Below the pieces are notes generated by a model. It was not told the origin of the DNA. It worked only from the letters and a program-made list of their open reading frames with translations, and searched no databases. DNA of 64,000 nucleotides from Bacteroidota bacterium (lineage in GTDB: Bacteria > Bacteroidota > Bacteroidia > B-17B0 > Aurantibacillaceae): positions 1-64,000 of the forward strand of contig JACCXH010000026.1 in the NCBI GenBank assembly GCA_013697245.1. Reading direction: 5' to 3'. The position numbers and the translations under genes were made by a program. Positions within the stretch are counted from its first letter, which is position 1. Every line of letters begins with the position of its first letter. Shown here one piece after another: positions 1 through 64,000 of this stretch.

Positions 1-1597
<1,597 letters not shown>

Positions 1598-1624
1598 TTA
1601 ATGAATTTCTTTTGATGTTACTAA

Positions 1625-1659
1625 GCCTCACCCTAAATCCCTCTCCAAAGGAGAGGGAC
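1625..1659 (+). repeat. Dispersed hairpin repeat copy in the rpoB-rpoC spacer
   Basis: The segment reads GCCTCACCCTAAAT followed by the stem-loop CCCTCTCC-AAA-GGAGAGGG. Related copies lie at 17479-17514 and, in reverse orientation, at 20426-20461. It sits in the spacer between rpoB and rpoC. It is read as an extragenic palindromic repeat and not a gene. It could also affect read-through or mRNA processing, but nothing in the sequence settles that. Confidence 0.8.
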
Positions 1660-1670
1660 TTTTTGTTGGG

Positions 1671-4600
1671 TTAATCCATTGTAATATCTAAAGCTAAACC
1701 TCTTAATTCGTGCAACAATACGTTAAACGATTCCGGAATACCAGGCGCAGGAATATTATCTCCTTTTACAATAGCTTCGTAAGCTTTTGCACGACCCATT
1801 ACGTCATCTGATTTAACAGTTAATAATTCTTGTAACACGTTAGCTGCACCGTATGCCTCAAGCGCCCAAACTTCCATCTCACCAAAACGCTGACCACCAA
1901 ATTGTGCTTTACCACCAAGAGGTTGTTGTGTAATTAATGAGTATGGCCCTATTGAACGAGCGTGCATTTTATCATCAACCATGTGACCTAATTTCAGCAT
2001 GTAAATGATACCTACAGTTGCAGGTTGGTCAAAGCGTTCTCCTGTTCCACCATCGTATAAATAAGTACGGCCAAATTGCGGTAAACCTGCTTTTTGAGTG
2101 TACTCATCTATTTGCTCAAGTGTTGCGCCGTCGAAAATAGGGGTAGAGAATTTCAATCCTAATTTTTGACCAGCCCAGGCTAAAACTGTTTCATAAATTT
2201 GTCCAAGGTTCATACGAGAAGGTACACCTAATGGATTTAAAACTATATCCACAGTTGTTCCATCTTCCAGGAACGGCATATCTTCTTCTTTAACGATACG
2301 GGCCACAATACCTTTGTTACCGTGACGGCCGGCCATTTTATCACCCACTTTTAACTTACGTTTTTGTGCAATGTAAACTTTGGCTAATTGAACAATTCCG
2401 GTTGGTAATTCATCACCAACAGTGATCTGGAATTTCTCGCGTTTGTATTTTCCTAAATAATCGTTGTATTGAATTAAGAAGTTATGTAACAAACGTTCGA
2501 TCTGCTCATTTTTATCTTTATCAGTAGTCCAGTTACCCGGATTTACTTCGCTGTAATCGATACGCTCTAATAATTTTTGAGTGAATTTAGTACCACGAGG
2601 AATCACTTCTTCACCTAAAATATTAGACACACCTTGAGAAGTACGGCCATTTACAAGAACGAATAATTTATCAACTAATTTTAATTTTAAGTTGTAAACG
2701 TTCTTTTCGTGATCTGAATCTAATTTCTCAATTAGTGGTTTCTCTTCAGCTTTTGCTTTTTTATCTTTAATGGCACGAGAGAATAATTTTTTCTCAACAA
2801 TAACTCCTTTAATTGAAGGAGAAACACGAAGAGAAGCATCTTTCACATCGCCAGCTTTATCACCAAAGATGGCACGTAATAATTTTTCTTCCGGAGATGG
2901 ATCTGTTTCACCTTTTGGTGTAATTTTTCCAATTAAAATATCCCCTTCTTTTACGTCGGCACCAATTCGGATAATACCTTTTTCATCAAGATCTTTCGTT
3001 GCATCTTCACTAACGTTAGGAATATCCGGAGTTAATTCTTCCATTCCACGTTTTGTATCACGTACCTCTAACGAATATTCATCAATGTGAATAGAAGTAA
3101 AGATATCTTCGCGAACAATTTTTTCGTTAATTACGATCGCATCTTCAAAGTTGTAACCTTTCCAAGGCATGAACGCAACTTTTAAGTTACGGCCTAATGC
3201 TAATTCGCCATCTTGTGTAGCGTAACCTTCGCATAATACTTGTCCTCTTGAAACTTTATCGCCTTTTTTAACGATAGGTTTTAGGTTGATACAAGTACTT
3301 TGATTGGTTTTTTGGAATTTAGTTAATTTATAAGTTTTAACGTCGCCTTCAAAGCTGATCAATTTTTCTTCATCGCTACGGTTGTAACGGATGGTGATAG
3401 ATTGAGCATCTACGTATTCAACAATACCTTCTCCTTCGGCATTAATTAAAACACGAGAATCTTCAGCAACACGCGCTTCAATACCCGTACCAACGATTGG
3501 CGCTTGTGGGCGCAATAACGGTACGGCTTGACGCTGCATATTCGATCCCATTAACGCACGGTTGGCATCATCATGTTCCAAAAATGGAATCAACGATGCG
3601 GCAATCGAAGCGATCTGGTTAGGAGCAATGTCCATTAAATGAACTTTGTCCGGCTCAAGGATAGGGAAATCACCTTCGTAACGTGCTGTTACTTTTTTGG
3701 TTTTAATATTTCCTTTATCATCAAGATCAACGTTGGCTTGTGCAATATTTTTTTGGTCTTCTTCTTCTGCAGTTAAATAAATAACCGGTTTGTTCGAATC
3801 CAATTTACCGTTTGTTACCGTACGATAAGGGGTTTCAATAAAACCTAATTTATTAACTTTAGCATAAACACATAAAGACGAGATCAAACCAATGTTTGGT
3901 CCCTCCGGTGTTTCGATAGTACAAAGACGACCGTAGTGAGTGTAGTGAACGTCACGAACCTCAAAACCTGCACGCTCACGAGATAAACCTCCTGGCCCTA
4001 GTGCCGAAAGACGACGCTTGTGCGTGATCTCTGATAACGGGTTGGTTTGATCCATGAACTGCGATAATTGATTGGTTCCGAAGAACGAATTAATAACAGA
4101 ACTTAAGGTCTTGGCATTAATTAAGTCAGTAGGTGTAAATACCTCGTTATCACGTACATTCATACGCTCACGAATAGTACGCGCCATACGGGCTAAACCT
4201 ACACCAAATTGAGAGAATAACTGCTCACCAACAGTACGTACACGACGGTTAGATAAGTGATCAATATCATCCACATCTGTTTTTGAGTTAATTAACTCAA
4301 TAAGATATTTAATGATCAAGATCATATCTTCTTTGGTCAATACACGTATCTCCATTGGGATGTTCAATCCTAATTTTTTATTGATACGGTAACGACCAAC
4401 TTCTCCTAAGTCGTAACGTTTGTCTGAGAAAAATAATTTGTCAATTACGCCACGTGCAGTTTCCTCATCAGGTGGTTCTGCATTACGTAATAAACGGTAG
4501 ATAAATTCAATCGCTTCTTTTTCAGAGTTGGTTGAATCTTTTTGTAATGTATTGTAAATAATAGCGAAATCGGCAGTATTTACATCTTGTTTGTGAAGGA

Positions 4601-5483
4601 TGATAGATTTAACGCCTGCATCAGCAATAAAGTCGATGTGCTCGTCTTCTAAGATCGTTTCACGGTCTAAAATAACTTCGTTACGCTCAATTGATACAAC
4701 TTCTCCGGTATCCTCATCCACGAAATCTTCGATCCATGTTTTAAGAACACGCGCAGCAAGTCTACGACCAACTTCACGTTTTAAGCCTGCTTTTGAAACT
4801 TTCACTTCATCGGCAAGACCAAATATTTCTAAAATTTGTTTATCGCTTTCAAAACCAATAGCACGTAATAACGTGGTTACCGGTAATTTTTTCTTACGAT
4901 CGATATAAGCGTACATCACATTATTGATGTCTGTAGCAAATTCTATCCAAGAACCTTTGAAAGGGATAACACGGGCACTATATAATTTAGTACCATTGGC
5001 GTGACGGCTTTGTCCAAAGAACACACCTGGTGAACGGTGCAACTGAGAAACGATAACACGTTCGGCGCCATTTATAATAAATGAACCTTTAGGGGTCATG
5101 TATGGGATGGTTCCCAAATACACGTCTTGCATAATAGGTTCAAAATCTTCGTGTTCAGGATCTGTGCAATAAAGGTATAATTTTGCCTTTAAAGGAACAG
5201 AGTAGGTAAGGCCACGTTCGATACACTCTTCAAGGGCGTAACGTGGAGGATCGATATAATAATCCTTAAATTCTAATACGAAATTGTTTCGCGCATCAGA
5301 AATTGGAAAATTTTCGGCAAACACTCTAAATAAACCTTCTTTTTTACGGTTTTCCGGAGTGGTTTCTAATTGAAAGAAATCCTGAAAGGATTTTACCTGA
5401 ATATCTAAAAAATCAGGGTATTCGATTGGAAATTTGTTGGACGAGAAATTAACTCGTTTTTGAATTTTTGTACTTGCAGCCAA
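1671..5483 (-). CDS. rpoB: RNA polymerase beta subunit
   Basis: This is the beta subunit of RNA polymerase, 1270 residues, full length. The rifampicin-binding segment is visible at about residues 468-510 ([18 protein letters not shown], then LSALGPGG) and carries the aspartate, histidine and serine of the drug-sensitive form. The C-terminal region contains [19 protein letters not shown], typical of the family. The start is a TTG at 5481-5483 ([15 protein letters not shown]); I saw no in-frame ATG that fits the family's N-terminus better. It lies between rplL and rpoC. A strong hairpin with a T tract separates it from rplL, so its level is probably set partly by read-through of that signal. 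Confidence 0.98.
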
Positions 5484-5545
5484 GGTTATTTGAGGTTTAA
5501 ATAATACAATTATGTCTTTCCAAAGTTCTCTGTTCTTTTATACTT

Positions 5546-5595
5546 AAAAAAACAGGTAAACAGTCCTTTTTGTTTTCACGTAAAGGACTGTTTAC
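5546..5595 (-). terminator. Intrinsic terminator or attenuator between rplL and rpoB
   Basis: A perfect 14-bp stem (GTAAACAGTCCTTT at 5556-5569 pairing with 5582-5595) has a 12-base loop. On the minus-strand transcript it is followed after three bases by seven T residues (5552-5546). It begins 17 bases after the rplL stop codon. Partial termination between rplL and rpoB is the known device in Escherichia coli for making more L7/L12 than beta. That this one acts the same way is inferred from form and position. Confidence 0.85.
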
Positions 5596-5612
5596 TAGTA
5601 AAATATACAGAA

Positions 5613-5981
5613 TTACTTAATTTCTGCTTTAGCACCAGCGTCTTCTAAAGCTTTTTTAATTGCTTCAGCTTCTTCTTTGCCTACACCTTCTTTAACCGCT
5701 TTTGGAGCTCCGTCAACTAGGTCTTTAGCTTCTTTTAAGCCTAATCCTGTTAAGTCTTTTACAACTTTAACAACACCTAATTTAGCGCCACCCGCTTCTA
5801 ATAACATTACATCAAAAGATGTTTTTACAGCAGCAGCTTCGCCGCCACCGCCAGCAGAAACTACAACTGCAGCTGCAGCTGGTTCAATTCCGTATTGGTC
5901 TTTTAATACTGTTGCTAATTCTTGTACTTCTTTTACTGTTAAGCCTACTAATGTTTCAGCTATTGATTTTATATCAGCCAT
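5613..5981 (-). CDS. rplL: Ribosomal protein bL12 (L7/L12)
   Basis: This is the stalk protein of the 50S subunit that recruits translation factors. It has 122 residues, the normal length. The order is an N-terminal dimerisation domain ([20 protein letters not shown]), a short Ala/Gly-rich hinge at about residues 35-52, and the C-terminal factor-binding domain ([20 protein letters not shown]). It lies 68 bases downstream of rplJ, whose product anchors L12 dimers. An intrinsic terminator-like hairpin follows its stop codon, so rplL probably ends a fraction of the transcripts that start upstream. Confidence 0.98.
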
Positions 5982-6049
5982 TTTTATGGTTTTTACTTGT
6001 TTATTAATTTATTTAATTAAATCTATTTATTTGATTGTTTTTCAACAGT

Positions 6050-6550
6050 TTAAGCAGCTTTATCTTCGCCGCCTGCTTTGTTTTCTAAAGCACCTAGAAC
6101 GCGTTTTATTGGAGATTGTAATAACATAATTACATCTGCAATTAATTCGTTTTTAGATTTTAAAGCAACCAAAGCATCTAATTGACCATCGCCAATAAAT
6201 ACCATGTCTTCAACATAAGCAGCTTTTAAAGCCGGCTTTTTTGCGTTCTTGCGAAAATCCTTAATTACTTTTGCCGGTGCGTTTGAAACATCGGTAAAGA
6301 TCAAAGCTGTTTCGCCTTTTAAGGCAGGTATTAATTCGGCTAATTTACTATCGTTAGCTCTTTCTATTGCTTTTTTAAGTAAGGTATTCTTTACAACAGT
6401 TACCGAAATTTGTTTTTCGAAACATTGTTTACGGAATGCGTTTACTTTTTCAACTGTTAATGTTGAACAATCTGCTAAATAGATCTTATTGTTGGCGTTT
6501 AATTTTTCCACCAAACCGTCTATTACTAATGTTTTTTCAGTTTTATTCAT
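6050..6550 (-). CDS. rplJ: Ribosomal protein uL10
   Basis: This is the base of the L12 stalk on the 50S subunit. The 166-residue length fits the family. The N-terminal rRNA-binding part holds NKIYLADCSTLTVEKVNAFRK and TVVKNTLLKKAIE, and the C-terminal helix binds L12 dimers. Only 14 bases separate it from rplA. There is therefore no room for the long L10 autoregulatory leader known between rplA and rplJ in Escherichia coli; any L10/L12 feedback would have to act elsewhere. The gene order rplK-rplA-rplJ-rplL is the widespread bacterial one. Confidence 0.98.
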   Translation of the reverse strand: MNKTEKTLVIDGLVEKLNANNKIYLADCSTLTVEKVNAFRKQCFEKQISVTVVKNTLLKKAIERANDSKLAELIPALKGETALIFTDVSNAPAKVIKDFRKNAKKPALKAAYVEDMVFIGDGQLDALVALKSKNELIADVIMLLQSPIKRVLGALENKAGGEDKAA

Positions 6551-6564
6551 TTTTAGCAGTGTTT

Positions 6565-7257
6565 TTAGTTAAGTACTTTAGTATCGATGATAATGCCGGC
6601 GCTCATAGTGCTGCTTAAAGTAACTGATTTTACATAAGTTCCTTTTGCAGAAGAAGGCTTTAATTTTACGATAGTTTGCAATAGCTCATTCGCGTTATCA
6701 GCAATTTTATCAGCGCTAAAAGACGCTTTTCCAATTCCTGCATGAATAATTCCTGCTTTGTCTACTTTAAAATCGATCTTTCCACCTTTTGAGTCTGTTA
6801 CCGCTTTGCCGATATCCATGGTTACAGTTCCGGTTTTAGGGTTTGGCATTAAACCACGAGGGCCTAATACACGTCCTAAAGCACCAACTTTACCCATTAC
6901 TGAAGGCATAGTAATAATTACATCTACATCCGTCCATCCACCTTTGATTTTCTCGATGTATTCATCTAATCCTACGAAATCCGCGCCTGCAGCTTTAGCT
7001 TCTGCTTCCTTATCAGGAGTTACAATAGCTAAAACGCGCAATACTTTACCAGTACCGTGAGGTAAGGTAACAGTGCCACGAACCATTTGATTAGCTTTAC
7101 GAGGATCAACTCCTAAACGGATCGCAAGATCCACCGATGCATCAAATTTAGTGGTCGTGATGTCTTTCACGATCTTTGATGCTTCGGCCACTGAATAAGA
7201 CTTGCTAGCGTCGAAATTCGCCGTAGCCGCTTTTCTTTTTTTAGTCAATGTTGCCAT
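6565..7257 (-). CDS. rplA: Ribosomal protein uL1
   Basis: This is the L1 stalk protein of the 50S subunit, 230 residues, full length. Family hallmarks are visible: [20 protein letters not shown] near residues 47-66, and [18 protein letters not shown] in the middle domain. It follows rplK by 39 bases. In several bacteria L1 represses translation of the rplK-rplA mRNA by binding a leader that mimics its 23S site. The 134-base leader ahead of rplK here could hold such a site, but I could not identify the motif with certainty. Confidence 0.98.
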
Positions 7258-7296
7258 TTTGTTAAGCTTTTTTGTTTGGTTAATAATAATTTAATT

Positions 7297-7734
7297 TTAG
7301 TAAGGTTTTTGGCCTGATACTGTTACTCCCATACTGCGGGCAGTTCCCACAACCATGTTCATTGCTGATTCAATAGTAAAGCAGTTCATGTCTACAATCT
7401 TGTCTTCAGCGATGGTACGTACCTGATCCCAGGTAAGTGACCCCACTTTTTTACGATTACTTGTAGCAGAACCGGCTTTAATTTTAGCAATTTCCAATAT
7501 TTGTATTGCAACTGGCGGACGTTTGATAACGAAATCGAACGACTTATCAGTGTAAACATTAATAATAACCGGTAATACTTTACCAGGCTGTTGTTGGGTT
7601 CTAGCGTTGAACTGCTTACAGAACTCCATAATGTTTACCCCTTTAGCACCTAAAGCAGGTCCAATTGGAGGAGAGGGATTAGCAGCGCCACCTTTAATTT
7701 GCAATTTTACAATTGCCGATAACTCTTTTGCCAT
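7297..7734 (-). CDS. rplK: Ribosomal protein uL11
   Basis: This protein is part of the GTPase-associated centre of the 50S subunit. It has 145 residues. The N-terminal segment [25 protein letters not shown] is the family signature, and the C-terminal rRNA-binding domain ends [21 protein letters not shown]. It starts at an ATG at 7732-7734 after an A-rich stretch and heads the ribosomal-protein part of the operon, directly after nusG. Confidence 0.98.
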
Positions 7735-7868
7735 TTCTTTTCTTTTTTTTATTTGTTATTGTTGGTTTTTCGTTTTTAGCACCGGTAACTACCGGTTTAC
7801 TTTGAGTTGGAAGCAGCAAAGCACCTCTTAAAACTAATCAACCTTCAATGCGTTTATAATCTGTTTAA
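7735..7868 (-). promoter_or_regulatory. rplK leader (nusG-rplK spacer) with hairpins
   Basis: This 134-base spacer is the longest gap among the ribosomal-protein genes. On the minus strand it contains GAGGTGCT...CCAACTC pairing (about 7803-7836) and two ACCGGT hexamers four bases apart (7781-7796) that can form a hairpin. It is a candidate leader for L1-type translational control or an internal promoter region. That is an inference from position; no consensus promoter was found. Confidence 0.3.
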
Positions 7869-8435
7869 TTATTCTCTTTCTACTTCACCAAAATTCAATT
7901 CAACCGGTGTTTTACGGCCAAAGATCTTAACGGTAACTTTAATTTTTTTCTTGTCTTCCATAACCTCTTCAATTACGCCGTTAAAGCCATTGAAAGGGCC
8001 ATTGATAACCTTTACCGATTCGCCAACCATATAGTTAGACGCCACGGTGCCTTCACTTTCAGTTAACTCATCCACTTTTCCTAAAATACGGTTCACCTCG
8101 CTAATTCTCATTGGCACAGGGTCTCCGCCTTTTGTTTCACCTAAAAAACCAATTACACCGGTAATGTTCTTTATAATGTGTGGAATTTCTCCCGAAAGGT
8201 TTGCTTCAATTAATACATAACCCGGGTAAAAAGAACGCTCTTTGGTTGTTTTTTTACCATTACGGATCTGGATAACCTTTTCCGTTGGGATAAGAACCTG
8301 AGATACAAAATCGTTTAATTTTAAACGCGTGATCTCAACTTCGATGTATTGTTTTATTTTTTTCTCTTGCCCGCTAATAGCACGTACTACGTACCATTTT
8401 TTGGTTGAGGTGTCGGTTTTTACTATATCGGCCAT
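7869..8435 (-). CDS. nusG: Transcription antitermination factor NusG
   Basis: NusG binds RNA polymerase and couples transcription to translation and Rho. It has 188 residues. The N-terminal NGN domain starts WYVVRAISGQEKKIKQYIE and includes FYPGYVLIEANLSGE. The C-terminal KOW domain has VGESVKVINGPFNGFNGVIEE. It lies just downstream of secE (17-base spacer) in the conserved secE-nusG-rplK order. The paralogue NusG-like/LoaP or RfaH would not be expected in this context, so the housekeeping assignment is secure. Confidence 0.97.
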   Translation of the reverse strand: MADIVKTDTSTKKWYVVRAISGQEKKIKQYIEVEITRLKLNDFVSQVLIPTEKVIQIRNGKKTTKERSFYPGYVLIEANLSGEIPHIIKNITGVIGFLGETKGGDPVPMRISEVNRILGKVDELTESEGTVASNYMVGESVKVINGPFNGFNGVIEEVMEDKKKIKVTVKIFGRKTPVELNFGEVERE

Positions 8436-8452
8436 TTTTAAATTTTAAAAAA

Positions 8453-8647
8453 TTACTTAATAATGTCGTAAGCTTGTTTCATTAACAACTCAAACACAAA
8501 ATCCATCCCAAAAACTATTAACGCAATAATAACAGAGGAGATCAAAACAACAATAGCGCTGCTTTGTAGTTCAGGCCATGTTGGCCAGCTAACCTTGTTA
8601 ACCAATTCGTTCCTGGTTTCTGTTAAATATGTTCCTATTTTGCTCAT
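8453..8647 (-). CDS. secE: Preprotein translocase subunit SecE
   Basis: This is the small essential subunit of the SecYEG protein-conducting channel in the inner membrane. It has 64 residues, the single-TM short form usual outside gammaproteobacteria. The amphipathic part is YLTETRNELVNKVSWPTWPE, with the conserved VSWP, followed by one transmembrane helix at about residues 30-52 (SAIVVLISSVIIALIVFGMD). It is flanked by tRNA-Trp upstream and nusG downstream, a common bacterial arrangement. Confidence 0.97.
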   Translation of the reverse strand: MSKIGTYLTETRNELVNKVSWPTWPELQSSAIVVLISSVIIALIVFGMDFVFELLMKQAYDIIK

Positions 8648-8675
8648 TTTTTTTAATTTTTGTTACTATCGTTTG

Positions 8676-8746
8676 CACGGGCGGAGGGACTCGAACCCCC
8701 ATCAGCGGTTTTGGAGACCGATATTCTACCATTGCACTACGCCCGT
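8676..8746 (-). tRNA. tRNA-Trp (CCA anticodon)
   Basis: A complete cloverleaf reads on the minus strand: acceptor ACGGGCG paired with CGCCCGT, anticodon loop CTCCAAA (anticodon CCA), and a GGTTCGAGTCC T arm. No 3' CCA is encoded. It lies between tuf and secE, as in many bacteria. Confidence 0.96.
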
Positions 8747-8831
8747 AAGCTGTTTTTTTAAGCCCTTTTATAAATGGCAAAATGGCTTCCCGGTTAAAGG
8801 AGCCATTTTGCCTATATATTTTGACTATGGC

Positions 8832-10019
8832 TTAGTCTAAAATTTCAGTTACCTGACCAGCACCAACGGTACGTCCACCTTCACGTATAGCGAAACGTAA
8901 ACCTTTATCCATTGCAATTGGGTTGATCAAATTAACAGTAATTGTAACGTTATCTCCCGGTAAAACCATTTCACGTCCAGCTTCTAACTCGATCTCTCCA
9001 GTTACGTCGGTTGTACGGAAATAGAATTGAGGACGGTATTTATTTTGGAATGGAGTATGACGTCCACCTTCTTCTTTTTTCAAAATGTAAACCTCAGCTT
9101 TGAATTTAGCATGTGGTTTTACAGTACCCGGTTTAATGATAACCATACCACGTTTGATGTCTTTTTTCTCAACACCACGTAATAATAAACCTACGTTATC
9201 TCCAGCTTCACCGTAATCTAAAATTTTACGGAACATCTCAACACCTGTTACGGTTGATACTAATTTCTCAGCACCCATACCGATGATCTCAACCGGATCC
9301 GCAGAGTTAATTACACCTGTTTCGATACGACCTGTAGCAACAGTACCACGACCAGTGATCGTGAAAACGTCTTCAACCGGCATCAAGAACGGCTTATCTT
9401 TTTCGCGTGGAGGAATTGGAATGAAAGTATCTACTGCATCCATTAATTCCATAATTTTATCAACCCATTTTGGATCGTTATTTAATCCGCCTAATGCAGA
9501 ACCACGAATAATCGGAGTTGCATCACCATCAAATTTATAGAAAGTTAATAATTCACGGATCTCCATTTCAACTAAGTCTAATAACTCAGCATCTTCAACC
9601 ATGTCAACCTTGTTCATGAAAACAACCAATTTAGGCACACCAACCTGGCGGGCTAAAAGGATATGCTCACGGGTTTGTGGCATTGGACCATCTGTTGAAG
9701 CAACCACTAAAATTGCACCATCCATTTGAGCAGCACCCGTAACCATGTTCTTTACATAATCGGCGTGACCCGGACAATCAACGTGAGCATAATGACGGTT
9801 AGCTGTCGCATACTCAACGTGAGAAGTGTTAATAGTAATACCACGTTCTTTTTCTTCAGGAGCGTTATCAATTGAAGAGAAATCACGGATTTCGCATAAG
9901 CCTTTAGAAGCTAATACTGTAGTAATTGCAGCAGTCAAAGTAGTTTTACCGTGATCTACGTGACCAATTGTTCCAATGTTTACGTGTGGTTTGGAACGGT
10001 CGAATTTTTCTTTTGCCAT
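8832..10019 (-). CDS. tuf: Elongation factor Tu
   Basis: EF-Tu is the GTPase that brings aminoacyl-tRNA to the ribosome. It has 395 residues, full length. The GTP-binding motifs are all present: GHVDHGKT (about residues 19-26), [21 protein letters not shown] and GSAL. Domains 2 and 3 follow and end in the family signature [21 protein letters not shown]. It sits downstream of four tRNA genes, the same arrangement as thrU-tyrU-glyT-thrT-tufB of Escherichia coli, and is presumably co-transcribed with them. It is the only tuf in the window; a second copy elsewhere cannot be excluded. Confidence 0.98.
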
Positions 10020-10075
10020 AGTTGTTATTTTTTACTTGTTGTTTGTTATATATTTATTTTTAAAATCTTTACCTT

Positions 10076-10129
10076 TTGAGCTGTTGAGCAGTCCCGATAG
10101 CTATCGGGAGAACTGCCGACCTCCTCCTT
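10076..10129 (-). pseudogene. tRNA-Thr 3'-half remnant interrupted by an 18-bp palindrome
   Basis: Positions 10076-10091 and 10110-10129 repeat, base for base, 10161-10176 and 10181-10200 of the intact tRNA-Thr(GGT) region: the 3' anticodon-stem strand, T-stem and acceptor strand. The four T-loop bases GATT of the intact copy (10177-10180, plus-strand reading) are replaced by the perfect palindrome TCCCGATAGCTATCGGGA (10092-10109). There is no 5' half, so it cannot be a functional tRNA. Confidence 0.88.
10092..10109. repeat. 18-bp perfect palindrome (CCGATAGCTATCGG family)
   Basis: TCCCGATAGCTATCGGGA equals its own reverse complement. Related copies are at 20395-20412 (near-perfect), 17529-17546 (degenerate) and 35622-35639 (degenerate). 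It is read as a dispersed extragenic palindrome; here it sits in the T loop of a broken tRNA copy. Confidence 0.85.
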
Positions 10130-10163
10130 TTCCTCTTTCTCAAAGAGGCTCAACATCTTGTTG

Positions 10164-10235
10164 AGCTGTTGAGCAGGATTGAACTGCCGACCTCCTCCTT
10201 ACCAAGGAGGTGCTCTACCACTGAGCTACAACAGC
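10164..10235 (-). tRNA. tRNA-Thr (GGT anticodon)
   Basis: A full cloverleaf reads on the minus strand: acceptor GCTGTTG paired with CAACAGC, anticodon arm CCTCC-TTGGTAA-GGAGG (anticodon GGT), T arm GGCAG-TTCAATC-CTGCT. It is the last tRNA before tuf. Its 3' half is duplicated downstream at 10076-10129. The short segment between the two copies forms two small hairpins (10132-10148 and 10149-10165). Confidence 0.96.
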
Positions 10236-10308
10236 TTATCTTTTGCTTTTTAGGTTAAAAAGCCGCTTGTAATTCATTTTTTTAAAGAACAGTCTGCCTC
10301 ACATGCCA

Positions 10309-10331
10309 AAAGTCCCGCTTTTTGGGACTTT
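10309..10331. other. Hairpin in the tRNA-Gly/tRNA-Thr spacer
   Basis: AAAGTCCC (10309-10316) and GGGACTTT (10324-10331) form a perfect 8-bp stem with a 7-base loop, in the 189-base spacer between the two tRNA genes. No T tract follows on the minus strand, so it is more likely an RNA-processing or folding element than a terminator. No gene is seen in this spacer. Confidence 0.5.
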
Positions 10332-10424
10332 CAAAAAAACTAAAAAACCGTGAGCCAAGTTTTTTATCCTTTTGTCGCCTCTCGTCTTAGGCGTATTTTA
10401 ACAACTTCTCATTTCATCCTCAAG

Positions 10425-10497
10425 AGCGAAAGACGGGTCTCGAACCCGCAACCTCCAGCTTGGAAGGCTGGAGCTCTACCAATTGAGCTACTTTCGC
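10425..10497 (-). tRNA. tRNA-Gly (TCC anticodon)
   Basis: The minus strand reads acceptor GCGAAAG paired with CTTTCGC, anticodon arm CCAGC-CTTCCAA-GCTGG (anticodon TCC), and T arm GCGGG-TTCGAGA-CCCGT. It is third in the tRNA-tuf transcript, matching the position of glyT in the Escherichia coli operon. Confidence 0.96.
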
Positions 10498-10538
10498 TTA
10501 TCAATTTAAGACCGAGATCTTAAATTCCAATTAGCCTG

Positions 10539-10619
10539 TGGGGACAGGAGGATTCGAACCTCCGAAGTCGAAACAACAGATTTACAGTCTGTCCCATTTG
10601 GCCACTCTGGTATATCCCC
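10539..10619 (-). tRNA. tRNA-Tyr (GTA anticodon)
   Basis: The minus strand reads acceptor GGGGATA with TGTCCCC, anticodon arm CAGA-CTGTAAA-TCTG (anticodon GTA), a long class II variable arm and a GGAGG-TTCGAAT-CCTCC T arm. The length of 81 bases fits a class II tRNA. Confidence 0.96.
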
Positions 10620-10632
10620 TTCACAAAAACAG

Positions 10633-10705
10633 AGCCGAAGAAGGGACTCGAACCCCCGACCTACTGATTACAAATCAGTGGCTCTACCAGCTGAGCTACT
10701 TCGGC
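10633..10705 (-). tRNA. tRNA-Thr (TGT anticodon)
   Basis: The minus strand reads acceptor GCCGAAG with CTTCGGC, anticodon arm ACTGA-TTTGTAA-TCAGT (anticodon TGT), and T arm CGGGG-TTCGAGT-CCCTT. It is the first gene of the tRNA-tuf transcript, about 40 bases from the promoter. Confidence 0.96.
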
Positions 10706-10746
10706 TTTTTTGTCATTTTAAAGAACTGCCCCTTAAAAAGGGATGG

Positions 10747-10777
10747 CAAAGGTAATAATACTTTTTAACTGAACAAA
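10747..10777 (-). promoter_or_regulatory. Bacteroidota-type promoter of the tRNA-tuf operon
   Basis: On the minus strand, TTTG (10777-10774) and TACCTTTG (10754-10747) are separated by exactly 19 bases. This is the Bacteroidota vegetative promoter pattern TTTG-N19-TAnnTTTG. Transcription would start near 10740, about 35 bases before tRNA-Thr(TGT). A small CCCTTTTTAAGGGG stem-loop lies in the leader. The rest of 10706-10857 is AT-rich with no gene. Confidence 0.85.
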
Positions 10778-10857
10778 ATAAATGTGGAATTATTTTCACT
10801 TTTTTTCGATTTTTTTTTCTCCCAAAAAAACATCTTTTTTTTTCGACCACCTAAAGC

Positions 10858-12195
10858 CTAATTTAAAATCCTTAATTCGTTGGGAAAGTAGTTGTTTAGC
10901 CGGTTTGGCAGGATTTTGGCCCAACCCAAACCCTGATCTTTATAGCTTACTAATACTAATCCTTTTTCAGAACTTTGATGCTCAAAATTTTCTTTGCGCA
11001 AAAACCTGATCGCTTGCTCTTCATTTAGCTCTAATCTTGGCAAACCCTTATTAATTGCAATAATTAGGGCAAGTTCGTGGTTAGGAACCATGTCTTTCCC
11101 TTTAATCTCACCTATTACAGCGCCTGCTTTTTTAAAATAGAATTGCTTTTCGAAAGCGATTAAAAAGTTAAGCGCGGCTAAATTCAATAGATGAAAATTA
11201 TTGTTCTTTTTTACGATATGTTCATCAGAAAGACCTAAAAACGGCGCCAGTATTGATAGCTCCGCTTTTGAAACCTCGATGGTATTTTTCTTTTTTGGAA
11301 TAAACGGACTTTGTTCGCCGCTTTTTTTTCTTAAAGCTGCGCAAAAAAAACCTTCGCTTTTGGTTAAATGCGGATAAAATCTGTATCCATGGGCGGTTTC
11401 AACAATGCCCCATTCTTTTTTTACAGGCAAAGCAAGGTATTCAAGATCAAATTCTGTTATTAACCATTTCACTACTTCTTCATTCTCTTCGGCAGAATAA
11501 GAGCAGGTGCTGTAAACCAATATCCCATTCTCTTTTAACGAGGGCATAAGATCTTCCAGGATCTTTTTCTGGCGCACACTGCAGGCATTTACGCTCTCTT
11601 CGCTCCAGTGATCAATGGCATCAGGCTGTTTCCTAAAAAGTCCGCTACCACTGCAGGGCGCGTCAATTACAAGGGCATCAAAATAAGAAGTTAGTTCAGA
11701 AAATCGTTGCGTATCGTTATTGGTGACAACGGTATTATTGGTTCCCCATTTGCTGAGGTTATGGGTTAACACATCTGTTCTTGATTTAACAAACTCATTA
11801 GCTATCAGTAAACTATCCCGGTTAATTAAAGAATTTATCAAAGTACTTTTTCCTCCCGGCGAGGCGCAGGCATCCAGTATTTTTAAAGGTTCTGCAAGAT
11901 TTAATGTTTGTTTTAAAGCAAACTCAATAACCATGCTGCCAGGTTCCTGCACATAATAACAACCCGCCTGGAACAAGGGATCGTATGTAAAAGACGGACG
12001 TTTGTCCAGATAAAAACCTGCGTCGGTCCAGGGTATTTGGCCGTTCAATTCAAAATTAAGATCTGTTTTTTTGAAAGGATTTAAGCGAATAGATGTAATT
12101 TTATTTTCTTCGTTATGCGCCTCCACAAAGGCTTCAGCGTTAAAATGCTCAAACTGCGATAAGCTGTTTAAAAGTTGTTGCGGCAGTTTTGGCAT
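10858..12195 (-). CDS. RsmB/RsmF-type rRNA (cytosine-C5) methyltransferase
   Basis: This is a SAM-dependent RNA m5C methyltransferase of the NOL1/NOP2/Sun family, 445 residues. The SAM-binding motif DACASPGGKS lies at residues 108-117. The two catalytic cysteines are in APCSGSG (C181) and YSTCSYSAEENE (C231). A C-terminal segment of about 150 residues, after the catalytic core, resembles the RsmF-type PUA-like extension (ISL.PF.. to FLRKENFE), which favours RsmF over RsmB; the exact rRNA position cannot be read from the sequence. It is divergent from recX with a 22-base gap and is not part of the tRNA operon, whose promoter lies in the same upstream spacer. Confidence 0.88.
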   Translation of the reverse strand: MPKLPQQLLNSLSQFEHFNAEAFVEAHNEENKITSIRLNPFKKTDLNFELNGQIPWTDAGFYLDKRPSFTYDPLFQAGCYYVQEPGSMVIEFALKQTLNLAEPLKILDACASPGGKSTLINSLINRDSLLIANEFVKSRTDVLTHNLSKWGTNNTVVTNNDTQRFSELTSYFDALVIDAPCSGSGLFRKQPDAIDHWSEESVNACSVRQKKILEDLMPSLKENGILVYSTCSYSAEENEEVVKWLITEFDLEYLALPVKKEWGIVETAHGYRFYPHLTKSEGFFCAALRKKSGEQSPFIPKKKNTIEVSKAELSILAPFLGLSDEHIVKKNNNFHLLNLAALNFLIAFEKQFYFKKAGAVIGEIKGKDMVPNHELALIIAINKGLPRLELNEEQAIRFLRKENFEHQSSEKGLVLVSYKDQGLGWAKILPNRLNNYFPNELRILN

Positions 12196-12217
12196 ATTTA
12201 AATTTTAAACAGTTTCT

Positions 12218-12715
12218 TTGTTTGTGGATTTTTCGGAGCACAAAGTAAAGAAATTATTGCTAACGCCGGAAATGGCCGAGCATAAAATAAAGCAATGGTG
12301 CGCTTATCAGGAACGCTCGCAAAACGAGACCAGGTATAAGTTATACGAATATGGTATAAAGGAAAATGATGTAAACGATATTATTTCAAAATTAATAAGC
12401 GAGAATTTTTTAAACGACGAACGTTTTGCTTTGGCCCTGGCCGGCGGAAAATTCAGGATAAAACACTGGGGAAAGATCAAAATAAAAATAGAATTAAAAA
12501 AGCATAAGATCTCCGAATACTCTATCAAAAAGGCTTTGAGCGCTATTAATGATGAAGATTATTTAAAAACCATTACTTTAGTACTTGAAAAAAAACTGAG
12601 GCAGGCAAAAATAAATGACAAACAAAAATTATTTTATTCTACCTTAAATTATGCTGCTTCCCGTGGATTTGAAAGGGACCTGGCCATCGAACAATTAAAT
12701 AAATTATTGAAATAA
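12218..12715 (+). CDS. recX: Regulatory protein RecX
   Basis: RecX is a small helical-repeat protein that modulates RecA filaments. The ORF gives 165 residues from a TTG at 12218. Family features are AEHKIKQWCAYQERSQNETRYKLYEYG near the N-terminus, then ENFLNDERFALALAGGKFRIKHWGK and the terminal repeat ILNYAASRGFERDLAIEQL-like segment. The true start is unsure: TTG 12218, GTG 12224, TTG 12257 (LTPEMAEHKI) and ATG 12272 are all in frame. The ATG would cut just before the conserved first helix, so an upstream start is preferred. No recA lies nearby. Confidence 0.85.
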   Translation: MFVDFSEHKVKKLLLTPEMAEHKIKQWCAYQERSQNETRYKLYEYGIKENDVNDIISKLISENFLNDERFALALAGGKFRIKHWGKIKIKIELKKHKISEYSIKKALSAINDEDYLKTITLVLEKKLRQAKINDKQKLFYSTLNYAASRGFERDLAIEQLNKLLK

Positions 12716-12720
12716 ATAAA

Positions 12721-13509
12721 ATGAATTTAGATCTTAAAAATAAACGCGCTATTGTTTGTGGCAGTACACAAGGTATAGGTAAGGCTGTAGCCCTTGAACT
12801 GGCTGCCATGGGAGCCAACGTAACATTAATTGCGAGGAACGAACAGGCGTTAAAACAAACCAAATCAGAATTAAGTAATAACGGTTCGCAGCTACACTCC
12901 TATATATGTGCTGATTTTAGCGAGCCACAAAAATTAAAAGAACTGGTTGATCAATTCATTCAACGTAGTGGTCATGTAAATATTTTGGTGAACAACACTG
13001 GCGGTCCGCCGGCAGGACCAATTATAAATGCTAAAACAGAGGATTTTATCTCTGCCTTTAATAATCATTTGATCTGTAACCACATTCTAACTCAGGCCTG
13101 CATGGAAGGAATGAAACAAAGCGGTTACGGCAGAATAATAAACGTTATATCCACATCGGTTAAACAAGCCTTGCCAAATCTTGGTGTTAGCAATACTATC
13201 AGGGCCGCGGTGGGTAACTGGGCAAAAACAATGGCCAATGAATTGGGTAAATTTGGTATTACAGTAAATAATGTGCTTCCCGGAGCTACCGCCACACAAC
13301 GTTTATCGACCATCATCGAGAACAAGGCCTTAAAAACAAATTCAAATAACGACGCGGTTAAAAAAGAAATGCTGCACGAAATTCCACTCGGAAGATTTGC
13401 AGAAGCCTCTGAAGTTGCCGCTGCTGTTGCTTTTCTAGCCTCACCGGCCGCTGCATACATCAACGGCATTAACCTGCCAGTGGATGGAGGAAGAACAGCT
13501 TCTTTGTAG
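12721..13509 (+). CDS. Short-chain dehydrogenase/reductase family protein with an altered catalytic motif
   Basis: This is a Rossmann-fold SDR protein of 262 residues. The cofactor motif CGSTQGIG (residues 13-20), NNTGGP (91-96) and the C-terminal PVDGGRTA are typical of FabG-like enzymes. The serine of the active site is present (STS, 144-146). The usual Tyr-x-x-x-Lys pair is replaced: the segment LGVSNTIRAAV has Ser157 and Arg161 in those places. A known FabG-like subgroup carries this SNTIR form, so it may be a natural variant and not a broken gene, but oxidoreductase activity should not be assumed. It follows recX by five bases and is probably co-transcribed. Confidence 0.85.
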   Translation: MNLDLKNKRAIVCGSTQGIGKAVALELAAMGANVTLIARNEQALKQTKSELSNNGSQLHSYICADFSEPQKLKELVDQFIQRSGHVNILVNNTGGPPAGPIINAKTEDFISAFNNHLICNHILTQACMEGMKQSGYGRIINVISTSVKQALPNLGVSNTIRAAVGNWAKTMANELGKFGITVNNVLPGATATQRLSTIIENKALKTNSNNDAVKKEMLHEIPLGRFAEASEVAAAVAFLASPAAAYINGINLPVDGGRTASL

Positions 13510-13542
13510 AAATTAACAATCGTATGTTTATTACAGTTAACG

Positions 13543-13608
13543 CGTTGGTGTTACTAAAACGTTAGCGGCACTAAAAAACTCAGCCTTTACTTAAGGTATT
13601 TTAGTGCC
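13543..13608 (+). promoter_or_regulatory. Tandem repeat plus inverted repeat abutting the start of the next gene
   Basis: Two 17-base near-copies (CGTTGGTGTTACTAAAA at 13543-13559 and CGTTAGCGGCACTAAAA at 13560-13576) are followed by an inverted arm. GGCACTAAAA (13567-13576) pairs perfectly with TTTTAGTGCC (13599-13608), which ends immediately before the ATG at 13609. An inner CCTT/AAGG pair would extend the hairpin. It could mask translation initiation or be a repeat remnant. Confidence 0.5.
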
Positions 13609-15042
13609 ATGATAAAATACTTATTTATTTTAGTTAACGCGCTATCCGTTTTTATTTACAGTTTATTCGGTGGCGATAATGGAATTACCGTATCAGGAAA
13701 TATTCCAAAAACGATAACAGCCGGTCAGGAAGTGCCTATTGAACTTAAGATAACAAAAGGCAGCATGAGCGGTTTCGCTAAACTTCAGTTAGAACTACCC
13801 GAAGGGTTAAGCTTGAAAGAGCTTGATAACAAAGGCGCTAACTATAGTTACATGGATGGTGTGGCAAAATGGGTTTGGGCAAGTTTGCCAAGTGATGCGG
13901 ATATAATTATTAAAGCTACATTGGTTGCCGCTGCTACAACTTCGGGTGCAAAAACAATTGGTGCTAAATATTCTTTTGTTGAGAATAATGCAAAGCAGGT
14001 TGTTGAAATGGTGCCAATTGAAATTACAGTAGAAGCAGGAAACGGCTCTACAACTGCTGCTGTAACCCCAACAGAAACGCCTGTCAACACAAATACAACG
14101 TCAACTACTGTAACAGAAACGAACACACAAACATCTTCCAATAAAGAGCCTGCCGGAAATGTTTCGGTTGTTAGAAATATAACAAAAGGTGCTACAGATG
14201 GCGAATACATTATTAACTTAAAAGTAAAAAAAGGTGCTACACGTGGTTTTGCAAGATATAGCGATGATCTGCCAACAGGTGTTGTTGCCAAATCAATAAG
14301 CACTGATGGTAGTTCTTTTTCAGTTGCCGATGGTAAAGTAAAATTTGTTTGGGTGAGTGTTCTTTTAAAAGATGAATTAGACTTAGCTTATTCATTAACA
14401 AGCAGCAAAACTATTTTCATTAACTTAAAAGGTGAGTATTCTTATTTAGAAGATAATCAAAGTAAAAAATTCGTATTAGCACCGGAACAACTTGCTATTA
14501 CTATTAGCGAAGTAGTTGCTACAACTACTGTTGCCGCAACTACAACAACCGAACCGGTAAATACACAAACTGTTGCAACGGTAACTCCTACAGAAACAGC
14601 CGTTACACCAACGGTGGCAGTTGTAACACCAACTGAAGCTGTTGTTACACCTACTGTTGCAGTTGTAACTCCTACAGAAACTCTAGCAGTAGTTACGCCA
14701 ACCGAAACTCCTTCAAATAACAATGTAATTGAAACCGTTGCCAAACAAGAAGGTAATGTAAATTACATGGTACAAATTGGCGCATTTATCAACAGTAATG
14801 TAAGCGCATCCGCTTTAAAACAACGATTCAGAATTTCAGACGCTGTTAAAAGCGAATTTCAGGGAGGTTTTTCAAAGTTCATGGTTGGCTCACACAGCCA
14901 ATACAAAGGCGCCCGCGATCAAAGAGAAACTATAAGGAACAACAACGGTGTGAAAGGTGCTTTTGTTGTTGCCTATAATCAAAGTAAGCGTATTACAGTT
15001 CAGGAAGCATTGATGATTAGTAATCAAAAATGGTATAAATAG
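13609..15042 (+). CDS. Secreted envelope protein with two Ig-like repeats and a SPOR-like C-terminus
   Basis: The product is 477 residues with an N-terminal hydrophobic signal segment (LFILVNALSVFIYSLF). It then has two related beta-rich domains of about 115 residues (roughly 27-145 and 185-300). Each contains ITKG...GFA...LP.G and a W-V or F-V-W strand, so an internal duplication is visible. A Thr/Pro/Val-rich linker with VVTPTE-type repeats covers about 300-375. The last ~90 residues (MVQIGAFINSNVSASALKQRF) look like a SPOR-type module, the fold that binds septal or denuded peptidoglycan in known families. It is 35 bases upstream of another SPOR-repeat protein, suggesting a joint role at the cell envelope. 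Function otherwise unknown. Confidence 0.6.
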   Translation: MIKYLFILVNALSVFIYSLFGGDNGITVSGNIPKTITAGQEVPIELKITKGSMSGFAKLQLELPEGLSLKELDNKGANYSYMDGVAKWVWASLPSDADIIIKATLVAAATTSGAKTIGAKYSFVENNAKQVVEMVPIEITVEAGNGSTTAAVTPTETPVNTNTTSTTVTETNTQTSSNKEPAGNVSVVRNITKGATDGEYIINLKVKKGATRGFARYSDDLPTGVVAKSISTDGSSFSVADGKVKFVWVSVLLKDELDLAYSLTSSKTIFINLKGEYSYLEDNQSKKFVLAPEQLAITISEVVATTTVAATTTTEPVNTQTVATVTPTETAVTPTVAVVTPTEAVVTPTVAVVTPTETLAVVTPTETPSNNNVIETVAKQEGNVNYMVQIGAFINSNVSASALKQRFRISDAVKSEFQGGFSKFMVGSHSQYKGARDQRETIRNNNGVKGAFVVAYNQSKRITVQEALMISNQKWYK

Positions 15043-15077
15043 ATTTTTTTTTCTATTTTTACATTAATTAATTCTTT

Positions 15078-17474
15078 ATGAGGAAACTAATACTTCTTAC
15101 TATATTTTTAGTTTCTGTAACTGTTCACGCTCAAACAGATACTTCGCTTAATTTTTCCCCTTTAGACAAATTATCGCCCGATGAATTATTACAACATTAT
15201 ATCAACGAAAAAGAACCGGTTTCTTTATACAAAGGACCATTCGAAAAAGCAGGAGATTCTCTATACAATCAAATAAACCCTTTAACTATTCCTACACAAA
15301 CGGTTTATGCTGATGCTTTGTACAGGCAGGGAATTGAGATGGAAAACTCAAAGAGCAACCAGGAAGATACTACAGATAATGCCGATCAACAATTAAAGCC
15401 AAAGATCTCCATAGGCATGGGGCGTCTGGGTTATCATGGCGATCTTTACCAACGCCACTTTCAATCGCCACTTACCGCGCGAATGGCCTATGATCTTAAT
15501 ATCTCTCAACGTTTAACGCGTTATTTACAATTAAATTTTAATGTTATGTTTGGCAAATTAGGTGCCGATGAATATACGTTGAACAGGAATGAAAATTTTC
15601 AATCTGAGATCCGTGCCGGTGGCGTAAATTTAATGTACGACTTCGGAAATTTTATTCCGGATCTATATAAAGTAAGACCATTTGTTACTATTGGTGTTAC
15701 AGGTTTTGAATTTTTAAGTAAAACAGATCTTAAAGATAAGAACGGAAACACCTACTATTACTGGAGCGATGGAAGTATTAAAGATATGCCCGAAGGTACG
15801 GCAGGCTCGCAAAATGCAAAAGACCTTGTGCGTGATTATTATTATGAAACAGATATCAGAGAACGTAATGCCGATGGTTTTGGTAAATACCAAGAGAGAG
15901 CTTGGTCTATGCCAATTGGCGGCGGTGCTATTATAAAAGTGACGGATCGCGTTGATTTTAAATTGAATTTTCAATATTATTTTACAACAACCGATTATTT
16001 AGATGGCGTATCTAACAAAAGTGTTGGTAATAGGATAGGTACAAAACAAAAAGATAATTTTACTTACACCTCTTTTGCTTTACAATACGATCTGATTGCA
16101 AAACCGCGCCAACAGAAAAAACTGGGTAGAGATACACTTAACGATGCATTTTGGTTAGCCTTTGATAAAGAAGACAGGGATAAAGACGGTGTTGTAGATA
16201 TGATGGACGATTGCCAGGGAACGCCGGAAGGCGTGAAGGTAGACGCAAAAGGCTGTCCATTGGATGATGATAAAGATGGGATTCCGAATTACAGAGATGA
16301 TGAATTGGCAACGCCTTTGGGTGTGCCGGTGAATGAAAAAGGAGTTGGACAAACAGATGATTACTGGGCAGCATGGTATGCGCAATACTTAAATGATTCT
16401 ACAGGCATGGATAAAACAACGGAATATGTTGGAAATATCTTTGCGTTGAACAAGAAAAAAACAAAACTGGGTGTAGATAAAGAAGCCTATACAGTTGAAT
16501 TAATAAGGTACACAGGCTCCATACCAACAGATGAGTTGGCATTTTTATTAAGCATTGGCGATATTAATTCTACTACTTTAGATGATGGTACAACGGTAGT
16601 TTACACTTCGGGTAATTACGATAAAGTAAGTTCAGCTGTAAAACGCAGAGATGAATTTAGAAAAGATGGTAATAAGAGTGCGGGTGTATCAAGAATAAAA
16701 GGAAAAAATATTACCCAGGTTACTGATTCTGAATTAGCCGCATTAATTAAGAAGGAAGACGAAGAATTTGCTAAGCTTACCGCTTTAAATACTGCTACAG
16801 CAAATAACACAGGCACAAATACTGCAATTACAAATACAGCAGCTGTTAACACAAATACTGCCGCAGAGATAAGCGAAACGTTTAATAAAGCAGATGTGGT
16901 ATACCGTGTGCAGTTAGGCGCATTTAAAAATAAAATCTCAACCAGTGTATTTAATACCAGCGCCGGTGTGTTAGAATTAAAAACAGGCGAAAGCATTTTC
17001 CGTTATGTTACTAAAGGTTATAAAACTATTGATGAAGCGGCCGCCGTGCGAGCGGATCTTGTGGTACAAGGTTACAGCGATGCCTTTGTAACAGCCTATA
17101 AAGAAGGAAAACGTGTCGCCTTAAATACCACAAAGGCAACTGTAGATAAAAAATACAAGGAAGACTTGAACGAAGAAAAAATATTTAGCTCGGTTGACAA
17201 AAAATTAGTGACCTTTAAAATACAATTAGGCTCACTTAAAAAAGCGGCATTAGAAAAAATAATTGACGATAAATTTAAAGATCTGAAGGATGTAGAAAAA
17301 CAAACTACAGTTTCGGGTAGCATCCGCTATTCATCCGGTAACTTTAACCGTTACGATGCCGCAGAAAAATACCAAAAAGAGCTTGTAGACAAAGGTTTTT
17401 CTGATGCCTTTATCATTGCTACCTTTAAGAACGAGATCATCTCTATACAAGAGGCGATGGAGTTATTGAAGTAA
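15078..17474 (+). CDS. Outer-membrane beta-barrel-like protein with TSP3-type and SPOR-like repeats
   Basis: The product is 798 residues with a cleavable signal (MRKLILLTIFLVSVTVHAQ). Residues about 110-340 show alternating beta strands as in an outer-membrane barrel (PKISIGMGRLGYHGDL to FTYTSFALQYDL). A calcium-binding thrombospondin type 3-like segment follows at about 365-415 (DRDKDGVVDMMDDCQGTP, DDDKDGIPNYRDDE). A periplasmic region then carries a degenerate and two clear SPOR-like repeats: VVYRVQLGAFKNKIS near 615 and VTFKIQLGSLKKAAL near 713. The pair with the preceding gene (35-base gap) suggests an outer-membrane to peptidoglycan assembly, perhaps related to division or gliding; this is inference. 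Confidence 0.6.
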   Translation: MRKLILLTIFLVSVTVHAQTDTSLNFSPLDKLSPDELLQHYINEKEPVSLYKGPFEKAGDSLYNQINPLTIPTQTVYADALYRQGIEMENSKSNQEDTTDNADQQLKPKISIGMGRLGYHGDLYQRHFQSPLTARMAYDLNISQRLTRYLQLNFNVMFGKLGADEYTLNRNENFQSEIRAGGVNLMYDFGNFIPDLYKVRPFVTIGVTGFEFLSKTDLKDKNGNTYYYWSDGSIKDMPEGTAGSQNAKDLVRDYYYETDIRERNADGFGKYQERAWSMPIGGGAIIKVTDRVDFKLNFQYYFTTTDYLDGVSNKSVGNRIGTKQKDNFTYTSFALQYDLIAKPRQQKKLGRDTLNDAFWLAFDKEDRDKDGVVDMMDDCQGTPEGVKVDAKGCPLDDDKDGIPNYRDDELATPLGVPVNEKGVGQTDDYWAAWYAQYLNDSTGMDKTTEYVGNIFALNKKKTKLGVDKEAYTVELIRYTGSIPTDELAFLLSIGDINSTTLDDGTTVVYTSGNYDKVSSAVKRRDEFRKDGNKSAGVSRIKGKNITQVTDSELAALIKKEDEEFAKLTALNTATANNTGTNTAITNTAAVNTNTAAEISETFNKADVVYRVQLGAFKNKISTSVFNTSAGVLELKTGESIFRYVTKGYKTIDEAAAVRADLVVQGYSDAFVTAYKEGKRVALNTTKATVDKKYKEDLNEEKIFSSVDKKLVTFKIQLGSLKKAALEKIIDDKFKDLKDVEKQTTVSGSIRYSSGNFNRYDAAEKYQKELVDKGFSDAFIIATFKNEIISIQEAMELLK

Positions 17475-17478
17475 CTAC

Positions 17479-17571
17479 GGCCTCACCCTCCTGTCCCTCT
17501 CCAAAGGAGAGGGAAGATCAAGCCACAGTCCTGATAGCTATCTTGATCGCTGATCGCACAGATTTTATTTA
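17479..17571 (+). repeat. Left copy of a ~90-bp composite inverted repeat
   Basis: It starts five bases after the stop of the SPOR-repeat gene. In order it contains GGCCTCACCCT, the stem-loop CCCTCTCC-AAA-GGAGAGGG, AGATCAAGCCACAG, a degenerate GATAGCTATC palindrome (17529-17546) and CACAGATTTTATTTA. The same blocks occur in the same order, in reverse orientation, at 20371-20461. Together the two copies frame the accessory genes between them. Confidence 0.85.
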
Positions 17572-17592
17572 AAAATAAATTTCATATCTTTA

Positions 17593-17637
17593 ATGAGCAA
17601 AAAACAAATATTAGCAATTAATTACAAGCGCGTATGA
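17593..17637 (+). other. 14-codon ORF, possible gene-start remnant
   Basis: ATG AGC AAA AAA ... TGA encodes MSKKQILAINYKRV. It directly follows TATCTTTA (17585-17592), close to the Bacteroidota -7 motif. It may be the truncated start of a lost gene or chance. It lies between the left composite repeat and the GTTAGTGGC boundary at 17663-17671. Confidence 0.2.
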
Positions 17638-17720
17638 ACAGATAAGTAGCGCCTATCTGCAAGTTAGTGGCAATGTGTCGACAGACGCATTTTCGAAAAA
17701 AGTCCCTAACTTAGACGACA

Positions 17721-18164
17721 ATGAAACATGAAAAATATCAACTTGAGTCGGACAGAAAACAGTTATTATTTGAGTTCACAAGCACTGGACCAAAAGGCAA
17801 AATAAAAAAACAGGTTCAATACTCTGAGACAAATCTCAAAAATTATTATATACTTGCTTTCGGTGATCACGACGAAAAGACAAATGATATTGACGATACA
17901 GTAATTACAAACAATGGCGACAGTAGAAAAGTCCTGGCGACAGTCGCAGCGACAGTTTACGCTTTTACCTTTAAACACCCAGAAGCATGGGTTCATATCG
18001 AGGGTAGCACACATATCCGGACACGCTTATACAGAATGGGAATCACAAACAACATTCTCGAAATCAAAAAGGACTTTATTGTCAACGGACTAAAAGACGA
18101 CAAATGGCTTCCTTTTCGCCGTGGAGTTGAATATGAAGCATTTTTAATCAAACGAAAAAAGTAG
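17721..18164 (+). CDS. DUF6934-like protein of unknown function
   Basis: The product is 147 residues, soluble, and starts at an ATG ten bases after the motif TTAGACGACAATG region begins. Recognisable segments are LFEFTSTGPKGKIKKQVQY, YYILAFGD, NNGDSRKVLATVAATVYAF and IEGSTHIRTRLYRMGI. Together they match my memory of the DUF6934 family in Bacteroidota, whose role is not established. A 53-residue lysine-rich ORF starts 13 bases downstream and may be its partner, which would resemble a two-gene toxin-antitoxin or defence cassette; this is speculation. The gene sits in a cassette-like unit between GTTAGTGGC (17663) and an attC-like palindrome (18335 onward). Confidence 0.6.
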   Translation: MKHEKYQLESDRKQLLFEFTSTGPKGKIKKQVQYSETNLKNYYILAFGDHDEKTNDIDDTVITNNGDSRKVLATVAATVYAFTFKHPEAWVHIEGSTHIRTRLYRMGITNNILEIKKDFIVNGLKDDKWLPFRRGVEYEAFLIKRKK

Positions 18165-18172
18165 TATATTTG
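18165..18172 (+). promoter_or_regulatory. Possible -7 promoter element (TATATTTG)
   Basis: TATATTTG matches TAnnTTTG and lies immediately after the DUF6934-like stop codon, four bases before the ATG of the next small ORF. A TTTT (18142-18145) sits at the -33 distance. If active it would give a leaderless mRNA for the small ORF. No other evidence. Confidence 0.35.
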
Positions 18173-18176
18173 TATC

Positions 18177-18338
18177 ATGACAGTTTCAATCAAAAAATTG
18201 AATAAAACTAAGACTCCTATCGTTAAAATCAACGACAAGTTGAATAAGCTTGCTGAAAAAGTTCTGTTTCCGGAAAAACTTAGAAAAGCGAACGACACTC
18301 TAAAAAGAGTTGGACTTCCAAAAACACACAGCCGCTAA
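18177..18338 (+). CDS. Small basic protein downstream of the DUF6934-like gene
   Basis: This 53-codon ORF reads MTVSIKKLNKTKTPIVKIND and continues to GLPKTHSR. It is rich in Lys and Leu, predicted helical, with no membrane segment or signal. It is 13 bases after the DUF6934-like gene and ends right at the attC-like palindrome, as a cassette gene would. A TATATTTG element lies just upstream of its ATG. No family is recognised. The ATG, codon use and position support a real gene, but its size keeps confidence moderate. Confidence 0.5.
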   Translation: MTVSIKKLNKTKTPIVKINDKLNKLAEKVLFPEKLRKANDTLKRVGLPKTHSR

Positions 18339-18507
18339 CAGCAACTACAAGTAATTGGCACGGACGAGGTCATCACAAAGCCAATTTATTGCCTGCTTAG
18401 CAGACTTTTAATTTTCTTTTGACTTTGCTAACAAACATTTGTACATTTAATAAACATTTGTGGTTATAGACAGTTGAGTGTTCCAAACGCCAACTACTTG
18501 TAGTCGC
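18335..18507 (+). repeat. attC-like palindromic site 1 (3' end displaced by the IS110 element)
   Basis: GCTAAC at 18334-18339 is followed by the arm GCAACTACAAGTAATTGGC (18341-18359). This pairs with GCCAACTACTTGTAGTCGC (18489-18507) at 17 of 19 positions, about 170 bases end to end. The inner segment GCTAACAAACATTT (18427-18440) is alignable with GCTAAGAAACATTT (20289-20302) of site 2. The expected terminal GTTA.TGG of the site is found on the far side of the IS element (GTTAATGG, 19766-19773), as if the element split the site. Confidence 0.65.
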
Positions 18508-18545
18508 ATTCCAAGGTAAAAAACAAATCTTTTAACAATTATTTT

Positions 18546-19550
18546 TTACGCTGCAAATTTATTCATCTCAACAAACGGTGTCCCTCTTTTAACTGTTGCA
18601 AAAATTCTTGAAACAATTTTATTGCGAATAATATTTAGCACAAGCATTTTTGGTTTACCTTCTTCTACTCTTTTCTTAAAATAAATTTTCAACTCTTTAT
18701 CTGACTGAATTGCACTTATGGCTGACATGGATAATAAGCTCTTCATTTTTTTATCACTGATGGAATGATTTCTTGGTTTGCGATGAATGCTCGTTCCTGA
18801 TTGATATGGAAATGGCACCAAGCCAAAATAGGATGAGAATTCTCGCCATGTTTCGAAACGAGTATAGTTGTGGGTATGTAATAACATTTGAGTTGCTAAA
18901 ACATTTCCTACACCTTTTACGCTTTTGCTCATCTTATAATTTTTCTGCATTTGATCTTCTGTTTTTATCAGAGTTTGCATTGCTTTTTCAACTTTCTTTA
19001 TTTGAACTTCCATATGCTTTAAGCTTTGCTTTATTATCCCAATACCTAGATCTCCTGTTTTCTTTTCTAAGGTTACTTGCATCCCTTTACTTAAGCTTTT
19101 TAAAGCCGTGCTTTGTTTTACAAGCTGTTCTCTCAAACTCATGAGTCTTTGCAGTTCAATTAATTTAACCGGCATAGGAATTGAAGTTTCTAATTCTTCC
19201 TTTCTTAACCACGCAAACCTGGCTATTTCTTCTGCATCTTGCTTATCTGTTTTTCCTCTTTTTAAACCCATTGAGCGTTTTATCTCTATTGGATTAACAC
19301 AACAGTAATGCTGTTTGTTTTCGTGCATAAAATGGCTCAGCAAAACGCAATACCATCCTGTGTGTTCAAAGCACCAGATCACCCCCTCTGTGTTCTTTGT
19401 TTCTTGTTTTACCCACTTAAGCAAACCTTCAAAGCCTTTCTTATTATTTAAAAACTGCTTGTGAAGTCGCTTTGTGTGAATAAACACATCTAAGGTTAGT
19501 TTGGATACATCAATACCAACACTCTCTTTAATTTCCTTCTCTTTTTTCAT
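18546..19550 (-). CDS. IS110-family transposase (DEDD recombinase)
   Basis: This is an RNA-guided recombinase of the IS110 family, 334 residues. The RuvC-like DEDD domain shows GIDVSKLTLDVFI (D14), WCFEHTGWY (E62) and KTDKQDAEEIARFA (D102, D105). A coiled-coil region covers about 130-205. The C-terminal transposase_20 domain has SVKGVGNVLATQMLLHTHNY, FSSYFGLVPFPYQSG with the probable catalytic serine at 251, and a basic tail. All key residues are present and the frame is intact, so it may be active. The non-coding end lies upstream of the gene, the arrangement of the IS110 group proper and not the IS1111 group. It is preceded by the bridge-RNA segment. Confidence 0.93.
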   Translation of the reverse strand: MKKEKEIKESVGIDVSKLTLDVFIHTKRLHKQFLNNKKGFEGLLKWVKQETKNTEGVIWCFEHTGWYCVLLSHFMHENKQHYCCVNPIEIKRSMGLKRGKTDKQDAEEIARFAWLRKEELETSIPMPVKLIELQRLMSLREQLVKQSTALKSLSKGMQVTLEKKTGDLGIGIIKQSLKHMEVQIKKVEKAMQTLIKTEDQMQKNYKMSKSVKGVGNVLATQMLLHTHNYTRFETWREFSSYFGLVPFPYQSGTSIHRKPRNHSISDKKMKSLLSMSAISAIQSDKELKIYFKKRVEEGKPKMLVLNIIRNKIVSRIFATVKRGTPFVEMNKFAA

Positions 19551-19574
19551 ACTTTTGTTTTTAACGTTAGTAAA

Positions 19575-19721
19575 TAAAACTTGCTTGACTATTGCCTTTA
19601 GCGGGCCTTAAAGCCTATCATTCCAATTGGTTCTAGCAAGTCTGAATATGGAAACGGGACTAATGCGACCATTAGGGCTTCTCACCTACAAAACGTTTAA
19701 GTTCACCCGTTTCCTATTCAG
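19575..19721 (-). ncRNA. IS110 bridge RNA (guide RNA for target and donor)
   Basis: Stem 1 pairs 19706-19720 with 19643-19658 (15 pairs, one bulge) and encloses a hairpin at 19660-19675. Stem 2 pairs 19635-19641 with 19579-19585 and encloses 19596-19613. Four guides lie in the order known for IS621. The left-target guide AACGTTTTG (19697-19689) equals the left-junction sequence at 19768-19760. The right-target guide GTCGCATT (19669-19662) is complementary to the right junction, whose plus strand reads the same at 18503-18510. The left-donor guide TTGGAATG (19626-19619) equals the right end of the element at 18514-18507. The right-donor guide CTAAAGGCAA (19601-19592) is complementary to the left end at 19762-19753. 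Transcript ends are approximate. Confidence 0.85.
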
Positions 19722-19752
19722 TTAATTTATTGTATTTTTATATAAATACAAA
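19722..19752 (-). promoter_or_regulatory. Possible promoter of the bridge RNA
   Basis: On the minus strand TTTG (19752-19749) and TAAATTAA (19729-19722) are exactly 19 bases apart. The -7 box matches TAnnTTTG at four of six fixed positions. The predicted start falls at the first bases of stem 1, which is slightly late, so the exact box is uncertain. Confidence 0.4.
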
Positions 19753-19819
19753 CTAAAGGCAAAACGTTAATGGTAATAGCCGAGAAGACATCGCAAAAAC
19801 AATTTCATAATTATTGCAA

Positions 19820-20140
19820 ATGCAGACAGACAAAAAAACATCGGACAGTTTTGGTAAACTCGCCAAAATAACTTCTAAATGGTGGTCGGTTATTCTTATT
19901 TTAATTCCCCAATTATTTTGTCAATTCTTATTTGCTTATCGAACAATAATTCATATTCCGGATGATCATGAATGTGGACCAGGTTCATTATTTGCGCCAT
20001 TATTTCTTACTGCTGCACTGACACTTCCTTTAGTTTTAATATTATATTTAGTAGGAGGCTTCACTTTAAAAGATAAACAAATTGCGTATTCATTGTTTTT
20101 TTTTCCGACTCTAATTAACATTGTGGTTTCATTCATTTAA
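19820..20140 (+). CDS. Small membrane protein of unknown function
   Basis: The product is 106 residues from the ATG at 19820 (MQTDKKTSDSFGKL); a TTG two codons upstream is less likely. Three hydrophobic helices are seen at about 23-42 (WWSVILILIPQLFCQFLFAY), 59-81 (PLFLTAALTLPLVLILYLVGG) and 87-106. The short loop between the first two is acidic with a His-Glu-Cys (DDHECGPG). No family is recognised. It is the single gene of the second cassette-like unit, lying between GTTAATGG (19766) and the attC-like site that starts at CCACTAAC (20197). Confidence 0.5.
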   Translation: MQTDKKTSDSFGKLAKITSKWWSVILILIPQLFCQFLFAYRTIIHIPDDHECGPGSLFAPLFLTAALTLPLVLILYLVGGFTLKDKQIAYSLFFFPTLINIVVSFI

Positions 20141-20196
20141 ATAAAATTAATGGTAGACGACACACGAGCACATGTTAAACTGTGTGTGGCTACAAC

Positions 20197-20361
20197 CACT
20201 AACAGCAAGCAAGCGCAAGCGGGCGGACGTATAAGGCTCTTGCAAATTTAAGGTCGCTTCGCATACAGAAATTTTCATTTTCCAAAAGGCTAAGAAACAT
20301 TTATTTTTAAATAAACGTTTCGGCAGACAATGTTTTATAAACCTGCATGCGCCTGCTTGGA
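20197..20361 (+). repeat. attC-like palindromic site 2
   Basis: CCACTAACAGC (20197-20207) leads into AAGCAAGCGCAAGCGGG, which pairs imperfectly with CCTGCATGCGCCTGCTTGG (20343-20361). The inner part GCTAAGAAACATTT (20289-20302), then ATAAACGTTT and GACAATGTTTTATAAAC, aligns with the corresponding inner part of site 1. Two copies with shared interior and diverged arms suggest a family of recombination or repeat sites. Confidence 0.6.
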
Positions 20362-20370
20362 AACCCTTAA

Positions 20371-20461
20371 TAAATCAATCTGTGTAATTCGAGATCCCGA
20401 TAGCTATCGGCACTGTGGCTTTGAAGTCCTTCTCCATTGGAGAAGGATTTAGGATGAGGCC
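20371..20461 (-). repeat. Right copy of the ~90-bp composite inverted repeat
   Basis: Read on the minus strand it gives GGCCTCATCCTAAATCC, the stem-loop TCCTTCTCC-AAT-GGAGAAGGA, CAAAGCCACAGTG, the palindrome core CCGATAGCTATCGG (20397-20410) and ACACAGATTGATTTA. This is the same block order as 17479-17571. It begins three bases after the stop of the PP2C regulator gene. Confidence 0.85.
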
Positions 20462-20463
20462 GA

Positions 20464-23400
20464 TTAAAACTTAAACCCTATCACCAAAATATCATCTACT
20501 TGCTCGTGTGGGCCTTTCCAGGCAAGGTGTTCGGCTTTTATGTTGTTGTGCTGCGATGCAAAGTCGAGATCCGAATTTTTAATAATAAGCTCTTTTAATT
20601 TACCGGTACTGTATTTTTTTTCTTTGCTACCACCAAACTGGTCGGCATAACCATCGGTAAAAATGTAGAAGGATTCGCCCTTATCTAATTTAAACGTATG
20701 CGTGGTATAAGCTATTTTTTCAACCCTGTCTTGTTGTTTGGTGCCAATCGGGATCTTATCTGCTTTAACCTCTCTTAACTCTTTATTGGCTACTATCCAC
20801 AGCGGGCGCATAGCGCCGGCATAATGCAAGGTATTTGTTTTATGGTCTATTTTACAAATGGCGCAATCCATTCCGTCTTTCGATTCAGATTCGTTCTTGT
20901 AAAGCGTTTCTAACACGCCATTATTTAATTCAAATAAAATATCTTTTGGGTCGGTTATTTTTTGTTCGTTAACGATCTTGTTCAAAATATTATAACCAAT
21001 TAAACTCATAAATGCCCCGGGAACCCCGTGGCCCGTACAATCTATGGCTGCAATAATGCTGCAGTCATCAAAATGCGCGAACCAATAAAAATCACCGCTC
21101 ACAATATCTTTGGTCATGTATAGTACAAAAGATTGCGGAATGTGTTTTTGGATCAACGCATTTTCAGGTAAAATAGCATGTTGGATCTTACGTGCATAAG
21201 AAATACTATCGGTAATATCTTTATTTTTTTGTTCAATTATCTTTTGTTGCTTTTTCGATTCGGTAATATCACTGTCAATAATAATTAATTTTTTTATTTT
21301 TTCATCCTCATCAAAAATAGGGGTCAGTGTAGAGGCTTCCCAAACCTGGTTCTCAGGATTCTTGGTGTTGAAAGATTCGTATTTAATAGAACGTTTGGTT
21401 GAAACGGCCTCATCTACAAAATCTTTTATACGTGAATTATTGCTGGATGTAAAGATGTTGAGTTTTTTATCTAAGATCTCTTTTAAAGTAATTTTATTTA
21501 GTCTTGTAAAACTTTCGTTCACATATTCAATATCACCGTTTGGTTTTAAGATCAACACCACATTGTCTGTACGGCTTGCTACTATTGAGAGTTGTTCGAG
21601 TTCTTTATTGGCCTCAGCAATTATCTCAGATTGTTTTTCGATTTCTTTTGTACGCTGCGCTACTTTTTCTTCCAACACTAAATTTTCTTTTTGAAGGGCT
21701 TTTAACCTATATTTTACGAACGAATAAATTACAAGAAAAGCTACAACTGCAACAATTACCCAGAACCACCATTTTTTCCAGATAGGCGAGAGGATCACAA
21801 ACGAAAATGTGGTAGGTTCGCTCCATACATCTTCTTCGTTCTTGGCCTGCACCAAAAAGGTATAAGAGCCTGCGCCAAGGTTATTATAATTAATTAATTT
21901 ACCCTCGTTAGAATAGAGCCAGGCATCTTCAAAGCCGGTTAATTTATAACGGTACGAAAGTTTATCCGGGTTTTTAAGCCAGATAGCATCAAAGGTAAAA
22001 GCCAAATTATTTTGTTTGTAAGAAAATTCAAAGGTAGAATCGAGTGGGAAGGGCTTATAATTAATTTGAAGTGCTTTAATAAAAGCAATGGGTTTAATTG
22101 AATCCAGGGCCTCCTGGCTTGTTCTGTAAACTAAAACACCATTGTTAGTACCACTGTAAATTTTATTGTCGCTTAAAAAAACCGCGTTTAAGTTGGGTTC
22201 CAGGTCGCCATCAAACAGGTCGTAATAACTCACCGAATTATCTACACAATTTATTTTATCGATGCCTTTTGAGTTGATCGAAAAAACAATATCTTCGGTA
22301 GCTATTAACTGTTGGGGCTGTTCGTCGCGCAAGCCATTTTGTTGGGTAAAGGAAATAATAGTTTTACCATCGTATTTTATAACACCATTAGCATTAGAAG
22401 AAGCCCAAATAGAATTGTATTTGTCTTTACATAAAGAAACAATAGTATTTGAATTCAATTTAAATTTTTGTGTCAGGCTAATAAACTTTTCGTTCTCTAA
22501 AATTTGCAAACCGCCTCCATCTGTTGCTATATATAGCTTCCCGTTGTTATCGGTTATGGCTGCGTAAACATAATTACTTCCCAGGCCTTCAGTCTCCGTG
22601 TATGTTTTCTCTACCTTGAACTGTTTTTTCTCGCCCTCTAATTCAAATTTGGCTTTAATTAAACCGCCACCAAGTGTAGAAATATATACGGTAGAATTAT
22701 CAGAAAAATAAATGTTAGATACATTATCGTTCGAAAGATTGTAATTTTTTGAATTAATAATAAAGCTATTTTTGTTTTGAGAACTTAAAATAACCAGCCC
22801 GTTACCATACGTGCCAAACCAGATGCTGCCGTCGGGGGCCTTGGCAGCGCAGGAAATGGTATACTTGGTAGCTTCCTGAACTTTAGACACTACCAACTTT
22901 CCTTCATCATCGCTCATTATTTTTGAGATGCCGTTTACCGTACCAACCCAAATGGCATGATCGTTATCTGTGGCAAGCGCAAGGATCTTATCGTCGGTTA
23001 AACCTTTTGAGGCATTAATAAAATCATAACGCCTGTCGTAAAACTGGCTGATGCCTTTTTTAGAAGCGATCCAGATCTGCTTGGCATTATCAATAAACAA
23101 CTGATTAATACCTGTTGTTTGAAGGTACTTTTCATAATTATAAATAGAGATAACGCCGTTATGTATTTGCAGGAAGCCATTTTTTTCGGTGGCTATAATT
23201 GTTTTGCCCACTTGGCTACTGGCGTTAATAACGGTTCCCATGCTCCAGTTGGCAAAGAAAGGAACACGCTCTATTTTTAAATTGCTAAGGTTGTAGGTGC
23301 ACACGCCCGAATCCTGCATCGAGATCATCAAACGATTGTTCTCATAAAAAATATCCCTTACAATATTATCGGGCAAGCCAATTTTATTTGAAATGATCTT

Positions 23401-23982
23401 AAACGCCGGAATGCTGCTGATGGTTGTTATTTCGGTGATGCCGCCATCTGTAGCGCACCAAACAATATTCTTTCCATCGGTGGTAAGTTTGTAAACAACA
23501 TTATCGCTAAGGCCTTTTTCTGAATTAATATTTTTTAGTTCGTTGTTATTGTAAGTATAAATTCCATTTCCATAGGTACCAAAACAAAGTGTAGAATTTA
23601 TTTCACAAATAGATGTTATTTTTTCTTCGTTTGCTTTTGCGCCAAAATTAAGAGAGTCGATTTTATTATTCTTAAAAGAATATATTTTACCCGATTTGGT
23701 GCCGATCCAGGCAATTCCTTTGCTGTCAATAAACACAGAGGTGATGTCTTTTTTTAGGATTGGATTTTCTTTTGCTATTTGAACAGAAGTCTTACCGTCA
23801 AATTTAAAAACACCCTCGCTGGTACCCAGCCATAAAAAGCCAAATTTATCTTGTGTAATAACGTTTACAGCAACGTCTTTTTTACCGGTGAAGGAGAAAT
23901 AGTTTTTTACCTGTAATTGCGGGAATAGAAAAGAAGAATAAAAAAAAATGACAAAAAGTATTTTATTTTTTGTAAGCAGCAA
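20464..23982 (-). CDS. Two-component-propeller/PAS/PP2C (SpoIIE-type) signalling protein
   Basis: This 1172-residue membrane sensor ends in a serine phosphatase. The order is a signal segment (about 1-22), a periplasmic two-component-regulator beta-propeller with repeats such as GFLWLGTSEGVFKFDG and IWVGTVNGISK (about 25-660), a Y_Y_Y-type beta domain (about 660-735), one transmembrane helix (about 738-762), a coiled coil, a PAS domain (NVVLILKPNGDIEYVNESF, about 810-900) and a PP2C/SpoIIE phosphatase from about 929 (SYARKIQHAILPE, SGDFYWF, DCTGHGVPGAFMS). There is no histidine kinase or DNA-binding output, so it probably controls an anti-sigma-antagonist-type partner switch. The four-base gap to the YceI gene upstream suggests co-transcription. 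Confidence 0.88.
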   Translation of the reverse strand: MLLTKNKILFVIFFYSSFLFPQLQVKNYFSFTGKKDVAVNVITQDKFGFLWLGTSEGVFKFDGKTSVQIAKENPILKKDITSVFIDSKGIAWIGTKSGKIYSFKNNKIDSLNFGAKANEEKITSICEINSTLCFGTYGNGIYTYNNNELKNINSEKGLSDNVVYKLTTDGKNIVWCATDGGITEITTISSIPAFKIISNKIGLPDNIVRDIFYENNRLMISMQDSGVCTYNLSNLKIERVPFFANWSMGTVINASSQVGKTIIATEKNGFLQIHNGVISIYNYEKYLQTTGINQLFIDNAKQIWIASKKGISQFYDRRYDFINASKGLTDDKILALATDNDHAIWVGTVNGISKIMSDDEGKLVVSKVQEATKYTISCAAKAPDGSIWFGTYGNGLVILSSQNKNSFIINSKNYNLSNDNVSNIYFSDNSTVYISTLGGGLIKAKFELEGEKKQFKVEKTYTETEGLGSNYVYAAITDNNGKLYIATDGGGLQILENEKFISLTQKFKLNSNTIVSLCKDKYNSIWASSNANGVIKYDGKTIISFTQQNGLRDEQPQQLIATEDIVFSINSKGIDKINCVDNSVSYYDLFDGDLEPNLNAVFLSDNKIYSGTNNGVLVYRTSQEALDSIKPIAFIKALQINYKPFPLDSTFEFSYKQNNLAFTFDAIWLKNPDKLSYRYKLTGFEDAWLYSNEGKLINYNNLGAGSYTFLVQAKNEEDVWSEPTTFSFVILSPIWKKWWFWVIVAVVAFLVIYSFVKYRLKALQKENLVLEEKVAQRTKEIEKQSEIIAEANKELEQLSIVASRTDNVVLILKPNGDIEYVNESFTRLNKITLKEILDKKLNIFTSSNNSRIKDFVDEAVSTKRSIKYESFNTKNPENQVWEASTLTPIFDEDEKIKKLIIIDSDITESKKQQKIIEQKNKDITDSISYARKIQHAILPENALIQKHIPQSFVLYMTKDIVSGDFYWFAHFDDCSIIAAIDCTGHGVPGAFMSLIGYNILNKIVNEQKITDPKDILFELNNGVLETLYKNESESKDGMDCAICKIDHKTNTLHYAGAMRPLWIVANKELREVKADKIPIGTKQQDRVEKIAYTTHTFKLDKGESFYIFTDGYADQFGGSKEKKYSTGKLKELIIKNSDLDFASQHNNIKAEHLAWKGPHEQVDDILVIGFKF

Positions 23983-23986
23983 TTTT

Positions 23987-24529
23987 TTAAGCTTTTGGTT
24001 TTAAAGTGGCTTTTACATCCACAAGGATAATAGAAGCTATTTTTTGATTTACCACTTTTGGAATTTTAATGTTATGGTCTTCTAGTGGTACTTCAAATGA
24101 AGTTTCTATCAAAATTTCTTTATCCTTCACGGTGATCTTTGTTTTAACTATCTTTTCTTTTTCGGTACCGTGAATATTAAATGTGCCTTTTGCTCTTACG
24201 GTATAGGTACCGTTTTTGGTAAAATCAATATCCTCAATTATCTTTCCTTTAAAAGTAGCATTGGCGTATTTCATGGTCTCAAGGTAATTCTCTTTAAAAT
24301 GTTCTTTTTGAAGGCCGCTGTTAAAGCCATCGAACGAATCAACATTTACAGAGAAGGCCACATTTTTATTGCCAATATCTAAAGCACCAACCGTTTTGTT
24401 GGATTGTGCTTTTATCAGTTCCAGAGGGGCTTCGGAAGTGAACTTAGTAATACCGTCTTTACACATATAGATCTGCGAAAAGCAATTGCTAACTAGTATA
24501 AAGAAGAAAATAAAAAAAGTACTTTTCAT
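23987..24529 (-). CDS. YceI-like periplasmic protein
   Basis: The product is 180 residues with a signal peptide (MKSTFFIFFFILVSNCFSQ). The lipocalin-like YceI fold is indicated by TKFTSEAPLELIKAQSN, VAFSVNVDSFDGFNSGLQKEHFKENYLETMKYANATFKGKI and FNIHGTEKEKIVKTKITV. Members of the family bind isoprenoid or other lipid chains in the periplasm; the ligand here is unknown. It is upstream of the propeller/PP2C sensor with a four-base gap. A TATATTTA box lies in the AT-rich spacer upstream, near the Bacteroidota -7 consensus. Confidence 0.85.
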   Translation of the reverse strand: MKSTFFIFFFILVSNCFSQIYMCKDGITKFTSEAPLELIKAQSNKTVGALDIGNKNVAFSVNVDSFDGFNSGLQKEHFKENYLETMKYANATFKGKIIEDIDFTKNGTYTVRAKGTFNIHGTEKEKIVKTKITVKDKEILIETSFEVPLEDHNIKIPKVVNQKIASIILVDVKATLKPKA

Positions 24530-24624
24530 TAAATATTTTATTTAATCAGAGTAAATATAAACAATTGCTTTGTTTTTAAAAAATCAAAAAACACTTTAAT
24601 ACTAATACACAAAATAGCGTTTTG

Positions 24625-25782
24625 TTAAGCCAAAGCTTGTTTAAGGTCTTCTATAAGATCTTCAACATCTTCAACACCAACACTTAAGCGTAACAGGTTA
24701 TCTACCACACCGGCTTTTTCTCTTTCTGCTTTGGGAATAGAAGCATGCGTCATAGTTGCAGGATGATTGATCAAGGATTCAACACCGCCTAAACTTTCAG
24801 CTAATGAAAATACTTTAAATGAAGAAGCCAATTTAAACGTATTGTCGATGCTTTTATCTTTTAAAACAATAGAGATCATGCCGCCAAAATCGCGCATTTG
24901 TTTTTTAGCGATGGCATGGTTAGGATGATCGGTAAAGCCCGGCCAATAGATCTTTTCAATTTTTGGATGTGTCTTTAAAAATTCGGCAATTTTTTTTCCG
25001 TTAAAACAATGGCGTTCCATGCGAAGGTGCAATGTTTTTATACCACGCATCACTAAAAAACAATCCATAGGACCGGGATTAGCGCCGCAGCTGTTTAATA
25101 TAAAATATAATTGCTCATGCAGTTTATCATCATCCACGATCAAAGCGCCCATTACCACATCGCTGTGGCCACCTAAATACTTGGTAACAGAATGCATAAC
25201 AATGTCTGCGCCAAGCGCTAAAGGATTTTGAAGGTAAGGCGATGCAAATGTATTATCTACCGCTAATAAAATATTATTTGCTTTTGCAATTGTGGAACAT
25301 GCTTCAATGTCAATGATCTGCATCGTAGGATTGGTAGGCGTTTCGGCCCAGATCATTTTTGTATTAGCGTTAACATATTTTTTTATGTTATCGGCATTGC
25401 TCAAATTAATGAAATGGAATTTAATACCGTAGTTCTCGAAAATTTTCGTGAACATACGGTACGAACCACCGTAAAGATCATCGCCGGTAATTACTTCATC
25501 GCCCGGACGCAATAATTTCATAACTGCATCTGTAGCTCCCATGCCGCTGCTAAAGCAAAGACAATGTTTACCATTTTCAAGTGCGGCAATATTTTTTTGA
25601 AGTGCTTCGCGTGTTGGATTTTTACCACGGGCATAACCGTAGCCTTTATTTTTGCCCGGAGATTCCTGTACGTAAGTAGATGTTTGATAAATGGGTGTCA
25701 TGATCGCACCTGTTGAAGGATCGGCGTCTGCACCGGCGTGTATGGCTTTGGTGCCAAATTTGTGTTTAGAGAAATCAGCCAT
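24625..25782 (-). CDS. Cys/Met metabolism PLP-dependent enzyme (cystathionine gamma-synthase/lyase type)
   Basis: This is a PLP-dependent trans-sulfuration enzyme of 385 residues, full length. The PLP-lysine motif is SVTKYLGGHSD, with the preceding DNTFASPYLQNPLALGAD. N-terminal active-site features are YGYARGKNPTREALQKNIAALE and FSSGMGATDAVMKLLRPGDEVI. The C-terminal SLGGVESLINHPATMTHASI is typical. Cystathionine gamma-synthase (MetB) and gamma-lyase share these motifs and cannot be separated by reading. It is 21 bases downstream of the YfhO-like gene, possibly in one transcript. Confidence 0.93.
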   Translation of the reverse strand: MADFSKHKFGTKAIHAGADADPSTGAIMTPIYQTSTYVQESPGKNKGYGYARGKNPTREALQKNIAALENGKHCLCFSSGMGATDAVMKLLRPGDEVITGDDLYGGSYRMFTKIFENYGIKFHFINLSNADNIKKYVNANTKMIWAETPTNPTMQIIDIEACSTIAKANNILLAVDNTFASPYLQNPLALGADIVMHSVTKYLGGHSDVVMGALIVDDDKLHEQLYFILNSCGANPGPMDCFLVMRGIKTLHLRMERHCFNGKKIAEFLKTHPKIEKIYWPGFTDHPNHAIAKKQMRDFGGMISIVLKDKSIDNTFKLASSFKVFSLAESLGGVESLINHPATMTHASIPKAEREKAGVVDNLLRLSVGVEDVEDLIEDLKQALA

Positions 25783-25803
25783 TTTTTAGTTTTTTAAAAT
25801 TGG

Positions 25804-28308
25804 TTATTGAGTTTTTAATTCCGGTTTTCTACGTGCAATGAACCAATAACCTGCCGCTAAAATTAAGCCGCAGAGGGTCATTAACAAACCTTTATTAAAA
25901 AAACGTAAATGATATTCAAGATCAATAGTGTGATTACCTTTTGTAACATATACTCCGGTCATGCCATAATTAGCTAACACTTTGTCGGTTTCTTTCCCAT
26001 CTACTTTTAAATGCCAGCCTTTATCAAACGGAAAACTTAGGTACATTAATTTATTTTCTGCCACATTAACGGTGCCGCTTATTTTATTTTGTGAGAACAA
26101 GCTCATGTTAAGCGCTTCTCTTTTTAAACTATCGATGTTGCTTTTAAAAACATCCCAGGTAAATAAATTAAGGTTCATGGTATCTTTTAGTTCAAACCTT
26201 TTTAAACCCGGTGTTTTTACAACCTCTTTATCATCCAATACGCAGGCCTTTAAACTAACAAGGTCTTTTTGTGTGTTGGATAAAAAGTCAAAGTCGGTTT
26301 GGTTAATGTATCTATCGTAAGTATAACCAAGGGGCAAAGTAAATTTACTTTTAAGAACAATTACGTCTCCAAATTTCGCAACCGAATCAAATGTGGCCGG
26401 CCATAAGGGATTGATGTTTCTATTCTTGGTGAGTACATATTTTACATTACTTAAAGGCTCTAAAAATGGACGGTTCTTTAAACCATCAACCCAACGGGTG
26501 GCATACTCGCTATTTTTATCAATAGCATTATAGCCCTTCATAAAATTGATATAATTAATTTGCGCAAAAGAGTTATAGCTACTGGTACTATAAAAGCCCT
26601 GTATCTTGTGATCCTGCAAACTGCCGTGCATGGCACCACTTGAAAAATACATTTTATCTACCCGGTAAAATTTATCGTCTTTTTCCTGGCCTTTAATATA
26701 GTTAATGGCTTCAACTGTATAATCGTTATAAGCTACTTTTTCTTTTAGTTCTCTGCTTGAAACTGCTGCGGGTACCACGCGGCCTTCCTGCTGCATTAAT
26801 ACATTGCGGGTGTTAAGGGTGGTATAAGAAAAATAGCCAAGCTCAACGATCACTAAAAAAAGAATTAAATATTTTACATTGGCCACATTTTTCGATCTGC
26901 CTAAAAAGTAAATGGCGAGCGCGTAGAACACTAGAAAGGCTTTTATAAATAACGATAACGAATCGTTTACTTTAAGCGCCTGTTCGGCCTGCTGACCGGT
27001 TGGGTAAGTGATAATGGCTTTATAACTTAAAGTGCTTAGCACTAACCAAACACCTAAAGCAACACCTAAAGCAACAAGGCTAACTTTTTTATATTTAAGA
27101 ATTAGATCGAGCGCATAAACAGAAAACAAAATAAATATCACAGAAACAAAAAATGAATAGGCCCTAAAATAATCACCGGTAAATAACCAGAAAGCATAAC
27201 GGAACCAAGGAAAAATAGTTGGAATGATCCAAACGATAAAAAGTGCAATGTACCAACGTCTTATTTTTTTATCTACTAAAGGAAATATCTGCGCCATTAA
27301 AAGCAGGCTTAACAAACCACAGTAACTTAATGGAGCCTCTAAGAAATTTTGGACGCCCGTAAAATTATTTCCTGTACCAACAGCATCGGTACTTAGCATG
27401 CGCATCACAGAAGAACCAAACTCTACTTTATTTGCAAGGCCAAACATGGGCGAGCCCGATAATTTATCGAAGTAAGAACTACCGCCGCTTCCGCGAGGCG
27501 ATTCGATGATCTGGAAAATGTTCTCCAACAAAAATGGTCCCGCTACCAACATGCCTATAAGACCGGCGAGTATTAGTTTCCAATATAGTTGCAGGAATTT
27601 TTTTGTTTCGTATTTGTGTTCCTGTAAAAAACGAAACGCCGCATAAATGGCAATGAACAAACCAAAAATATAAATATTGAATGGCATTGATAGCGCCGTT
27701 AAAAAAATACCGAAGGAAAATAAAACCCATTTACCATTTTGATAAAGCTTCTCGAAACCAAGAAGCAGTAGGGCAAAGGTCAATGCTTCGAACGTAAACA
27801 CATACCAAGCGGCACCAATGATCATAAAACCCGAAAAAGAAAATAATAAACTGCCAATGATGGCAGAGTAGTTGGAGATCTTTAGTGATTTTAAATAAAA
27901 GTAAAAAAGACTTCCCCCAATGATCAACTTTAAGAGCTCAAGAAACACAAGGATTTTTGGAATGCTTTGCGGGCCGGCAAAAATGGCGATCCATAAAAAA
28001 GGATCACGGGTATAAAGTCCCAAAATGTTTTGTCCCATGCCTTCCTGGAAAGACCAGCCGGGCAAACCGTTCTTTTGAAAATAATCGGCGGCAAAATAAT
28101 AAGAAGGATGAACGCCATTTAAAGTATCACTTCCAATATCTTTAAATAAAAAAACGTTCTTTAATAAAATAAAATCTTTGAATACAAAAAATGCCACAAG
28201 AAGTATAAGACCCAATGCTAATAAATAAGCTTTGTTGCCAAGGTTCTCAAAAAAATCGGTCACTTTTTTTATCGGCGTATCGGTAGAGGTATTTTTAGGT
28301 TGACTCAT
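25804..28308 (-). CDS. YfhO-like polytopic membrane protein
   Basis: The product is 834 residues. It has 12 or more transmembrane helices in the first ~500 residues, with the long loop GVHPSYYFAADYFQKNGLPGWSFQEGMGQNI after TM1. A soluble C-terminal domain then runs from about 500 (KFYRVDKMYFSSGAMHGSLQDHKIQGFYST to KGNHTIDLEYHLRF), followed by a last helix. This is the layout of the YfhO family, which in Gram-positives glycosylates lipoteichoic acid. Here it is likely a GT-C-type transferase using a polyprenyl-linked sugar, by inference. The start at 28306-28308 (MSQPKNTSTDTPIKK) is preferred over the TTG at 28335, because the extra segment contains a promoter-like TATACTTTG and no conserved residues. 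Confidence 0.85.
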   Translation of the reverse strand: MSQPKNTSTDTPIKKVTDFFENLGNKAYLLALGLILLVAFFVFKDFILLKNVFLFKDIGSDTLNGVHPSYYFAADYFQKNGLPGWSFQEGMGQNILGLYTRDPFLWIAIFAGPQSIPKILVFLELLKLIIGGSLFYFYLKSLKISNYSAIIGSLLFSFSGFMIIGAAWYVFTFEALTFALLLLGFEKLYQNGKWVLFSFGIFLTALSMPFNIYIFGLFIAIYAAFRFLQEHKYETKKFLQLYWKLILAGLIGMLVAGPFLLENIFQIIESPRGSGGSSYFDKLSGSPMFGLANKVEFGSSVMRMLSTDAVGTGNNFTGVQNFLEAPLSYCGLLSLLLMAQIFPLVDKKIRRWYIALFIVWIIPTIFPWFRYAFWLFTGDYFRAYSFFVSVIFILFSVYALDLILKYKKVSLVALGVALGVWLVLSTLSYKAIITYPTGQQAEQALKVNDSLSLFIKAFLVFYALAIYFLGRSKNVANVKYLILFLVIVELGYFSYTTLNTRNVLMQQEGRVVPAAVSSRELKEKVAYNDYTVEAINYIKGQEKDDKFYRVDKMYFSSGAMHGSLQDHKIQGFYSTSSYNSFAQINYINFMKGYNAIDKNSEYATRWVDGLKNRPFLEPLSNVKYVLTKNRNINPLWPATFDSVAKFGDVIVLKSKFTLPLGYTYDRYINQTDFDFLSNTQKDLVSLKACVLDDKEVVKTPGLKRFELKDTMNLNLFTWDVFKSNIDSLKREALNMSLFSQNKISGTVNVAENKLMYLSFPFDKGWHLKVDGKETDKVLANYGMTGVYVTKGNHTIDLEYHLRFFNKGLLMTLCGLILAAGYWFIARRKPELKTQ

Positions 28309-28342
28309 AAATAAAACAAAGTATAAATTTGGCAAAAAAAAT

Positions 28343-29233
28343 CTAAATATTAGCAGGTTTTTTATGTTTCCAGCGGCGATGGCTCCAAAGCCAGCTAAAT
28401 GGCTGTTGCTGAATGTTCTTTTCTAATTCTTTTGTGTGAAGCCTGGTAATTTCTCCATCCGGCATCTCTTTTGGATTCTCAGTAATAACAATGGCTCCCA
28501 TTTGGTAATAGCCGCGTTTTAGTTTTGTAATGGGAAGATAAACGACCGGGTAATTAAATTTTTTGGCCAATTTTTCGGTGCCCACAAACACTGGAGTATC
28601 CTGGTTTAAAAAGGTTAACCAATGAGCGCTTTCCGGTGGTGCGGTTTGGTCGGCAATTAAGCCAATAGTGGTTGGAATGTTCTTTTGCCTTAGGGTGAGC
28701 AACTCTTTATATAACCCTTTCATAGAAACAATATTACCGCCAAAACGTCCACGTAACTTCAACATAAAAGCATCAAAGCTTTTGTTGGATAAAGGATGGT
28801 AAACACCGGTAATAAGCTGTTTAAAATAAACCTGGTGTGAGAGAGCGCCCCATTCCCAATTACCAACATGGCCAATAACACCAACAATACTTTGACCTTT
28901 ATCAAAAAAAGAGTTTAAAGTTTTAATGGCCTCATCGGTATAGCTGAGGCGTTTTTTAAGTTGGGTTTGTGAAATGGTGTACAGCTTAAGTGTTTCAAAA
29001 ATAACGTCACAAAAATGTTTGTAAAACTGTTTGGTTATTTTTTTTATTTCATCTTCTGATCTTTCGGGAAAAGAATTTTTTAAATTTTGAATAACAACAT
29101 CTTTGCGGTAGCCTACAAAGTAAAAAACAATCACATAAAAAAAACTGCTTAAGGCGTATAAGAGCCAAAATGGCCAAATGGAAATAAAATAAAGTAGTGG
29201 AAAAATAAATATTTTAAACATCCACCGGTTCAA
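28343..29233 (-). CDS. LpxL/HtrB-type lysophospholipid acyltransferase
   Basis: The product is 296 residues of the lipid A biosynthesis acyltransferase family. It has a hydrophobic N-terminus (about 8-40). The catalytic HX4E motif is in GHVGNWEW (H122, E127). It also has the family segment TIGLIADQTAPPESAHWLTFLNQDTPVFVGTEKLAKK, which carries the DQ-P block. It would add a secondary acyl chain to lipid A (or an ornithine-type lipid) at the inner face of the inner membrane. It follows the LOG-family gene with a two-base gap. Which acyl position it serves cannot be read. Confidence 0.9.
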   Translation of the reverse strand: MNRWMFKIFIFPLLYFISIWPFWLLYALSSFFYVIVFYFVGYRKDVVIQNLKNSFPERSEDEIKKITKQFYKHFCDVIFETLKLYTISQTQLKKRLSYTDEAIKTLNSFFDKGQSIVGVIGHVGNWEWGALSHQVYFKQLITGVYHPLSNKSFDAFMLKLRGRFGGNIVSMKGLYKELLTLRQKNIPTTIGLIADQTAPPESAHWLTFLNQDTPVFVGTEKLAKKFNYPVVYLPITKLKRGYYQMGAIVITENPKEMPDGEITRLHTKELEKNIQQQPFSWLWSHRRWKHKKPANI

Positions 29234-29235
29234 TT

Positions 29236-29949
29236 TTAGAAGTTTGGTTTTAGTAAATACTTCGAATAAAAATCAACAATGTGTTTTACTGCCTCATCAG
29301 CCGTATCAACCAGTTTAAAAAGATCAAGGTCAATGGCGTTAATGTTCTTCTCATCATCAAGCATAGTGGTTTTAAGCCAGGTGATCATACCTTTCCAATA
29401 TTCTGTTCCAACTAAAACTACAGGAAACTGTGCGATTTTATTTGTTTGAACAAGGGTAAGCGATTCAAATAACTCATCCATAGTACCAAAGCCGCCGGGC
29501 ATACCAATAAAGCCTTGTGAGTATTTTAAGAAGATCGTTTTACGTACAAAAAAGTAATCAAAGTTGATGCATTTATCAGGATCAATAAAATCATTGTGCT
29601 TTTGTTCGAATGGCAGATCGATATTTAAACCTACCGATTTTCCTTTGCCTCTCATAGCACCTTTGTTTGCGGCCTCCATAATGCCGGGTCCACCGCCAGT
29701 AATAACTCCGTAACCTTCCTTAACCAGTTTAAAAGCTATCTCTTCGGCTATTTGGTAATATTTATTTTCGGGTTTGGTGCGCGCACTTCCAAAAATAGAA
29801 ACGCAGGGCCCAATACGGCTCATTTTTTCAAAACCTTCCACAAACTCGCTCATTATTTTAAAGATCTGCCAGCTATTCTGTGCTTTAATATCATTCCAGT
29901 CTTTTTGCGCAAAGGCATTACGTATCTGGTCTTCTCTGTCTGGGGTCAT
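29236..29949 (-). CDS. LOG-family (TIGR00730-type) protein
   Basis: The product is 237 residues with a Rossmann-like fold. The family motif PGGFGTMDE is at residues 151-159, and GGGPGIMEAANKGA at about 85-98. LOG proteins act as cytokinin riboside 5'-monophosphate phosphoribohydrolases or nucleotide pyrophosphatases/nucleosidases; the substrate in bacteria without plant hosts is uncertain. The gene is joined to the acyltransferase gene (two-base gap) and lies 65 bases downstream of prfA on the same strand. Confidence 0.9.
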   Translation of the reverse strand: MTPDREDQIRNAFAQKDWNDIKAQNSWQIFKIMSEFVEGFEKMSRIGPCVSIFGSARTKPENKYYQIAEEIAFKLVKEGYGVITGGGPGIMEAANKGAMRGKGKSVGLNIDLPFEQKHNDFIDPDKCINFDYFFVRKTIFLKYSQGFIGMPGGFGTMDELFESLTLVQTNKIAQFPVVLVGTEYWKGMITWLKTTMLDDEKNINAIDLDLFKLVDTADEAVKHIVDFYSKYLLKPNF

Positions 29950-30014
29950 TGTTATATTCGTTAGTGGTTAGTCAATAGTCTTTCGTCCTGTGTTTTAAAT
30001 CCTGCATCCAACTT

Positions 30015-31085
30015 TTATAGTCCGCCTTCTTTTAATCTTTCTGCATTCTCAGCAAATTGTAGTTTATCTATCATCTCCTGAATGTCGCCACCCATAAAGC
30101 CGGTAAGGTCATACAAGGTTTCGTTTATCCTGTGATCGGTGATCCTGTTCTGCGGGTAATTGTAAGTTCTAATCTTGGCGCTTCTATCGCCGGTGCTTAC
30201 CATTGTTTTTCTTTTTTTGGTTGTTTCTTCTAAACGTTTTTGATATTCGATATCATAAATTTTAGAGCGCAACATATTCATTGCTTTTTCGCGATTACCT
30301 AGTTGGTTTCGCTCTGTTTGGCAAGTAACAACCAAGCCGGTTGGTTTATGCGTTAATATAACTTTACTTTCTACCTTGTTTACGTTTTGTCCACCGGCAC
30401 CACCACTTCGTGCGGTTGCCATTTCAATATCAGAATCTTTAATGTCTACATCCAGTTCTTCCGCTTCGGGTAATACGGCTAAACTTGCTGCAGAGGTATG
30501 TACGCGGCCGGAAGCTTCTGTAGCCGGCACACGTTGTACGCGGTGCACGCCACTTTCAAATTTTAAGATACCATAAGCACCAGGGCCTTTTACATTAAAG
30601 ATGATCTCTTTAAAACCGCCCATAGTACCGGGACTGGAGTCTACCACCTCTAACTGAAAACCTTTTTTCTCGCAATAGCGACTATACATTTCAAAAAGAT
30701 TTCCGGCAAAAATAGCGGCTTCATCACCACCGGTGCCACCTCTAAGTTCCATGACACAGTTCTTATTGTCTTCGGGATCTTTTGGTATCAGCATAAAACG
30801 GATCTCTTCGGTAAGTTTGATCTCTTTTTCGCGGTTCTCTTCCAGTTCGGCTTTGGCCATATCTAAAAAATCTTTATCCTTTTCGGTAGCCAATACTTCT
30901 TTGGCCTGTTCCATATCGGTAAGTACTTTTTTGTAAACGTTAATCACATTTACAACTTCGCCAAGTTCTTTATATTCAATATTTAATTTTTTAAATAATT
31001 TCATATCACCGATCACTTTCGGGTCGGCCAGTTTTGCTTCTACATCTTCGTATCGGCGCTTAATTTCTTCCAGTTTATCTAACAT
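30015..31085 (-). CDS. prfA: Peptide chain release factor 1
   Basis: RF1 reads UAA and UAG stop codons and releases the peptide. It has 356 residues, full length. The catalytic GGQ (231-233) is in [14 protein letters not shown]. The codon-recognition PxT motif is PAT (187-189) in [20 protein letters not shown]. The N-terminal GTGGDEAA (118-124) is typical. RF2 would have SPF in place of PAT and a programmed frameshift; neither is present. The gene is monocistronic or heads a transcript into the LOG and acyltransferase genes. Confidence 0.97.
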
Positions 31086-31219
31086 ATCAATTTCGGAACG
31101 TAAAGGTAAGAAATTGATGAATCTATTTACAATATTTACCTAAATGTTTTGCCTGTTTTGATATTTGAGCGAATTGCAGTATAATTGAAGAAGATAATGC
31201 CAAAATTTACTAAATAACC

Positions 31220-33088
31220 ATGCTGAATTTGTTCAATAAAATTAAACCATGGAATTTTTTTGTATTTGTTGCCTTACTTTTTGAGATAACCTTTAATTTA
31301 TTTACCCCGCCATTACAGGCACCGGACGAGCTTAACCATTTTTACAGGGCCTACCAGGTGGCCGACGGACATTTTTTACCCGAAAGAACAAAAGATAGGT
31401 TAGGGGGGCAAATACCAATTTGTTTTAACGAGTTTGTTTTACCTTATACATTTGCCGCTACAAATTTAAATTACACACTTACTAAAAAAGATCTTTTAAA
31501 CGCGTTCGATATTTCTTTTTCGGCAAAGGAAACAGGCTTTAAAGATTTTCCAAACACGGCTTATTACTCGCCCGTATCGTATTTACCGCAAGCCTTTGCG
31601 ATGGCAATATTAAAGCAATTTAATTGCTCGGTGGCCACGCTTTATTATGGCGGCCGGCTTTTTACTTTTAGTTTTTGGTTATTACTAATGTATTTGGCAA
31701 TAAGAATGATACCGGTTTACAAATGGCTGTTTACGCTTATTGTTTTGCTACCAATGAATTTATATTTGGCTAATTCATTTAGCGCAGATACGGTGACCAA
31801 TTGTTTGGCCTTATTTTTTATTGCTTTTAGTTTAAAATTGACTTTTTCAGATAGCAAACTCACAAAAAAAGATCTTTTGTTTATTTTGATTTTAGCTTGT
31901 TTACTGGCCTTAGCTAAATTGGTGTATATAGGTTTAATAATTTTACTTTTTTTAATGCCGGCAAAAAAATTCAGTAACAACCTGCAGCGCCACGCCACCC
32001 TGTTGTTGGTGTTTGCAGCTTCCTTCTTAATGGTATTTCTTTGGTCGGCCACGGTTATGAAATACTACATTACTTTTTCAGATTATAATATCGAACATAA
32101 TTTTGCAGTGGGTTTATCGCCTTGCGGCAATTATTATTTGCAAAAAGAATTTATTCTTGGGCATGAAGCTTATTTTTTTAAAGTTATTTTTAATTCCATT
32201 TTCGCGCACCCAAAAACTTTTTTAATGGGTTATATCGGAGCTTTTGGTCAAAGTGATATTGCCTTACCGGGTGTTTTATATATTATCGCTTACCTTGTTA
32301 TTATTATGGTTGCTTTAAGTGAGGTAAATGAAAAGACATTTAAATTTTCTCAAAAAATAATTTTAGCAAGCGCGGCAATTCTATCCTTTGTGCTTTTATT
32401 GCTCTCGCAGCATTTAATGTGGGATTGTGTAGGGGAGGGCATTGTAGACATGTTGCAGGGCAGGTATTTGATTCCCGTTTTTCCGTTACTTTTTATGTTG
32501 ATGCCTAACACATCTTTAAAATTAAAACTGAAACCGGCGCTTATAATTTCATCTTTTTTAATACTCATTTATTTTTTCTCTTTTTCAAATATCTATACAA
32601 GGTTCTTTAAAGAAACCTTCATCGAAAAAATAGAATTTTATTGCGATGCAGAAACAAAAGATGAGAACGGTTATTATATGACCAACAACAAAGAAATAAA
32701 ATTACAAGGAGCAATAGATCAAACTGCTGATAAACACCACAGCGGCAGTCATTCTATACTATTATCTCCTTTATCGCCATATGGTTTTTCGTATCAATTA
32801 AAAAATATAAAGGCTGGAGATATGGTTGAAATGCAAGGTTGGCAAAAAGGTTTAAGTGGCTTTTTAGCAGTTTCGTCAAAAGGAAAGAACTGTAAAGATT
32901 TTTTTGCCGCCGATAAAAATACCGTTGTTACCGATAAAAATGGCTGGTCTAAAATTCATTGTCTGTTTACTATTACAGAGAATTGCGATTCGACGGAAAC
33001 CGTTATTTTTGCGTGGAATCCCGGTAAAACAAAGGTCTATTTTGATGACATTAAGTTCAAGATCAAAAGATTTGCACATACTGAATAA
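31220..33088 (+). CDS. DUF2142-like polytopic membrane protein
   Basis: The product is 622 residues. A first helix (about 12-28) is followed by PPLQAPDELNHFYRAYQVADGHFLPER, the signature of the DUF2142 family, whose D-E pair recalls the catalytic aspartate loop of GT-C glycosyltransferases. About ten more transmembrane helices run to residue ~455. The last ~165 residues form a soluble beta-rich domain (YCDAETKDENGYYMTNNKEI to PGKTKVYFDDIKFKIKRF) resembling carbohydrate-binding jelly-roll modules. It probably transfers or handles lipid-linked sugars at the outer face of the inner membrane; the substrate is unknown. It is divergent from prfA. Confidence 0.8.
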   Translation: MLNLFNKIKPWNFFVFVALLFEITFNLFTPPLQAPDELNHFYRAYQVADGHFLPERTKDRLGGQIPICFNEFVLPYTFAATNLNYTLTKKDLLNAFDISFSAKETGFKDFPNTAYYSPVSYLPQAFAMAILKQFNCSVATLYYGGRLFTFSFWLLLMYLAIRMIPVYKWLFTLIVLLPMNLYLANSFSADTVTNCLALFFIAFSLKLTFSDSKLTKKDLLFILILACLLALAKLVYIGLIILLFLMPAKKFSNNLQRHATLLLVFAASFLMVFLWSATVMKYYITFSDYNIEHNFAVGLSPCGNYYLQKEFILGHEAYFFKVIFNSIFAHPKTFLMGYIGAFGQSDIALPGVLYIIAYLVIIMVALSEVNEKTFKFSQKIILASAAILSFVLLLLSQHLMWDCVGEGIVDMLQGRYLIPVFPLLFMLMPNTSLKLKLKPALIISSFLILIYFFSFSNIYTRFFKETFIEKIEFYCDAETKDENGYYMTNNKEIKLQGAIDQTADKHHSGSHSILLSPLSPYGFSYQLKNIKAGDMVEMQGWQKGLSGFLAVSSKGKNCKDFFAADKNTVVTDKNGWSKIHCLFTITENCDSTETVIFAWNPGKTKVYFDDIKFKIKRFAHTE

Positions 33089-33147
33089 TTCGCACATTTA
33101 AATATTTTTTTATCCTTTTATAAGCGTTTTTTTAAAAAGAAATTAAT

Positions 33148-33155
33148 TATATTTG
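33148..33155 (+). promoter_or_regulatory. -7 promoter element upstream of the OmpA/TSP3 gene
   Basis: TATATTTG matches the Bacteroidota -7 box TAnnTTTG, 19 bases before the ATG at 33175. No TTTG is found at the -33 position. It implies a very short leader. Confidence 0.55.
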
Positions 33156-33174
33156 GTTTTATAAATTATCTCCC

Positions 33175-35616
33175 ATGAAAAAAATTTTACCTCTGTTTAT
33201 TTTATTTGCTTCTCTCTCTGTCAAGTCTCAGGATTTTTTAGGATTGCAAAGTAGTAATTATGCCGGTGTAGTTGGCGCATATAGTAACCCTGCCAACATT
33301 GTGGATAATCGTTTAAAAGTGGACATTGTGTTGGGTGGTATGTATCTGAACGTAGATAATAATTACGTTGGTGTAAAACGCAGCGCTTTAAAGTATACCG
33401 GTCATTTAACCAATCCTAGCAGCGTAAAGTTACCGGCTTCGTGGGATAATTATGACAAGAACTCCCCCGATTACTGGAAAAACAATTTCGTAGTACAAAA
33501 CAACAAATATGCAAAAGCAGTTAATGTATCTAACCGCATCGTATTGCCATCTTTTATGGTGCAGTTAAATAAAAATAACGCACTTGCTTTTAACTGGTCT
33601 GTTAGAAATTATGTGAATGTGGATGGTATTTCTTCCGATCTTGCATTACTTGCGTATAATGAATTTAATTATCCCAATTTATTTGTAACACAATTATCAA
33701 ATAAAAATCTAAGTATTCAGGAAATGTCTTGGGCAGAATATGGTTTATCATTTGCCCATGTTTTTACAAATGACGGGCCACACTTTTTCAAAGGAGGCCT
33801 TACCGCTAAATTATTACAAGGTTTAAGCGCCGCTTATGTGCACATTAAAGAACTTAATTATAAATTAGACACAACTAATGTGTACGATTTTTTTAAATCA
33901 GACGTAGCATACGGACACTCAGATAATTTTAATTTTACAAATACAAAGGATGTTAGCTCTATCTATAAGTTTGCATCGTACCCCGGCTTTGGTTTTGATT
34001 TTGGTGGCGTTTACGAATGGCGTCCTGATTGGGAAAGTCATAAATATGAAATGGATGGCGAAAAAGGTTTATGGAGAAAAGATCGTAATAAATATAAATT
34101 AAAAGCCAGTTTAGCAGTTACAGATATTGGAGGCATCCGCTTTAAAAAGGGTTCTTTATCAAATGATTTTACGGCTAATATTAATGCATGGAATGTTAGC
34201 TCTCTTAACATTACAAGCGTAAATAGTTTTGATTCTACTATGACCAATGTGTTTGGTTCCAAACCAAGTGAAACTACTTTTAAGATGGCTTTACCAACTG
34301 CTATTAACGCGCAATTGGATTATAATATATGGAAACCCTTTTATGTGAATTTAACTGCTAACATTGCTAACCTTACTCCTAACAGAGATTCGCAGGTTCA
34401 TGATTTCACAAACATTAGCTTAGCTCCAAGATTCGATCATAAATGGTTTGGTGTAACCTTGCCATTTTCTTACAATACTCTTGCTGCAAAACGTGGCCAA
34501 CCGGTTATGTTTGGAACCATGGTACGTTTAGGGCCACTTGTTGTTGGTTCAAATAATTTACCGGGCTTATTTACATCTGATGTGTATGGTGCTAATTTAT
34601 ATTTCTTGCTTAAAATTCCTATTCCTTATGGTCGTCCAAAAGATAGAGATAAAGATAAAGTAAGCGATAAAAAAGACGTTTGTAAAACTGTACCTGGTGT
34701 TTGGGAGTTTATGGGTTGTCCTGATAAGGATGGTGATCATATTCCTGATAAGGATGATAAATGTCCTGATGTACCGGGTGTAAAAGAACTGCAGGGTTGT
34801 CCTGATAGAGATGGCGATGGAATTACGGATGCAGAAGATGCTTGTCCGGATGATAAAGGACCATTAGAGTTTAAAGGTTGTCCTGATAGAGATGGTGATA
34901 AGATCATTGATAAGGATGATGAGTGTCCGGATGAAGCTGGTATTGCTGAGTTTATGGGTTGCCCTGATAAAGATGGCGACGGTACACCGGATAAATATGA
35001 TGCTTGTGTGGATGTGTTTGGTCCTAAAGAATACAAAGGTTGCCCTGATAAAGATGGTGATGGTACATTAGATAAAGATGATGCTTGTCCTGATGTTGCA
35101 GGCCCTAAAGAGAACAAGGGTTGTCCTTGGCCGGATACCGATAAAGATGGTATTTTGGATAAAGATGATGCTTGTCCTATTGTTCCCGGTGTTATAGAGT
35201 ACAAAGGTTGTCCTCCGCCACCGCCAATGAAAGCAGCAGAACAAAAAATTCTTGAGCGTGCATTTGCAAGCTTAGAGTTTGCAACGGCAAAAGATATCAT
35301 CAAACCTAAATCATTCCCTTCATTGAATGACTTAGCCAAGATCTTAAAACAACATGAGTCTGATTGGACATTGAAATTATCGGGTCACACGGATAATGAA
35401 GGTAATGCGGATAAGAACTTTGTATTATCAGAAAAACGTGCTAATGCAGTTAAAGCTTACTTAGTTAAAAAAGGAGCTAAGGCCGATAAGATCATTACTG
35501 AGTGGTTTGGACAAACGATGCCAATTGCAGATAATGCAACACCTGCAGGCCGTCAGAAAAACCGTAGGGTAGAAATGAAGATCATTTATAAAGAGCAAGT
35601 AGTTCAACCAAAATAA
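33175..35616 (+). CDS. DUF5723/TSP3-repeat/OmpA-domain outer membrane protein
   Basis: The product is 813 residues with a signal peptide (MKKILPLFILFASLSVKSQ). Residues about 20-480 match the DUF5723 pattern (LQSSNYAGVVGAYSNPANIVDNRLKVDI), an outer-membrane barrel-like region. Seven thrombospondin type 3-like calcium-binding repeats of about 27 residues follow (roughly 487-680, for example GCPDKDGDGTPDKYDACVD). The C-terminal OmpA domain (about 695-808) carries SGHTDNEGNADKNFVLSEKR and RQKNRRVEMKI, with the Asp and Arg that bind diaminopimelate of peptidoglycan. It would tether the outer membrane to the wall. A strong terminator follows the stop codon. Confidence 0.88.
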   Translation: MKKILPLFILFASLSVKSQDFLGLQSSNYAGVVGAYSNPANIVDNRLKVDIVLGGMYLNVDNNYVGVKRSALKYTGHLTNPSSVKLPASWDNYDKNSPDYWKNNFVVQNNKYAKAVNVSNRIVLPSFMVQLNKNNALAFNWSVRNYVNVDGISSDLALLAYNEFNYPNLFVTQLSNKNLSIQEMSWAEYGLSFAHVFTNDGPHFFKGGLTAKLLQGLSAAYVHIKELNYKLDTTNVYDFFKSDVAYGHSDNFNFTNTKDVSSIYKFASYPGFGFDFGGVYEWRPDWESHKYEMDGEKGLWRKDRNKYKLKASLAVTDIGGIRFKKGSLSNDFTANINAWNVSSLNITSVNSFDSTMTNVFGSKPSETTFKMALPTAINAQLDYNIWKPFYVNLTANIANLTPNRDSQVHDFTNISLAPRFDHKWFGVTLPFSYNTLAAKRGQPVMFGTMVRLGPLVVGSNNLPGLFTSDVYGANLYFLLKIPIPYGRPKDRDKDKVSDKKDVCKTVPGVWEFMGCPDKDGDHIPDKDDKCPDVPGVKELQGCPDRDGDGITDAEDACPDDKGPLEFKGCPDRDGDKIIDKDDECPDEAGIAEFMGCPDKDGDGTPDKYDACVDVFGPKEYKGCPDKDGDGTLDKDDACPDVAGPKENKGCPWPDTDKDGILDKDDACPIVPGVIEYKGCPPPPPMKAAEQKILERAFASLEFATAKDIIKPKSFPSLNDLAKILKQHESDWTLKLSGHTDNEGNADKNFVLSEKRANAVKAYLVKKGAKADKIITEWFGQTMPIADNATPAGRQKNRRVEMKIIYKEQVVQPK
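34636..35214 (+). repeat. Tandem 81-bp repeats coding for TSP3-like modules
   Basis: Six to seven imperfect in-frame copies, unit about 81 bp (27 codons), each beginning near GGTTGTCCTGATAAAGATGG. They lie inside the OmpA-domain gene, and copy number could vary between strains. Confidence 0.8.
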
Positions 35617-35621
35617 AAACA

Positions 35622-35639
35622 TCCTGATACCTTTCGGGA
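35622..35639. repeat. Degenerate copy of the 18-bp palindrome
   Basis: TCCTGATACCTTTCGGGA keeps 14 of 18 bases of TCCCGATAGCTATCGGGA. It lies just after a stop codon and just before a terminator. Confidence 0.5.
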
Positions 35640-35641
35640 TT

Positions 35642-35673
35642 AAAAAGCCATCAAGAAATTGATGGCTTTTTTT
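35642..35673. terminator. Bidirectional intrinsic terminator
   Basis: AAAAAGCCATCAA (35642-35654) pairs with TTGATGGCTTTTT (35659-35671) around a GAAA loop, followed by further T residues. It has an A tract on one side and a T tract on the other, so it can work for both convergent genes (the OmpA-domain gene and the serine hydrolase). Confidence 0.92.
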
Positions 35674-35800
35674 GCCTAAAAAACACACACTTCTATTCCT
35701 TTGATTATTATAGTTATCGTTTCGTAGTGCTTGTAGAAGAAAAATGATACTGATATTTGTAACAGTCCCAGAAACGTTTGCTCTGTTGAACCTGAAATAA

Positions 35801-37174
35801 TTACTGCGTAATAACCAGTTTTTTTGTTGCTATAAGATCTTCGGTTCTAACTTTTACGAAGTAAACTCCTTCGGCAAACTCTTTTGTATTTACTAAGACC
35901 TGCCTTTCTGTAGAAGTTGTTGTGTAAATTATTTTCCCGTTAAGATCGCAAATAGTTATTTCGACTTGTTTGCTATTGTTTCCTAAATTGATGGTTAGTT
36001 TATTATTTGCGGGATTTGGATAAAGATCAATTCTTCCATCCCCTTCATTTTCTATTATACCCACGGTTAAATAATTTTTTATAGTGTTATACATGCCGTC
36101 AAAAATACCGAACCATTGTTTTGCCGTATTACTCATGGTTACCAATGTAAAGCCATAATCGTAACTATGGAACATATCCGACATGTTGGTGTAATCGCCA
36201 TCGTGGCCAAGTACAGAATTGTTGCTGTATAGGTGTGAGTTATGAATTCCTAAACCATAGCCTGCGCACCAGCTGGTGTAACTATTGGCGCTAAACACTT
36301 TCATCGCATTAAGTGAATTTTGAGTAAGCAGCGTGCCTGTAAACAAAGCTCTTGCAAAAATTGCCAGATCTTCAGGTGTGGTAACTATATTGGCGCCGCC
36401 ATAACCAAAAGTAAGCATCGATGTTTTTGGGTTGTTACTATAGTTAACTAACCCGCTTCCAAAATTCCACCATACACCAGCGTGGGGTTCGGTAAAATTC
36501 TCAAAACCTCCAAAAGAAGTATGTGTCATGCCTAATGGATCCCAGATCCTGCTATGCAAGGTTTGTTGTACAGGGTTACCGGTAACTGTTTGTGCGATCA
36601 GTGCCAGCAAAGCGTAATTGCTGGTAGAATATTGAAAATTTGTTCCGGCTGCAAAAGCGGGAGCACTGGGCACTATCGTTTCAAGAATCTCTACTGGTGT
36701 AAATGCATGATTAAAATTACTTGTAATTAAAGTTCCTGCGCTGGGAGTTTCCAAAAAATCGGCAATGCCGCTGGTGTGGTTAAGCAACTGGCGTAAGGTA
36801 ATAGTTGTATCAAAACTTACATTTAGATCAATGTATTTGTGCCATGACGAATCAAGGTGTAATGTTCCATCTTCAACTAATAAAAGAATAAGGGTGGCAA
36901 TATTTGCTTTTGTAATACTGGCGCCGTTAAAAACTGTTGAGTCGCAAATAGCAACACTGTTTTGGCCCACACCCGCAACCCCTTTCCAAACATCACCATT
37001 GGGCATAATCACACAGGCCGATACGCCATGATTGCCATAATTGGTTACACGGTTATTTAATGCCGTTTGAAGCTGGCCGGCAAGTGTAGGATTAATTTGG
37101 GACTGAATATTCGCAGAGAAAAGCAAAAACATTACAGTAGTAGCCGTAAATAGTTTGTGTAATTGTTTTTTCAT
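35801..37174 (-). CDS. Secreted beta-lactamase-related serine hydrolase with T9SS sorting domain
   Basis: The product is 457 residues with a signal peptide (about 1-25). The beta-lactamase/penicillin-binding class C fold is shown by the SxxK motif SITK (S86-K89), the LRQLLNHTSGI segment and HDGDYTN. The usual Tyr-x-Asn is YST followed by SNY (Y182), a slight departure. The last ~75 residues (IDLYPNPANNKLTINLG to ATKKLVITQ) form a type A type IX secretion sorting domain, so it is exported across the outer membrane and attached to or released from the cell surface. Substrate (peptide, ester or D-amino acid) is unknown. Confidence 0.9.
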   Translation of the reverse strand: MKKQLHKLFTATTVMFLLFSANIQSQINPTLAGQLQTALNNRVTNYGNHGVSACVIMPNGDVWKGVAGVGQNSVAICDSTVFNGASITKANIATLILLLVEDGTLHLDSSWHKYIDLNVSFDTTITLRQLLNHTSGIADFLETPSAGTLITSNFNHAFTPVEILETIVPSAPAFAAGTNFQYSTSNYALLALIAQTVTGNPVQQTLHSRIWDPLGMTHTSFGGFENFTEPHAGVWWNFGSGLVNYSNNPKTSMLTFGYGGANIVTTPEDLAIFARALFTGTLLTQNSLNAMKVFSANSYTSWCAGYGLGIHNSHLYSNNSVLGHDGDYTNMSDMFHSYDYGFTLVTMSNTAKQWFGIFDGMYNTIKNYLTVGIIENEGDGRIDLYPNPANNKLTINLGNNSKQVEITICDLNGKIIYTTTSTERQVLVNTKEFAEGVYFVKVRTEDLIATKKLVITQ

Positions 37175-37238
37175 GGAAGTGTTTTTAACTTGGTTTAAGA
37201 TCTTATAAATATAAATAGCCCTGTTAAATTTAATACCA

Positions 37239-37269
37239 CCAGTTATAAGATGTGTTTATCCAGTTATAA
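37239..37269. promoter_or_regulatory. Direct repeats spaced 21 bp upstream of the serine hydrolase gene
   Basis: CCAGTTATAA occurs at 37239-37248 and again at 37260-37269, 21 bases apart, which is two helical turns. They lie 65-95 bases upstream of the serine hydrolase start. This is the form of a tandem activator or repressor site; the regulator is not known. Confidence 0.4.
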
Positions 37270-37314
37270 AAGTAATTTTGTTTTGGCACTAATTTATGCC
37301 TTAACATAAATTGT

Positions 37315-39195
37315 TCACGTAACAGGAATGTAAATATGGAAAGTGCTGCCTTTGCCCGGCGAACTTTCTACTGTAATATCGCCATTGTGATTTTCAACGA
37401 TCTTTTTTACAATTGCCAAACCTATACCGGTGCCTGCATATTCTGTTTTTCGGTGCAGGCGCTGAAATACTTCAAAGATCCTTTCGCTGTATTCTGATTC
37501 AAAACCAATACCGTTATCGGCAACGCTTATGCGACAATATTTTACACCGTTTATCAGTTTTTTATTATTGAAACTTTCTGCCTTACCCATTTCACTTTTT
37601 ATTTTTATTTCGGGAGCTCTGCCTTCTACTGAAAATTTAAGGGAATTACTTATAAGGTTGTAAATAAGCTGTCGGAATTGAAAAGGAATTATCTTTAGCT
37701 CACACATTTTTCCAGTTTCAATGCTTGCATTTTTCTGCAAGAGCTCGTCTTTCAGATCTTCTTTTACTTCAAGGATAATGGTGCTTATATCTATGTTCTC
37801 AAACTTCCTTTCAGAAGCTGTTGTGCGCGAATAAGTAAGCAGATCTTGTATAAGGGTTTGCATTTTAAAAGCACAATCCTGTATTCGTTTAAAAAGATCT
37901 TTGCCTTTATCTGAAAGATTTTTTTGATCTTTCTCTGCAATTTGTGACGAAAATACCTGGATCTTTCTTAAAGGTTCTTGTAGATCATGACTGGATATGT
38001 AGGTAAAAGATTCCAACTCCTTATTAATTTTAACAAGCTCTTCGTTCTGTGTTTCAATTTTCTTTTCGGTTTTTTTACGATCGGTAATATCCTGGTAAGA
38101 TGTTAATGCAAATTTTTTATTTCCAATGGCTATTATTTCATAAAAAACAAGGGCAAAAAAAGTTTCTTTATTTTTTCTTGTATAAAGTACTTCAAACCCG
38201 GCACCAAACATTTTTTGTCTTAACTTAATCAATAATTGTTCTGTTTCTGCAGGCGGCAAGGCTTGCAATTCCTCAAGACTCCTATTATCTTCCAAATAGC
38301 TCATAATTATTGGGAACAACCTGGCGTTCTCCTCATCCGATACTAATTTCAGCTCTTCCGAAGTACGGCCAATCACTTCTTCCTCACTATAACCAAAATA
38401 GCTGTAAAAAAGTTTATTTGCGTAAACAATTTTGTTGTTACCAAGCTCGCCAAAAGATAAAGCAACAGGATTATTATCAAAGATCTTAAAAAAACGTTCT
38501 TCACTTTCTTCCAATTCTTTATTTTTTAATTCAAGTTCTTTATTTGTTTTTTCAATTTCAGATCTAAGAGTATCTGATACTCTTAGATCTTTTATTATTT
38601 TAAAATAGGTTGCTATAAGAATAATAATAGCAGAAAGAATAAGAGAAAAAGTAAGAATAGGTGTTAAAAACAACTCTTTATTTAATAAGCGCGATCTCAT
38701 CTCAAGCAAACGGTCCTCTTCGCTTTCCATCTTACTTATATGCTGGCGTACATTATCCATTAATGCTTTGCCTCCTAGCATTCTTTCAGTAGTTATTCTT
38801 TGTCCACCGGCTTCATTTATAATACTCTGCAGATACACCTTTCTTTTATTTACCAGAGATAATAAAGTAGCAGTATTTATTTGTTGTGAAGCATTATCTT
38901 TAGTAAGCAAACCTATTTTAACGAGACCGATCTCAAGAATGGCCACATTTTTAAAATAGGGCTTAAGAAAGGAAGAATCTTTTGTAATAATATAACCCCG
39001 TTGATTTGCTTCCATTTCAAGCAGAATAGAAAAAGTATTCCGAAGATTAAGTTTTACAACGTTGGTGTGATTTACCAATTTGGAAGTATGGATAAGATTA
39101 TCGATCCGGATATATGAAATAATAGAAAGTGTAACTAAAAAAATAGTTACGAAAAGAAACAGGAGCTTAGTTCTTGTATGCTTATATATTCCCAT
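37315..39195 (-). CDS. CHASE3/PAS sensor histidine kinase
   Basis: The product is 626 residues. The order is TM1 (about 11-27), a CHASE3-type periplasmic domain (45-172, with NQRGYIITKDSSFLKPY), TM2 (178-198), a coiled coil, PAS (233-370, FGELGNNKIVYANKLFYSYFGYSEEEVIGRT), HisKA with H403 in SSHDLQEPLRKIQ, and HATPase_c (NLISNSLKFS, DNGIGFESEY, GTGIGLAIVKKIVENHNGDI). All kinase motifs are intact. It ends 16 bases after the response-regulator gene upstream, and both are probably in one transcript, so they are likely a cognate phytochrome-like pair. The signal is unknown. Confidence 0.93.
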   Translation of the reverse strand: MGIYKHTRTKLLFLFVTIFLVTLSIISYIRIDNLIHTSKLVNHTNVVKLNLRNTFSILLEMEANQRGYIITKDSSFLKPYFKNVAILEIGLVKIGLLTKDNASQQINTATLLSLVNKRKVYLQSIINEAGGQRITTERMLGGKALMDNVRQHISKMESEEDRLLEMRSRLLNKELFLTPILTFSLILSAIIILIATYFKIIKDLRVSDTLRSEIEKTNKELELKNKELEESEERFFKIFDNNPVALSFGELGNNKIVYANKLFYSYFGYSEEEVIGRTSEELKLVSDEENARLFPIIMSYLEDNRSLEELQALPPAETEQLLIKLRQKMFGAGFEVLYTRKNKETFFALVFYEIIAIGNKKFALTSYQDITDRKKTEKKIETQNEELVKINKELESFTYISSHDLQEPLRKIQVFSSQIAEKDQKNLSDKGKDLFKRIQDCAFKMQTLIQDLLTYSRTTASERKFENIDISTIILEVKEDLKDELLQKNASIETGKMCELKIIPFQFRQLIYNLISNSLKFSVEGRAPEIKIKSEMGKAESFNNKKLINGVKYCRISVADNGIGFESEYSERIFEVFQRLHRKTEYAGTGIGLAIVKKIVENHNGDITVESSPGKGSTFHIYIPVT

Positions 39196-39211
39196 TATTA
39201 AACATAAACTT

Positions 39212-39667
39212 TTAACTTGCTAATACAAAATCTCGTCTTTGTGGCTGCCCTGTAAGCTGTTCAGGCTTTAATGCCAGTACTTTGGCGATCATTTTTGTAA
39301 GTAAAGGGTAGGAGGTAGGTTTACAGATATAATAATTTGCACCTAGGTGAAAAGTTCTGTCAATAATCTCAACATTGGATGAGGTGGAGAGTATGACAAC
39401 AGGTATATCTTTTAATTTTTTAATTTCCCTTATCTCCTGTAATGATTCGAAACCATTTTTACGCGGCATGTTCAGGTCAAGAAATATAATATATGGCGGC
39501 GGCGGTACAGTTTTATTTAAAGTGTCCAATAGCTCCACTCCATCGTTTGTAACGGTAAGTTTGACTTCTGAGTTCAGCTCGTTTAAAGCATCTTCAAAAA
39601 TAGCGCAATCATCATCATCATCATCGGCAAGAAAGATGTTTTTTGACGTATTGGAAATGGAGTTCAT
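39212..39667 (-). CDS. Single-domain response regulator
   Basis: The product is 151 residues with a receiver domain only. The acidic pocket is LADDDDDD (13-20), the phospho-acceptor is D64 in FLDLNMPRKNG, the switch is LSTSS (94-98) and the conserved Lys is K117 in ICKPTSY. There is no output domain, as in the Rcp1-type partners of phytochrome-like kinases. The ATG at 39665-39667 (MNSISNTSKN) is chosen over 39733, because a TATCTTTG promoter box lies inside the longer form. The histidine kinase follows 16 bases downstream. Confidence 0.93.
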   Translation of the reverse strand: MNSISNTSKNIFLADDDDDDCAIFEDALNELNSEVKLTVTNDGVELLDTLNKTVPPPPYIIFLDLNMPRKNGFESLQEIREIKKLKDIPVVILSTSSNVEIIDRTFHLGANYYICKPTSYPLLTKMIAKVLALKPEQLTGQPQRRDFVLAS

Positions 39668-39696
39668 GGTTGTTTTGGTTAGTTTACTTTTATATT

Positions 39697-39704
39697 CAAA
39701 GATA
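39697..39704 (-). promoter_or_regulatory. -7 promoter element for the response regulator-kinase operon
   Basis: On the minus strand TATCTTTG matches TAnnTTTG and lies 29 bases upstream of the chosen ATG. A TTTTG occurs 13 bases upstream, closer than the usual 19. This element decides the choice of the downstream start. Confidence 0.55.
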
Positions 39705-40012
39705 ACCAATTTATAAGCAAAATGTTGAGCCATTCTGCATAATTCTTTGTTATTTCACATAATGGAAAAAATGTTTTAACCAAAGTTTGTCCTCCTCTTG
39801 ATAAGGTGGTACGAAACGACGAAGGAATAAAGGATCAGCTATTTAGTTCATTTGTTCAATAAGCTTTGGATTAATTACTTATTTTTTGCCGCGAAATTCA
39901 AAAACAGGCACAAATATTTAGGTTAAACAGAATGATTAGCGAAATAATTATTTTAGCGAGTTATAACAGAAAATGAATTGCAAAAATCAAGAACATAAAA
40001 GGTAAAAATGGA

Positions 40013-40654
40013 CTATGGTTTTTCTTCCAAAAAAGTAGAGCGATAGATATCGCCAATGGCAACCATTTTTTCGTCAAAAATCTTTGGGCCAAAAGCATCT
40101 ACTAAAAACTCTTTGGCGTTAACATCTTCGATCTTGTATTCTTTTAATTCCTTTGGCTCTGATAGTGGGAGTCCGAGACACGATTTATAAACTTTCCAAA
40201 CAAACTCGGCATTGTAAAGTTCATCGTTATTTAAATTTATTTTATTATCGTAATGTATGCCTAACTTTGCTTGCGCCCAGCCGTGCATTTTGCCAATGAT
40301 ATCTGTTGTAAGTACTTCCTGTTCTATTAACCGTTTAATCATAAACTCGCCGCCAATAGACATTTTTTTAAACTCCTCGATGTTACATTTTTTTAAAGGC
40401 TCGGTTGCATAATAAACCATAGGCACATCGGCTTCAATAAAAATAACACCGGCATAATTAAATTTGCTGTTGCCATTGGGTAAAAAACTATTGGCTTTAT
40501 CGGTTTTTATAAAAATAATATCACCATCTTTTGGTTTTGTTTCTAAAGGATCGTCTTTGGTTTGCGCAAGGCCACTAAAAAGCGAGCATACAAAAAGTAA
40601 AGCGATAAGTAATTTCGTTTTCACAGAAATAATATTTTTTAAGAATGAAAACAT
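40013..40654 (-). CDS. YiiX-like papain-fold protein, probably catalytically inactive
   Basis: The product is 213 residues with a signal segment (about 13-30). It resembles the YiiX/YebB permuted NlpC/P60 group: KPKDGDIIFIKTDKANSF, SKFNYAGVIFIEADVPMVYYATEP and ELYNAEFVWKVYKSCLGLPLSEPKELKEY all fall in the family order. The family normally has SH in SKYSHVGI and Cys in YCSELVWK. Here Tyr67 stands for the His and Asn148 for the Cys, so both catalytic residues appear lost. It may be a substrate-binding pseudoenzyme. No partner gene is joined to it: about 280 bases without a recognisable gene follow, and 143 bases separate it from the O-methyltransferase gene. Confidence 0.7.
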   Translation of the reverse strand: MFSFLKNIISVKTKLLIALLFVCSLFSGLAQTKDDPLETKPKDGDIIFIKTDKANSFLPNGNSKFNYAGVIFIEADVPMVYYATEPLKKCNIEEFKKMSIGGEFMIKRLIEQEVLTTDIIGKMHGWAQAKLGIHYDNKINLNNDELYNAEFVWKVYKSCLGLPLSEPKELKEYKIEDVNAKEFLVDAFGPKIFDEKMVAIGDIYRSTFLEEKP

Positions 40655-40797
40655 AATGCGTTTTGTGATTTTACTATTATTGTATACGTTTACTTCACAA
40701 AAAGGTTGTGAAATTAGAATGTTAAAATACCTTATCTCTCTCTAAATATCAAATTTTTTGGGTTTAATGCGCTTTTGGCCCGTTTAAAAGCCAAAAA

Positions 40798-41433
40798 CTA
40801 ACGCTTACGCATCAGCATTAGGCCATCTCTTATCGGTAATAAAAGGTTTTCTACTCTTAACTCTTTCTCAATTTTTAGGTTAAAATTATGAATGGCCAGG
40901 GTATCAGTATCCATGTCTTTATCCAACACTTTGCCGCTCCATAACACATTATCGGCAATAATTAATCCACCGCTATTTACTTTATCAATTACCAGATCAA
41001 AATACAAAGCATAATTCCGTTTATCGGCATCAATAAAAACAAGATCAAATTTTTTATTCAAAGTTGGGATGATAGTATTGGCTTGCCCGGTAATTACCTC
41101 GATTTTATCGTTAAAAGCGGAACGGTCAATAAATTTTTGGGCAAAATGATTGGTCTCTTCGTTAGGGTCAATAGTGGTTAGTTTACCATTCTCCTTTAAA
41201 CCTTCGGCCAGGCACAGGGCAGAGTAGCCGGTGTACGTGCCTATTTCTAAAATAAATTGCGGTTGTTTTAATTTGGATAAAAAACTTAATAAGCGCCCTT
41301 GTATGTGCCCGCTTAGCATACGCGGCTGACTTACTTTTAAATTGGTTTCGCGATTTAATTCTTTTAAAAGATCTGTTTCTTTTTCAGAAAATGTTTCGCT
41401 ATACGCTGATAATTTTTCGTCGATGAATTCCAT
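40798..41433 (-). CDS. SAM-dependent O-methyltransferase (caffeoyl-CoA/catechol type)
   Basis: The product is 211 residues of the class I family, type 3 O-methyltransferases. Motif I is ILEIGTYTGYSALCLAEGL, then LTTIDPNEETNHFAQKF, and the metal-binding DADKRNYALYFDLV and IIADNVLWSGKVLD are visible. It needs a divalent cation in known relatives; the acceptor, a catechol-like hydroxyl, is not known. A stem-loop (TTTTGGC at 40773-40779 with GCCAAAA at 40790-40796) lies just after the stop, without a T tract. Confidence 0.92.
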   Translation of the reverse strand: MEFIDEKLSAYSETFSEKETDLLKELNRETNLKVSQPRMLSGHIQGRLLSFLSKLKQPQFILEIGTYTGYSALCLAEGLKENGKLTTIDPNEETNHFAQKFIDRSAFNDKIEVITGQANTIIPTLNKKFDLVFIDADKRNYALYFDLVIDKVNSGGLIIADNVLWSGKVLDKDMDTDTLAIHNFNLKIEKELRVENLLLPIRDGLMLMRKR

Positions 41434-41535
41434 GGTGTTAAGTTTATAATTTCAAGTTCAAAATTGAAAATTGGCTATTTAATAGTTAATAGGATTTTGC
41501 TCATAGTCTTGAATCATTAATCCTTTATCATTTTT

Positions 41536-42105
41536 TTAAGTTAATCGTTTTGTCATGATCTTGCTTACATTGCCAAACACCTGGCCGGGTGAGAATTTGC
41601 GCCAATGAAACTCATCCAGTTCGCCACCGTAAATAAAATAATAATCAATGTGCGCTTTTTTAAATTCCTGCAAAACATGTTCTCTAAAATTCAATAAAGC
41701 TATCCAGCCATCTTCGCCGTTATCATCAAACCATTCTTCGTAATAACTATCGTCACTATTATGAAAGTTAAGTACGTTTTCGCCAATTAAAATATATTTA
41801 TTAATACCCCTATAATTAAGGTCATCAATAAAATCGCGCTTAAAAAGCATGATATCGTTGTTGATGGCATCATTCCACTCGCCAATAAATTCAATGATGG
41901 CATACTTTTCGTGGTAATCCACAAATAAGATCTTAATGTAAAGTGTATCGCTTCCAATATCATCCCACTGCGGATGAATGTAAAAATTGTAGATAGTATT
42001 TGAATATTCAAACTCGCTGTACTCGCGTTGGTAAAATGGCGATTGTGGATCGTCTGATGCAACATATAAATGCCGCCAGTTAAAATAGGGCTCTATGTTG
42101 TGCAT
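41536..42105 (-). CDS. Conserved hypothetical protein in the polysaccharide locus
   Basis: The product is 189 residues, soluble, acidic and rich in aromatic residues (MHNIEPYFNWRHLYVASDDPQSPFYQREYSEFEY). No catalytic motif is evident and I do not recognise a named family. It shares one base (TAATG) with the stop of the glycosyltransferase upstream, so it is translationally coupled and last in the leftward operon. That suggests an accessory role to the pathway, but it may be a passenger. Confidence 0.75.
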   Translation of the reverse strand: MHNIEPYFNWRHLYVASDDPQSPFYQREYSEFEYSNTIYNFYIHPQWDDIGSDTLYIKILFVDYHEKYAIIEFIGEWNDAINNDIMLFKRDFIDDLNYRGINKYILIGENVLNFHNSDDSYYEEWFDDNGEDGWIALLNFREHVLQEFKKAHIDYYFIYGGELDEFHWRKFSPGQVFGNVSKIMTKRLT

Positions 42106-43037
42106 TATTTATATTTGTTGAAGACAGAATTAAAGAATTTTTTTAATTTGTTGCTGCTTTTTATTTCTATTGGGTTTCCATAATGATCGCCCAAATGCGC
42201 GTAACCCAATTTCATGGCTTCGATCACCGCTGCATTTTCTTCAGCCACAAAAGTTTTAAAAACAGGTTTTGTTTGTTGCATGGGCGGTACTACATTATCA
42301 TTGGCATGCGTGGCTTCTTTCGATTCTATATGGTTTGTGTAAGCAGGATTTGGATAAAGTGTTAACCAACCATTGATTACGCAAACAGCCTGCCATCTTA
42401 TGGCCCATGATGAAACTTTGCCTAAGATCTGGTCTTTCAGCATACCTTCCATATCGTAAGAGCCATAAGCATTAAAGCGTTGAATTAAATTCTTTTCCTG
42501 TAATTTTTCTAAAAGCTGTTGTGCGTTGGGATTAAAATGTTCCCAACGGTTTTTCCAGGTGGCCCAGCCCCAGCATTCCGACATAGCCAGAAAAAACACA
42601 TCCGGATATTTTGGACCGCAGGCAAAAAAATTGCAGGCGCCTATTTGGCAGATCTTTGGATCTTTTTCGTAGCGCGTTAAAGAATCATTCATGTGCAAAA
42701 GAAAATAAGGCGATAACACCAGGTCATCTTCTAATACAATTACATTACTGTGTTTGTTAACTACCTCCGTTACGCCGTCAATTACAGAGCCGGCAAGGCC
42801 TTTATTTTTAATTTGTTCCGTTACAATTACTTCTTTAAATCGTTTTTCTGAATTGACAATTTCGCGTGTCTTTTTTATCTTTTCAAGATCGGCGGCAGAA
42901 GCATTTTCTTTAGCGCCATCGCAAAAAATATACAGTAAACTATCTTTGGCTTCAATATTTTGCGCCAACGAATCTAATACCTGTTGGGTATGAAAAGGAC
43001 GATTATAGGTAAAGAGAACTATCGGCGCTAAATTCAT
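42105..43037 (-). CDS. Glycosyltransferase, GNT-I-like GT-A fold
   Basis: The product is 310 residues starting LAPIVLFTYNRPFHTQQVLDSLAQN. The GT-A acidic motif is VIVLEDDLVLSPYFLLHMNDSL (the EDD triad in place of DxD), as in GNT-I-like and sugar-transferring relatives. SECWGWATWKNRWEHFNP is a further conserved block. It would transfer a sugar from a nucleotide donor at the cytoplasmic face; donor and acceptor are unknown. It overlaps the upstream gene by four bases (ATGA). Confidence 0.85.
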   Translation of the reverse strand: MNLAPIVLFTYNRPFHTQQVLDSLAQNIEAKDSLLYIFCDGAKENASAADLEKIKKTREIVNSEKRFKEVIVTEQIKNKGLAGSVIDGVTEVVNKHSNVIVLEDDLVLSPYFLLHMNDSLTRYEKDPKICQIGACNFFACGPKYPDVFFLAMSECWGWATWKNRWEHFNPNAQQLLEKLQEKNLIQRFNAYGSYDMEGMLKDQILGKVSSWAIRWQAVCVINGWLTLYPNPAYTNHIESKEATHANDNVVPPMQQTKPVFKTFVAEENAAVIEAMKLGYAHLGDHYGNPIEIKSSNKLKKFFNSVFNKYK

Positions 43038-44662
43038 TTTTGCAATTGCTTTAAAGCTTCTCTAAAATACAGAAAAAGATCGTTCTTCCATTTAGAAAAA
43101 CCATTGTTTAATATGTTCTTAAGATACTCGTCGTTAAACGATTGCCCGTCTTTTGTAGTTAATTTTAAAATGGCATTGTCCTTGCCAGGAAATTTTTCCA
43201 TAAAAGTTTGAAAATAAAAACTATAAATACTTTCAATGTCATAATCAATTACAGGTTGTTGTTCTCCTTTTATAATACTAAAAAAAGTGTTTAAATCACG
43301 ACAAGAATGCACGAATTTAAAGTTGATGTATTGGTTGTCGTATAACGCCACCACAGGAATCTTAAAATGTGCCATCTCAATGCCCACAGTACCCCTGGCG
43401 GTAACTATTAGGTCGGGTTTTAAGTTAATGATATGAATGTTAGAGGTAGAATCATCCAAAATATGAAAATGTTTTAGTCCATAATTGTTTACCAAAGCAA
43501 TAGTTCTTTCCTTACAATCGCCATAACTGTTTGGATGCGTTTTAATATAAAAATTAGTATCGCTTGAATTCACCAACACATCTAAAGTTTGTTTTAAGAA
43601 CAGGTATAGGTCGGGAAACAACAGGCAGCGATTGATGTGTGGCGAATCGTAAAAATCGTGTGTGTAAATGACCACATTTCTTTTGCTGCTTTTAAATTTA
43701 GCAATAAGCTCTTGACTAATAGGTTTTTCTGAAAATGCAGAAACCTTCATATAGCGCGTGGCCTCATCAATAACACCGCTAAATCGCGAAGTAAATAATG
43801 TTTTAGAGGCTTCAAGATCTAGCGCGCTAATCTTTCTTTCCGGATTAATTTTACTGTGATCAATAGCGTGGTAGGGAAAATTTAATGTGGCCTCTTGTAT
43901 GATATAAGAATAAGAACCAAAGGTAAATACTTTTATTCCCTTCTGAAGGCAGATCCTTGCGGGGATACCGTGTTCAATATATGTTGTGTAGGAATTAAAG
44001 AGTGCTTTTATTTTTTGTTCTTTTAATAATTTTTCAAAATTGTAAAAGATGTTCAATCCTATTTCAATGACCTTAAGAATGTCGGCGTTAATTCTTTCTA
44101 TTGTAGGCTGACTAAAATAACGCAAATACGTATCGTAAATAAGATCGCCTACTAAAATGTTCTCAAATTTTATAGTTAAGATATCTTCCGCCTTTATTAT
44201 TTGTTTTTGGATCTTTTGTAGTTGCTGTTGAATAAAAGACTGGTCGTGAAATTTATCTTCGTTCCTGAAAATTAGTTTCCCGCCGAAAGCTCTGTGGAGC
44301 TTTTCGTTGGAGGAAGTAACGTAACGGTTAAAAATATGATCGAACTTATTTCCCCAGCCTATCCACCTTGTCCAGCTTACATCGTAGAAACTAACATTTA
44401 AATTGTTTTTTTGCGCGTAGGTCTTTGCAGCGGCTGCAAATTTAATAGTGTATTCATAATCTTTTATGAATTGTACCAATAAAATGCCATCTGCTTTTAA
44501 ATTTTCAGGCGTTTTAAAAAAAGATAATTCTTCGGCAAATTGCTCTTGTGTTTCGGTTAATTGTTGTTTTTTGTAATAGCTAAAGAGTCGCGGAAGAAAA
44601 AAGACTGAATCCATCGCGGCAAAATAAAAAGGTTTAATTATTTTCTTTAACGTTTGTTTCAT
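43034..44662 (-). CDS. Capsule/polysaccharide transferase-like protein (GT-B type)
   Basis: The product is 542 residues with no signal or clear membrane helix. The C-terminal half has RNVVIYTHDFYDSPH, TNFYIKTHPNSYGD, HILDDSTSNIHIINLKPDLIVTARGTVGIEMAHFKIPVVALYDNQYINF. This run resembles the acceptor/donor-binding half of KpsS/LipB- or CDP-glycerol-transferase-like GT-B enzymes. The position directly after PseI suggests transfer of a nonulosonic acid (pseudaminic acid) or another acidic sugar; this is inferred from context only. Confidence 0.65.
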   Translation of the reverse strand: MKQTLKKIIKPFYFAAMDSVFFLPRLFSYYKKQQLTETQEQFAEELSFFKTPENLKADGILLVQFIKDYEYTIKFAAAAKTYAQKNNLNVSFYDVSWTRWIGWGNKFDHIFNRYVTSSNEKLHRAFGGKLIFRNEDKFHDQSFIQQQLQKIQKQIIKAEDILTIKFENILVGDLIYDTYLRYFSQPTIERINADILKVIEIGLNIFYNFEKLLKEQKIKALFNSYTTYIEHGIPARICLQKGIKVFTFGSYSYIIQEATLNFPYHAIDHSKINPERKISALDLEASKTLFTSRFSGVIDEATRYMKVSAFSEKPISQELIAKFKSSKRNVVIYTHDFYDSPHINRCLLFPDLYLFLKQTLDVLVNSSDTNFYIKTHPNSYGDCKERTIALVNNYGLKHFHILDDSTSNIHIINLKPDLIVTARGTVGIEMAHFKIPVVALYDNQYINFKFVHSCRDLNTFFSIIKGEQQPVIDYDIESIYSFYFQTFMEKFPGKDNAILKLTTKDGQSFNDEYLKNILNNGFSKWKNDLFLYFREALKQLQK

Positions 44663-45700
44663 TTATGGTTCCGGCGTTAAAGGCGTACCTTTGTTATGAT
44701 CCTTTTTTGCTTTTTGTCCTAACAGACCTAAGTAAAACCTGGGATGTAAGCCATCCCCGGGTCTTACAACTTTTATGTTGTTTTCGGTGAACACATCACC
44801 AGCTTTTATATCCTGCGCCACGTAAATAGAGCGTTTAAAGAAAAGACTTTTAGTTTCGCTTTCCTGTATATTGGTCTGTATCTTTCCTAATGCAAGGAAA
44901 GCCCTTTCTGTTTCAATAACCAGAGCTTTTAGTTCTTCCGGCTCTAAAGAAAAAGCTGAATCAACACCGCCATCGGCCCTGCGCAAGGTAAAATGTTTTT
45001 CAATAATTCTTGCACCCAGAGCAACAGCAGCAACCGAAGCGCCAATACCCATGGTATGATCGGAGAGACCTATAATACAGTTATGCGTTTTTGCTAAATG
45101 TGGTATGGTATTTAAATTCGTATTTTCAGGTGTAGCAGGGTAGGTACTTGTACATTTTAATAAGATAAGGTCTTTGCAACCGGCATCCCGTAATATCTTC
45201 ACGCTTTCTTCCACATCAGCCGCAGAAGAAACACCTGTTGACATAATAACCGGTTTACCCGTTTTGGCCACTTTTATCAATAAAGGATGATGGGTGTTTT
45301 CAAAAGAAGCGATCTTGTATAAGGGGACATTTAATGTTTCTAAAAAATCAACAGCGGTCTCATCAAACGGTGAGCTAAAGGCCAGCATCCCTTTTTCTTT
45401 TGCTCTGTCAAAAATAGCTTTGTGCCATTCCCATGGCGTGTAAGCTTCTTTGTAAAGGTCGTGCAGCTCTTTGCCATTCCATAACGAGTTAGGATCGTTA
45501 ATGGTGTAAGCGCCTTTTATGGTAATAGTATCTGCTGTGTAGGTTTGCAATTTTAAGGCATGCGCACCTGCAGCAGCGGCAGCATCCACCAATAGCAAAG
45601 CCCGCTCTAACGATTGGTTGTGATTACCGCTCATTTCGGCAATAACAAAAGGCTTTTGATCGTTGCCAATAAGTATATTTCCTATTTTAATATTATTCAT
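44663..45700 (-). CDS. pseI: Pseudaminic acid synthase
   Basis: PseI condenses 6-deoxy-AltdiNAc with phosphoenolpyruvate to make pseudaminic acid. It has 345 residues. The NeuB-type barrel shows FVIAEMSGNHNQSLERALLLVDAAAAAGAHALKLQTYTADT, KIASFENTHHPLLIKVAKTGKPVIMSTG and IIGLSDHTMGI. The C-terminal SAF domain (SIYVAQDIKAGDVFTENNIKVVRPGDGLHPRFY) is present. The EMSGNHNQ and IEKHFTLRR context fits PseI better than NeuB. It is next to PseF and PseB in the same operon. Confidence 0.93.
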   Translation of the reverse strand: MNNIKIGNILIGNDQKPFVIAEMSGNHNQSLERALLLVDAAAAAGAHALKLQTYTADTITIKGAYTINDPNSLWNGKELHDLYKEAYTPWEWHKAIFDRAKEKGMLAFSSPFDETAVDFLETLNVPLYKIASFENTHHPLLIKVAKTGKPVIMSTGVSSAADVEESVKILRDAGCKDLILLKCTSTYPATPENTNLNTIPHLAKTHNCIIGLSDHTMGIGASVAAVALGARIIEKHFTLRRADGGVDSAFSLEPEELKALVIETERAFLALGKIQTNIQESETKSLFFKRSIYVAQDIKAGDVFTENNIKVVRPGDGLHPRFYLGLLGQKAKKDHNKGTPLTPEP

Positions 45701-46719
45701 TTTTTATTTTTTTGAAACTTAATGCTGTTATCAGTTCCTACTTTTAAAGTACCCATTTTAATGAAACCGGCACTTTTAAATAATTTTATTGAGGCCGTAT
45801 TTACTTCTTTTACATAAGCGATGATTGTTGCTTCCGGAAATTGTTTAAAATAAGCCTTAGAGGCCATGTCTAACATTTGTTTGCCAAAACCTTTGCCTCT
45901 ATAATTCGCATCAATAGATACGCCAATAACTACTTCTTCATTTGTTTTGTCAATACGTACCTGGCCAACAGTCTTGTTATTTGCATCAGTAAACAAATAA
46001 AAAAAACAATCCTTCGAATTTAATTTTGTGTTGAACCATTTAACGTGTTGTTCGTAATTTATTTCTGAGCTGTCGAAAGAATTTTCTCTTACTACTTTAT
46101 CGTTTGCCCAATTAAAATAAAGGTCAACATCGTTTGCTGTGGCAGTGCGCATCGTTAACGCATCAAAATAAAAAGTATGTGTTACTGCGTCTTTTAATTT
46201 ACCATCTATTTCTACATGATCTTTTAAACGCGTGGTCTCTTTAAAACCGGCTTTTTCAAGGGCTACATAAAGGTTTGGCCGTATATCGTAAGCGTAGGTA
46301 TAAATAGAATGGAAATGTAATTGATCTTGTGCAATTGTTTTTAGAATAGATAAATAATTAACCCAGTCGGAAACAAAAACCTCTTTTGATGCATTACGCG
46401 ACGTTTCTGTCAGGAAGGAAATCTCTGCAGTTTTGTTTGTCCAGTTGATGTGTACTAAACCACCATACCCAATTAATTTTTTATTAAGTAAGAACGACCA
46501 TAACAATTGCTCTGGCTTTTCCTGCTCGAACAATTGCGCAACGGTTGTCTTAAAATAATTATCCTGTTGTTCTTTTGTTAAAGTGGCTTGTTGTCTTAAG
46601 ATACTGATCTGTGCGTTACGCCAGTTCATGATCTCATATTTATCTTGGTCTCTTATGGGTACTAAAGAATAATTGTCTTTAGAGAACTGATCCATATTTA
46701 AACACTTATAGCTTCGCAT
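45697..46719 (-). CDS. Protein with two GNAT acetyltransferase domains, PseH-like
   Basis: The product is 340 residues with two GNAT folds. The first (about 15-185) has WSFLLNKKLIGYGGLVHINW and LYVALEKAGFKETTRLKDH. The second (about 190-340) has MRTATANDVDLYFNWANDKVVRENSFDSSEINYEQHVKWF and VSIDANYRGKGFGKQMLDMAS, which is the C-terminal acetyltransferase seen in PseG-PseH fusions. The PseG hydrolase half is missing and another GNAT takes its place. It would N-acetylate the 4-amino sugar of the Pse pathway. ATG 46717-46719 is used; ATG 46693-46695 (MDQFSKDN) is also possible. Confidence 0.8.
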   Translation of the reverse strand: MRSYKCLNMDQFSKDNYSLVPIRDQDKYEIMNWRNAQISILRQQATLTKEQQDNYFKTTVAQLFEQEKPEQLLWSFLLNKKLIGYGGLVHINWTNKTAEISFLTETSRNASKEVFVSDWVNYLSILKTIAQDQLHFHSIYTYAYDIRPNLYVALEKAGFKETTRLKDHVEIDGKLKDAVTHTFYFDALTMRTATANDVDLYFNWANDKVVRENSFDSSEINYEQHVKWFNTKLNSKDCFFYLFTDANNKTVGQVRIDKTNEEVVIGVSIDANYRGKGFGKQMLDMASKAYFKQFPEATIIAYVKEVNTASIKLFKSAGFIKMGTLKVGTDNSIKFQKNKK

Positions 46720-46729
46720 TTGGTGTTAA

Positions 46730-47425
46730 TTATTTTAGATCAGGAAATAATAAGGCATGTTTTAGTTCTGCAATTTTCCAGTCGGTTTCGGTATCAATAT
46801 CCTGAACCTGCATTTCATCTAAAATAATGGAACCGGAATTTTGAGTAAAAACTTTTTTCTCTTTTAAAAAAGAAAGTGTATTTAACCAATAGAACTGGCC
46901 TGCGTCGTGATAAGAAGGCTGCAGGTCTTGCGAGCGTTTATTGATGTTATCAGGCAATTGCATGGTAACTTTTGAATCGGTTATTTGCAAAGCTCTTTGA
47001 ATGGGATATGAAAAAGCGCAAACAGGAAATACAGAATCAAATTTATTTTTGATCAAAAGCTCAAATGCATTTTGTAAAGATGCTTTTGTAATGAACGGCG
47101 CGGTTGGATAAATGCAGCAAACATTCTCGAATATTTTTCCGGATGCTTTTAATTCTGTTAGTACTTCAAGAATTACCTCTGCTGTTGTAGAAAGGTCATC
47201 TGAATTCTTTTCGCTTCTTGTAAAGGGAACTTCTGCACCAGCCCTTTTAGCAATAACTGCAATTTCGTCATCATCTGTTGAAACCATAACATAGTCAAAC
47301 AATCCTGAATTCAAAGCAGTTTCAATGGAATAAGCGATAATAGGCTTCCCTCTAAAAACTTTGATATTCTTTTTAGGAATGCGTTTACTTCCACCGCGTG
47401 CTATGATGATCGCTGCATTAGCCAT
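46730..47425 (-). CDS. pseF: Pseudaminic acid cytidylyltransferase
   Basis: PseF activates pseudaminic acid to CMP-Pse. It has 231 residues. The cytidylyltransferase motif ARGGSKRIPKKNIKVFRGKPIIAYSIETALNSGLFDYVMVSTDDDEIAVIAKRAGA is intact, with the basic phosphate loop. The mid region CIYPTAPFITKASLQNAFELL and the terminal DIDTETDWKIAELKHALL also fit. It is 10 bases downstream of pseB and directly upstream of the double-GNAT gene. Confidence 0.93.
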   Translation of the reverse strand: MANAAIIIARGGSKRIPKKNIKVFRGKPIIAYSIETALNSGLFDYVMVSTDDDEIAVIAKRAGAEVPFTRSEKNSDDLSTTAEVILEVLTELKASGKIFENVCCIYPTAPFITKASLQNAFELLIKNKFDSVFPVCAFSYPIQRALQITDSKVTMQLPDNINKRSQDLQPSYHDAGQFYWLNTLSFLKEKKVFTQNSGSIILDEMQVQDIDTETDWKIAELKHALLFPDLK

Positions 47426-47435
47426 TTAAATTTTA

Positions 47436-48446
47436 TTAGGGTTTAAAGTTAGCATCCACATGTTCAACAATTAATTTTCTTAAACTGTCAACGGTTTCCC
47501 ATTCTGTATTATTCTCAGAGGTATAATGAAAGCCTTGTGTTACCAATTTGGCTTTAAAGTTCTTTATGTATTCTTCTAAATTAAACACAGGGCGTTGCGG
47601 TAAAATAACATAGTATTTGCCAAGATCATAAGTAGTAAAGGAATCAGAGCTGGTGATCATTTCTTCGTGGATCTTTTCTCCGGGACGAATGCCGCTTATT
47701 TTATGTTCGCAATTTGGCGCAACGGCTTTTGCTACATCTGTAATTTTATAAGATGGGATCTTTGGTACAAATAATTCTCCGCCCCAGGCTGTTTCCAATG
47801 CATGAAGCACCATATCAACGCCACCTTGCAGCGTAATATTAAAACGGGTCATGTTTTCATCCGTTATTGGTAACACACCTTTTTTCTTTTGTTCAATAAA
47901 GAAAGGAATAACAGAACCATTTGAACCCATGACATTTCCGTAGCGTACCACCGAAAATTTAAGGTCTCTTTTTCCGCGAATACCGTTTGCAGCAATAAAT
48001 AATTTATCCGAAGTAAGTTTAGTAGCGCCATATAAATTTATAGGGGCACATGCTTTATCGGTAGAAAGCGCCACTACTTTACTTACGTTCGTCTCAATAC
48101 AAGCTCTTATCACATTGTCGGCACCGCCAATATTTGTTTTAACGCATTCGTCAGGATTATATTCTGCAATGTGCACGTGTTTCATGGCGGCTGCGTGAAT
48201 AACGTAATCGATGCCCATCATGGCACGCTTTAATCGATCGTAGTCACGCACATCGCCAATAAAATAACGAATAGCAGAATATTGTGACGCAGGAAATTCC
48301 TGGTCCATTTGAAACTGCTTCTGCTCATCGCGTGAAAATATCACAAGACGTTTAACATCGGGCCAATTCTTAAGAATGGTTCTTGTTAACTCTTTTCCTA
48401 ACGATCCGGTACCGCCTGTAATGAGTATTGATTTGTTTGATAACAT
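47436..48446 (-). CDS. pseB: UDP-GlcNAc C6-dehydratase/C5-epimerase
   Basis: PseB makes UDP-4-keto-6-deoxy-AltNAc from UDP-GlcNAc, the first step to pseudaminic acid. It has 336 residues. NAD-binding ITGGTGSLGKELTRTILKNW, the FlaA1-type substrate segment HAAAMKHVHIAEYNPDECVKTNIGGADNVI, and the catalytic ALSTDKACAPINLYGATKLTSDKLF (with YxxxK) are all present. It heads the Pse gene run pseB-pseF-GNAT-pseI. PseC, the aminotransferase for the next step, is not in the window. Confidence 0.94.
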   Translation of the reverse strand: MLSNKSILITGGTGSLGKELTRTILKNWPDVKRLVIFSRDEQKQFQMDQEFPASQYSAIRYFIGDVRDYDRLKRAMMGIDYVIHAAAMKHVHIAEYNPDECVKTNIGGADNVIRACIETNVSKVVALSTDKACAPINLYGATKLTSDKLFIAANGIRGKRDLKFSVVRYGNVMGSNGSVIPFFIEQKKKGVLPITDENMTRFNITLQGGVDMVLHALETAWGGELFVPKIPSYKITDVAKAVAPNCEHKISGIRPGEKIHEEMITSSDSFTTYDLGKYYVILPQRPVFNLEEYIKNFKAKLVTQGFHYTSENNTEWETVDSLRKLIVEHVDANFKP

Positions 48447-48456
48447 TTGTTTATTA

Positions 48457-49488
48457 TTAATTTTTTAATTTAAAATTACTTGCGTAAGTATTATTATTGG
48501 CGCAAAACTCCTTAAACTCTTCTGAAGCATTTTCTATCTCAAATTTAGGATAATTTACGCCAAACATCGAACTTGTGTATTCAAATTCTAAAACCAGGCG
48601 ATGCCCGGAAATTAAAGGCGTGCCTTTGTGCCAGCATTTTGTATCTTCTGCAAATACAGAGCCGGCTTTGCCTGTAACCACCACAAAATTTTCAGCAGCA
48701 TAATGGTTGACAAGATCCTCATCAGGGATCCTAACATAACCGCGGTCTAACAATGCTTGTGGTTTTGCACCGGGTAAATGTGAGCCTTTAATTAAACGGT
48801 GTGGACCATTTTCTAATGTTACGTCATTTAAATAAACAAAGATCTTCAACCATTTTATTCTGTCAAGATCAAAATGATATAATTGAGCGGCTTCGCCGGA
48901 AGCTTCTTTTAAAAAAGTAGTTGACCACCACATGGCAGGAAAATCAAAAATAGGTTCGCAACCTAAATAATTTCTGGCAATGTTTATGAGAACGGGATCC
49001 ATTATTAATTGTTGTATGTCCGTATTATTTACAAGATCATTTTGTTCGAACCGGTAAATTTCTGAAACAAGATTGTTTGGATCGTAAACTGTTTTTTTAG
49101 CGTAAAGTGGTGCAGTTAGTGTATTTGCTTTAAGCGCATAATTGTAGATCTTAGAAATAAGTTCAGCATTTATTTTAGTACCAAAAGGACAATAACCTTC
49201 TTTGTTTAAAGTTTTATTGATAGTGTCAAATTCTGAAAGCTCTGTTTTTCCGGTTAAGCCCGTAAGCGCAGTAGAAACTTTTTTAGGAGGATTAGATGCA
49301 ATTAGTTCTTTGTGCATCTTCTCGTTGAATTTTCCGTTGGTAGCGCAATAAAGGTCCAGCAGGGCTTTATAGCCTTCGGGTGATGTAACTCCTTTTTGTT
49401 TAAATGCAGAGAACTCCTTCGCGAAAAGTTCTTTATTCTTTGCTTTGGTCTTTATTCTCTGTCTTAAATTATATATCAATGTTCTCAT
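48457..49488 (-). CDS. Phytanoyl-CoA dioxygenase-like Fe(II)/2-oxoglutarate enzyme
   Basis: The product is 343 residues. The Fe(II)-binding facial triad is HFD (in LYHFDLDRIKWLKIFVYLND) and the distal His in CWHKGTPL, followed by the 2-oxoglutarate-binding Arg in GHRLVLEFEY. GPHRLIKGSHLPG between them is the family loop. It probably hydroxylates or oxidises a sugar or lipid-linked glycan intermediate, given its place between pseB and a methyltransferase. The substrate is not known. An N-terminal ~90-residue segment is not assigned. Confidence 0.82.
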   Translation of the reverse strand: MRTLIYNLRQRIKTKAKNKELFAKEFSAFKQKGVTSPEGYKALLDLYCATNGKFNEKMHKELIASNPPKKVSTALTGLTGKTELSEFDTINKTLNKEGYCPFGTKINAELISKIYNYALKANTLTAPLYAKKTVYDPNNLVSEIYRFEQNDLVNNTDIQQLIMDPVLINIARNYLGCEPIFDFPAMWWSTTFLKEASGEAAQLYHFDLDRIKWLKIFVYLNDVTLENGPHRLIKGSHLPGAKPQALLDRGYVRIPDEDLVNHYAAENFVVVTGKAGSVFAEDTKCWHKGTPLISGHRLVLEFEYTSSMFGVNYPKFEIENASEEFKEFCANNNTYASNFKLKN

Positions 49489-49507
49489 TGCAATTGCTCT
49501 TAATGTT

Positions 49508-50239
49508 TTAACCCGGCAGCATTTTTGAAATTACCACACAGCGGTCATCATCGCTGTAATAATGATCGTACTCCACCACCACTTTATGTTTTATACTTTC
49601 ATCCAACACCTTTTTTATGCTTTGTGTTGAGTTAAGTGTGTTCACACGCGGTGGCTTAATTCCCTCGGCATCCTGTTTTGGATTATGATCTAAACCAATG
49701 CCTAACAAACCATCTTCTTTTAAAATGCGTTTACATTCTTTAAATACAACAGCTGGATCTTTGGTATAACTTATCATCCAGCCAAGCAATACTACATCAT
49801 ACGAGCCTGCTTCAAAACCGGTGTTATGAATATCACCAATAAGAATATATTTTGAATACGAAAAAAGATCTAATCCAAAAGTGTTTGTAAAACCATAACT
49901 TTTTAACCACAAAATATCATCTTCAGAGCGACAACCTACAACCAGGATCTTAATTGATTCCCTATTCTTTCGGTAATAACCTACAAGCGGGTAAATAAGC
50001 AATTCCATACGACCACCACAACCAAAGGCAGCGCGGGGGATATTAAAAGCAGAAAGATTATGTTTTACAGTTGTTTCGCCAATACTTTCGTTCTCATAAT
50101 TCCCAAACTTCATATTTTTTTTAAGGAACCTGTAGCGAATGCTCACAACAAAATACCGTATATCGTAGTGTTTTAATAAGGACCAAAATGCATTCCTTAT
50201 TTTTTGAACTCTGAATAAACGATAAAAAAATAATTTCAT
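49508..50239 (-). CDS. SAM-dependent methyltransferase (glycan tailoring)
   Basis: The product is 243 residues with a class I fold. Motif I is IKILVVGCRSEDDILWLKSYGFTNTFGLDLFSYSK, then SYDVVLLGWMISYTKDPAVVFKECKRILKEDGLLGIGLDHNP as motifs IV-V. It follows the ATP-binding subunit gene of the exporter by five bases. In ABC-dependent O-antigen systems a methyltransferase often caps the chain before export recognition by Wzt. A capping role here is inference. Confidence 0.82.
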   Translation of the reverse strand: MKLFFYRLFRVQKIRNAFWSLLKHYDIRYFVVSIRYRFLKKNMKFGNYENESIGETTVKHNLSAFNIPRAAFGCGGRMELLIYPLVGYYRKNRESIKILVVGCRSEDDILWLKSYGFTNTFGLDLFSYSKYILIGDIHNTGFEAGSYDVVLLGWMISYTKDPAVVFKECKRILKEDGLLGIGLDHNPKQDAEGIKPPRVNTLNSTQSIKKVLDESIKHKVVVEYDHYYSDDDRCVVISKMLPG

Positions 50240-50244
50240 TATAA

Positions 50245-51519
50245 TTATGGATCAATTTTTAAATTAAATGGCATGGTAACAAATCCAATATTTTCATGTA
50301 CGTCCATACTTACAGGATTAATATTCAGCATTGGGATATTTACATTATTATCTAATACGTCGTGAAAGATCTTAAACTCACTATTGGATAAAGTAAAATA
50401 AAGTCCGTATTGTCCGGGCCTTAAAGTCTTTTTTGGTAAAGATGCAGTGAATGAAATGCTATCACCTTTAGCGATCATATTTTCGGTAATGATCATTTTA
50501 AAATTAGAGATGATTTCTTCCGAGAATGGATCACGAAGCGCTAAATAAAAGCCAAGGCCTTTGGTATCGGCACTGGCAGTAACTTTAAATTTAAAATTAA
50601 TATCCTCATCGTAATTAAATTCCCAGCTTTCGTTACCATTTTTTACAGCTTTTAGTTCTTCAAATATAACACTACCGCTTCCTCTTTTTAAACGATCCTC
50701 TAAACCAATTGTTTTTAAATTTTCGGGTCTCGACATCAACATGTATTTTTTAATACAGTCTTCTACATTGCCTTTAAGCTCTATTTGCCCTTTGTTAAGC
50801 AATAAGCCGGTATTACACAAATTAGATATAGCCTGAATGTTGTGGCTTACAAAGAGAACAGTGCGGCCTTCACCGGCCACATCTTTCATTTTACCTAAAC
50901 ATTTTTTTTGAAATTCGGCATCACCAACGGCAAGTACTTCATCGATTACTAAAATTTCAGGTTCTAAATGCGCGGCTACTGCAAAGCCCAAACGTACCAT
51001 CATACCTGAAGAGTAGCGCTTTACAGGTGTATCAATGTATCTTTCAACACCACTAAAATCAACAATCTCATCAAACTTTTTTGTTATTTCGGGCTTAGTC
51101 ATCCCGAGTATGGCGCCATTTAAAAAAATATTTTCTCTGCCTGTTAACTCCGGGTGAAAGCCTGTGCCAACTTCCAGTAAAGCCGCAATTCGCCCGCGGA
51201 TCTTTACTTTACCGGTGGTTGCTGTAGTAACCTGCGACAATATTTTTAATAAAGTAGATTTACCTGCGCCATTTTTTCCAATGATGCCTAAAATCTCACC
51301 TTGTTTAATTTCGAAATTAATATCTTTTAAAGACCAAACATATTCGCTACTTCCTTTCGAGCTTCTATCATTCGTATCGCCCACTTGAATGTAAGGATCT
51401 TCTTTTCCTCTTGCCTTGTGCCACCAACGGTTAAGGTCATGCGAAATAGTTCCGGTGCCCACTTGCCCAAGCCGGTATTGTTTTGAAATATTTATAGCTT
51501 TTAAAACTACTTTGCTCAT
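50245..51519 (-). CDS. wzt: Polysaccharide ABC exporter ATP-binding subunit with C-terminal domain
   Basis: The product is 424 residues from ATG 51517-51519 (MSKVVLKAINISKQYRLG). A longer form from 51576 would overlap the permease gene and adds only a Leu/Lys-rich stretch. The nucleotide-binding domain has Walker A GIIGKNGAGKST, signature YSSGMMVRLGFAVA and Walker B ILVIDEVLAVGD. Residues about 260-424 form a beta-rich domain (GSVIFEELKAVKNGNESWEFNYDEDINFKFKVT), the Wzt C-terminal type that recognises a modified glycan end. It pairs with the permease gene 10 bases upstream. Confidence 0.93.
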   Translation of the reverse strand: MSKVVLKAINISKQYRLGQVGTGTISHDLNRWWHKARGKEDPYIQVGDTNDRSSKGSSEYVWSLKDINFEIKQGEILGIIGKNGAGKSTLLKILSQVTTATTGKVKIRGRIAALLEVGTGFHPELTGRENIFLNGAILGMTKPEITKKFDEIVDFSGVERYIDTPVKRYSSGMMVRLGFAVAAHLEPEILVIDEVLAVGDAEFQKKCLGKMKDVAGEGRTVLFVSHNIQAISNLCNTGLLLNKGQIELKGNVEDCIKKYMLMSRPENLKTIGLEDRLKRGSGSVIFEELKAVKNGNESWEFNYDEDINFKFKVTASADTKGLGFYLALRDPFSEEIISNFKMIITENMIAKGDSISFTASLPKKTLRPGQYGLYFTLSNSEFKIFHDVLDNNVNIPMLNINPVSMDVHENIGFVTMPFNLKIDP

Positions 51520-51529
51520 CTTTAATTTT

Positions 51530-52405
51530 TTATACAGTATCCATAAAGGATTTTTCAACTTTATTAAATACAACAAGACCTATAAAAAATAACATGAGTG
51601 TAAACACAAAACTGTAACCAAGATATAGCCAGTTAAATTCGCCAACTCCGAGGAAAGCATATTTAAAGGCTTCTACAATGCTTGTAATTGGGTTTGCTAA
51701 AAGCAATAATTTATACTGAGGATATTTTTCGCTCACCAACGATAAAGGAAATACAATAGGCGAGGCATACATGAGTAATTGAACACCAAAGGTTACCAAA
51801 AATTTAAGATCGCGGTATTTTGTGGTCATTGAGGTGATGATAATCCCAAAGCCTAAACCTAAAAAACCCATTAACAAAATTAAAACCGGAACTAATAGCA
51901 GGGCTTTTGTTGGATGCACTGAATTGTCAGTGATCAGGTAATAGATCCACACAGCAATAAATAGCGCGAACTGGATAGCAAACTTTACAAGATTAGACAA
52001 AACCACAGAGAGGGGCACGATCATACGTGGAAAATAAACTTTCCCAAAAATACTGGCGTTAGAAGTAAATGTGTCTGCAGTTTTAGATAAAGTGTCCGAA
52101 AAATAATTCCAAAGGGTGATACCACACATGTAGAACAAAAGCGGTGCAACCCCATCGGTTGGTATATCTGCAAGCAAACCAAAAATAACAACATATGTTA
52201 GCGCAGTAATTACAGGTTGAATAAAGAACCAAATAGGCCCAAGGATAGTTTGTTTGTAAATAGAAACAAAATCCCGACGCACAAATAAAAACAAAAGATC
52301 TTTAAAACGCAGGATCTGCGAAAGGCCTAAAGAATACCAATTGGTGCTTGGTTCTAATACCAGGTCCCAGGACTCATTATCATCTTCAATTTTTTTAGAA
52401 GTCAT
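51530..52405 (-). CDS. wzm: Polysaccharide ABC exporter permease
   Basis: The product is 291 residues with an ABC-2 type permease domain and about six transmembrane helices. It has FVRRDFVSIYKQTILGPIWFFIQPVITALTYVVIFGLLAD and an NYFSDTLSKTADTFTSNASIFGKVYFPRMIVPLS loop typical of Wzm/TagG proteins. It exports an undecaprenyl-linked glycan across the inner membrane. It is first in the leftward operon. The 301-base region to the divergent methyltransferase gene carries a promoter for that gene and only a weak TAAATTTG (52507-52500) in this direction. Confidence 0.93.
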   Translation of the reverse strand: MTSKKIEDDNESWDLVLEPSTNWYSLGLSQILRFKDLLFLFVRRDFVSIYKQTILGPIWFFIQPVITALTYVVIFGLLADIPTDGVAPLLFYMCGITLWNYFSDTLSKTADTFTSNASIFGKVYFPRMIVPLSVVLSNLVKFAIQFALFIAVWIYYLITDNSVHPTKALLLVPVLILLMGFLGLGFGIIITSMTTKYRDLKFLVTFGVQLLMYASPIVFPLSLVSEKYPQYKLLLLANPITSIVEAFKYAFLGVGEFNWLYLGYSFVFTLMLFFIGLVVFNKVEKSFMDTV

Positions 52406-52706
52406 TTTTATTTTTTTTGACAGAGATGTTTATGTTTGCCACCTCCGGCCCTTTATCTTCTACAAAATCCAATTAAATTGTGGAAGTAATTTTAACATGC
52501 AAATTTAACAGAATTAATGAATATTTTGGCCTTTTTTAGGGGCTTATAACAATAATTGTTTTTTCAAAATATTTCTTTTTTTGCAGCTGATATAAGGTTT
52601 TTTTAGTTTGACTACTTGGTCTTATTTCCTATCTTTGAAGGGCATTTTGTTCATTCCGGAAAAAAATCTATCCGGAGGAAAAACAAAGCCTGTTTACTAA
52701 TTTTTT
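52406..52706. promoter_or_regulatory. Divergent promoter region between the two halves of the polysaccharide locus
   Basis: No gene is seen. On the plus strand TTTG (52607-52610), 19 bases, TATCTTTG (52630-52637) is a full consensus promoter and would start transcripts near 52644. The leader contains a TCCGGA/TCCGGA stem-loop (about 52655-52677). On the minus strand a TAAATTTG (52507-52500) lies about 95 bases upstream of the permease start, with no -33 partner. Confidence 0.8.
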
Positions 52707-53534
52707 ATGGGAAAACTACAGTATGTTAACTTAGGCTGCGGCGCTAAATTTGATGAGCGCTGGGTGAATGTTGATTTTGTTTCTACCGGGAAAGATGTTA
52801 TAGGGCATAACTTAACCAAAGGCGTACCATTTGAAAGTAATACTTTCGAGGTAGCTTATCACTCACATGTACTGGAGCATTTTACAAAGGCGGATGCCGA
52901 AAAATTCATAGGAGAATGTTACCGCATCCTTAAATCAAAAGGTATTTTGCGCGTGGCCATCCCCGATCTGGAGGCAATTGCGCGTAATTATATAAAATAT
53001 TTGGATGAATCTATAGCCAATGTTAGCTCTGCCAAAGAAAAATACAACTGGACGATGTTGGAGATGTATGACCAAGTGGTAAGAATAAAAGGCGGTGGCG
53101 AAATGCTGGATTATATAATCGATGAAACAAAAAAGAACGATGATTTTTTGATAGAACGAAATGGGGATGAGATCAAAAAATTATTTACAAACTTCAGGAA
53201 TATAAAAGAGGAGGCTCCTGTTCCTTCATCTTCAGCAGGTTTTAGTATTTCGAATTTTAAAAGTCGGGTTAAAAATAAACTGATCCGAATATTGTTGAAA
53301 GAAGATGTAAATGCATTGAATATTGGCAGGTTCAGGCTGGGAGGCGAGATCCACCAATGGATGTACGATAGATATTCGTTAGCAGAACTTTTAAAAAAAC
53401 ATGGTTTTAAAGACCCAAAAGTTGTTACAGCTACTGAAAGCAAGATACCGGATTGGAACAGTTTCAATTTGGATATGGCAGACGGAAAAATAAGAAAACC
53501 AGATTCGTTATTTATGGAAGCACAAAAAATATAA
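52707..53534 (+). CDS. SAM-dependent methyltransferase
   Basis: The product is 275 residues. Class I motif I is YVNLGCGAKFDERWVNVDF, then FEVAYHSHVLEHFTKADAEKFIGECYRILKSKGILRVAIPDLEAIARNY, a typical motif IV-V with the LEHF block. The C-terminal LGGEIHQWMYDRYSLAELLKKHGFKDPKV is common in the predicted SAM-dependent sugar methyltransferases of polysaccharide clusters. It is the first gene of the rightward operon, about 60 bases from the predicted transcription start. Confidence 0.85.
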   Translation: MGKLQYVNLGCGAKFDERWVNVDFVSTGKDVIGHNLTKGVPFESNTFEVAYHSHVLEHFTKADAEKFIGECYRILKSKGILRVAIPDLEAIARNYIKYLDESIANVSSAKEKYNWTMLEMYDQVVRIKGGGEMLDYIIDETKKNDDFLIERNGDEIKKLFTNFRNIKEEAPVPSSSAGFSISNFKSRVKNKLIRILLKEDVNALNIGRFRLGGEIHQWMYDRYSLAELLKKHGFKDPKVVTATESKIPDWNSFNLDMADGKIRKPDSLFMEAQKI

Positions 53535-53537
53535 ACG

Positions 53538-54581
53538 ATGTTGAATTTTGTAACTTTGTTTAATTCCGGCTACTTAACAAGAGGAATGGTGCTTTACCAG
53601 TCTCTTTTAAAACAGTGCGCCAATTTTCATTTATACATTGTTGCTTTTGATGCCGCTACTTTTGAGTATTTTAAAAACAACCCGAAAAAGAATTTAAGTG
53701 TTATTTCGTTAGAACAATTTGAAGATACAGAACTAAAAAGAGTGAAGCCAACGCGCTCGGTGGCCGAATATTGCTGGACCTGCACAGCATCTACCATTTT
53801 ATACTGCATCACTACTTTTAAATTAGATAATTGCACTTACATTGATGCAGATATGCGTTTTTATTCCGACCCCAAAGTGTTGGTAGATGAAATGGGCGAG
53901 AACTCTGTAATGATAACCGATCACCTTTATACGGCAAAATATGATCAGTCGGCAACAAGCGGAAAATACTGTGTGCAATTTGTAACATTTAAGAACACCA
54001 TAGATGGCATGACGGTTTTGAACTGGTGGCGCAACGCCTGTATCGACTGGTGTTACAACAGGGTAGAGGATGGAAAATTTGGTGATCAAAAATATTTGGA
54101 TGAGTGGCCGAAAAAATTTAAAGGCGTTCACGAATTAAAACATTTGGGTGGTGGTATTGCTCCATGGAATGCTCAACAATATAGATTTACAACAAAAGGT
54201 GATAAAATTATCGGAACCGATATTGCATCGAACAAAAGTTTTGAAGCGGTTTTTTTTCACTACCACAGCTTAAAATTCTTTGAAAATGAAATTGTTCATT
54301 TAGCCGATGCCGCCTACGATCTGAGCGAAAATGTAATTGATACTTTTTACAAAAGTTATGTAAAAGAAATTATTTCTAATTACAGAACCGTTCAAAAAAG
54401 CGATCCTACCATTAATGCGAACGGCGTGTTTGGTCCGGCTAAGTATTTACCAATGAGCTTCGCCACTTTAAAAAAATATTATCTGGAGAACATAAGGTCA
54501 TCCAAAAGAAATATGTTGGGAGCAAACTTATCGAAGCAAATGAAGAATCATTATTATTTTTATTTAAATAGTTTCCACTAA
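53538..54581 (+). CDS. Glycosyltransferase, GT8-like
   Basis: The product is 347 residues. The GT-A DxD is YIDADMRF (about residue 98), as in GT8-like enzymes. The N-terminus LNFVTLFNSGYLTRGMVLYQSLLKQ and LGGGIAPWNAQQY, then FHYHSLKFF near 230-245 resemble this fold. It would use a UDP-sugar; acceptor and linkage are unknown. It is three bases after the methyltransferase gene and two bases before the GT2 gene. Confidence 0.78.
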   Translation: MLNFVTLFNSGYLTRGMVLYQSLLKQCANFHLYIVAFDAATFEYFKNNPKKNLSVISLEQFEDTELKRVKPTRSVAEYCWTCTASTILYCITTFKLDNCTYIDADMRFYSDPKVLVDEMGENSVMITDHLYTAKYDQSATSGKYCVQFVTFKNTIDGMTVLNWWRNACIDWCYNRVEDGKFGDQKYLDEWPKKFKGVHELKHLGGGIAPWNAQQYRFTTKGDKIIGTDIASNKSFEAVFFHYHSLKFFENEIVHLADAAYDLSENVIDTFYKSYVKEIISNYRTVQKSDPTINANGVFGPAKYLPMSFATLKKYYLENIRSSKRNMLGANLSKQMKNHYYFYLNSFH

Positions 54582-54583
54582 AA

Positions 54584-55357
54584 ATGCCGGTTTTATCCAT
54601 CATAACCATCAACTACAATAATAAAGCGGGTCTTGAAAAGACCATTTTATCTGTTTGTTCGCAAACTGATGCGAACTTTGAATTTATTGTAATTGATGGC
54701 GGTTCGACTGATGGTAGCAAAGAGATCATTGAAAGATACAGATCAAAAATAACGGTTTGTGTTTCAGAAAAAGATACGGGAATTTATAATGCCCAAAACA
54801 AAGGAATTGCAAATGCAAAAGGAGATTACTGTTTTTTCTTAAACTCCGGCGATCTATTGGCTAACGAAAATGTTATTAAAGAAATAAAGCAATATCTTAC
54901 AGTAACAGATATTGTTTATGGAGATCTTATTATTGTTGATGCAACCGGTAAAAAAGAAGAGTTACATTCTCCTGAAAAAGTAGATGCACCGCATTTTATG
55001 GTTTCAACGCTTTGGCATCCTACTGCTTTTATTAAACGTTCTGTATTTGAAAAATTTGGTGCCTATAACGAAAGTTTAAAAATTACAGGTGATTATGAAT
55101 TTTTCATCCGCACTGTTCTAAAGCATCATGTTTCAACAAAACATATCGCTTTTGCAATAAGTATCTTTGATTTGGGTGGTATTAGTAACTCTGATAAGAA
55201 TAATGAATTACATGCAAAAGAAAGAAAAAAAAGCTGGCAGTTAAATTATAGTGATGCTGAAATTGTAGCCTTTGAAGAACTTACAAGGCACCAGCGTTCG
55301 CGCGAATATAAAGTAAGGCAGTTATTTAAAAAGATATTTAATCCATTCTCTAAGTGA
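54584..55357 (+). CDS. Glycosyltransferase family 2
   Basis: The product is 257 residues. The GT2 fold is shown by LSIITINYNNKAGLEKTILSVCSQTDANFEFIVIDGGSTDGSKEIIERYRSK, the acceptor-side LNSGDLL and the TGDYEFFIRTVLKH motif (ED-like general-base region). The family start MPVLSIITINYNN supports the ATG. It overlaps the next gene by four bases (GTGA). Confidence 0.92.
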   Translation: MPVLSIITINYNNKAGLEKTILSVCSQTDANFEFIVIDGGSTDGSKEIIERYRSKITVCVSEKDTGIYNAQNKGIANAKGDYCFFLNSGDLLANENVIKEIKQYLTVTDIVYGDLIIVDATGKKEELHSPEKVDAPHFMVSTLWHPTAFIKRSVFEKFGAYNESLKITGDYEFFIRTVLKHHVSTKHIAFAISIFDLGGISNSDKNNELHAKERKKSWQLNYSDAEIVAFEELTRHQRSREYKVRQLFKKIFNPFSK

Positions 55358-56112
55358 AAGAGGCCTTGTTTCAACTAAATAAAAAGTTCAAACTTTTTTT
55401 AAGCTTGCAAAAGATAAAAAAGGCCCGGTCTGCTGTAAACAATACCATGAGTTTAGAAGAGTCGTTCAAAGTGCCTATCGTTATTAATAATTACAACCGT
55501 TATACATTTTTATTGCAACTTATTACCTGGCTCGAAAAAAATAATTACACGAACATTGTTATTTTGGATAATAATTCTACTTACCCAAAATTGCTTGATT
55601 ACTATAGAACAACAAAACACAAAGTTATTTTTCTAAAAAAGAATGTAGGATATAAAGCCTTGTGGAAAACGGATGTTTTTGAGCAATTTAAAAGAGGATT
55701 TTATGTTTATACCGATCCGGACTTAGTTCCAAATGAAAATTGTCCGCCTGATCTTGTCTTTAAGCTATTTAAACTGCTTGAAAAGTATGGTTCTATCGAA
55801 AAATGTGGCCCTGCACTGGCTATAGACAACTTACCCAACAATTATAACAACAAAAATGATGTAATTAAATGGGAAAAGAAACATTGGGAAAATAAAGTGG
55901 AAAAAGACCTCTATGATGCGCCAATAGATACTACCTTTGCATTATACCGGCCATTTGCCATGGGTGAGGCTGAAATTTGCAAAGGCTATCGGTTAGCAGG
56001 CGAGTATACATTTTTGCATTTACCATGGTACTTGAACAGCAATAGCTTGCCGGAAGAAGAAGTGTATTATAAAAACAATATAAATAAAGACCAATCGCAT
56101 TGGGTAAAATAA
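55354..56112 (+). CDS. Glycosyltransferase family 2-like
   Basis: The product is 252 residues, starting at GTG 55354 inside the overlap GTGA with the upstream stop. The fold is shown by VPIVINNYNRYTFLLQLITWLEKNNYTNIVILDNNSTYPKLLDYYRTT and YVYTDPDLVPNENCPPDLVFKL, where TDPD stands for the DxD. The N-terminal ~40 residues (KEALFQLNKKFKLFLSLQKIKKARSAV) are a helical extension. It ends with TAATG coupling to the next gene. Confidence 0.82.
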   Translation: MKEALFQLNKKFKLFLSLQKIKKARSAVNNTMSLEESFKVPIVINNYNRYTFLLQLITWLEKNNYTNIVILDNNSTYPKLLDYYRTTKHKVIFLKKNVGYKALWKTDVFEQFKRGFYVYTDPDLVPNENCPPDLVFKLFKLLEKYGSIEKCGPALAIDNLPNNYNNKNDVIKWEKKHWENKVEKDLYDAPIDTTFALYRPFAMGEAEICKGYRLAGEYTFLHLPWYLNSNSLPEEEVYYKNNINKDQSHWVK

Positions 56113-57041
56113 TGGTAGAAACCTTGGTTTCCATATGTATTCCGGCTTATAAGCAGATCTTCTTTCTTAAGAAATGTCTCGATTCTGTTTTTATGCAAAC
56201 GTATAAGAAATATGAAGTTATTTTAACAGACGATACGCCTGATGATACAATTAGAATTTTTTTGAAAGAGAATTACCCTGATAAAAAAATTGAGTACTAT
56301 AAAAATGATAAAGCCCTGGGAAGCCCAGCCAACTGGAATTATGCGATAAGCAAGGCAAAAGGTAATTACATCAAAATCTTGCACCATGATGATTATTTTA
56401 CAAATAAAGATAGTCTTCAAAAGTTTGTAAACGAATTGGATAACAACAAAAATGTTGAATTTGTATTTTCATTATCGGCAATAAATAATGCGGGAACAGA
56501 GACAAACTGGTTCAATACTGTTACGCCACAAATGCTTGAGAAAACTAAAGTTGATCCAACGTATTTGATTTGTGGTAATTTTATGGGTAGTCCAAGTGCC
56601 ACCATATACAGAAGGAATTCTGTTCTGTTTGATGAAAAATTAAAATGGGTGGTGGATCTTGATTTTTACATTGCTTCTTTACTAAATAATAAGCGTTTTG
56701 CTTTTATTAACGAAGCCCTAATTACCACTACTAATGAGGCGCAGCACCAAATTACCAATAGTTGCATCAACAATCCTGAAGTAGAATTATTTGAGTTTTG
56801 TTATTTATTGGATAAATACAAAGAGGCTATTCAATTTAACGATGATCTTGAAAAAGTGTTCTTAAATTTGTTTTACAATTATAACATTAGTAGTATTGAT
56901 GAATTATCCAGGTATTATAAGAATGCAGGAGGCCTTAAAAACTTCTATACTAAGGTTTTTAAAGCTCAGCGTTTTTATAATTTAAAAAGAACCAGCATAT
57001 CAACCTTAAAAAACCTCTTTGAAAAAAATATTAAGAAATAA
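56112..57041 (+). CDS. Glycosyltransferase family 2
   Basis: The product is 309 residues from the ATG at 56112 (MVETLVSICIPAYKQIFFLKKCLDSVFMQTYKKYEVILTDDTPDD). The ATG shares its A with the upstream TAA, which selects it over the earlier TTG at 56100. ILHHDDYF is the DxD-equivalent loop, and GSPSATIYRRNSVLFDEKLKWVVDLDFYIASL is the usual acceptor-site segment. The sugar is unknown. Confidence 0.9.
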   Translation: MVETLVSICIPAYKQIFFLKKCLDSVFMQTYKKYEVILTDDTPDDTIRIFLKENYPDKKIEYYKNDKALGSPANWNYAISKAKGNYIKILHHDDYFTNKDSLQKFVNELDNNKNVEFVFSLSAINNAGTETNWFNTVTPQMLEKTKVDPTYLICGNFMGSPSATIYRRNSVLFDEKLKWVVDLDFYIASLLNNKRFAFINEALITTTNEAQHQITNSCINNPEVELFEFCYLLDKYKEAIQFNDDLEKVFLNLFYNYNISSIDELSRYYKNAGGLKNFYTKVFKAQRFYNLKRTSISTLKNLFEKNIKK

Positions 57042-57774
57042 ATTCACACGGTTTGTTTATAGAAATATTAAACTAACACTAAATTACTTTAGATATTTAA
57101 GTGATAAGAAACAATTTATTGCCAGTGAAAGAACTACAAAAAAACGTTTCGAGATAAAAGACGAGATCAAATGTTTGGATGATAAAACTGCGGGCACTCC
57201 CTTCGACAGGCACTATACCTACCACACAGGCTGGGCTGCGAGAGTAGTAAAAGAAATTAACCCGCCGGTGCATTACGATATATCATCGTTGTTATATTTT
57301 TCAACGCTTGTATCTGCTTTTATTCCTGTAAAATTTTACGATTACCGACCTGCAAAAGTTAATCTTAGCGGGCTATCATCTCACAAGGGCGATCTGAATG
57401 CATTGCCGTTTGAAACAAATAGCATTTCTTCTCTTTCCTGCATGCACACGATAGAACATATTGGTCTTGGCAGGTACGGCGATAAAATTGATTATGACGG
57501 TGACTTGAAAGCAATAGCAGAATTAAAACGTGTGGTTGCCCCAAAAGGGAATTTAATTTTTGTAACGCCAATTGGTATGCCAAAGCTGCAATACAATGCC
57601 CACAGGGTTTACAGCTATAACCAGATAATATCTTATTTTACTGAATTTGAACTAAAAGAATTCTCTTTGATCCCGGATTCGGAAGAGTTGGGTGGGATAA
57701 TTAAAAACGCCAAACCCGAAATTGCCGATCAACAGAATTATGGTTGTGGTTGTTTTTGGTTTATTAAGAAATAA
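57019..57774 (+). CDS. DUF268-like putative SAM methyltransferase
   Basis: The product is 251 residues. It resembles the DUF268 family: DRHYTYHTGWAARVVKEINPPVHYDISSLLYFSTLVSAFIPVKFYDYRPAKVNLSGLSSHKGDLNALPFETNSISSLSCMHTIEHIGLGRYGD. The motif MHTIEH parallels the LEH block of class I methyltransferases. It starts at TTG 57019 within the end of the GT2 gene (23-base overlap); no in-frame ATG fits. It ends one base before the GT11 ATG. It probably modifies a sugar. Confidence 0.72.
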   Translation: MKKILRNKFTRFVYRNIKLTLNYFRYLSDKKQFIASERTTKKRFEIKDEIKCLDDKTAGTPFDRHYTYHTGWAARVVKEINPPVHYDISSLLYFSTLVSAFIPVKFYDYRPAKVNLSGLSSHKGDLNALPFETNSISSLSCMHTIEHIGLGRYGDKIDYDGDLKAIAELKRVVAPKGNLIFVTPIGMPKLQYNAHRVYSYNQIISYFTEFELKEFSLIPDSEELGGIIKNAKPEIADQQNYGCGCFWFIKK

Positions 57775-58659
57775 ATGATAGTAGTTAAGCTCATAGGAGG
57801 TTTGGGAAATCAGTTGTTTCAATATGCTGCAGGCATTGCTTTGGCAAACTATCATAAAACAGAATTATTTTTAGATATTTCTTATTTAAATGCAGACACA
57901 AAGGGCGCTTATACCAAACGTAAATTTGAACTGGATAAATTTAATATAACTGCAAAACTTGCTGATATCAAAATTTTGGAGAACTTTAATTTCGATGAGA
58001 ATATTTTTAGAATGAGATTAAAAAAACTGAGCCCGGGTTTATTTAATAAAATGATCTTTAATGAGCACCAGTTCAACTTTCATAACAATTTTTTAAAATT
58101 GCCAAATACTACTTATTTAAATGGTTATTGGCAAAGCGAAAAATACTTTAATTCATTTCGGGTAAAATTATTAGAAGAAATAACATTAACGATGCCCCTA
58201 TCTGAAGAGGCTCTTGCGGTTGACGGAAAAATCAGAGAGGTTAATTCAGTTTCTTTGCATGTAAGACGAGGTGATTTTGTTAGCTTAAAATCTGCCAACC
58301 ATTTTCACGGACATTTAGATATTGATTATTACAAATTAGCTTTTGAAAAAATCAACACAAAAATTAAAGATGCTACTTATTTTATTTTTAGCGATGATAT
58401 GGATTGGTGTAAAGCTAATTTCGATTTTATTCCATCAAAAAAATTTGTTGACGGAGAAATGAATAATATTAGTACGCACGAAGAACTTATTTTAATGAGT
58501 CATTGCCGCCATAATATTATTGCCAACAGCAGCTTTAGCTGGTGGGGCGCCTGGTTAAACCAAAATTCCGATAAAATTGTTATTGCACCAAAAAATTGGT
58601 TCGCCGATAAAACCATTAATACTAACGACCTTATACCCGGTAATTGGATAAAAATTTAA
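57775..58659 (+). CDS. Alpha-1,2-fucosyltransferase (GT11)
   Basis: The product is 294 residues. The N-terminal GGLGNQLFQYAAGIALA and the GDP-binding HVRRGDF (162-168) identify GT11. The C-terminal HELILMSHCRHNIIANSSFSWWGAWLN is the third family block. It transfers L-fucose (or a similar 6-deoxy sugar from its GDP form) to galactose O-2 in known members. It indicates that the glycan carries fucose or a related residue. GDP-fucose synthesis genes are not in the window. Confidence 0.93.
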   Translation: MIVVKLIGGLGNQLFQYAAGIALANYHKTELFLDISYLNADTKGAYTKRKFELDKFNITAKLADIKILENFNFDENIFRMRLKKLSPGLFNKMIFNEHQFNFHNNFLKLPNTTYLNGYWQSEKYFNSFRVKLLEEITLTMPLSEEALAVDGKIREVNSVSLHVRRGDFVSLKSANHFHGHLDIDYYKLAFEKINTKIKDATYFIFSDDMDWCKANFDFIPSKKFVDGEMNNISTHEELILMSHCRHNIIANSSFSWWGAWLNQNSDKIVIAPKNWFADKTINTNDLIPGNWIKI

Positions 58660-58667
58660 ATATAAAA

Positions 58668-59678
58668 GTGCCTGTTGTTTCTGTGGTAATGTCCGTTTTT
58701 AATGGAGCAAAATACCTGCATGAAGCCATAGAAAGTATTTTGTCGCAAACTTATACCGATCTTGAATTTATTATCATTAATGATGGCTCAACAGATAATT
58801 CTGAAGAAATAATCAAGTCATTTAAAGATGAACGAATTATTTATATTCCTAACAAAACAAATATTGGATTGATCGACTCGCTTAATAATGGCCTTAAAAC
58901 GGCCAGAGGCAAGTATATTGCGCGAATGGACGCGGATGATATTTCTGTGAATAACCGAATTGAACTACAGCTAAAAGAATTTAATGAAAACCCTGCTGCC
59001 ATTGTTGTAGGAAGCGATTATTATTTATTGAGTGGAAGTAGGCTTAAACATATTAAAAACCGTTCGAATAGTGATTATCAAAAAGCAGTTTTATTTTTTT
59101 CTCCATGTTTTTGTCATCCAACGGTAATGATGAAAAACATATTCCGGGAAAAGAATATTTTTTACAACAAAGAGTATGTACACGCGGAGGATTATAAACT
59201 TTGGACGGAACTTTCGTTGTATGGTGACTTCTTAAGTGTAAAAGAACCTTTGCTAAAATACCGTTCGCATGTTTCGCAAATAAGCTCTAATAACAAACAA
59301 GCGCAGTTAGAAGTAAGCAAAAGAATAAGAGTAGAGTTTTGCAACAAACTAAAATTCACTTTATCTGATGAGCAATTGGCGACATTAAATATTATTGGTA
59401 ATAATACATTTATCACATCGCTTGAGGTGCTGACGGATATTGAAAATTGTTTGTTGCATTTAAAAGAACAGAACGTGCAATATAAAATATTTGGTGAAAG
59501 TGCTTTTAAGATCTTTCTTCATAAATTTTGGTTTGATAGTTGTGGCAATACAAACCTGGGACTATTGGCTTATGGCACTTATTCCAAATCCAATCTTTCT
59601 AAACTTATTAAAGTTTCTTTAGATAAAAAAAGCAAACTGCTTACAAAATGTTTGATCAGGCGTTTTAAGAAAGCTTAA
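58668..59678 (+). CDS. Glycosyltransferase family 2
   Basis: The product is 336 residues from GTG 58668 (PVVSVVMSVFNGAKYLHEAIESILSQTYTDLEFIIINDGSTDNSEEIIKSF). A TTG at 58644 would add eight residues read through the GT11 end; typical GT2 N-termini favour the GTG. The DxD region is RMDADDISVNNRI, and HPTVMMKNIF with YKLWTELSLYGDF are further family segments. The 3' end overlaps the convergent GT4 gene by 14 bases. Confidence 0.88.
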   Translation: MPVVSVVMSVFNGAKYLHEAIESILSQTYTDLEFIIINDGSTDNSEEIIKSFKDERIIYIPNKTNIGLIDSLNNGLKTARGKYIARMDADDISVNNRIELQLKEFNENPAAIVVGSDYYLLSGSRLKHIKNRSNSDYQKAVLFFSPCFCHPTVMMKNIFREKNIFYNKEYVHAEDYKLWTELSLYGDFLSVKEPLLKYRSHVSQISSNNKQAQLEVSKRIRVEFCNKLKFTLSDEQLATLNIIGNNTFITSLEVLTDIENCLLHLKEQNVQYKIFGESAFKIFLHKFWFDSCGNTNLGLLAYGTYSKSNLSKLIKVSLDKKSKLLTKCLIRRFKKA

Positions 59679-60807
59679 GCAATTTTTTAAACTGTGTGGT
59701 CCAGTTATCCCAATTCAGCAGCTCATCATACAATCTTCGCGTTTCTTTTCTGAGCAGGATATATTCCTGAGGATGATCAATGAGCGCGGCGATCTTTTTT
59801 GCATAACCGGTACCCTTATCATTATAATTTATTAAAAAACCATTCTTGCCTTCTTTTAAATGGCCTGCTACACCACCTGTATCTGCTACCAGGCAAGGCA
59901 GTGCAAAAGCAGAAGCTTCGTTTATAACAATGGGTGTGCAATCAAAACGTGTAGGCAAGATCAAAATATGATGTTGCTTGTAAATGGCATTTAATTCCTG
60001 TTGACCTTTAGGATCATTTTTATCAATAAAAGGAATGACCTTCATTTTAGGGTGTTTAAAAGCATTTGGAGGAATGCAACCCAAAACAGTCAAACTAACA
60101 TTATATCCCTGCTCTAAAAGCAATTTAAAGGCGTTAAAAGCAATTTCCCCTCCTTTATTTTCCCAATACACGCCAACAAACAAAATATTCCATTCAGTTG
60201 GTAGTGAAAGATCGATTTCACTAGCGGTAGGCAAAAGATCAAAATTGGCGCCAAATGGGATAATACTGACCTTATCTTCGCCGGCCTTGTAAGCATTAAT
60301 AACCGAGCTTTTAGCCCAATCAGACGATACAATTACAAATTTGCTTTTAGTAATAGCCTGTTGTTCGATATAATTTCCTTCTTCAATAGATCTTTTGGTA
60401 AGGTTCTTTAAGCTTTCGTGATAATTTAAACAACCTGCAAAAGTGCCGTCGGAAATATAAATAATGGGAATGTTTGTTTGCAAATGAGCGATTTCGGCAG
60501 ATGCAGCAGGGGCAACCAGATAATCGTATTTTTTTTCTCGAATTTTTTTATTGAAATAATTGGCATATCCTTTACTAATAAAGATACTATGCCGGTAACT
60601 ATAACGTTTATTTAAAAACTTTAAAGAAAATTGATTGAGTATTCTGGCAAACAAAAGCCGTAATTTAGGTTGGTAAGGACCCAAAATTGTTACTTCACCA
60701 AGTGTGCCAAGGCTCTTGTAAATGGAATAATGGGTACCACTCCAAACCTTCTTATTTATGGGGTTTTCAGAAGATAAATAGCCAATTTTTAAAGAAGTTC
60801 TAAGCAC
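59665..60807 (-). CDS. Glycosyltransferase family 4 (GT-B)
   Basis: The product is 380 residues. The C-terminal half has WNILFVGVYWENKGGEIAFNAFKLLLEQGYNVSLTVLG and ILPTRFDCTPIVINEASAFALPCLVADTGGVAGHLKEGKNGFLI, with the EX7E-like region FDCTPIVINEAS typical of GT4. It uses a nucleotide sugar in the cytoplasm. It starts at GTG 60805-60807. It is on the opposite strand to its neighbours and splits the rightward run, so it may be an insertion into the operon or be separately expressed. Confidence 0.9.
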   Translation of the reverse strand: MLRTSLKIGYLSSENPINKKVWSGTHYSIYKSLGTLGEVTILGPYQPKLRLLFARILNQFSLKFLNKRYSYRHSIFISKGYANYFNKKIREKKYDYLVAPAASAEIAHLQTNIPIIYISDGTFAGCLNYHESLKNLTKRSIEEGNYIEQQAITKSKFVIVSSDWAKSSVINAYKAGEDKVSIIPFGANFDLLPTASEIDLSLPTEWNILFVGVYWENKGGEIAFNAFKLLLEQGYNVSLTVLGCIPPNAFKHPKMKVIPFIDKNDPKGQQELNAIYKQHHILILPTRFDCTPIVINEASAFALPCLVADTGGVAGHLKEGKNGFLINYNDKGTGYAKKIAALIDHPQEYILLRKETRRLYDELLNWDNWTTQFKKLLKLS

Positions 60808-60845
60808 ATTATAAAATTAAGATTATTTTTGTTAAAAATCTAACC

Positions 60846-61742
60846 ATTAATCCGGCACTAAGCATAATTATTGTTAGTTACAATTGTAAGGATTTCTTAA
60901 TTGAAGCTATAAATTCCATTCAAAAATATGTTGAATGTAGTTTTGAAATTATTATTGTAGACAATGCTTCCAAAGATGGAACACAGGAAGCAATCCCGCT
61001 TTTGGATATGAACATTAAATTTATTGCCAATGCACATAATGCCGGTTTTTCGGCGGCCAATAACCAAGGCTTTGCTGTTTCTGCCGGCGAATTTATTTTG
61101 TTGCTTAATCCCGATGCCAAGTTGATAAATTCGGATATTTCGTTAGCAATGGCGTATTTACAAAAAGAACCGAAAACGATCATTGGCCCAAAGATCCTTA
61201 ATCCCGATCTTACCTTGCAGGATTCGATCTTAAATCCACCAACTGTGGGAAATATTTTCCTCGAAACTTTTTTTCTATTGTATTTTCATACACCTAAAGC
61301 AAGCGATAAGGATCTTGCATTATCCGGTGCTTGCTTATTGATGAAACGTAAGATCTATAAAGAACTGGACGGCCTTGATGAGAATTTATTTTGGATGGAT
61401 GATGTGGACCTTTGTTTTAGGGCTGCTAAATTAAATATCCGGTGTGTTTATTTTACAGATTGGTCGGTAGTGCATGATTACGGACAATCAACCAAGAAAA
61501 ATTACAATGTTGCCATTTCAAACCAATTAATAAGCAAGATCAAATTCTTTAAAAAACATGGCCAGTTTTTTAATTTTATTTGTGCTATTATTCTAACACA
61601 GTTACAGATCAGTTTAAGGATCGTGATATTTCTTGTTCTAGCCCCGTTTAAACACATTTTCCTATTAAAATTTTTCGCATATTGTTATGCTCAAAAAATG
61701 TTATTTAGATATATCTTTACACAACAAAATAAATTACTTTGA
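60846..61742 (+). CDS. Glycosyltransferase family 2 with a non-canonical start region
   Basis: The product is about 298 residues if it starts at ATT 60846 (NPALSIIIVSYNCKDFLIEAINSIQKYVECSFEIIIVDNASKDGTQEA). The reading frame is open from 60804, but no ATG, GTG or TTG occurs before TTG 60996/ATG 61002, which would cut away the nucleotide-binding core. So translation likely starts at ATT (60846 or 60822), or the region has a frameshift. LNPDAKLI and DENLFWMDDVDLCFRAAKLN are the expected GT2 motifs; a C-terminal hydrophobic segment (LRIVIFLVLAPFKHIFLL) follows. The TGA overlaps the next TTG start. Confidence 0.75.
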   Translation: MNPALSIIIVSYNCKDFLIEAINSIQKYVECSFEIIIVDNASKDGTQEAIPLLDMNIKFIANAHNAGFSAANNQGFAVSAGEFILLLNPDAKLINSDISLAMAYLQKEPKTIIGPKILNPDLTLQDSILNPPTVGNIFLETFFLLYFHTPKASDKDLALSGACLLMKRKIYKELDGLDENLFWMDDVDLCFRAAKLNIRCVYFTDWSVVHDYGQSTKKNYNVAISNQLISKIKFFKKHGQFFNFICAIILTQLQISLRIVIFLVLAPFKHIFLLKFFAYCYAQKMLFRYIFTQQNKLL

Positions 61743-62851
61743 AAGTTCTCCTTTTATCCGATACTCATAGTGAACATACTGAAAAGTGGGCGCTTGGTTT
61801 AGCTAACCGCGGCATTAAAATAGGTTTGTTTAGTTTTAATAAAGCCTCTTACGATTGGTATGTGCACGAAAACATAACCGTTTTCTTTGAACCTGATAAT
61901 AAAATTAATGCAGAAAGTACTTTAACCAAATTAGCATACATAAAATACGTAGCTATTTTAAAAAAGATCATTAAGCATTTTGAACCGGATATCCTGCATG
62001 CGCATTATGCCACCAGTTATGGCCTTGTTGGAGCTTTAGCCGATTTTCATCCTTTCATTATTTCTTGTTGGGGTTCGGATGTGATGAAATTTCCGAATAA
62101 GAATTTTGTAGCAAAATCTATTTTAAAATATAATTTCAAAAAGGCCGATCTGCTTTGTGCCACTTCTTATACGATACAGGATTATATTAACCAGGTCATT
62201 ACAATACCAGTTTCGGTAATTCCTTTTGGTATTGATATTAATGATTTCAAACCAAAAAAAGTGGAATCTTTATTTGCAGAGAACGACTTTGTTCTTGGCA
62301 GTATTAAACCGCTGGAAAGTCTTTACAACATTGATGTTTTAATAAAGTCTTTTGCTAAATTACTACCGGCCTATGAAAATTTAAAATTGGTTATAATTGG
62401 CGATGGCACACAATTAACTGCATTAAAAGAAATTTGCAAGACTCTTGGTGTTGACGAAAAAATAACTTTTACCGGCCGAATTCCATTTAAGAATATAAGT
62501 AACTATTATAATATGATAGATATACTCGTAAATATTAGCGAATACGAAAGCTTTGGTGTATCTGTTGTAGAAGCAATGGCTTGTGGTACGCCGGTTGTTG
62601 TAACCAATGTTGGCGGTTTAAAAGAAGTTGTAAGGGACGATTCAGTTGGACTAAAAGTAAAAGTGGGCGATGTAGAGGATACGGTAAAAGCCATCGAACT
62701 TTTAATGAACGATAAAACGCTTTACGAACAAATTGCTATAAATGCCAGGAAACATGTAATTGAAAGATATAACTGGGAAGATAATGTAAAGCAAATGATA
62801 GACGAGTACTTAAAACTATTAGAAACGCATAATAAACCAAAAGAAGAGTGA
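61739..62851 (+). CDS. Glycosyltransferase family 4 (GT-B)
   Basis: The product is 370 residues. N-terminus KVLLLSDTHSEHTEKWALGLANRGIKIGLFSF; C-terminal donor domain NLKLVIIGDGTQLTALKEICKTLGVDEKITFTGRIPFKNISNYYN and the EX7E motif EYESFGVSVVEAMACGTPVVVTNVGG (E-S-F-G-V-S-V-V-E). It starts at TTG 61739, sharing TTGA with the preceding stop. It is coupled to the FemAB-like gene downstream (overlap GTGA). Confidence 0.92.
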   Translation: MKVLLLSDTHSEHTEKWALGLANRGIKIGLFSFNKASYDWYVHENITVFFEPDNKINAESTLTKLAYIKYVAILKKIIKHFEPDILHAHYATSYGLVGALADFHPFIISCWGSDVMKFPNKNFVAKSILKYNFKKADLLCATSYTIQDYINQVITIPVSVIPFGIDINDFKPKKVESLFAENDFVLGSIKPLESLYNIDVLIKSFAKLLPAYENLKLVIIGDGTQLTALKEICKTLGVDEKITFTGRIPFKNISNYYNMIDILVNISEYESFGVSVVEAMACGTPVVVTNVGGLKEVVRDDSVGLKVKVGDVEDTVKAIELLMNDKTLYEQIAINARKHVIERYNWEDNVKQMIDEYLKLLETHNKPKEE

Positions 62852-63810
62852 TCTTAAAACCAATAAATAACCTCGATCAGTTTACTGAAAAAGCAGAACC
62901 CTTAATGGGTGTTTTTGCAAGTAAAAAATGGTTGGCAATTTATGGCGATCAACTGCAGTTGATTGGTATTTATAAAGACGAACATCAATTAATTGGTGGT
63001 TTTTATTTTTTGAAGACAAAAAAATATGGTTTTAATTTTTTGAAATTGCCGCCATATACACCTCACTGTGGTTTATTTTTCATTTCAGAAAGTACAAATC
63101 AATCATCCAGCAATAATTTTTCTAAAGAGGTGATGAACGATATCTGTTCTTATTTTACCCAACAAAAAAGTTCTTTGACCATTCTTGCTTTTCCTTCTGC
63201 GATCATCGATCTGCAGCCGTTCATCTGGAATAAATATAAAGTAATTCCAAATTATACATACCGTATTAATTTAGAAAATAGCATCGAAAATATTAAAGCC
63301 AATTTTGATACCAAGAACAGAAACGTTATTAATAAAGCAATAAAAGAAGAAGTTATAGTTACAGAAAATTTTTTAAAACCCGACGAGCTTTATACTTTTT
63401 TTAAAGGTTCTTTAAAATTAGCAGGCGCCAATATTTACGAGGAAGAACTAAAAAATATTTTCCTAAATTTTTCCGATTCCTCTAATTCCTTTGCACTTGC
63501 TGCCACAAAACAAAACAATTTTTTAGGAGTTGTATTTTGTGTGTATGATAAGAATACTTGCTATTACCTTTTGGGTGGCGTTAACAAAAATGCAGGTGTT
63601 GCCGGGATCAATAATTTACTGATACAAAAAAGTATTGAAAAAGCAAAAACCATTGGCTGTAAAACTTTTGATTTTGAAGGCTCGATGCTAAAAGGTGTTG
63701 AGAAATTCTTCAGAGGTTTTGGTCCGGAATTGATTCCGTATTATACAGTTAATAAAGCTACTTTACCATTAGAGATACTTTTAAAATATAAAAAAAGAGA
63801 GATATTTTAA
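62848..63810 (+). CDS. FemAB/GNAT-like acetyltransferase_6 protein
   Basis: The product is 320 residues from GTG 62848. The fold is indicated by IIDLQPFIWNKYKVIPNYTYRINLENSIENIKANFDTKNRNVINKAIKEEVIV and FFKGSLKLAGANI, then FLGVVFCVYDKNTCYYLLGGVNKNAGVAGINNLLIQKSIEKAKTIGCKTFDFEGSMLKGVEKFFRGFGPELIPYYTV, the FemAB-type C-terminal half. Such proteins transfer an amino acid from aminoacyl-tRNA or an acyl group to a sugar or lipid. In a polysaccharide locus an amide- or amino-acid-substituted sugar is possible. The following gene is of similar type. Confidence 0.82.
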   Translation: MILKPINNLDQFTEKAEPLMGVFASKKWLAIYGDQLQLIGIYKDEHQLIGGFYFLKTKKYGFNFLKLPPYTPHCGLFFISESTNQSSSNNFSKEVMNDICSYFTQQKSSLTILAFPSAIIDLQPFIWNKYKVIPNYTYRINLENSIENIKANFDTKNRNVINKAIKEEVIVTENFLKPDELYTFFKGSLKLAGANIYEEELKNIFLNFSDSSNSFALAATKQNNFLGVVFCVYDKNTCYYLLGGVNKNAGVAGINNLLIQKSIEKAKTIGCKTFDFEGSMLKGVEKFFRGFGPELIPYYTVNKATLPLEILLKYKKREIF

Positions 63811-63813
63811 GTA

Positions 63814-64000
63814 ATGGAAGTAAATCACATAAAACATGATGATATTGATCTCAAAAAGTGGGATAACACAGTGTTGTCATCTGCAACTCCTTTAGTATTT
63901 GCCCAATCATTTTATTTAAATGCAACTTCTCCCAAATGGGATGCCTTGGTTATTGGCGATTATGACAGTATCTTTCCTTTAACTGCCAAAACCAAACTAG
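63814..64000 (+). CDS. FemAB-like protein, N-terminal part (cut by window edge)
   Basis: An open frame from ATG 63814 continues to the end of the window (62 codons): MEVNHIKHDDIDLKKWDNTV, then LVFAQSFYLNATSPKWDALVIGDYDSIFPLTAK. This resembles the start of FemAB-like proteins (LYAxSWYLD...WDALV..DY...PL). It starts three bases after the preceding gene and is probably in the same operon. The rest is beyond the right edge. Confidence 0.75.
   Translation, partial: MEVNHIKHDDIDLKKWDNTVLSSATPLVFAQSFYLNATSPKWDALVIGDYDSIFPLTAKTKL

Follow-up and report, generated by a model that had tools for sequence, protein, structure and literature searches.

The window, i.e., the whole stretch of 64,000 nucleotides that was analysed, carries on its minus strand, in this order, tRNA-Thr(TGT), tRNA-Tyr, tRNA-Gly, tRNA-Thr(GGT) and then tuf, tRNA-Thr(GGT) being the last gene of a Thr-Tyr-Gly-Thr cluster upstream of tuf. 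The features considered are the following:

8832..10019, minus strand: tuf (EF-Tu, 395 aa), downstream of the remnant (translation; tblastn to syntenic loci)
10076..10129, minus strand: partial second copy of the tRNA-Thr 3' half, split by a palindrome, in two blocks that match exactly (36 nt)
10092..10109, no strand: 18-bp palindrome TCCCGATAGCTATCGGGA, replacing the T-loop bases AATC (57-60), with a 14-bp core and two covarying outer pairs
10130..10160, minus strand: spacer that may be what is left of the 5' part of the copy, with pairing of AGATGTTGAGC to GCTCAACAGCTC
10163..10235, minus strand: intact tRNA-Thr(GGT) (ARAGORN; Rfam RF00005, 70 bits)
20395..20412, no strand: second copy of the palindrome in the window, intergenic, with the 14-bp core intact and one outer pair mismatched

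In forward-strand order the second copy reads ttgagctgttgagcag (10076-10091), TCCCGATAGCTATCGGGA (10092-10109) and gaactgccgacctcctcctt (10110-10129), and the intact gene reads ttgagctgttgagcag (10161-10176), GATT (10177-10180) and gaactgccgacctcctcctt (10181-10200). The exact block matches bear out the 36-nt duplicate of the tRNA-Thr(GGT) 3' half, 85 nt downstream of the gene, that was reported in the preliminary description. The exchange of the four T-loop bases for TCCCGATAGCTATCGGGA (4 nt for 18 nt), also reported there, is read directly from the sequence. By BLAST the two matched blocks give E = 6e-7 and 1e-3, thus the resemblance to tRNA-Thr is far beyond chance. The partial copy lies beside the intact gene, as is the case for tRNA pseudogenes formed by local duplication. 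Upstream of the copy in the RNA sense stands AGATGTTGAGC, which is similar to the 5' end of the tRNA (AGCTGTTGTAGC) and is able to base-pair with GCTCAACAGCTC; the second copy may therefore be a decayed full-length tRNA-Thr copy, i.e., more than a 3' half.

The spacer between tRNA-Thr and tuf was compared among the 30 genomes of the genus with the leader read. The palindrome-bearing remnant is found in this genome (G000) and in G021 and G001, and in the leaders of G031, G007, G008 and G036 the remnant is altered or other hairpins are found. Many leaders of the genus, close relatives included, are without remnant and tRNA-Thr stands directly before tuf. In five contigs of other lineages (L191, L196, L202, L207 and L233) the spacer before tuf likewise contains a Thr remnant with the palindrome, and in one of them the remnant is present as seven tandem 65-bp copies. 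As most members of the genus have no remnant, a repeated origin of the Thr/tuf remnant is likelier than its ancient conservation.

The palindrome is dispersed, as had been proposed from the window alone: the 14-mer core occurs 13 times in the 4.44-Mb genome, against 0 for the reversed control. The window itself holds 2 copies vs. 0.02 expected by chance (search allowing 2 mismatches). Its presence varies between species, since it is found in 27 of 60 relatives with 0-35 copies each; copy number is thus moderate. Over 97 sites, copies near tRNAs among them, the bases at the two outer positions can pair in 88 and 84, vs. the 59 and 54 that re-pairing would give. Complementarity is at chance level for the four positions that follow; among the remaining offsets tested, offset 7 alone is raised (40 vs. 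24). Pairing falling to chance beyond the two outer pairs, the unit is an 18-bp palindrome with covarying outer pairs, and these vary together (TC/GA, AT/AT, CC/GG and others). Other centres between CCCGA and TCGGG are few in this genome and mostly unrelated. In the printed flanks of the 97 copies, no common motif such as an unpaired GTAG/CGTC foot was seen by eye. It must be noted that one copy (L005, G000 C37, about 6678-6975) lies within a dispersed repeat of ~100-135 bp, with many copies in G019, G021, G006 and G026.

Closing stems are commoner in the flanks of the palindrome than in flanks paired anew (mean score 10.4 vs. 8.5, reached by 0 of 500 permutations). A strong closing stem (score >=14) is observed in 17 of 89 copies, vs. 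8% expected. The enrichment in hairpin loops that the preliminary description had suggested is thus present as an excess of closing stems; it is moderate, and most copies have no strong stem: entry into loops is thus a tendency rather than a rule.

Loop replacement is more plainly seen at empty sites in relatives, 12 sites having been tested for empty orthologues besides the tRNA spacers. In G021, the palindrome takes the place of the loop ATTTGTTTG of a terminator, AAACCGTTTC-ATTTGTTTG-AAACGGTTT. The loop of another terminator contains it in G000 and also, between differing flanks, in G026. A variable loop of a cobalamin riboswitch is occupied by the palindrome in G000 and by variants of it in G021 and in G019, and is free of it in G006 and G026. 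The spacer beside tRNA-Gly (Gly/Thr) forms the hairpin CGCCT-CTCGTCTTT-AGGCG in G019 and G006 without palindrome; the same hairpin contains the palindrome in G021 and, in G031, a variant that differs by one base. The tuf leader gives empty sites in relatives as well. Loop position can alternatively reflect selection against other positions.

The link with partial tRNA copies is strong. Of 75 copies in five related genomes, 17 have an intact tRNA gene at a distance of at most 250 bp, vs. 0.42 expected, all or most sites being read and the tRNA number of three genomes being taken as 50. In this genome, remnants stand beside four genes (Thr, Val, Arg and Cys) and all carry the palindrome; no palindrome-free remnant was found beside the tRNA genes examined (30 of 33 tRNA matches). 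In G031 (30 of 52 tRNA matches plus the palindrome loci read), the palindrome is likewise present in the remnants at Leu(UAA), Val, Asn, Ala(GGC), Leu(GAG) and Cys; the exceptions are a Met remnant, preceded by a hairpin of another kind, and a fragment of Ala(TGC) that has none. The same genome has a tight tRNA array with degenerate tRNAs and a palindrome in one T arm (C1 5363263-5368147).

At least 59 copies of the palindrome, from 51 loci and 19 tRNA types, could be aligned with the intact tRNA closest to them. Some of these were obtained by a scan for GTTC followed by the palindrome, which favours T loops. Common descent may account for several remnants, and the 59 cases do not all stand for separate events. 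Among the matches listed, 3-7 nt are replaced per case (mode 4), mostly in the loop. The entry points are the D loop after position 13, the T loop mostly after TTC, the variable loop in Asn and the anticodon loop in Met; in two tRNA-Cys cases stem bases are replaced. Still among the matches listed, 5'-arm cases lie upstream of the gene in 17 of 17 and T-loop cases downstream in 33 of 36. Among 395 genomes sampled evenly from the class, 10 have the palindrome with GTTC before it, vs. 1 with the shuffled flank CTTG. The early proposal of a «hairpin into hairpin loop» event is thus supported by the flank statistics, the empty sites in relatives and the 59 tRNA cases.

Palindromes of other sequence are found in tRNA remnants of G015, G013 and G034, thus the pattern is not tied to one sequence. 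Several tandem decayed 5' tRNA-Thr copies with CCTGTC...GACAGG palindromes in the D arm were observed in G015 (L127). Pseudo-tRNA-Asn copies with palindromes in the variable loop and in the T loop, whose centres differ between species, were observed on L179, L183, L245, L268 and L269.

Taken as a whole, these data are probably best explained by a REP-like mobile palindrome that replaces the bases of hairpin loops and persists in redundant partial tandem copies of tRNA genes; TCCCGATAGCTATCGGGA would be a small mobile palindrome of Bacteroidota with a fixed 14-bp core and two variable but paired outer bp. The palindrome would enter a hairpin and a few loop nucleotides would be swapped for its own hairpin, here in the T loop of a partial tandem tRNA-Thr duplicate that lies between tuf and the intact gene. 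As tRNA genes are essential, such an event would be tolerated in a spare copy only; the cases observed would therefore be remnants beside an intact gene, several of which would have been amplified in tandem later. Movement may proceed via an extruded or single-stranded hairpin, the palindrome being copied by a cellular or transposon-like activity, and the loop could be recognised in DNA or in RNA. No mobilising gene was identified, Y1/RAYT genes being at best loosely linked to copy number. A stricter form, in which a self-copying palindrome swaps loops under the direction of structure and makes the partial tRNA duplicate in the same step, with neither target sequence nor dedicated transposase, is rather doubtful.

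A second 3' half downstream of a tRNA gene is the usual form of integration scars, and the preliminary description had suggested that the duplicate may mark a lost island; it would then be the attR left by an element once integrated at the tRNA-Thr 3' end. This origin is now very improbable. In relatives the spacer has no remnant or a short one, and in close ones the tRNA leads directly to tuf. Comparable remnants flank many tRNAs on the 5' as well as on the 3' side, some in 65-bp tandem arrays, and a replaced loop is neither explained nor predicted by a tyrosine integrase. The lost island was rejected, the tRNA-Thr/tuf spacers of 29 relatives being without any element. A tRNA-like hairpin kept 5' of tuf as a functional RNA leader (EF-Tu autoregulation, transcript processing) is improbable too. 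The remnant region has a predicted RNA fold of -27.9 kcal/mol (z -1.9, with 7 of 200 shuffles as stable) and the five contigs of other lineages have the remnant before tuf; however, the remnant is missing from most members of the genus, unrelated hairpins occupy this place in others, and like events are found at tRNAs that are not tied to tuf (Val, Arg, Cys, Asn, Leu and others). A palindrome-free remnant conserved across distant genera, which the preliminary description held to be the sign of such a leader, was not seen: the five contigs have the palindrome in place, and within the genus most relatives have no remnant.

The two remaining explanations concern the way in which the palindrome is copied. 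In the first, the palindrome would be an ordinary REP that a Y1/RAYT transposase moves in trans, with hairpins in single-stranded DNA as its substrate. This would agree with the known action of IS200-type enzymes, whose substrate is single-stranded and whose recognition sites are subterminal hairpins (PMC6006769). Genes of the Y1_Tnp family are frequent in the genus, and their number shows a weak correlation with that of the palindrome copies (rho 0.39, p 0.017); nevertheless, copy number tracks genome size more strongly (0.56), the palindrome shows no GTAG foot, and the one RAYT locus read in this genome (L095 521-1060, G000 C45) is flanked by different, CCGAAGCAGAGCTTCGG-type hairpins. This mobilisation is therefore judged unlikely, and RAYT as a necessary driver was rejected on the complete genome G031, which has 35 copies and no Y1_Tnp match. 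A single replication event is tentatively kept as a possible alternative: a polymerase stalled at the first tRNA hairpin would gain the palindrome by template switching and, jumping back, would re-copy the gene. The side preference (5'-arm insertions upstream only and T-loop insertions mostly downstream, among the matches listed) looks as if the first arm met, from whichever side, were hit, palindrome-free remnants are missing from the tRNA matches examined in this genome, and the Leu(UAA) copy of G031 (L057) duplicates the leader plus the 5' part. The same position rule is however expected of partial duplicates that keep only their outer end, and the terminators show loop replacement without any duplication.

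Among known systems, the nearest kind is that of the REP elements (GTAG and CGTC families) with their RAYT transposases, i.e., short, dispersed and mostly intergenic palindromes (PMC3733652, PMC6006769), some families of which are reported inside larger palindromes (PMC3733652). The palindrome described here is also short, dispersed and mostly intergenic, at a moderate copy number. It differs from REP, usually of 20-40 bp with a distinct loop, in being 18 bp long, perfect and loopless, without visible foot, in a copy number that is at most loosely tied to RAYT genes and in its recurrence in tRNA loops. The mobile GC clusters of yeast mitochondria, tiny palindromic non-coding DNAs whose copying mechanism is unknown (PMC4478555), are a looser parallel: these are mitochondrial, 42 nt long and flanked by short direct repeats, whereas the palindrome of this study replaces loop bases and shows no direct repeats. 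The Rickettsia palindromic elements (RPE), cited in PMC3733652, are bacterial palindromic repeats that enter functional sequences, reportedly within reading frames; they share this character with the palindrome and are set apart by their location in reading frames. The scars of phages and islands at tRNA 3' ends share the second 3' half downstream of an intact tRNA and differ by the points given above. No description of the palindrome or of its link with tRNA copies was found among the open-licence papers searched, and the pattern of a palindrome in a tRNA remnant is recurrent and apparently undescribed.

If hairpin loops are the target, many base-precise pairs of sites before and after the event are already contained in public genomes, and the multiplication of tiny non-coding palindromes would become directly testable. 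This reading would also explain a class of tRNA remnants otherwise taken for island scars, and it would show a route by which terminators and riboswitch loops gain extra stems.

Follow-up and report, generated by a model that had tools for sequence, protein, structure and literature searches.

The defining feature of the integron integrase IntI is an additional domain, I2, located around patch III (PMC9668308). The I2 insert is reported to dock the extrahelical bases of attC, and its gain to have been the step that made single-strand cassette recombination possible; no ancestral sequence is known (PMC7790495, PMC4792948). For Bacteroidetes, IntegronFinder 2.0 reported only integrases lacking cassettes and a single complete integron, that of Salinibacter ruber (PMC9024848). 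In archaeal integrons, an attI site immediately downstream of intI has also been reported (PMC9668308).

The window analyzed here, a stretch of 64,000 nucleotides, carries two stray cassettes that very probably belong to a Bacteroidota integron-like system with an I2-less recombinase, an attI-like site and attC-like sites. Like classical integrons, this system is laid out as recombinase, attI and cassettes, most of its cassettes carry one co-directional gene, its R''/L''...L'/R' sites surround a GTT, its accessory cargo is varied and integrase-less strays occur. Unlike them, its recombinase lacks I2 and has an extra N-terminal E-E-H-E-E-H domain, the core is GTTRNNNNN over 9 nt, the 13+1+6 stem is symmetric and mostly free of one-sided bulges, and the attI-like site follows the 3' end of the gene, the cassettes being on the same strand. 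The system is integron-like in layout and behavior, and by the defining feature it is not of the classical IntI family. We found no description of it in the open-access literature; most subscription papers and preprints lay outside that search.

The cassettes of the window and the inserted element

Both units of the window open with a 9-nt start core, GTTANNNNN, which matches the reverse complement of the unit's own end core in 8 of the 9 bases. For cassette 1 this start core (R') is GTTAGTGGC (17663–17671, plus strand), which mirrors the end core GCCGCTAAC and has the form of the attI-adjacent start cores in relatives. The gene of cassette 1 (17721–18164, plus) encodes a DUF6934 family protein of 147 aa (Pfam PF22028, E 2.7e-56), and a second small reading frame of 53 aa, with no Pfam family above cut-off, runs up to site 1 (18177–18338, plus). 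The left part of this attC-like site (18331–18507, plus) comprises R'' (18331–18339, GCCGCTAAC), a single A (18340), L'' (18341–18353), a 1x1 mismatch (18354), the second stem (18355–18360), the loop and L' (18495–18507); 12 of the 13 L positions pair, in the geometry of the family. The remainder of site 1, the spacer AAAAC, is found at 19761–19774 (plus) together with the start core of cassette 2, GTTAATGGT, which begins at 19766 and mirrors ACCACTAAC. Cassette 2 encodes a hypothetical protein of 106 aa with no Pfam match (19820–20140, plus); the ORF list starts this frame at a TTG at 19814. The attC-like site 2 (20195–20365, plus) was recovered by the strict geometric finder with 11 of 13 L pairs and 4 of 6 pairs in the second stem. 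It consists of R'' (20195–20203, ACCACTAAC), A (20204), L'' (20205–20217), the mismatch (20218), the second stem (20219–20224 and, beyond the loop, 20341–20346), L' (20348–20360) and the spacer AAACC (20361–20365), and is followed by the junction with host sequence, CTTAATAAA (20366–20374, plus). The pair of units is flanked by a SPOR-domain gene (15078–17474) and a Reg_prop/SpoIIE gene (20464–23982, minus).

A first-pass annotation had described this pair as integron-like, and its observations hold: the boundaries at 17663 and 19766 are present, small accessory genes lie in both units, CTAACAGC is the entry motif of both palindromes, the palindrome interiors align and the outer arms differ, and no integrase lies within the window. 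The calculated folding energy of the two sites is not above that of shuffles (z about −1). Family evidence was used as support instead, namely the copies elsewhere in the genome, many of them in arrays, and the strict finder, which gave no hits in reversed controls.

Site 1 is split between L' and its right core by a single-copy IS110-family element (18508–19760, minus), with the junctions GTAGTCGC/ATTCC and AAAGGC/AAAACGTTAATGG; it had been overlooked in the first-pass annotation. When the element is removed in silico, GTAGTCGC meets AAAACGTTAATGG in a normal site end, as in intact sites elsewhere in the genome. The 334-aa transposase (18546–19550, minus; PF01548 E 6.1e-23, PF02371 E 2.7e-15) is of the DEDD type with a Transposase_20 domain and has a long non-coding region upstream, as is characteristic of the IS110 family. 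This region of 210 nt (19551–19760, minus) folds well (z −3.86) and is a candidate guide (bridge/seek) RNA, in the same arrangement as described seekRNA and bridge RNA guides. A loop inside one long stem contains two guide-like segments: AACGUUUUG, a match to the bottom strand of the target GCAAAACGTT, and GGUCGCA, in which GUCGCA is a match to the top strand, TAGTCGCA. An Rfam scan of the region returned nothing above the gathering score. The ends of attC sites are targets of the IS1111-type elements ISKpn4 and ISPst6 (PMC11187229). The element in the window resembles this group in having a DEDD transposase of an RNA-guided family at one end of an attC-type site. It differs in having the IS110-type layout, with the non-coding region ahead of the transposase gene, in its host group, and in being a single copy with a putative guide. 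The matches suggest a guide function for this one copy and lend independent support to the site end as a recurrent target.

The recombinase locus and its cassette arrays

A BLAST search with site 1 against its own genome gave 19 matches on a dozen contigs (itself and some partial pieces counted), several of them about 1 kb apart in arrays, and site 2 added more. About a dozen related sites lie beyond the window, some in arrays; for example, a unit on contig C69 runs from GTTATAAGC to GCTTATAAC and one on contig C30 from GTTAGGTGC to GCACCTAAC. Most of the units bounded by these copies hold a single small gene, and their content varies, which is what the first-pass annotation had proposed to look for. 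Together with a recombinase gene that has its own att site, they support its suggestion of a Bacteroidota-specific cassette system or a divergent CALIN. The strict finder recognized only two sites in the contigs of this genome, and none in reversed sequence or on the opposite strand over 156 kb; we read this scarcity as decay. The pattern CCRCTAAC..GTTARYGG matched the genome once, and the DUF6934 protein, used as bait against the genome contigs, retrieved no relatives.

The tyrosine recombinase gene of this genome lies on contig C13 and is broken by a frameshift in a T run, so its activity here is doubtful. Directly 3' of its stop, GTATAAGGTA abuts GTTAGTGGTAATGC in an attI-like arrangement. 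In relatives the recombinase is intact, about 350–390 aa in most, and is followed by the same kind of site: TATA[A/T]NNNNA immediately before GTTR, about 70–110 nt past the stop, with the cassettes on the same strand. Among 53 recombinase loci (identity 47% or higher, most of them taken from named records), 38 show the GTTA/GCTA-type pattern and several others the motif with GTTG; in 34 the contig ends at most 3 kb downstream, as expected if repeats follow. As at the attI site of a classical integron, the site adjoins the recombinase gene and content changes there.

The units downstream of these genes are bounded by mirrored cores. Where the attI-like motif is followed by 500 nt or more, 24 of 31 loci repeat the opening 9 bases of the downstream unit as the exact reverse complement 0.2–3.5 kb further on; the other 7 show no first-cassette mirror. 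When downstream regions were swapped among loci, 500 permutations gave a mean of 0.45 and a maximum of 3. The mirror is present in 7 of 9 loci of the window's own family (permutation mean 0.36). It also occurs in 10 of 19 loci whose recombinases are 38–46% identical, including Paludibacter and Nitrospirae (mean 0.74), which indicates that the wider recombinase family is involved too. Chaining yielded 68 cassettes from 35 loci; the mirror is exact in 63 of them, a count that describes rather than tests, as chaining selects units by the mirror. The mirrored core spans 9 nt, GTTRNNNNN, and often violates the classical GTTRRRY/RYYYAAC (e.g., GTTATAAGC, GTTAGCGGT).

The longest ORF lies on the cassette strand in 46 of the chained cassettes and on the opposite strand in 6; in a second set it is co-directional in 31 of 34. 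Tandem, mostly one-gene cassettes in the same orientation, as in classical integrons, are thereby present. Their cargo is varied: the single hits of 30 cassette proteins comprise, among others, the AIPR, HNH, GmrSD, PLD, SDR and DUF4304 families and PADLOC defense-protein models such as NsnA, PD-T4-2_A, AbiU and PtuB, all of them predicted from model matches.

Content changes at the core. In two Chryseobacterium plasmids (NZ_CP041688.1 and NZ_CP094530.1), the recombinase end and the attI-like site share 96.8% identity; homology stops exactly at the core GTT, and entirely different genes lie beyond. In 41 of 67 locus pairs whose cores differ, homology runs 3–6 nt into the core before it ends. 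The intergenic spot of the window holds a different single cassette in the relative G005 and in G025, so cassettes also settle away from attI; in G015 and G033 the spot has other short insertions, with no recognized site. Classical integron cassettes likewise settle at attG sites (PMC12901181). The cassettes of the window, which lie apart from the recombinase locus, are CALIN-like strays. Architecture, linkage, site geometry and the change of content at the core are all read directly from the sequences.

Site geometry and the recombination pathway

The geometry of the palindromes was derived from 33 chained sites picked without regard to it. Their 5' arms pair with their own 3' arms at 13.4, against 5.9 with those of other sites, and the own partner is the best one in 31. 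Position by position, a stem of 13 bp is followed by one position that stays unpaired (5% paired) and by a further 6 bp. The register is constant: a single A follows the end core on the 5' side, and five bases precede the next core on the 3' side. This register is exact in 20 of the 33 sites, and in most others the spacer length deviates by one or two bases. Several arrays also show a right core that mirrors the end core of the following site. No one-sided bulge is needed in 22 of 30 scored sites. Two classical attC sites beside the IntI of another Bacteroidota class both need one, and this yardstick within the phylum, two sites of one locus, is too small to carry the bulge comparison alone. 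A fixed-geometry finder run on 80 loci identified 62 same-strand sites downstream of the recombinase. It gave none in the 649 kb upstream, and none in reversed sequence or on the opposite strand. Some of the sites used to tune the finder came from the loci on which it was run; the empty controls are independent of that.

The recombinase has the conserved R-K-HxxR-H-Y catalytic set in its alignment columns and matches PF00589 (E 1e-40), which places it in the tyrosine recombinase superfamily. Among NCBIfam models it scores 203–215 bits with IntI (TIGR02249, cut-off 265), 216–225 with XerA (cut-off 220) and 189–200 with the XerD equivalog (cut-off 329.6; host XerD 335), and it falls outside XerC and XerD. 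The spacing from KDR to HxLRHS is 67–68 aa, compared with 109 in IntI, and the I2 region is absent. The search for an IntI-type recombinase that the first-pass annotation had proposed was positive, with one correction: a tyrosine recombinase with an att site is encoded in the genome, but as it lacks the I2 insert it does not count as IntI by the defining feature. The best structural matches of the predicted model (pLDDT 84.5) are VchIntIA (2a3v) and XerA (5hxy), and the model includes the extra N-terminal domain. A HARP-like motif considered for that domain had no Pfam support and was rejected. The IntI/XerA-like predicted fold and scores count in favor of an integron-like system. With XerA, XerC and XerD the recombinase shares the fold, the catalytic residues and the lack of I2. 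In contrast to them, it is not a dif-resolving housekeeping gene, is separate from the host XerC and XerD, carries the additional domain and is linked to cassette arrays.

The complete system consists of the recombinase gene, the same-strand attI-like site and mostly one-gene cassettes, each running from its start core to the end mirror NNNNNYAAC, which leads into the attC-like palindrome. The usual palindrome comprises an A, the 13-bp L stem, a 1x1 mismatch, the 6-bp stem and the loop, and a 5-nt spacer separates it from the next core. The recombinase would excise and insert cassettes as circles at GTT. The folded palindrome is most likely the single-strand substrate, and the asymmetry of short and long spacers may help to set orientation in place of extrahelical bases. 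With the recombinase broken in this genome, the cassettes, inserted away from attI, would be decaying relics.

It is possible, though rather unlikely, that the same cassettes are moved by a XerA/Cre-like recombinase on double-stranded cores, with two strand exchanges, and that the palindromes are ordinary paired binding sites or serve another purpose. The missing I2 insert, the general lack of one-sided bulges and a fold resembling XerA as much as IntI are consistent with such a pathway, which integrons could in theory use (PMC4792948). However, the arms vary freely in sequence yet stay complementary, which suits a structural signal over a sequence signal, and the attC arms are not shared by attI.

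A classical integron or CALIN, in which an IntI with I2 makes and moves the cassettes and the neighboring recombinase is a bystander, is very improbable. The GTTR core, the cassette form and the cargo are integron-like, and IntI is present in other classes of the phylum. Nevertheless, of the 107 genomes with IntI above the cut-off in a 392-genome phylum sample, only one belongs to the window's class. IntI as owner of the arrays was rejected, with one hit above the cut-off in 87 family genomes and none in the genome of the window. Moreover, the arrays lie directly behind the I2-less gene, never before it, the 9-nt core often departs from GTTRRRY, and 22 of 30 sites lack one-sided bulges. A reading of the repeats as 3'-UTR hairpins, terminators or MITEs that have nothing to do with gene capture, as their position behind genes and unremarkable calculated folding would allow, is hardly credible, since each start core mirrors its own end core 0.2–3 kb away, sites occupy one strand only and homology breaks at GTT.

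Distribution and implications for integron origin

The integron-like system with an I2-less recombinase is present in Flavobacterium, Chryseobacterium, Chitinophaga, Pedobacter, Algoriphagus and relatives, also on plasmids, and the recombinase has a match at E ≤ 1e-60 in 121 genomes of the 392-genome sample. On viral contigs, its best relatives are just 47–53% identical, over part of the protein. The system would largely fall outside the definition used by IntegronFinder 2.0.

A quick tree, with moderate deep supports and long branches, sets XerC/XerD apart and IntI as one clade (99) beside I2-less Nitrospirae and Spirochaetes recombinases (89); one of these relatives, from Nitrospirae, carries a 71-nt attC-like site. 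We tentatively suggest a separate, possibly older integron class, in which an I2-less recombinase acts on folded attC-like hairpins without extrahelical bases and within which IntI arose by gaining I2.

The most interesting question is how the recombinase handles the palindrome, as a folded single strand or as a double strand. A cassette system that naturally lacks I2, and for the most part lacks extrahelical bases, offers a direct test of the role of I2, and it makes the origin and the mechanism of integrons directly testable.

Repeats and IS110-family elements around the cassettes

The cassette pair of the window is bracketed by a 71-nt inverted repeat (17494-17564 and 20377-20447, 76%), which looks like intergenic repeats of the terminator type. 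Part of its left copy, 17494-17564, is similar to Rfam whalefall-1, with a score below the threshold. One attC-like site in the window is split by an IS110-family element (18508-19760), inserted between L', the 3' arm of the site, and the right core that follows it. The upstream non-coding RNA of this element carries putative guide-like matches to both target strands. In the Chryseobacterium plasmid NZ_CP041688.1 (locus L317), the cassette region likewise contains an IS110-family transposase (11272-12273).

Sites and cassette ends in other genomes

In Fusibacter sp. 3D3 (locus L169), 178-nt sites are repeated 3' of a distant recombinase, all with the end core TCGTATAAC; they match the site geometry, and none of them chain. 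In two Flavobacteriales MAGs (L142 vs L158), the ends of the first cassette are about 95% alike, whereas the interiors differ.

Integrase and recombinase-adjacent genes

A classical IntI (443 bits) is present in one member of the window's family, at locus L056 (G042:C26). At five recombinase loci (L063, L072, L078, L092 and L116), a small gene, named Bro-N/ORF6N-like by sequence reading, lies directly 3' of the recombinase stop and precedes any att-like motif. It is possibly an accessory gene.

Follow-up and report, generated by a model that had tools for sequence, protein, structure and literature searches.

An IS110-group element with a predicted bridge RNA inserted at an attC-like site in a Bacteroidota genome

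We analyzed a 64,000-nucleotide stretch of a Bacteroidota genome (the window), which carries a 1253 bp insertion sequence of the IS110 group on the minus strand (18507..19759). The length is counted from CCTTTAG at the left end to TTGGAATG at the right end, with the core counted with the right end; the junctions are set by four guide sequences, and the ends were found to be alike in homologues. The element encodes a 334-residue recombinase (18546..19550, minus strand) comprised of an RuvC-like DEDD domain (PF01548) and a C-terminal domain with a conserved serine (PF02371), the domain pair of the IS110 group, and matches NF033542, 'IS110 family RNA-guided transposase', at 170.7 bits against a cut-off of 140. 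Its closest solved proteins are ISCro4 (9t56, 85.5 bits) followed by IS621 (79 bits, phmmer). Alignment to IS621 (8wt6) and ISCro4 placed D14, E62, D102, D105 and S251 at the positions of D11, E60, D102, D105 and S241 of IS621, and all five catalytic residues are present. The non-coding left end upstream of the gene spans 209 bp and the right end 39 bp, also as in the IS110 group. The IS1111 group, with its long RNA-bearing right end and subterminal inverted repeats, does not fit the element, because here it is the left end that holds the RNA, with only 39 bp on the right. No further copies were found in the host genome, thus recent movement there is not directly seen, and no relatives were found in viral contigs.

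The left end contains a segment (19579..19721, minus strand) that we assign as a bridge RNA on the basis of its fold, compensatory changes and a held-out covariance model. The first-pass annotation had proposed that this non-coding end forms two guide-loop domains, and both the fold and the compensatory changes bear this out. The segment folds into a target-binding loop domain (19642-19721, minus strand) and a donor-binding loop domain (19579-19641, minus strand) with a z-score of -4.1, and 0 of 200 shuffles were equally stable. Among ten homologues, pairing is kept in 95% of the cells of the 28 proposed pairs, and both sides have changed in 11 of the pairs, against a mean of 3.7 after shuffling and 0 to 2 when the partners were slid. 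Two stem domains with internal loops and compensatory changes are the features of an IS621-type bridge RNA. The annotation had also suggested a covariance model as a check. Eight homologues were used for the model, from which the window and its closest (79%) relative were left out, and it recovered precisely the minus-strand interval 19579-19721 (148.5 bits, E 1.4e-32, where E-values are rough), indicating a conserved structure. The same model located the RNA at nine further homologous loci, down to transposase identities of 36-38%; identities of only 33-46% were recorded for transposases with the RNA upstream. No Rfam family matches the segment. A score of 28.7 bits was also obtained with this model for the opposite strand (window 19643-19771, plus strand), probably due to the self-complementary RNA stems of the element.

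Four guides can be read in this RNA, in the order left target, right target, left donor and right donor, which is the order of IS621, as the annotation had claimed. The left target guide, AACGTTTTG (19689..19697, minus strand), equals the left junction at 19768-19760, and the left donor guide, TTGGAATG (19619..19626, minus strand), equals the right end at 18514-18507 and is conserved in homologues. On the right-hand side of each loop, GTCGCATT at 19669-19662 is exactly complementary to 18510-18503, and CTAAAGGCAA at 19601-19592 is exactly complementary to 19762-19753. The last bases of these two matches cross the junctions: TT at 19662-19663 pairs with AA of the element right end, and A at 19592 pairs with T of the left target. 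Since these bases pair with the other partner, the right guides proper comprise six and nine bases, namely the right target guide GTCGCA (19664..19669, minus strand), complementary to TGCGAC at 18508-18503, and the right donor guide CTAAAGGCA (19593..19601, minus strand), complementary to TGCCTTTAG at the left end. The TT and A would occupy the position of the handshake guides in IS621, in whose structures the 'handshake' bases pair after strand exchange (PMC11208158). Both left guides pair with bottom strands and both right guides with top strands, with the core included in all four pairings.

Each guide is present once in the segment. The four matches proposed earlier are all exact. When the non-coding end was shuffled 20,000 times, the four never occurred together, and the guides taken singly arose in 0.2%, 1.2%, 0.3% and 0.2% of shuffles. 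We then scored every possible junction near each end by its matches in the RNA. The proposed left junction tied for best with one that is 1 base away (18 matched bases), and the right junction tied for best with two others within two bases (14 matched bases); only 0.3% of random window places reached 15 matched bases. Thus, the guides do define the element ends as had been claimed, to a precision of one base on the left and two bases on the right.

The guides overlap in TG at both junctions, the left target and right donor guides at 19760..19761 and the left donor and right target guides at 18507..18508 (both minus strand). In this respect the annotation, which gave TG as the sole common core, was correct; however, the DNA common to both junctions in the window is TGC, and for the family a plain TG core was amended in view of copies L020-L023, whose targets carry CG and whose donor ends carry TG. 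The target of L028 carries GG, so only the core G is invariant. Judged from these copies, the family core is better written as YG, with a relaxed first base. The IS621 core, which is CT, likewise has a nearly invariant second base and a relaxed first base (PMC11208158).

Next, we compared guides and flanks in 16 insertions from about ten genomes, read by eye, in which only four different guide sequences occur for the right target and four for the left. For the left target, guide and flank read TTTTG/TTTTG, TTTCG/TTTCG (L023) or TTCCG/TTCCG (L022), and otherwise differ by one wobble or mismatch. For the right target, guide and target read GTCGCA/TGCGAC in the window element, GCTGCA/TGCAGC in L017, L024, L026 and L033, GCGGCA/TGCCGC in L021 and GACGCA/TGCGTC in L032, and several copies are imperfect (e.g., one mismatch in L023, L029 and L030). 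The pairing of each guide with its own flank exceeds that of shuffled combinations on both sides, which answers the check proposed in the annotation (permutation P 4e-5 on the left and 1.2e-4 on the right for the 16 copies, and 8e-4 and 1.6e-3 with one copy per genome, values that are optimistic since the copies are related by descent). Covariation of guides with the target across relatives is a property of IS621-type systems, and it bears out the proposal that element, guides and target are consistent with one another beyond family resemblance. Such coordinated changes on opposite strands appear hard to explain other than by guiding.

Two homologous copies are unusual. At L019 (2250-2330), the left end of a homologue carries a tandem duplication, CCTTTAGTTTG CCTTTAGTTTG, and the right flank is not attC-like, perhaps due to self-insertion or to a rearranged or chimeric contig. 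A degenerate copy at L031 / L076 retains an intact target loop (AACGTTTCG, TCTGCA) but its donor loop is altered and the standard ends were not found; the donor loop may have been reprogrammed, or the copy may be dead.

Four further copies share a variant right end. In L018, L025 and L028 the usual junction of TTGGAATG with the right target is replaced by TTGGA|CG, an attC-like spacer and then the right target; L038 has TTGTA|CG ahead of the same arrangement. These copies have different flanks and come from three genomes, with the breakpoint at one place. The inserted bases vary (CGATTTG, CGTTTTG, CGTTCCG and CGGTTTG) but in each case resemble the attC-like site's own spacer, and the breakpoint appears to match the integron integrase cut position, AA^C. 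We considered that an integrase might have inserted a cassette into the right end, but no consistent remnant of ATG and the right target was found downstream. A circle that carried the old left target may be the origin of these ends.

Comparison of the two element ends points to a promoter that would form on their joining. The right end contains TTTG (18524..18527, minus strand), as an upstream promoter half, with TTG equally far from the end in 17/17 copies. The left end contains TTAGTTTG (19749..19756, minus strand), a downstream, -7-like half. In the circle, 20 bases would separate it from TTTG, and all 17 copies compared have CCTTTAGTTTG or CCTTAAGTTTG in the left end. The primary promoter of Bacteroidota has TTTG near -33 and TAnnTTTG near -7 (PMC7366714). 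The joined ends are therefore predicted to form a promoter of the Bacteroidota type, conserved among the copies, from which the bridge RNA could be transcribed, and IS621 also forms a promoter on circularization (PMC11208160). A circular intermediate may be expected from IS621, and the one feature in its favor here is the conserved promoter across the would-be junction.

The element interrupts a repeated site. Its left flank, CCATTAACGTTTTG (19760..19773, minus strand), resembles the R'-like outer end and spacer of an attC site, and its right flank (18332..18506, minus strand) provides the stem and the other end, GTTAGCGG. The right-flank repeat is found at 15 places in the host genome, in same-orientation arrays with ORFs between the sites. 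Uninterrupted relatives of the site in the host read AACGGTTTGCGACTACAAG on C30 and GACGTTTTGCGACTACAAG on C12, with the exact match starting at the core. The sites are imperfect palindromes, many of whose ends read RYYYAAC / GTTRRRY, with several individual ends one base off this consensus. The array ends were read by hand, as the automatic attC-like finder was too insensitive, and in nine hand-picked pairs the ends of successive sites that face each other over an ORF are complementary at 39/45 positions, compared to 21.7 for shuffled pairing (P 1e-5). Ends that are complementary across the cassette, together with RYYYAAC / GTTRRRY, are the signature of integron gene cassettes. In the window, the array extends over 17657-20210, with further site ends near 20196-20210 and 17657-17673. 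Integron-like arrays with attC-like sites, whose ends are complementary across cassettes, lie here as well as at L065 (7000-11500, minus strand) and L066 (7500-13500), in a Bacteroidota genome without a recognizable IntI. Judged by its sequence, the target is one of the attC-like sites of such an array, and the insertion point falls between its stem and its conserved outer end. The flanks had been correctly matched to the guides in the annotation, which missed the cassette nature of the site.

Integrons also carry an IntI integrase gene. For this array, neither the host nor any of eight IS-bearing genomes gave a TIGR02249 match above the cut-off, and the search returned only sub-threshold tyrosine recombinases. 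In UKL13-3 (G868), a tyrosine recombinase lies approximately 2 kb upstream of an IS110 copy, beside a transposase (L089, 8999-10967), and several similar tyrosine recombinases occur elsewhere in that genome. We dropped it as a candidate integron integrase because it lies in an apparent operon with this zinc-binding transposase, which we take to be IS91-like.

Taken together, we propose with high confidence, from the sequence relationships above, that this is an IS110-group element which moves by bridge-RNA-guided recombination in the manner of IS621 (PMC11208160, PMC11208158), with an attC-like target and guides that change with the local site. By analogy to IS621, the element would leave as a circle, in which the joined ends would place TTTG 20 bases before TTAGTTTG as a promoter for the bridge RNA. 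Two recombinase dimers would bind the target and donor loops. Both loops show exact complementarity to their predicted partners, AACGTTTTG/TGCGAC in the target for the target loop and TTGGAATG/TGCCTTTAG at the circle junction for the donor loop. S251, with the DEDD site, would then cut the two top strands after the core G; strand exchange would follow, and the Holliday junction would be resolved on the bottom strands. Among relatives, the guides change along with the local version of the attC-like site.

The same matches might arise from ancestry, if the protein recognized one conserved site and the RNA merely held copies of the end and the target. Most attC-like sites of this type share the left target AACG-TT-G, so agreement of the left target guide is weak on its own, and the right target guide allele GCTGCA is common to most copies. 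We nevertheless regard shared ancestry as very improbable, since the flanks differ as the guide alleles do, on both sides (window, L017, L021 and L032; L022 and L023), and the left and right guides match opposite strands, as the IS621 structure requires. Still less credible is that the segment regulates the transposase gene in cis, as a leader or attenuator, as its strong structure and position directly upstream of the transposase start might suggest: a leader would not be expected to contain four exact guide matches in order, nor loops that covary with sequences outside the element, and only the circle would bring the promoter together.

A separate question concerns the target, which could instead belong to dispersed REP-like palindromes rather than to the attC sites of a cassette system. 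The site arms are longer and less regular than those of classic attC sites, and no IntI exceeded the TIGR02249 cut-off in the host and the eight IS-bearing genomes. We consider REP-like palindromes unlikely, though less so than the two readings of the RNA above, given the same-orientation arrays with an ORF between successive sites, the complementarity of facing ends in the nine hand-picked pairs and the frequent RYYYAAC / GTTRRRY ends.

We compared the bridge-RNA-guided, attC-directed element proposed here to known systems. IS621 from Escherichia coli similarly has a DEDD and serine recombinase, a bridge RNA in the left end with the same guide order, a dinucleotide core inside all four pairings, a circle-junction promoter and a palindromic repeat target. 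Its target is REP, whereas the window element lies in an attC-like site; its promoter is of the sigma-70 type, whereas the promoter halves here resemble the Bacteroidota consensus; and its right target guide pairs over 4 to 7 bases, against 6 in the window element as read here. ISCro4, of the IS110 group, is likened to the element by protein only. ISKpn4 and ISPst6 of the IS1111 group (seekRNA) also show RNA-guided insertion at one end of attC (PMC11187229; Post and Hall 2009), but their RNA lies downstream of the transposase and they have subterminal inverted repeats, whereas the window element belongs to the IS110 group, has its RNA upstream and resides in Bacteroidota. ISEc21 / ISMch6 (IS110 family) share the upstream guide RNA and the natural redirection by changed guide bases (PMC11187229), but have a linear target inside IS3-family transposase genes.

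The mechanism is thus a recently discovered one, of which the element is a new case; this assignment is very well supported computationally. Targeting of attC by the IS110 family is not new, because IS1111-group elements are already known to target attC (PMC11187229); within a literature search of limited reach, attC targeting by an IS110-group lineage of Bacteroidota is apparently unreported. The system adds a fully readable bridge RNA from Bacteroidota, with a guide-target series over about ten genomes, and offers a test of which core base is fixed. It is also a candidate for recombination tools in that phylum, because the promoter suits Bacteroidota and the core is not CT. The target sites hint at integron-like cassette arrays in a phylum in which a 2022 IntegronFinder survey found very few integrons (PMC9024848). 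With somewhat more confidence than doubt, we suggest that an IS110-group lineage in Bacteroidota may have specialized on the attC-like sites of a widespread, little-noticed cassette system without a recognizable IntI, in which guide alleles would track the host-specific variable arm and provide a natural series of reprogrammed bridge RNAs.
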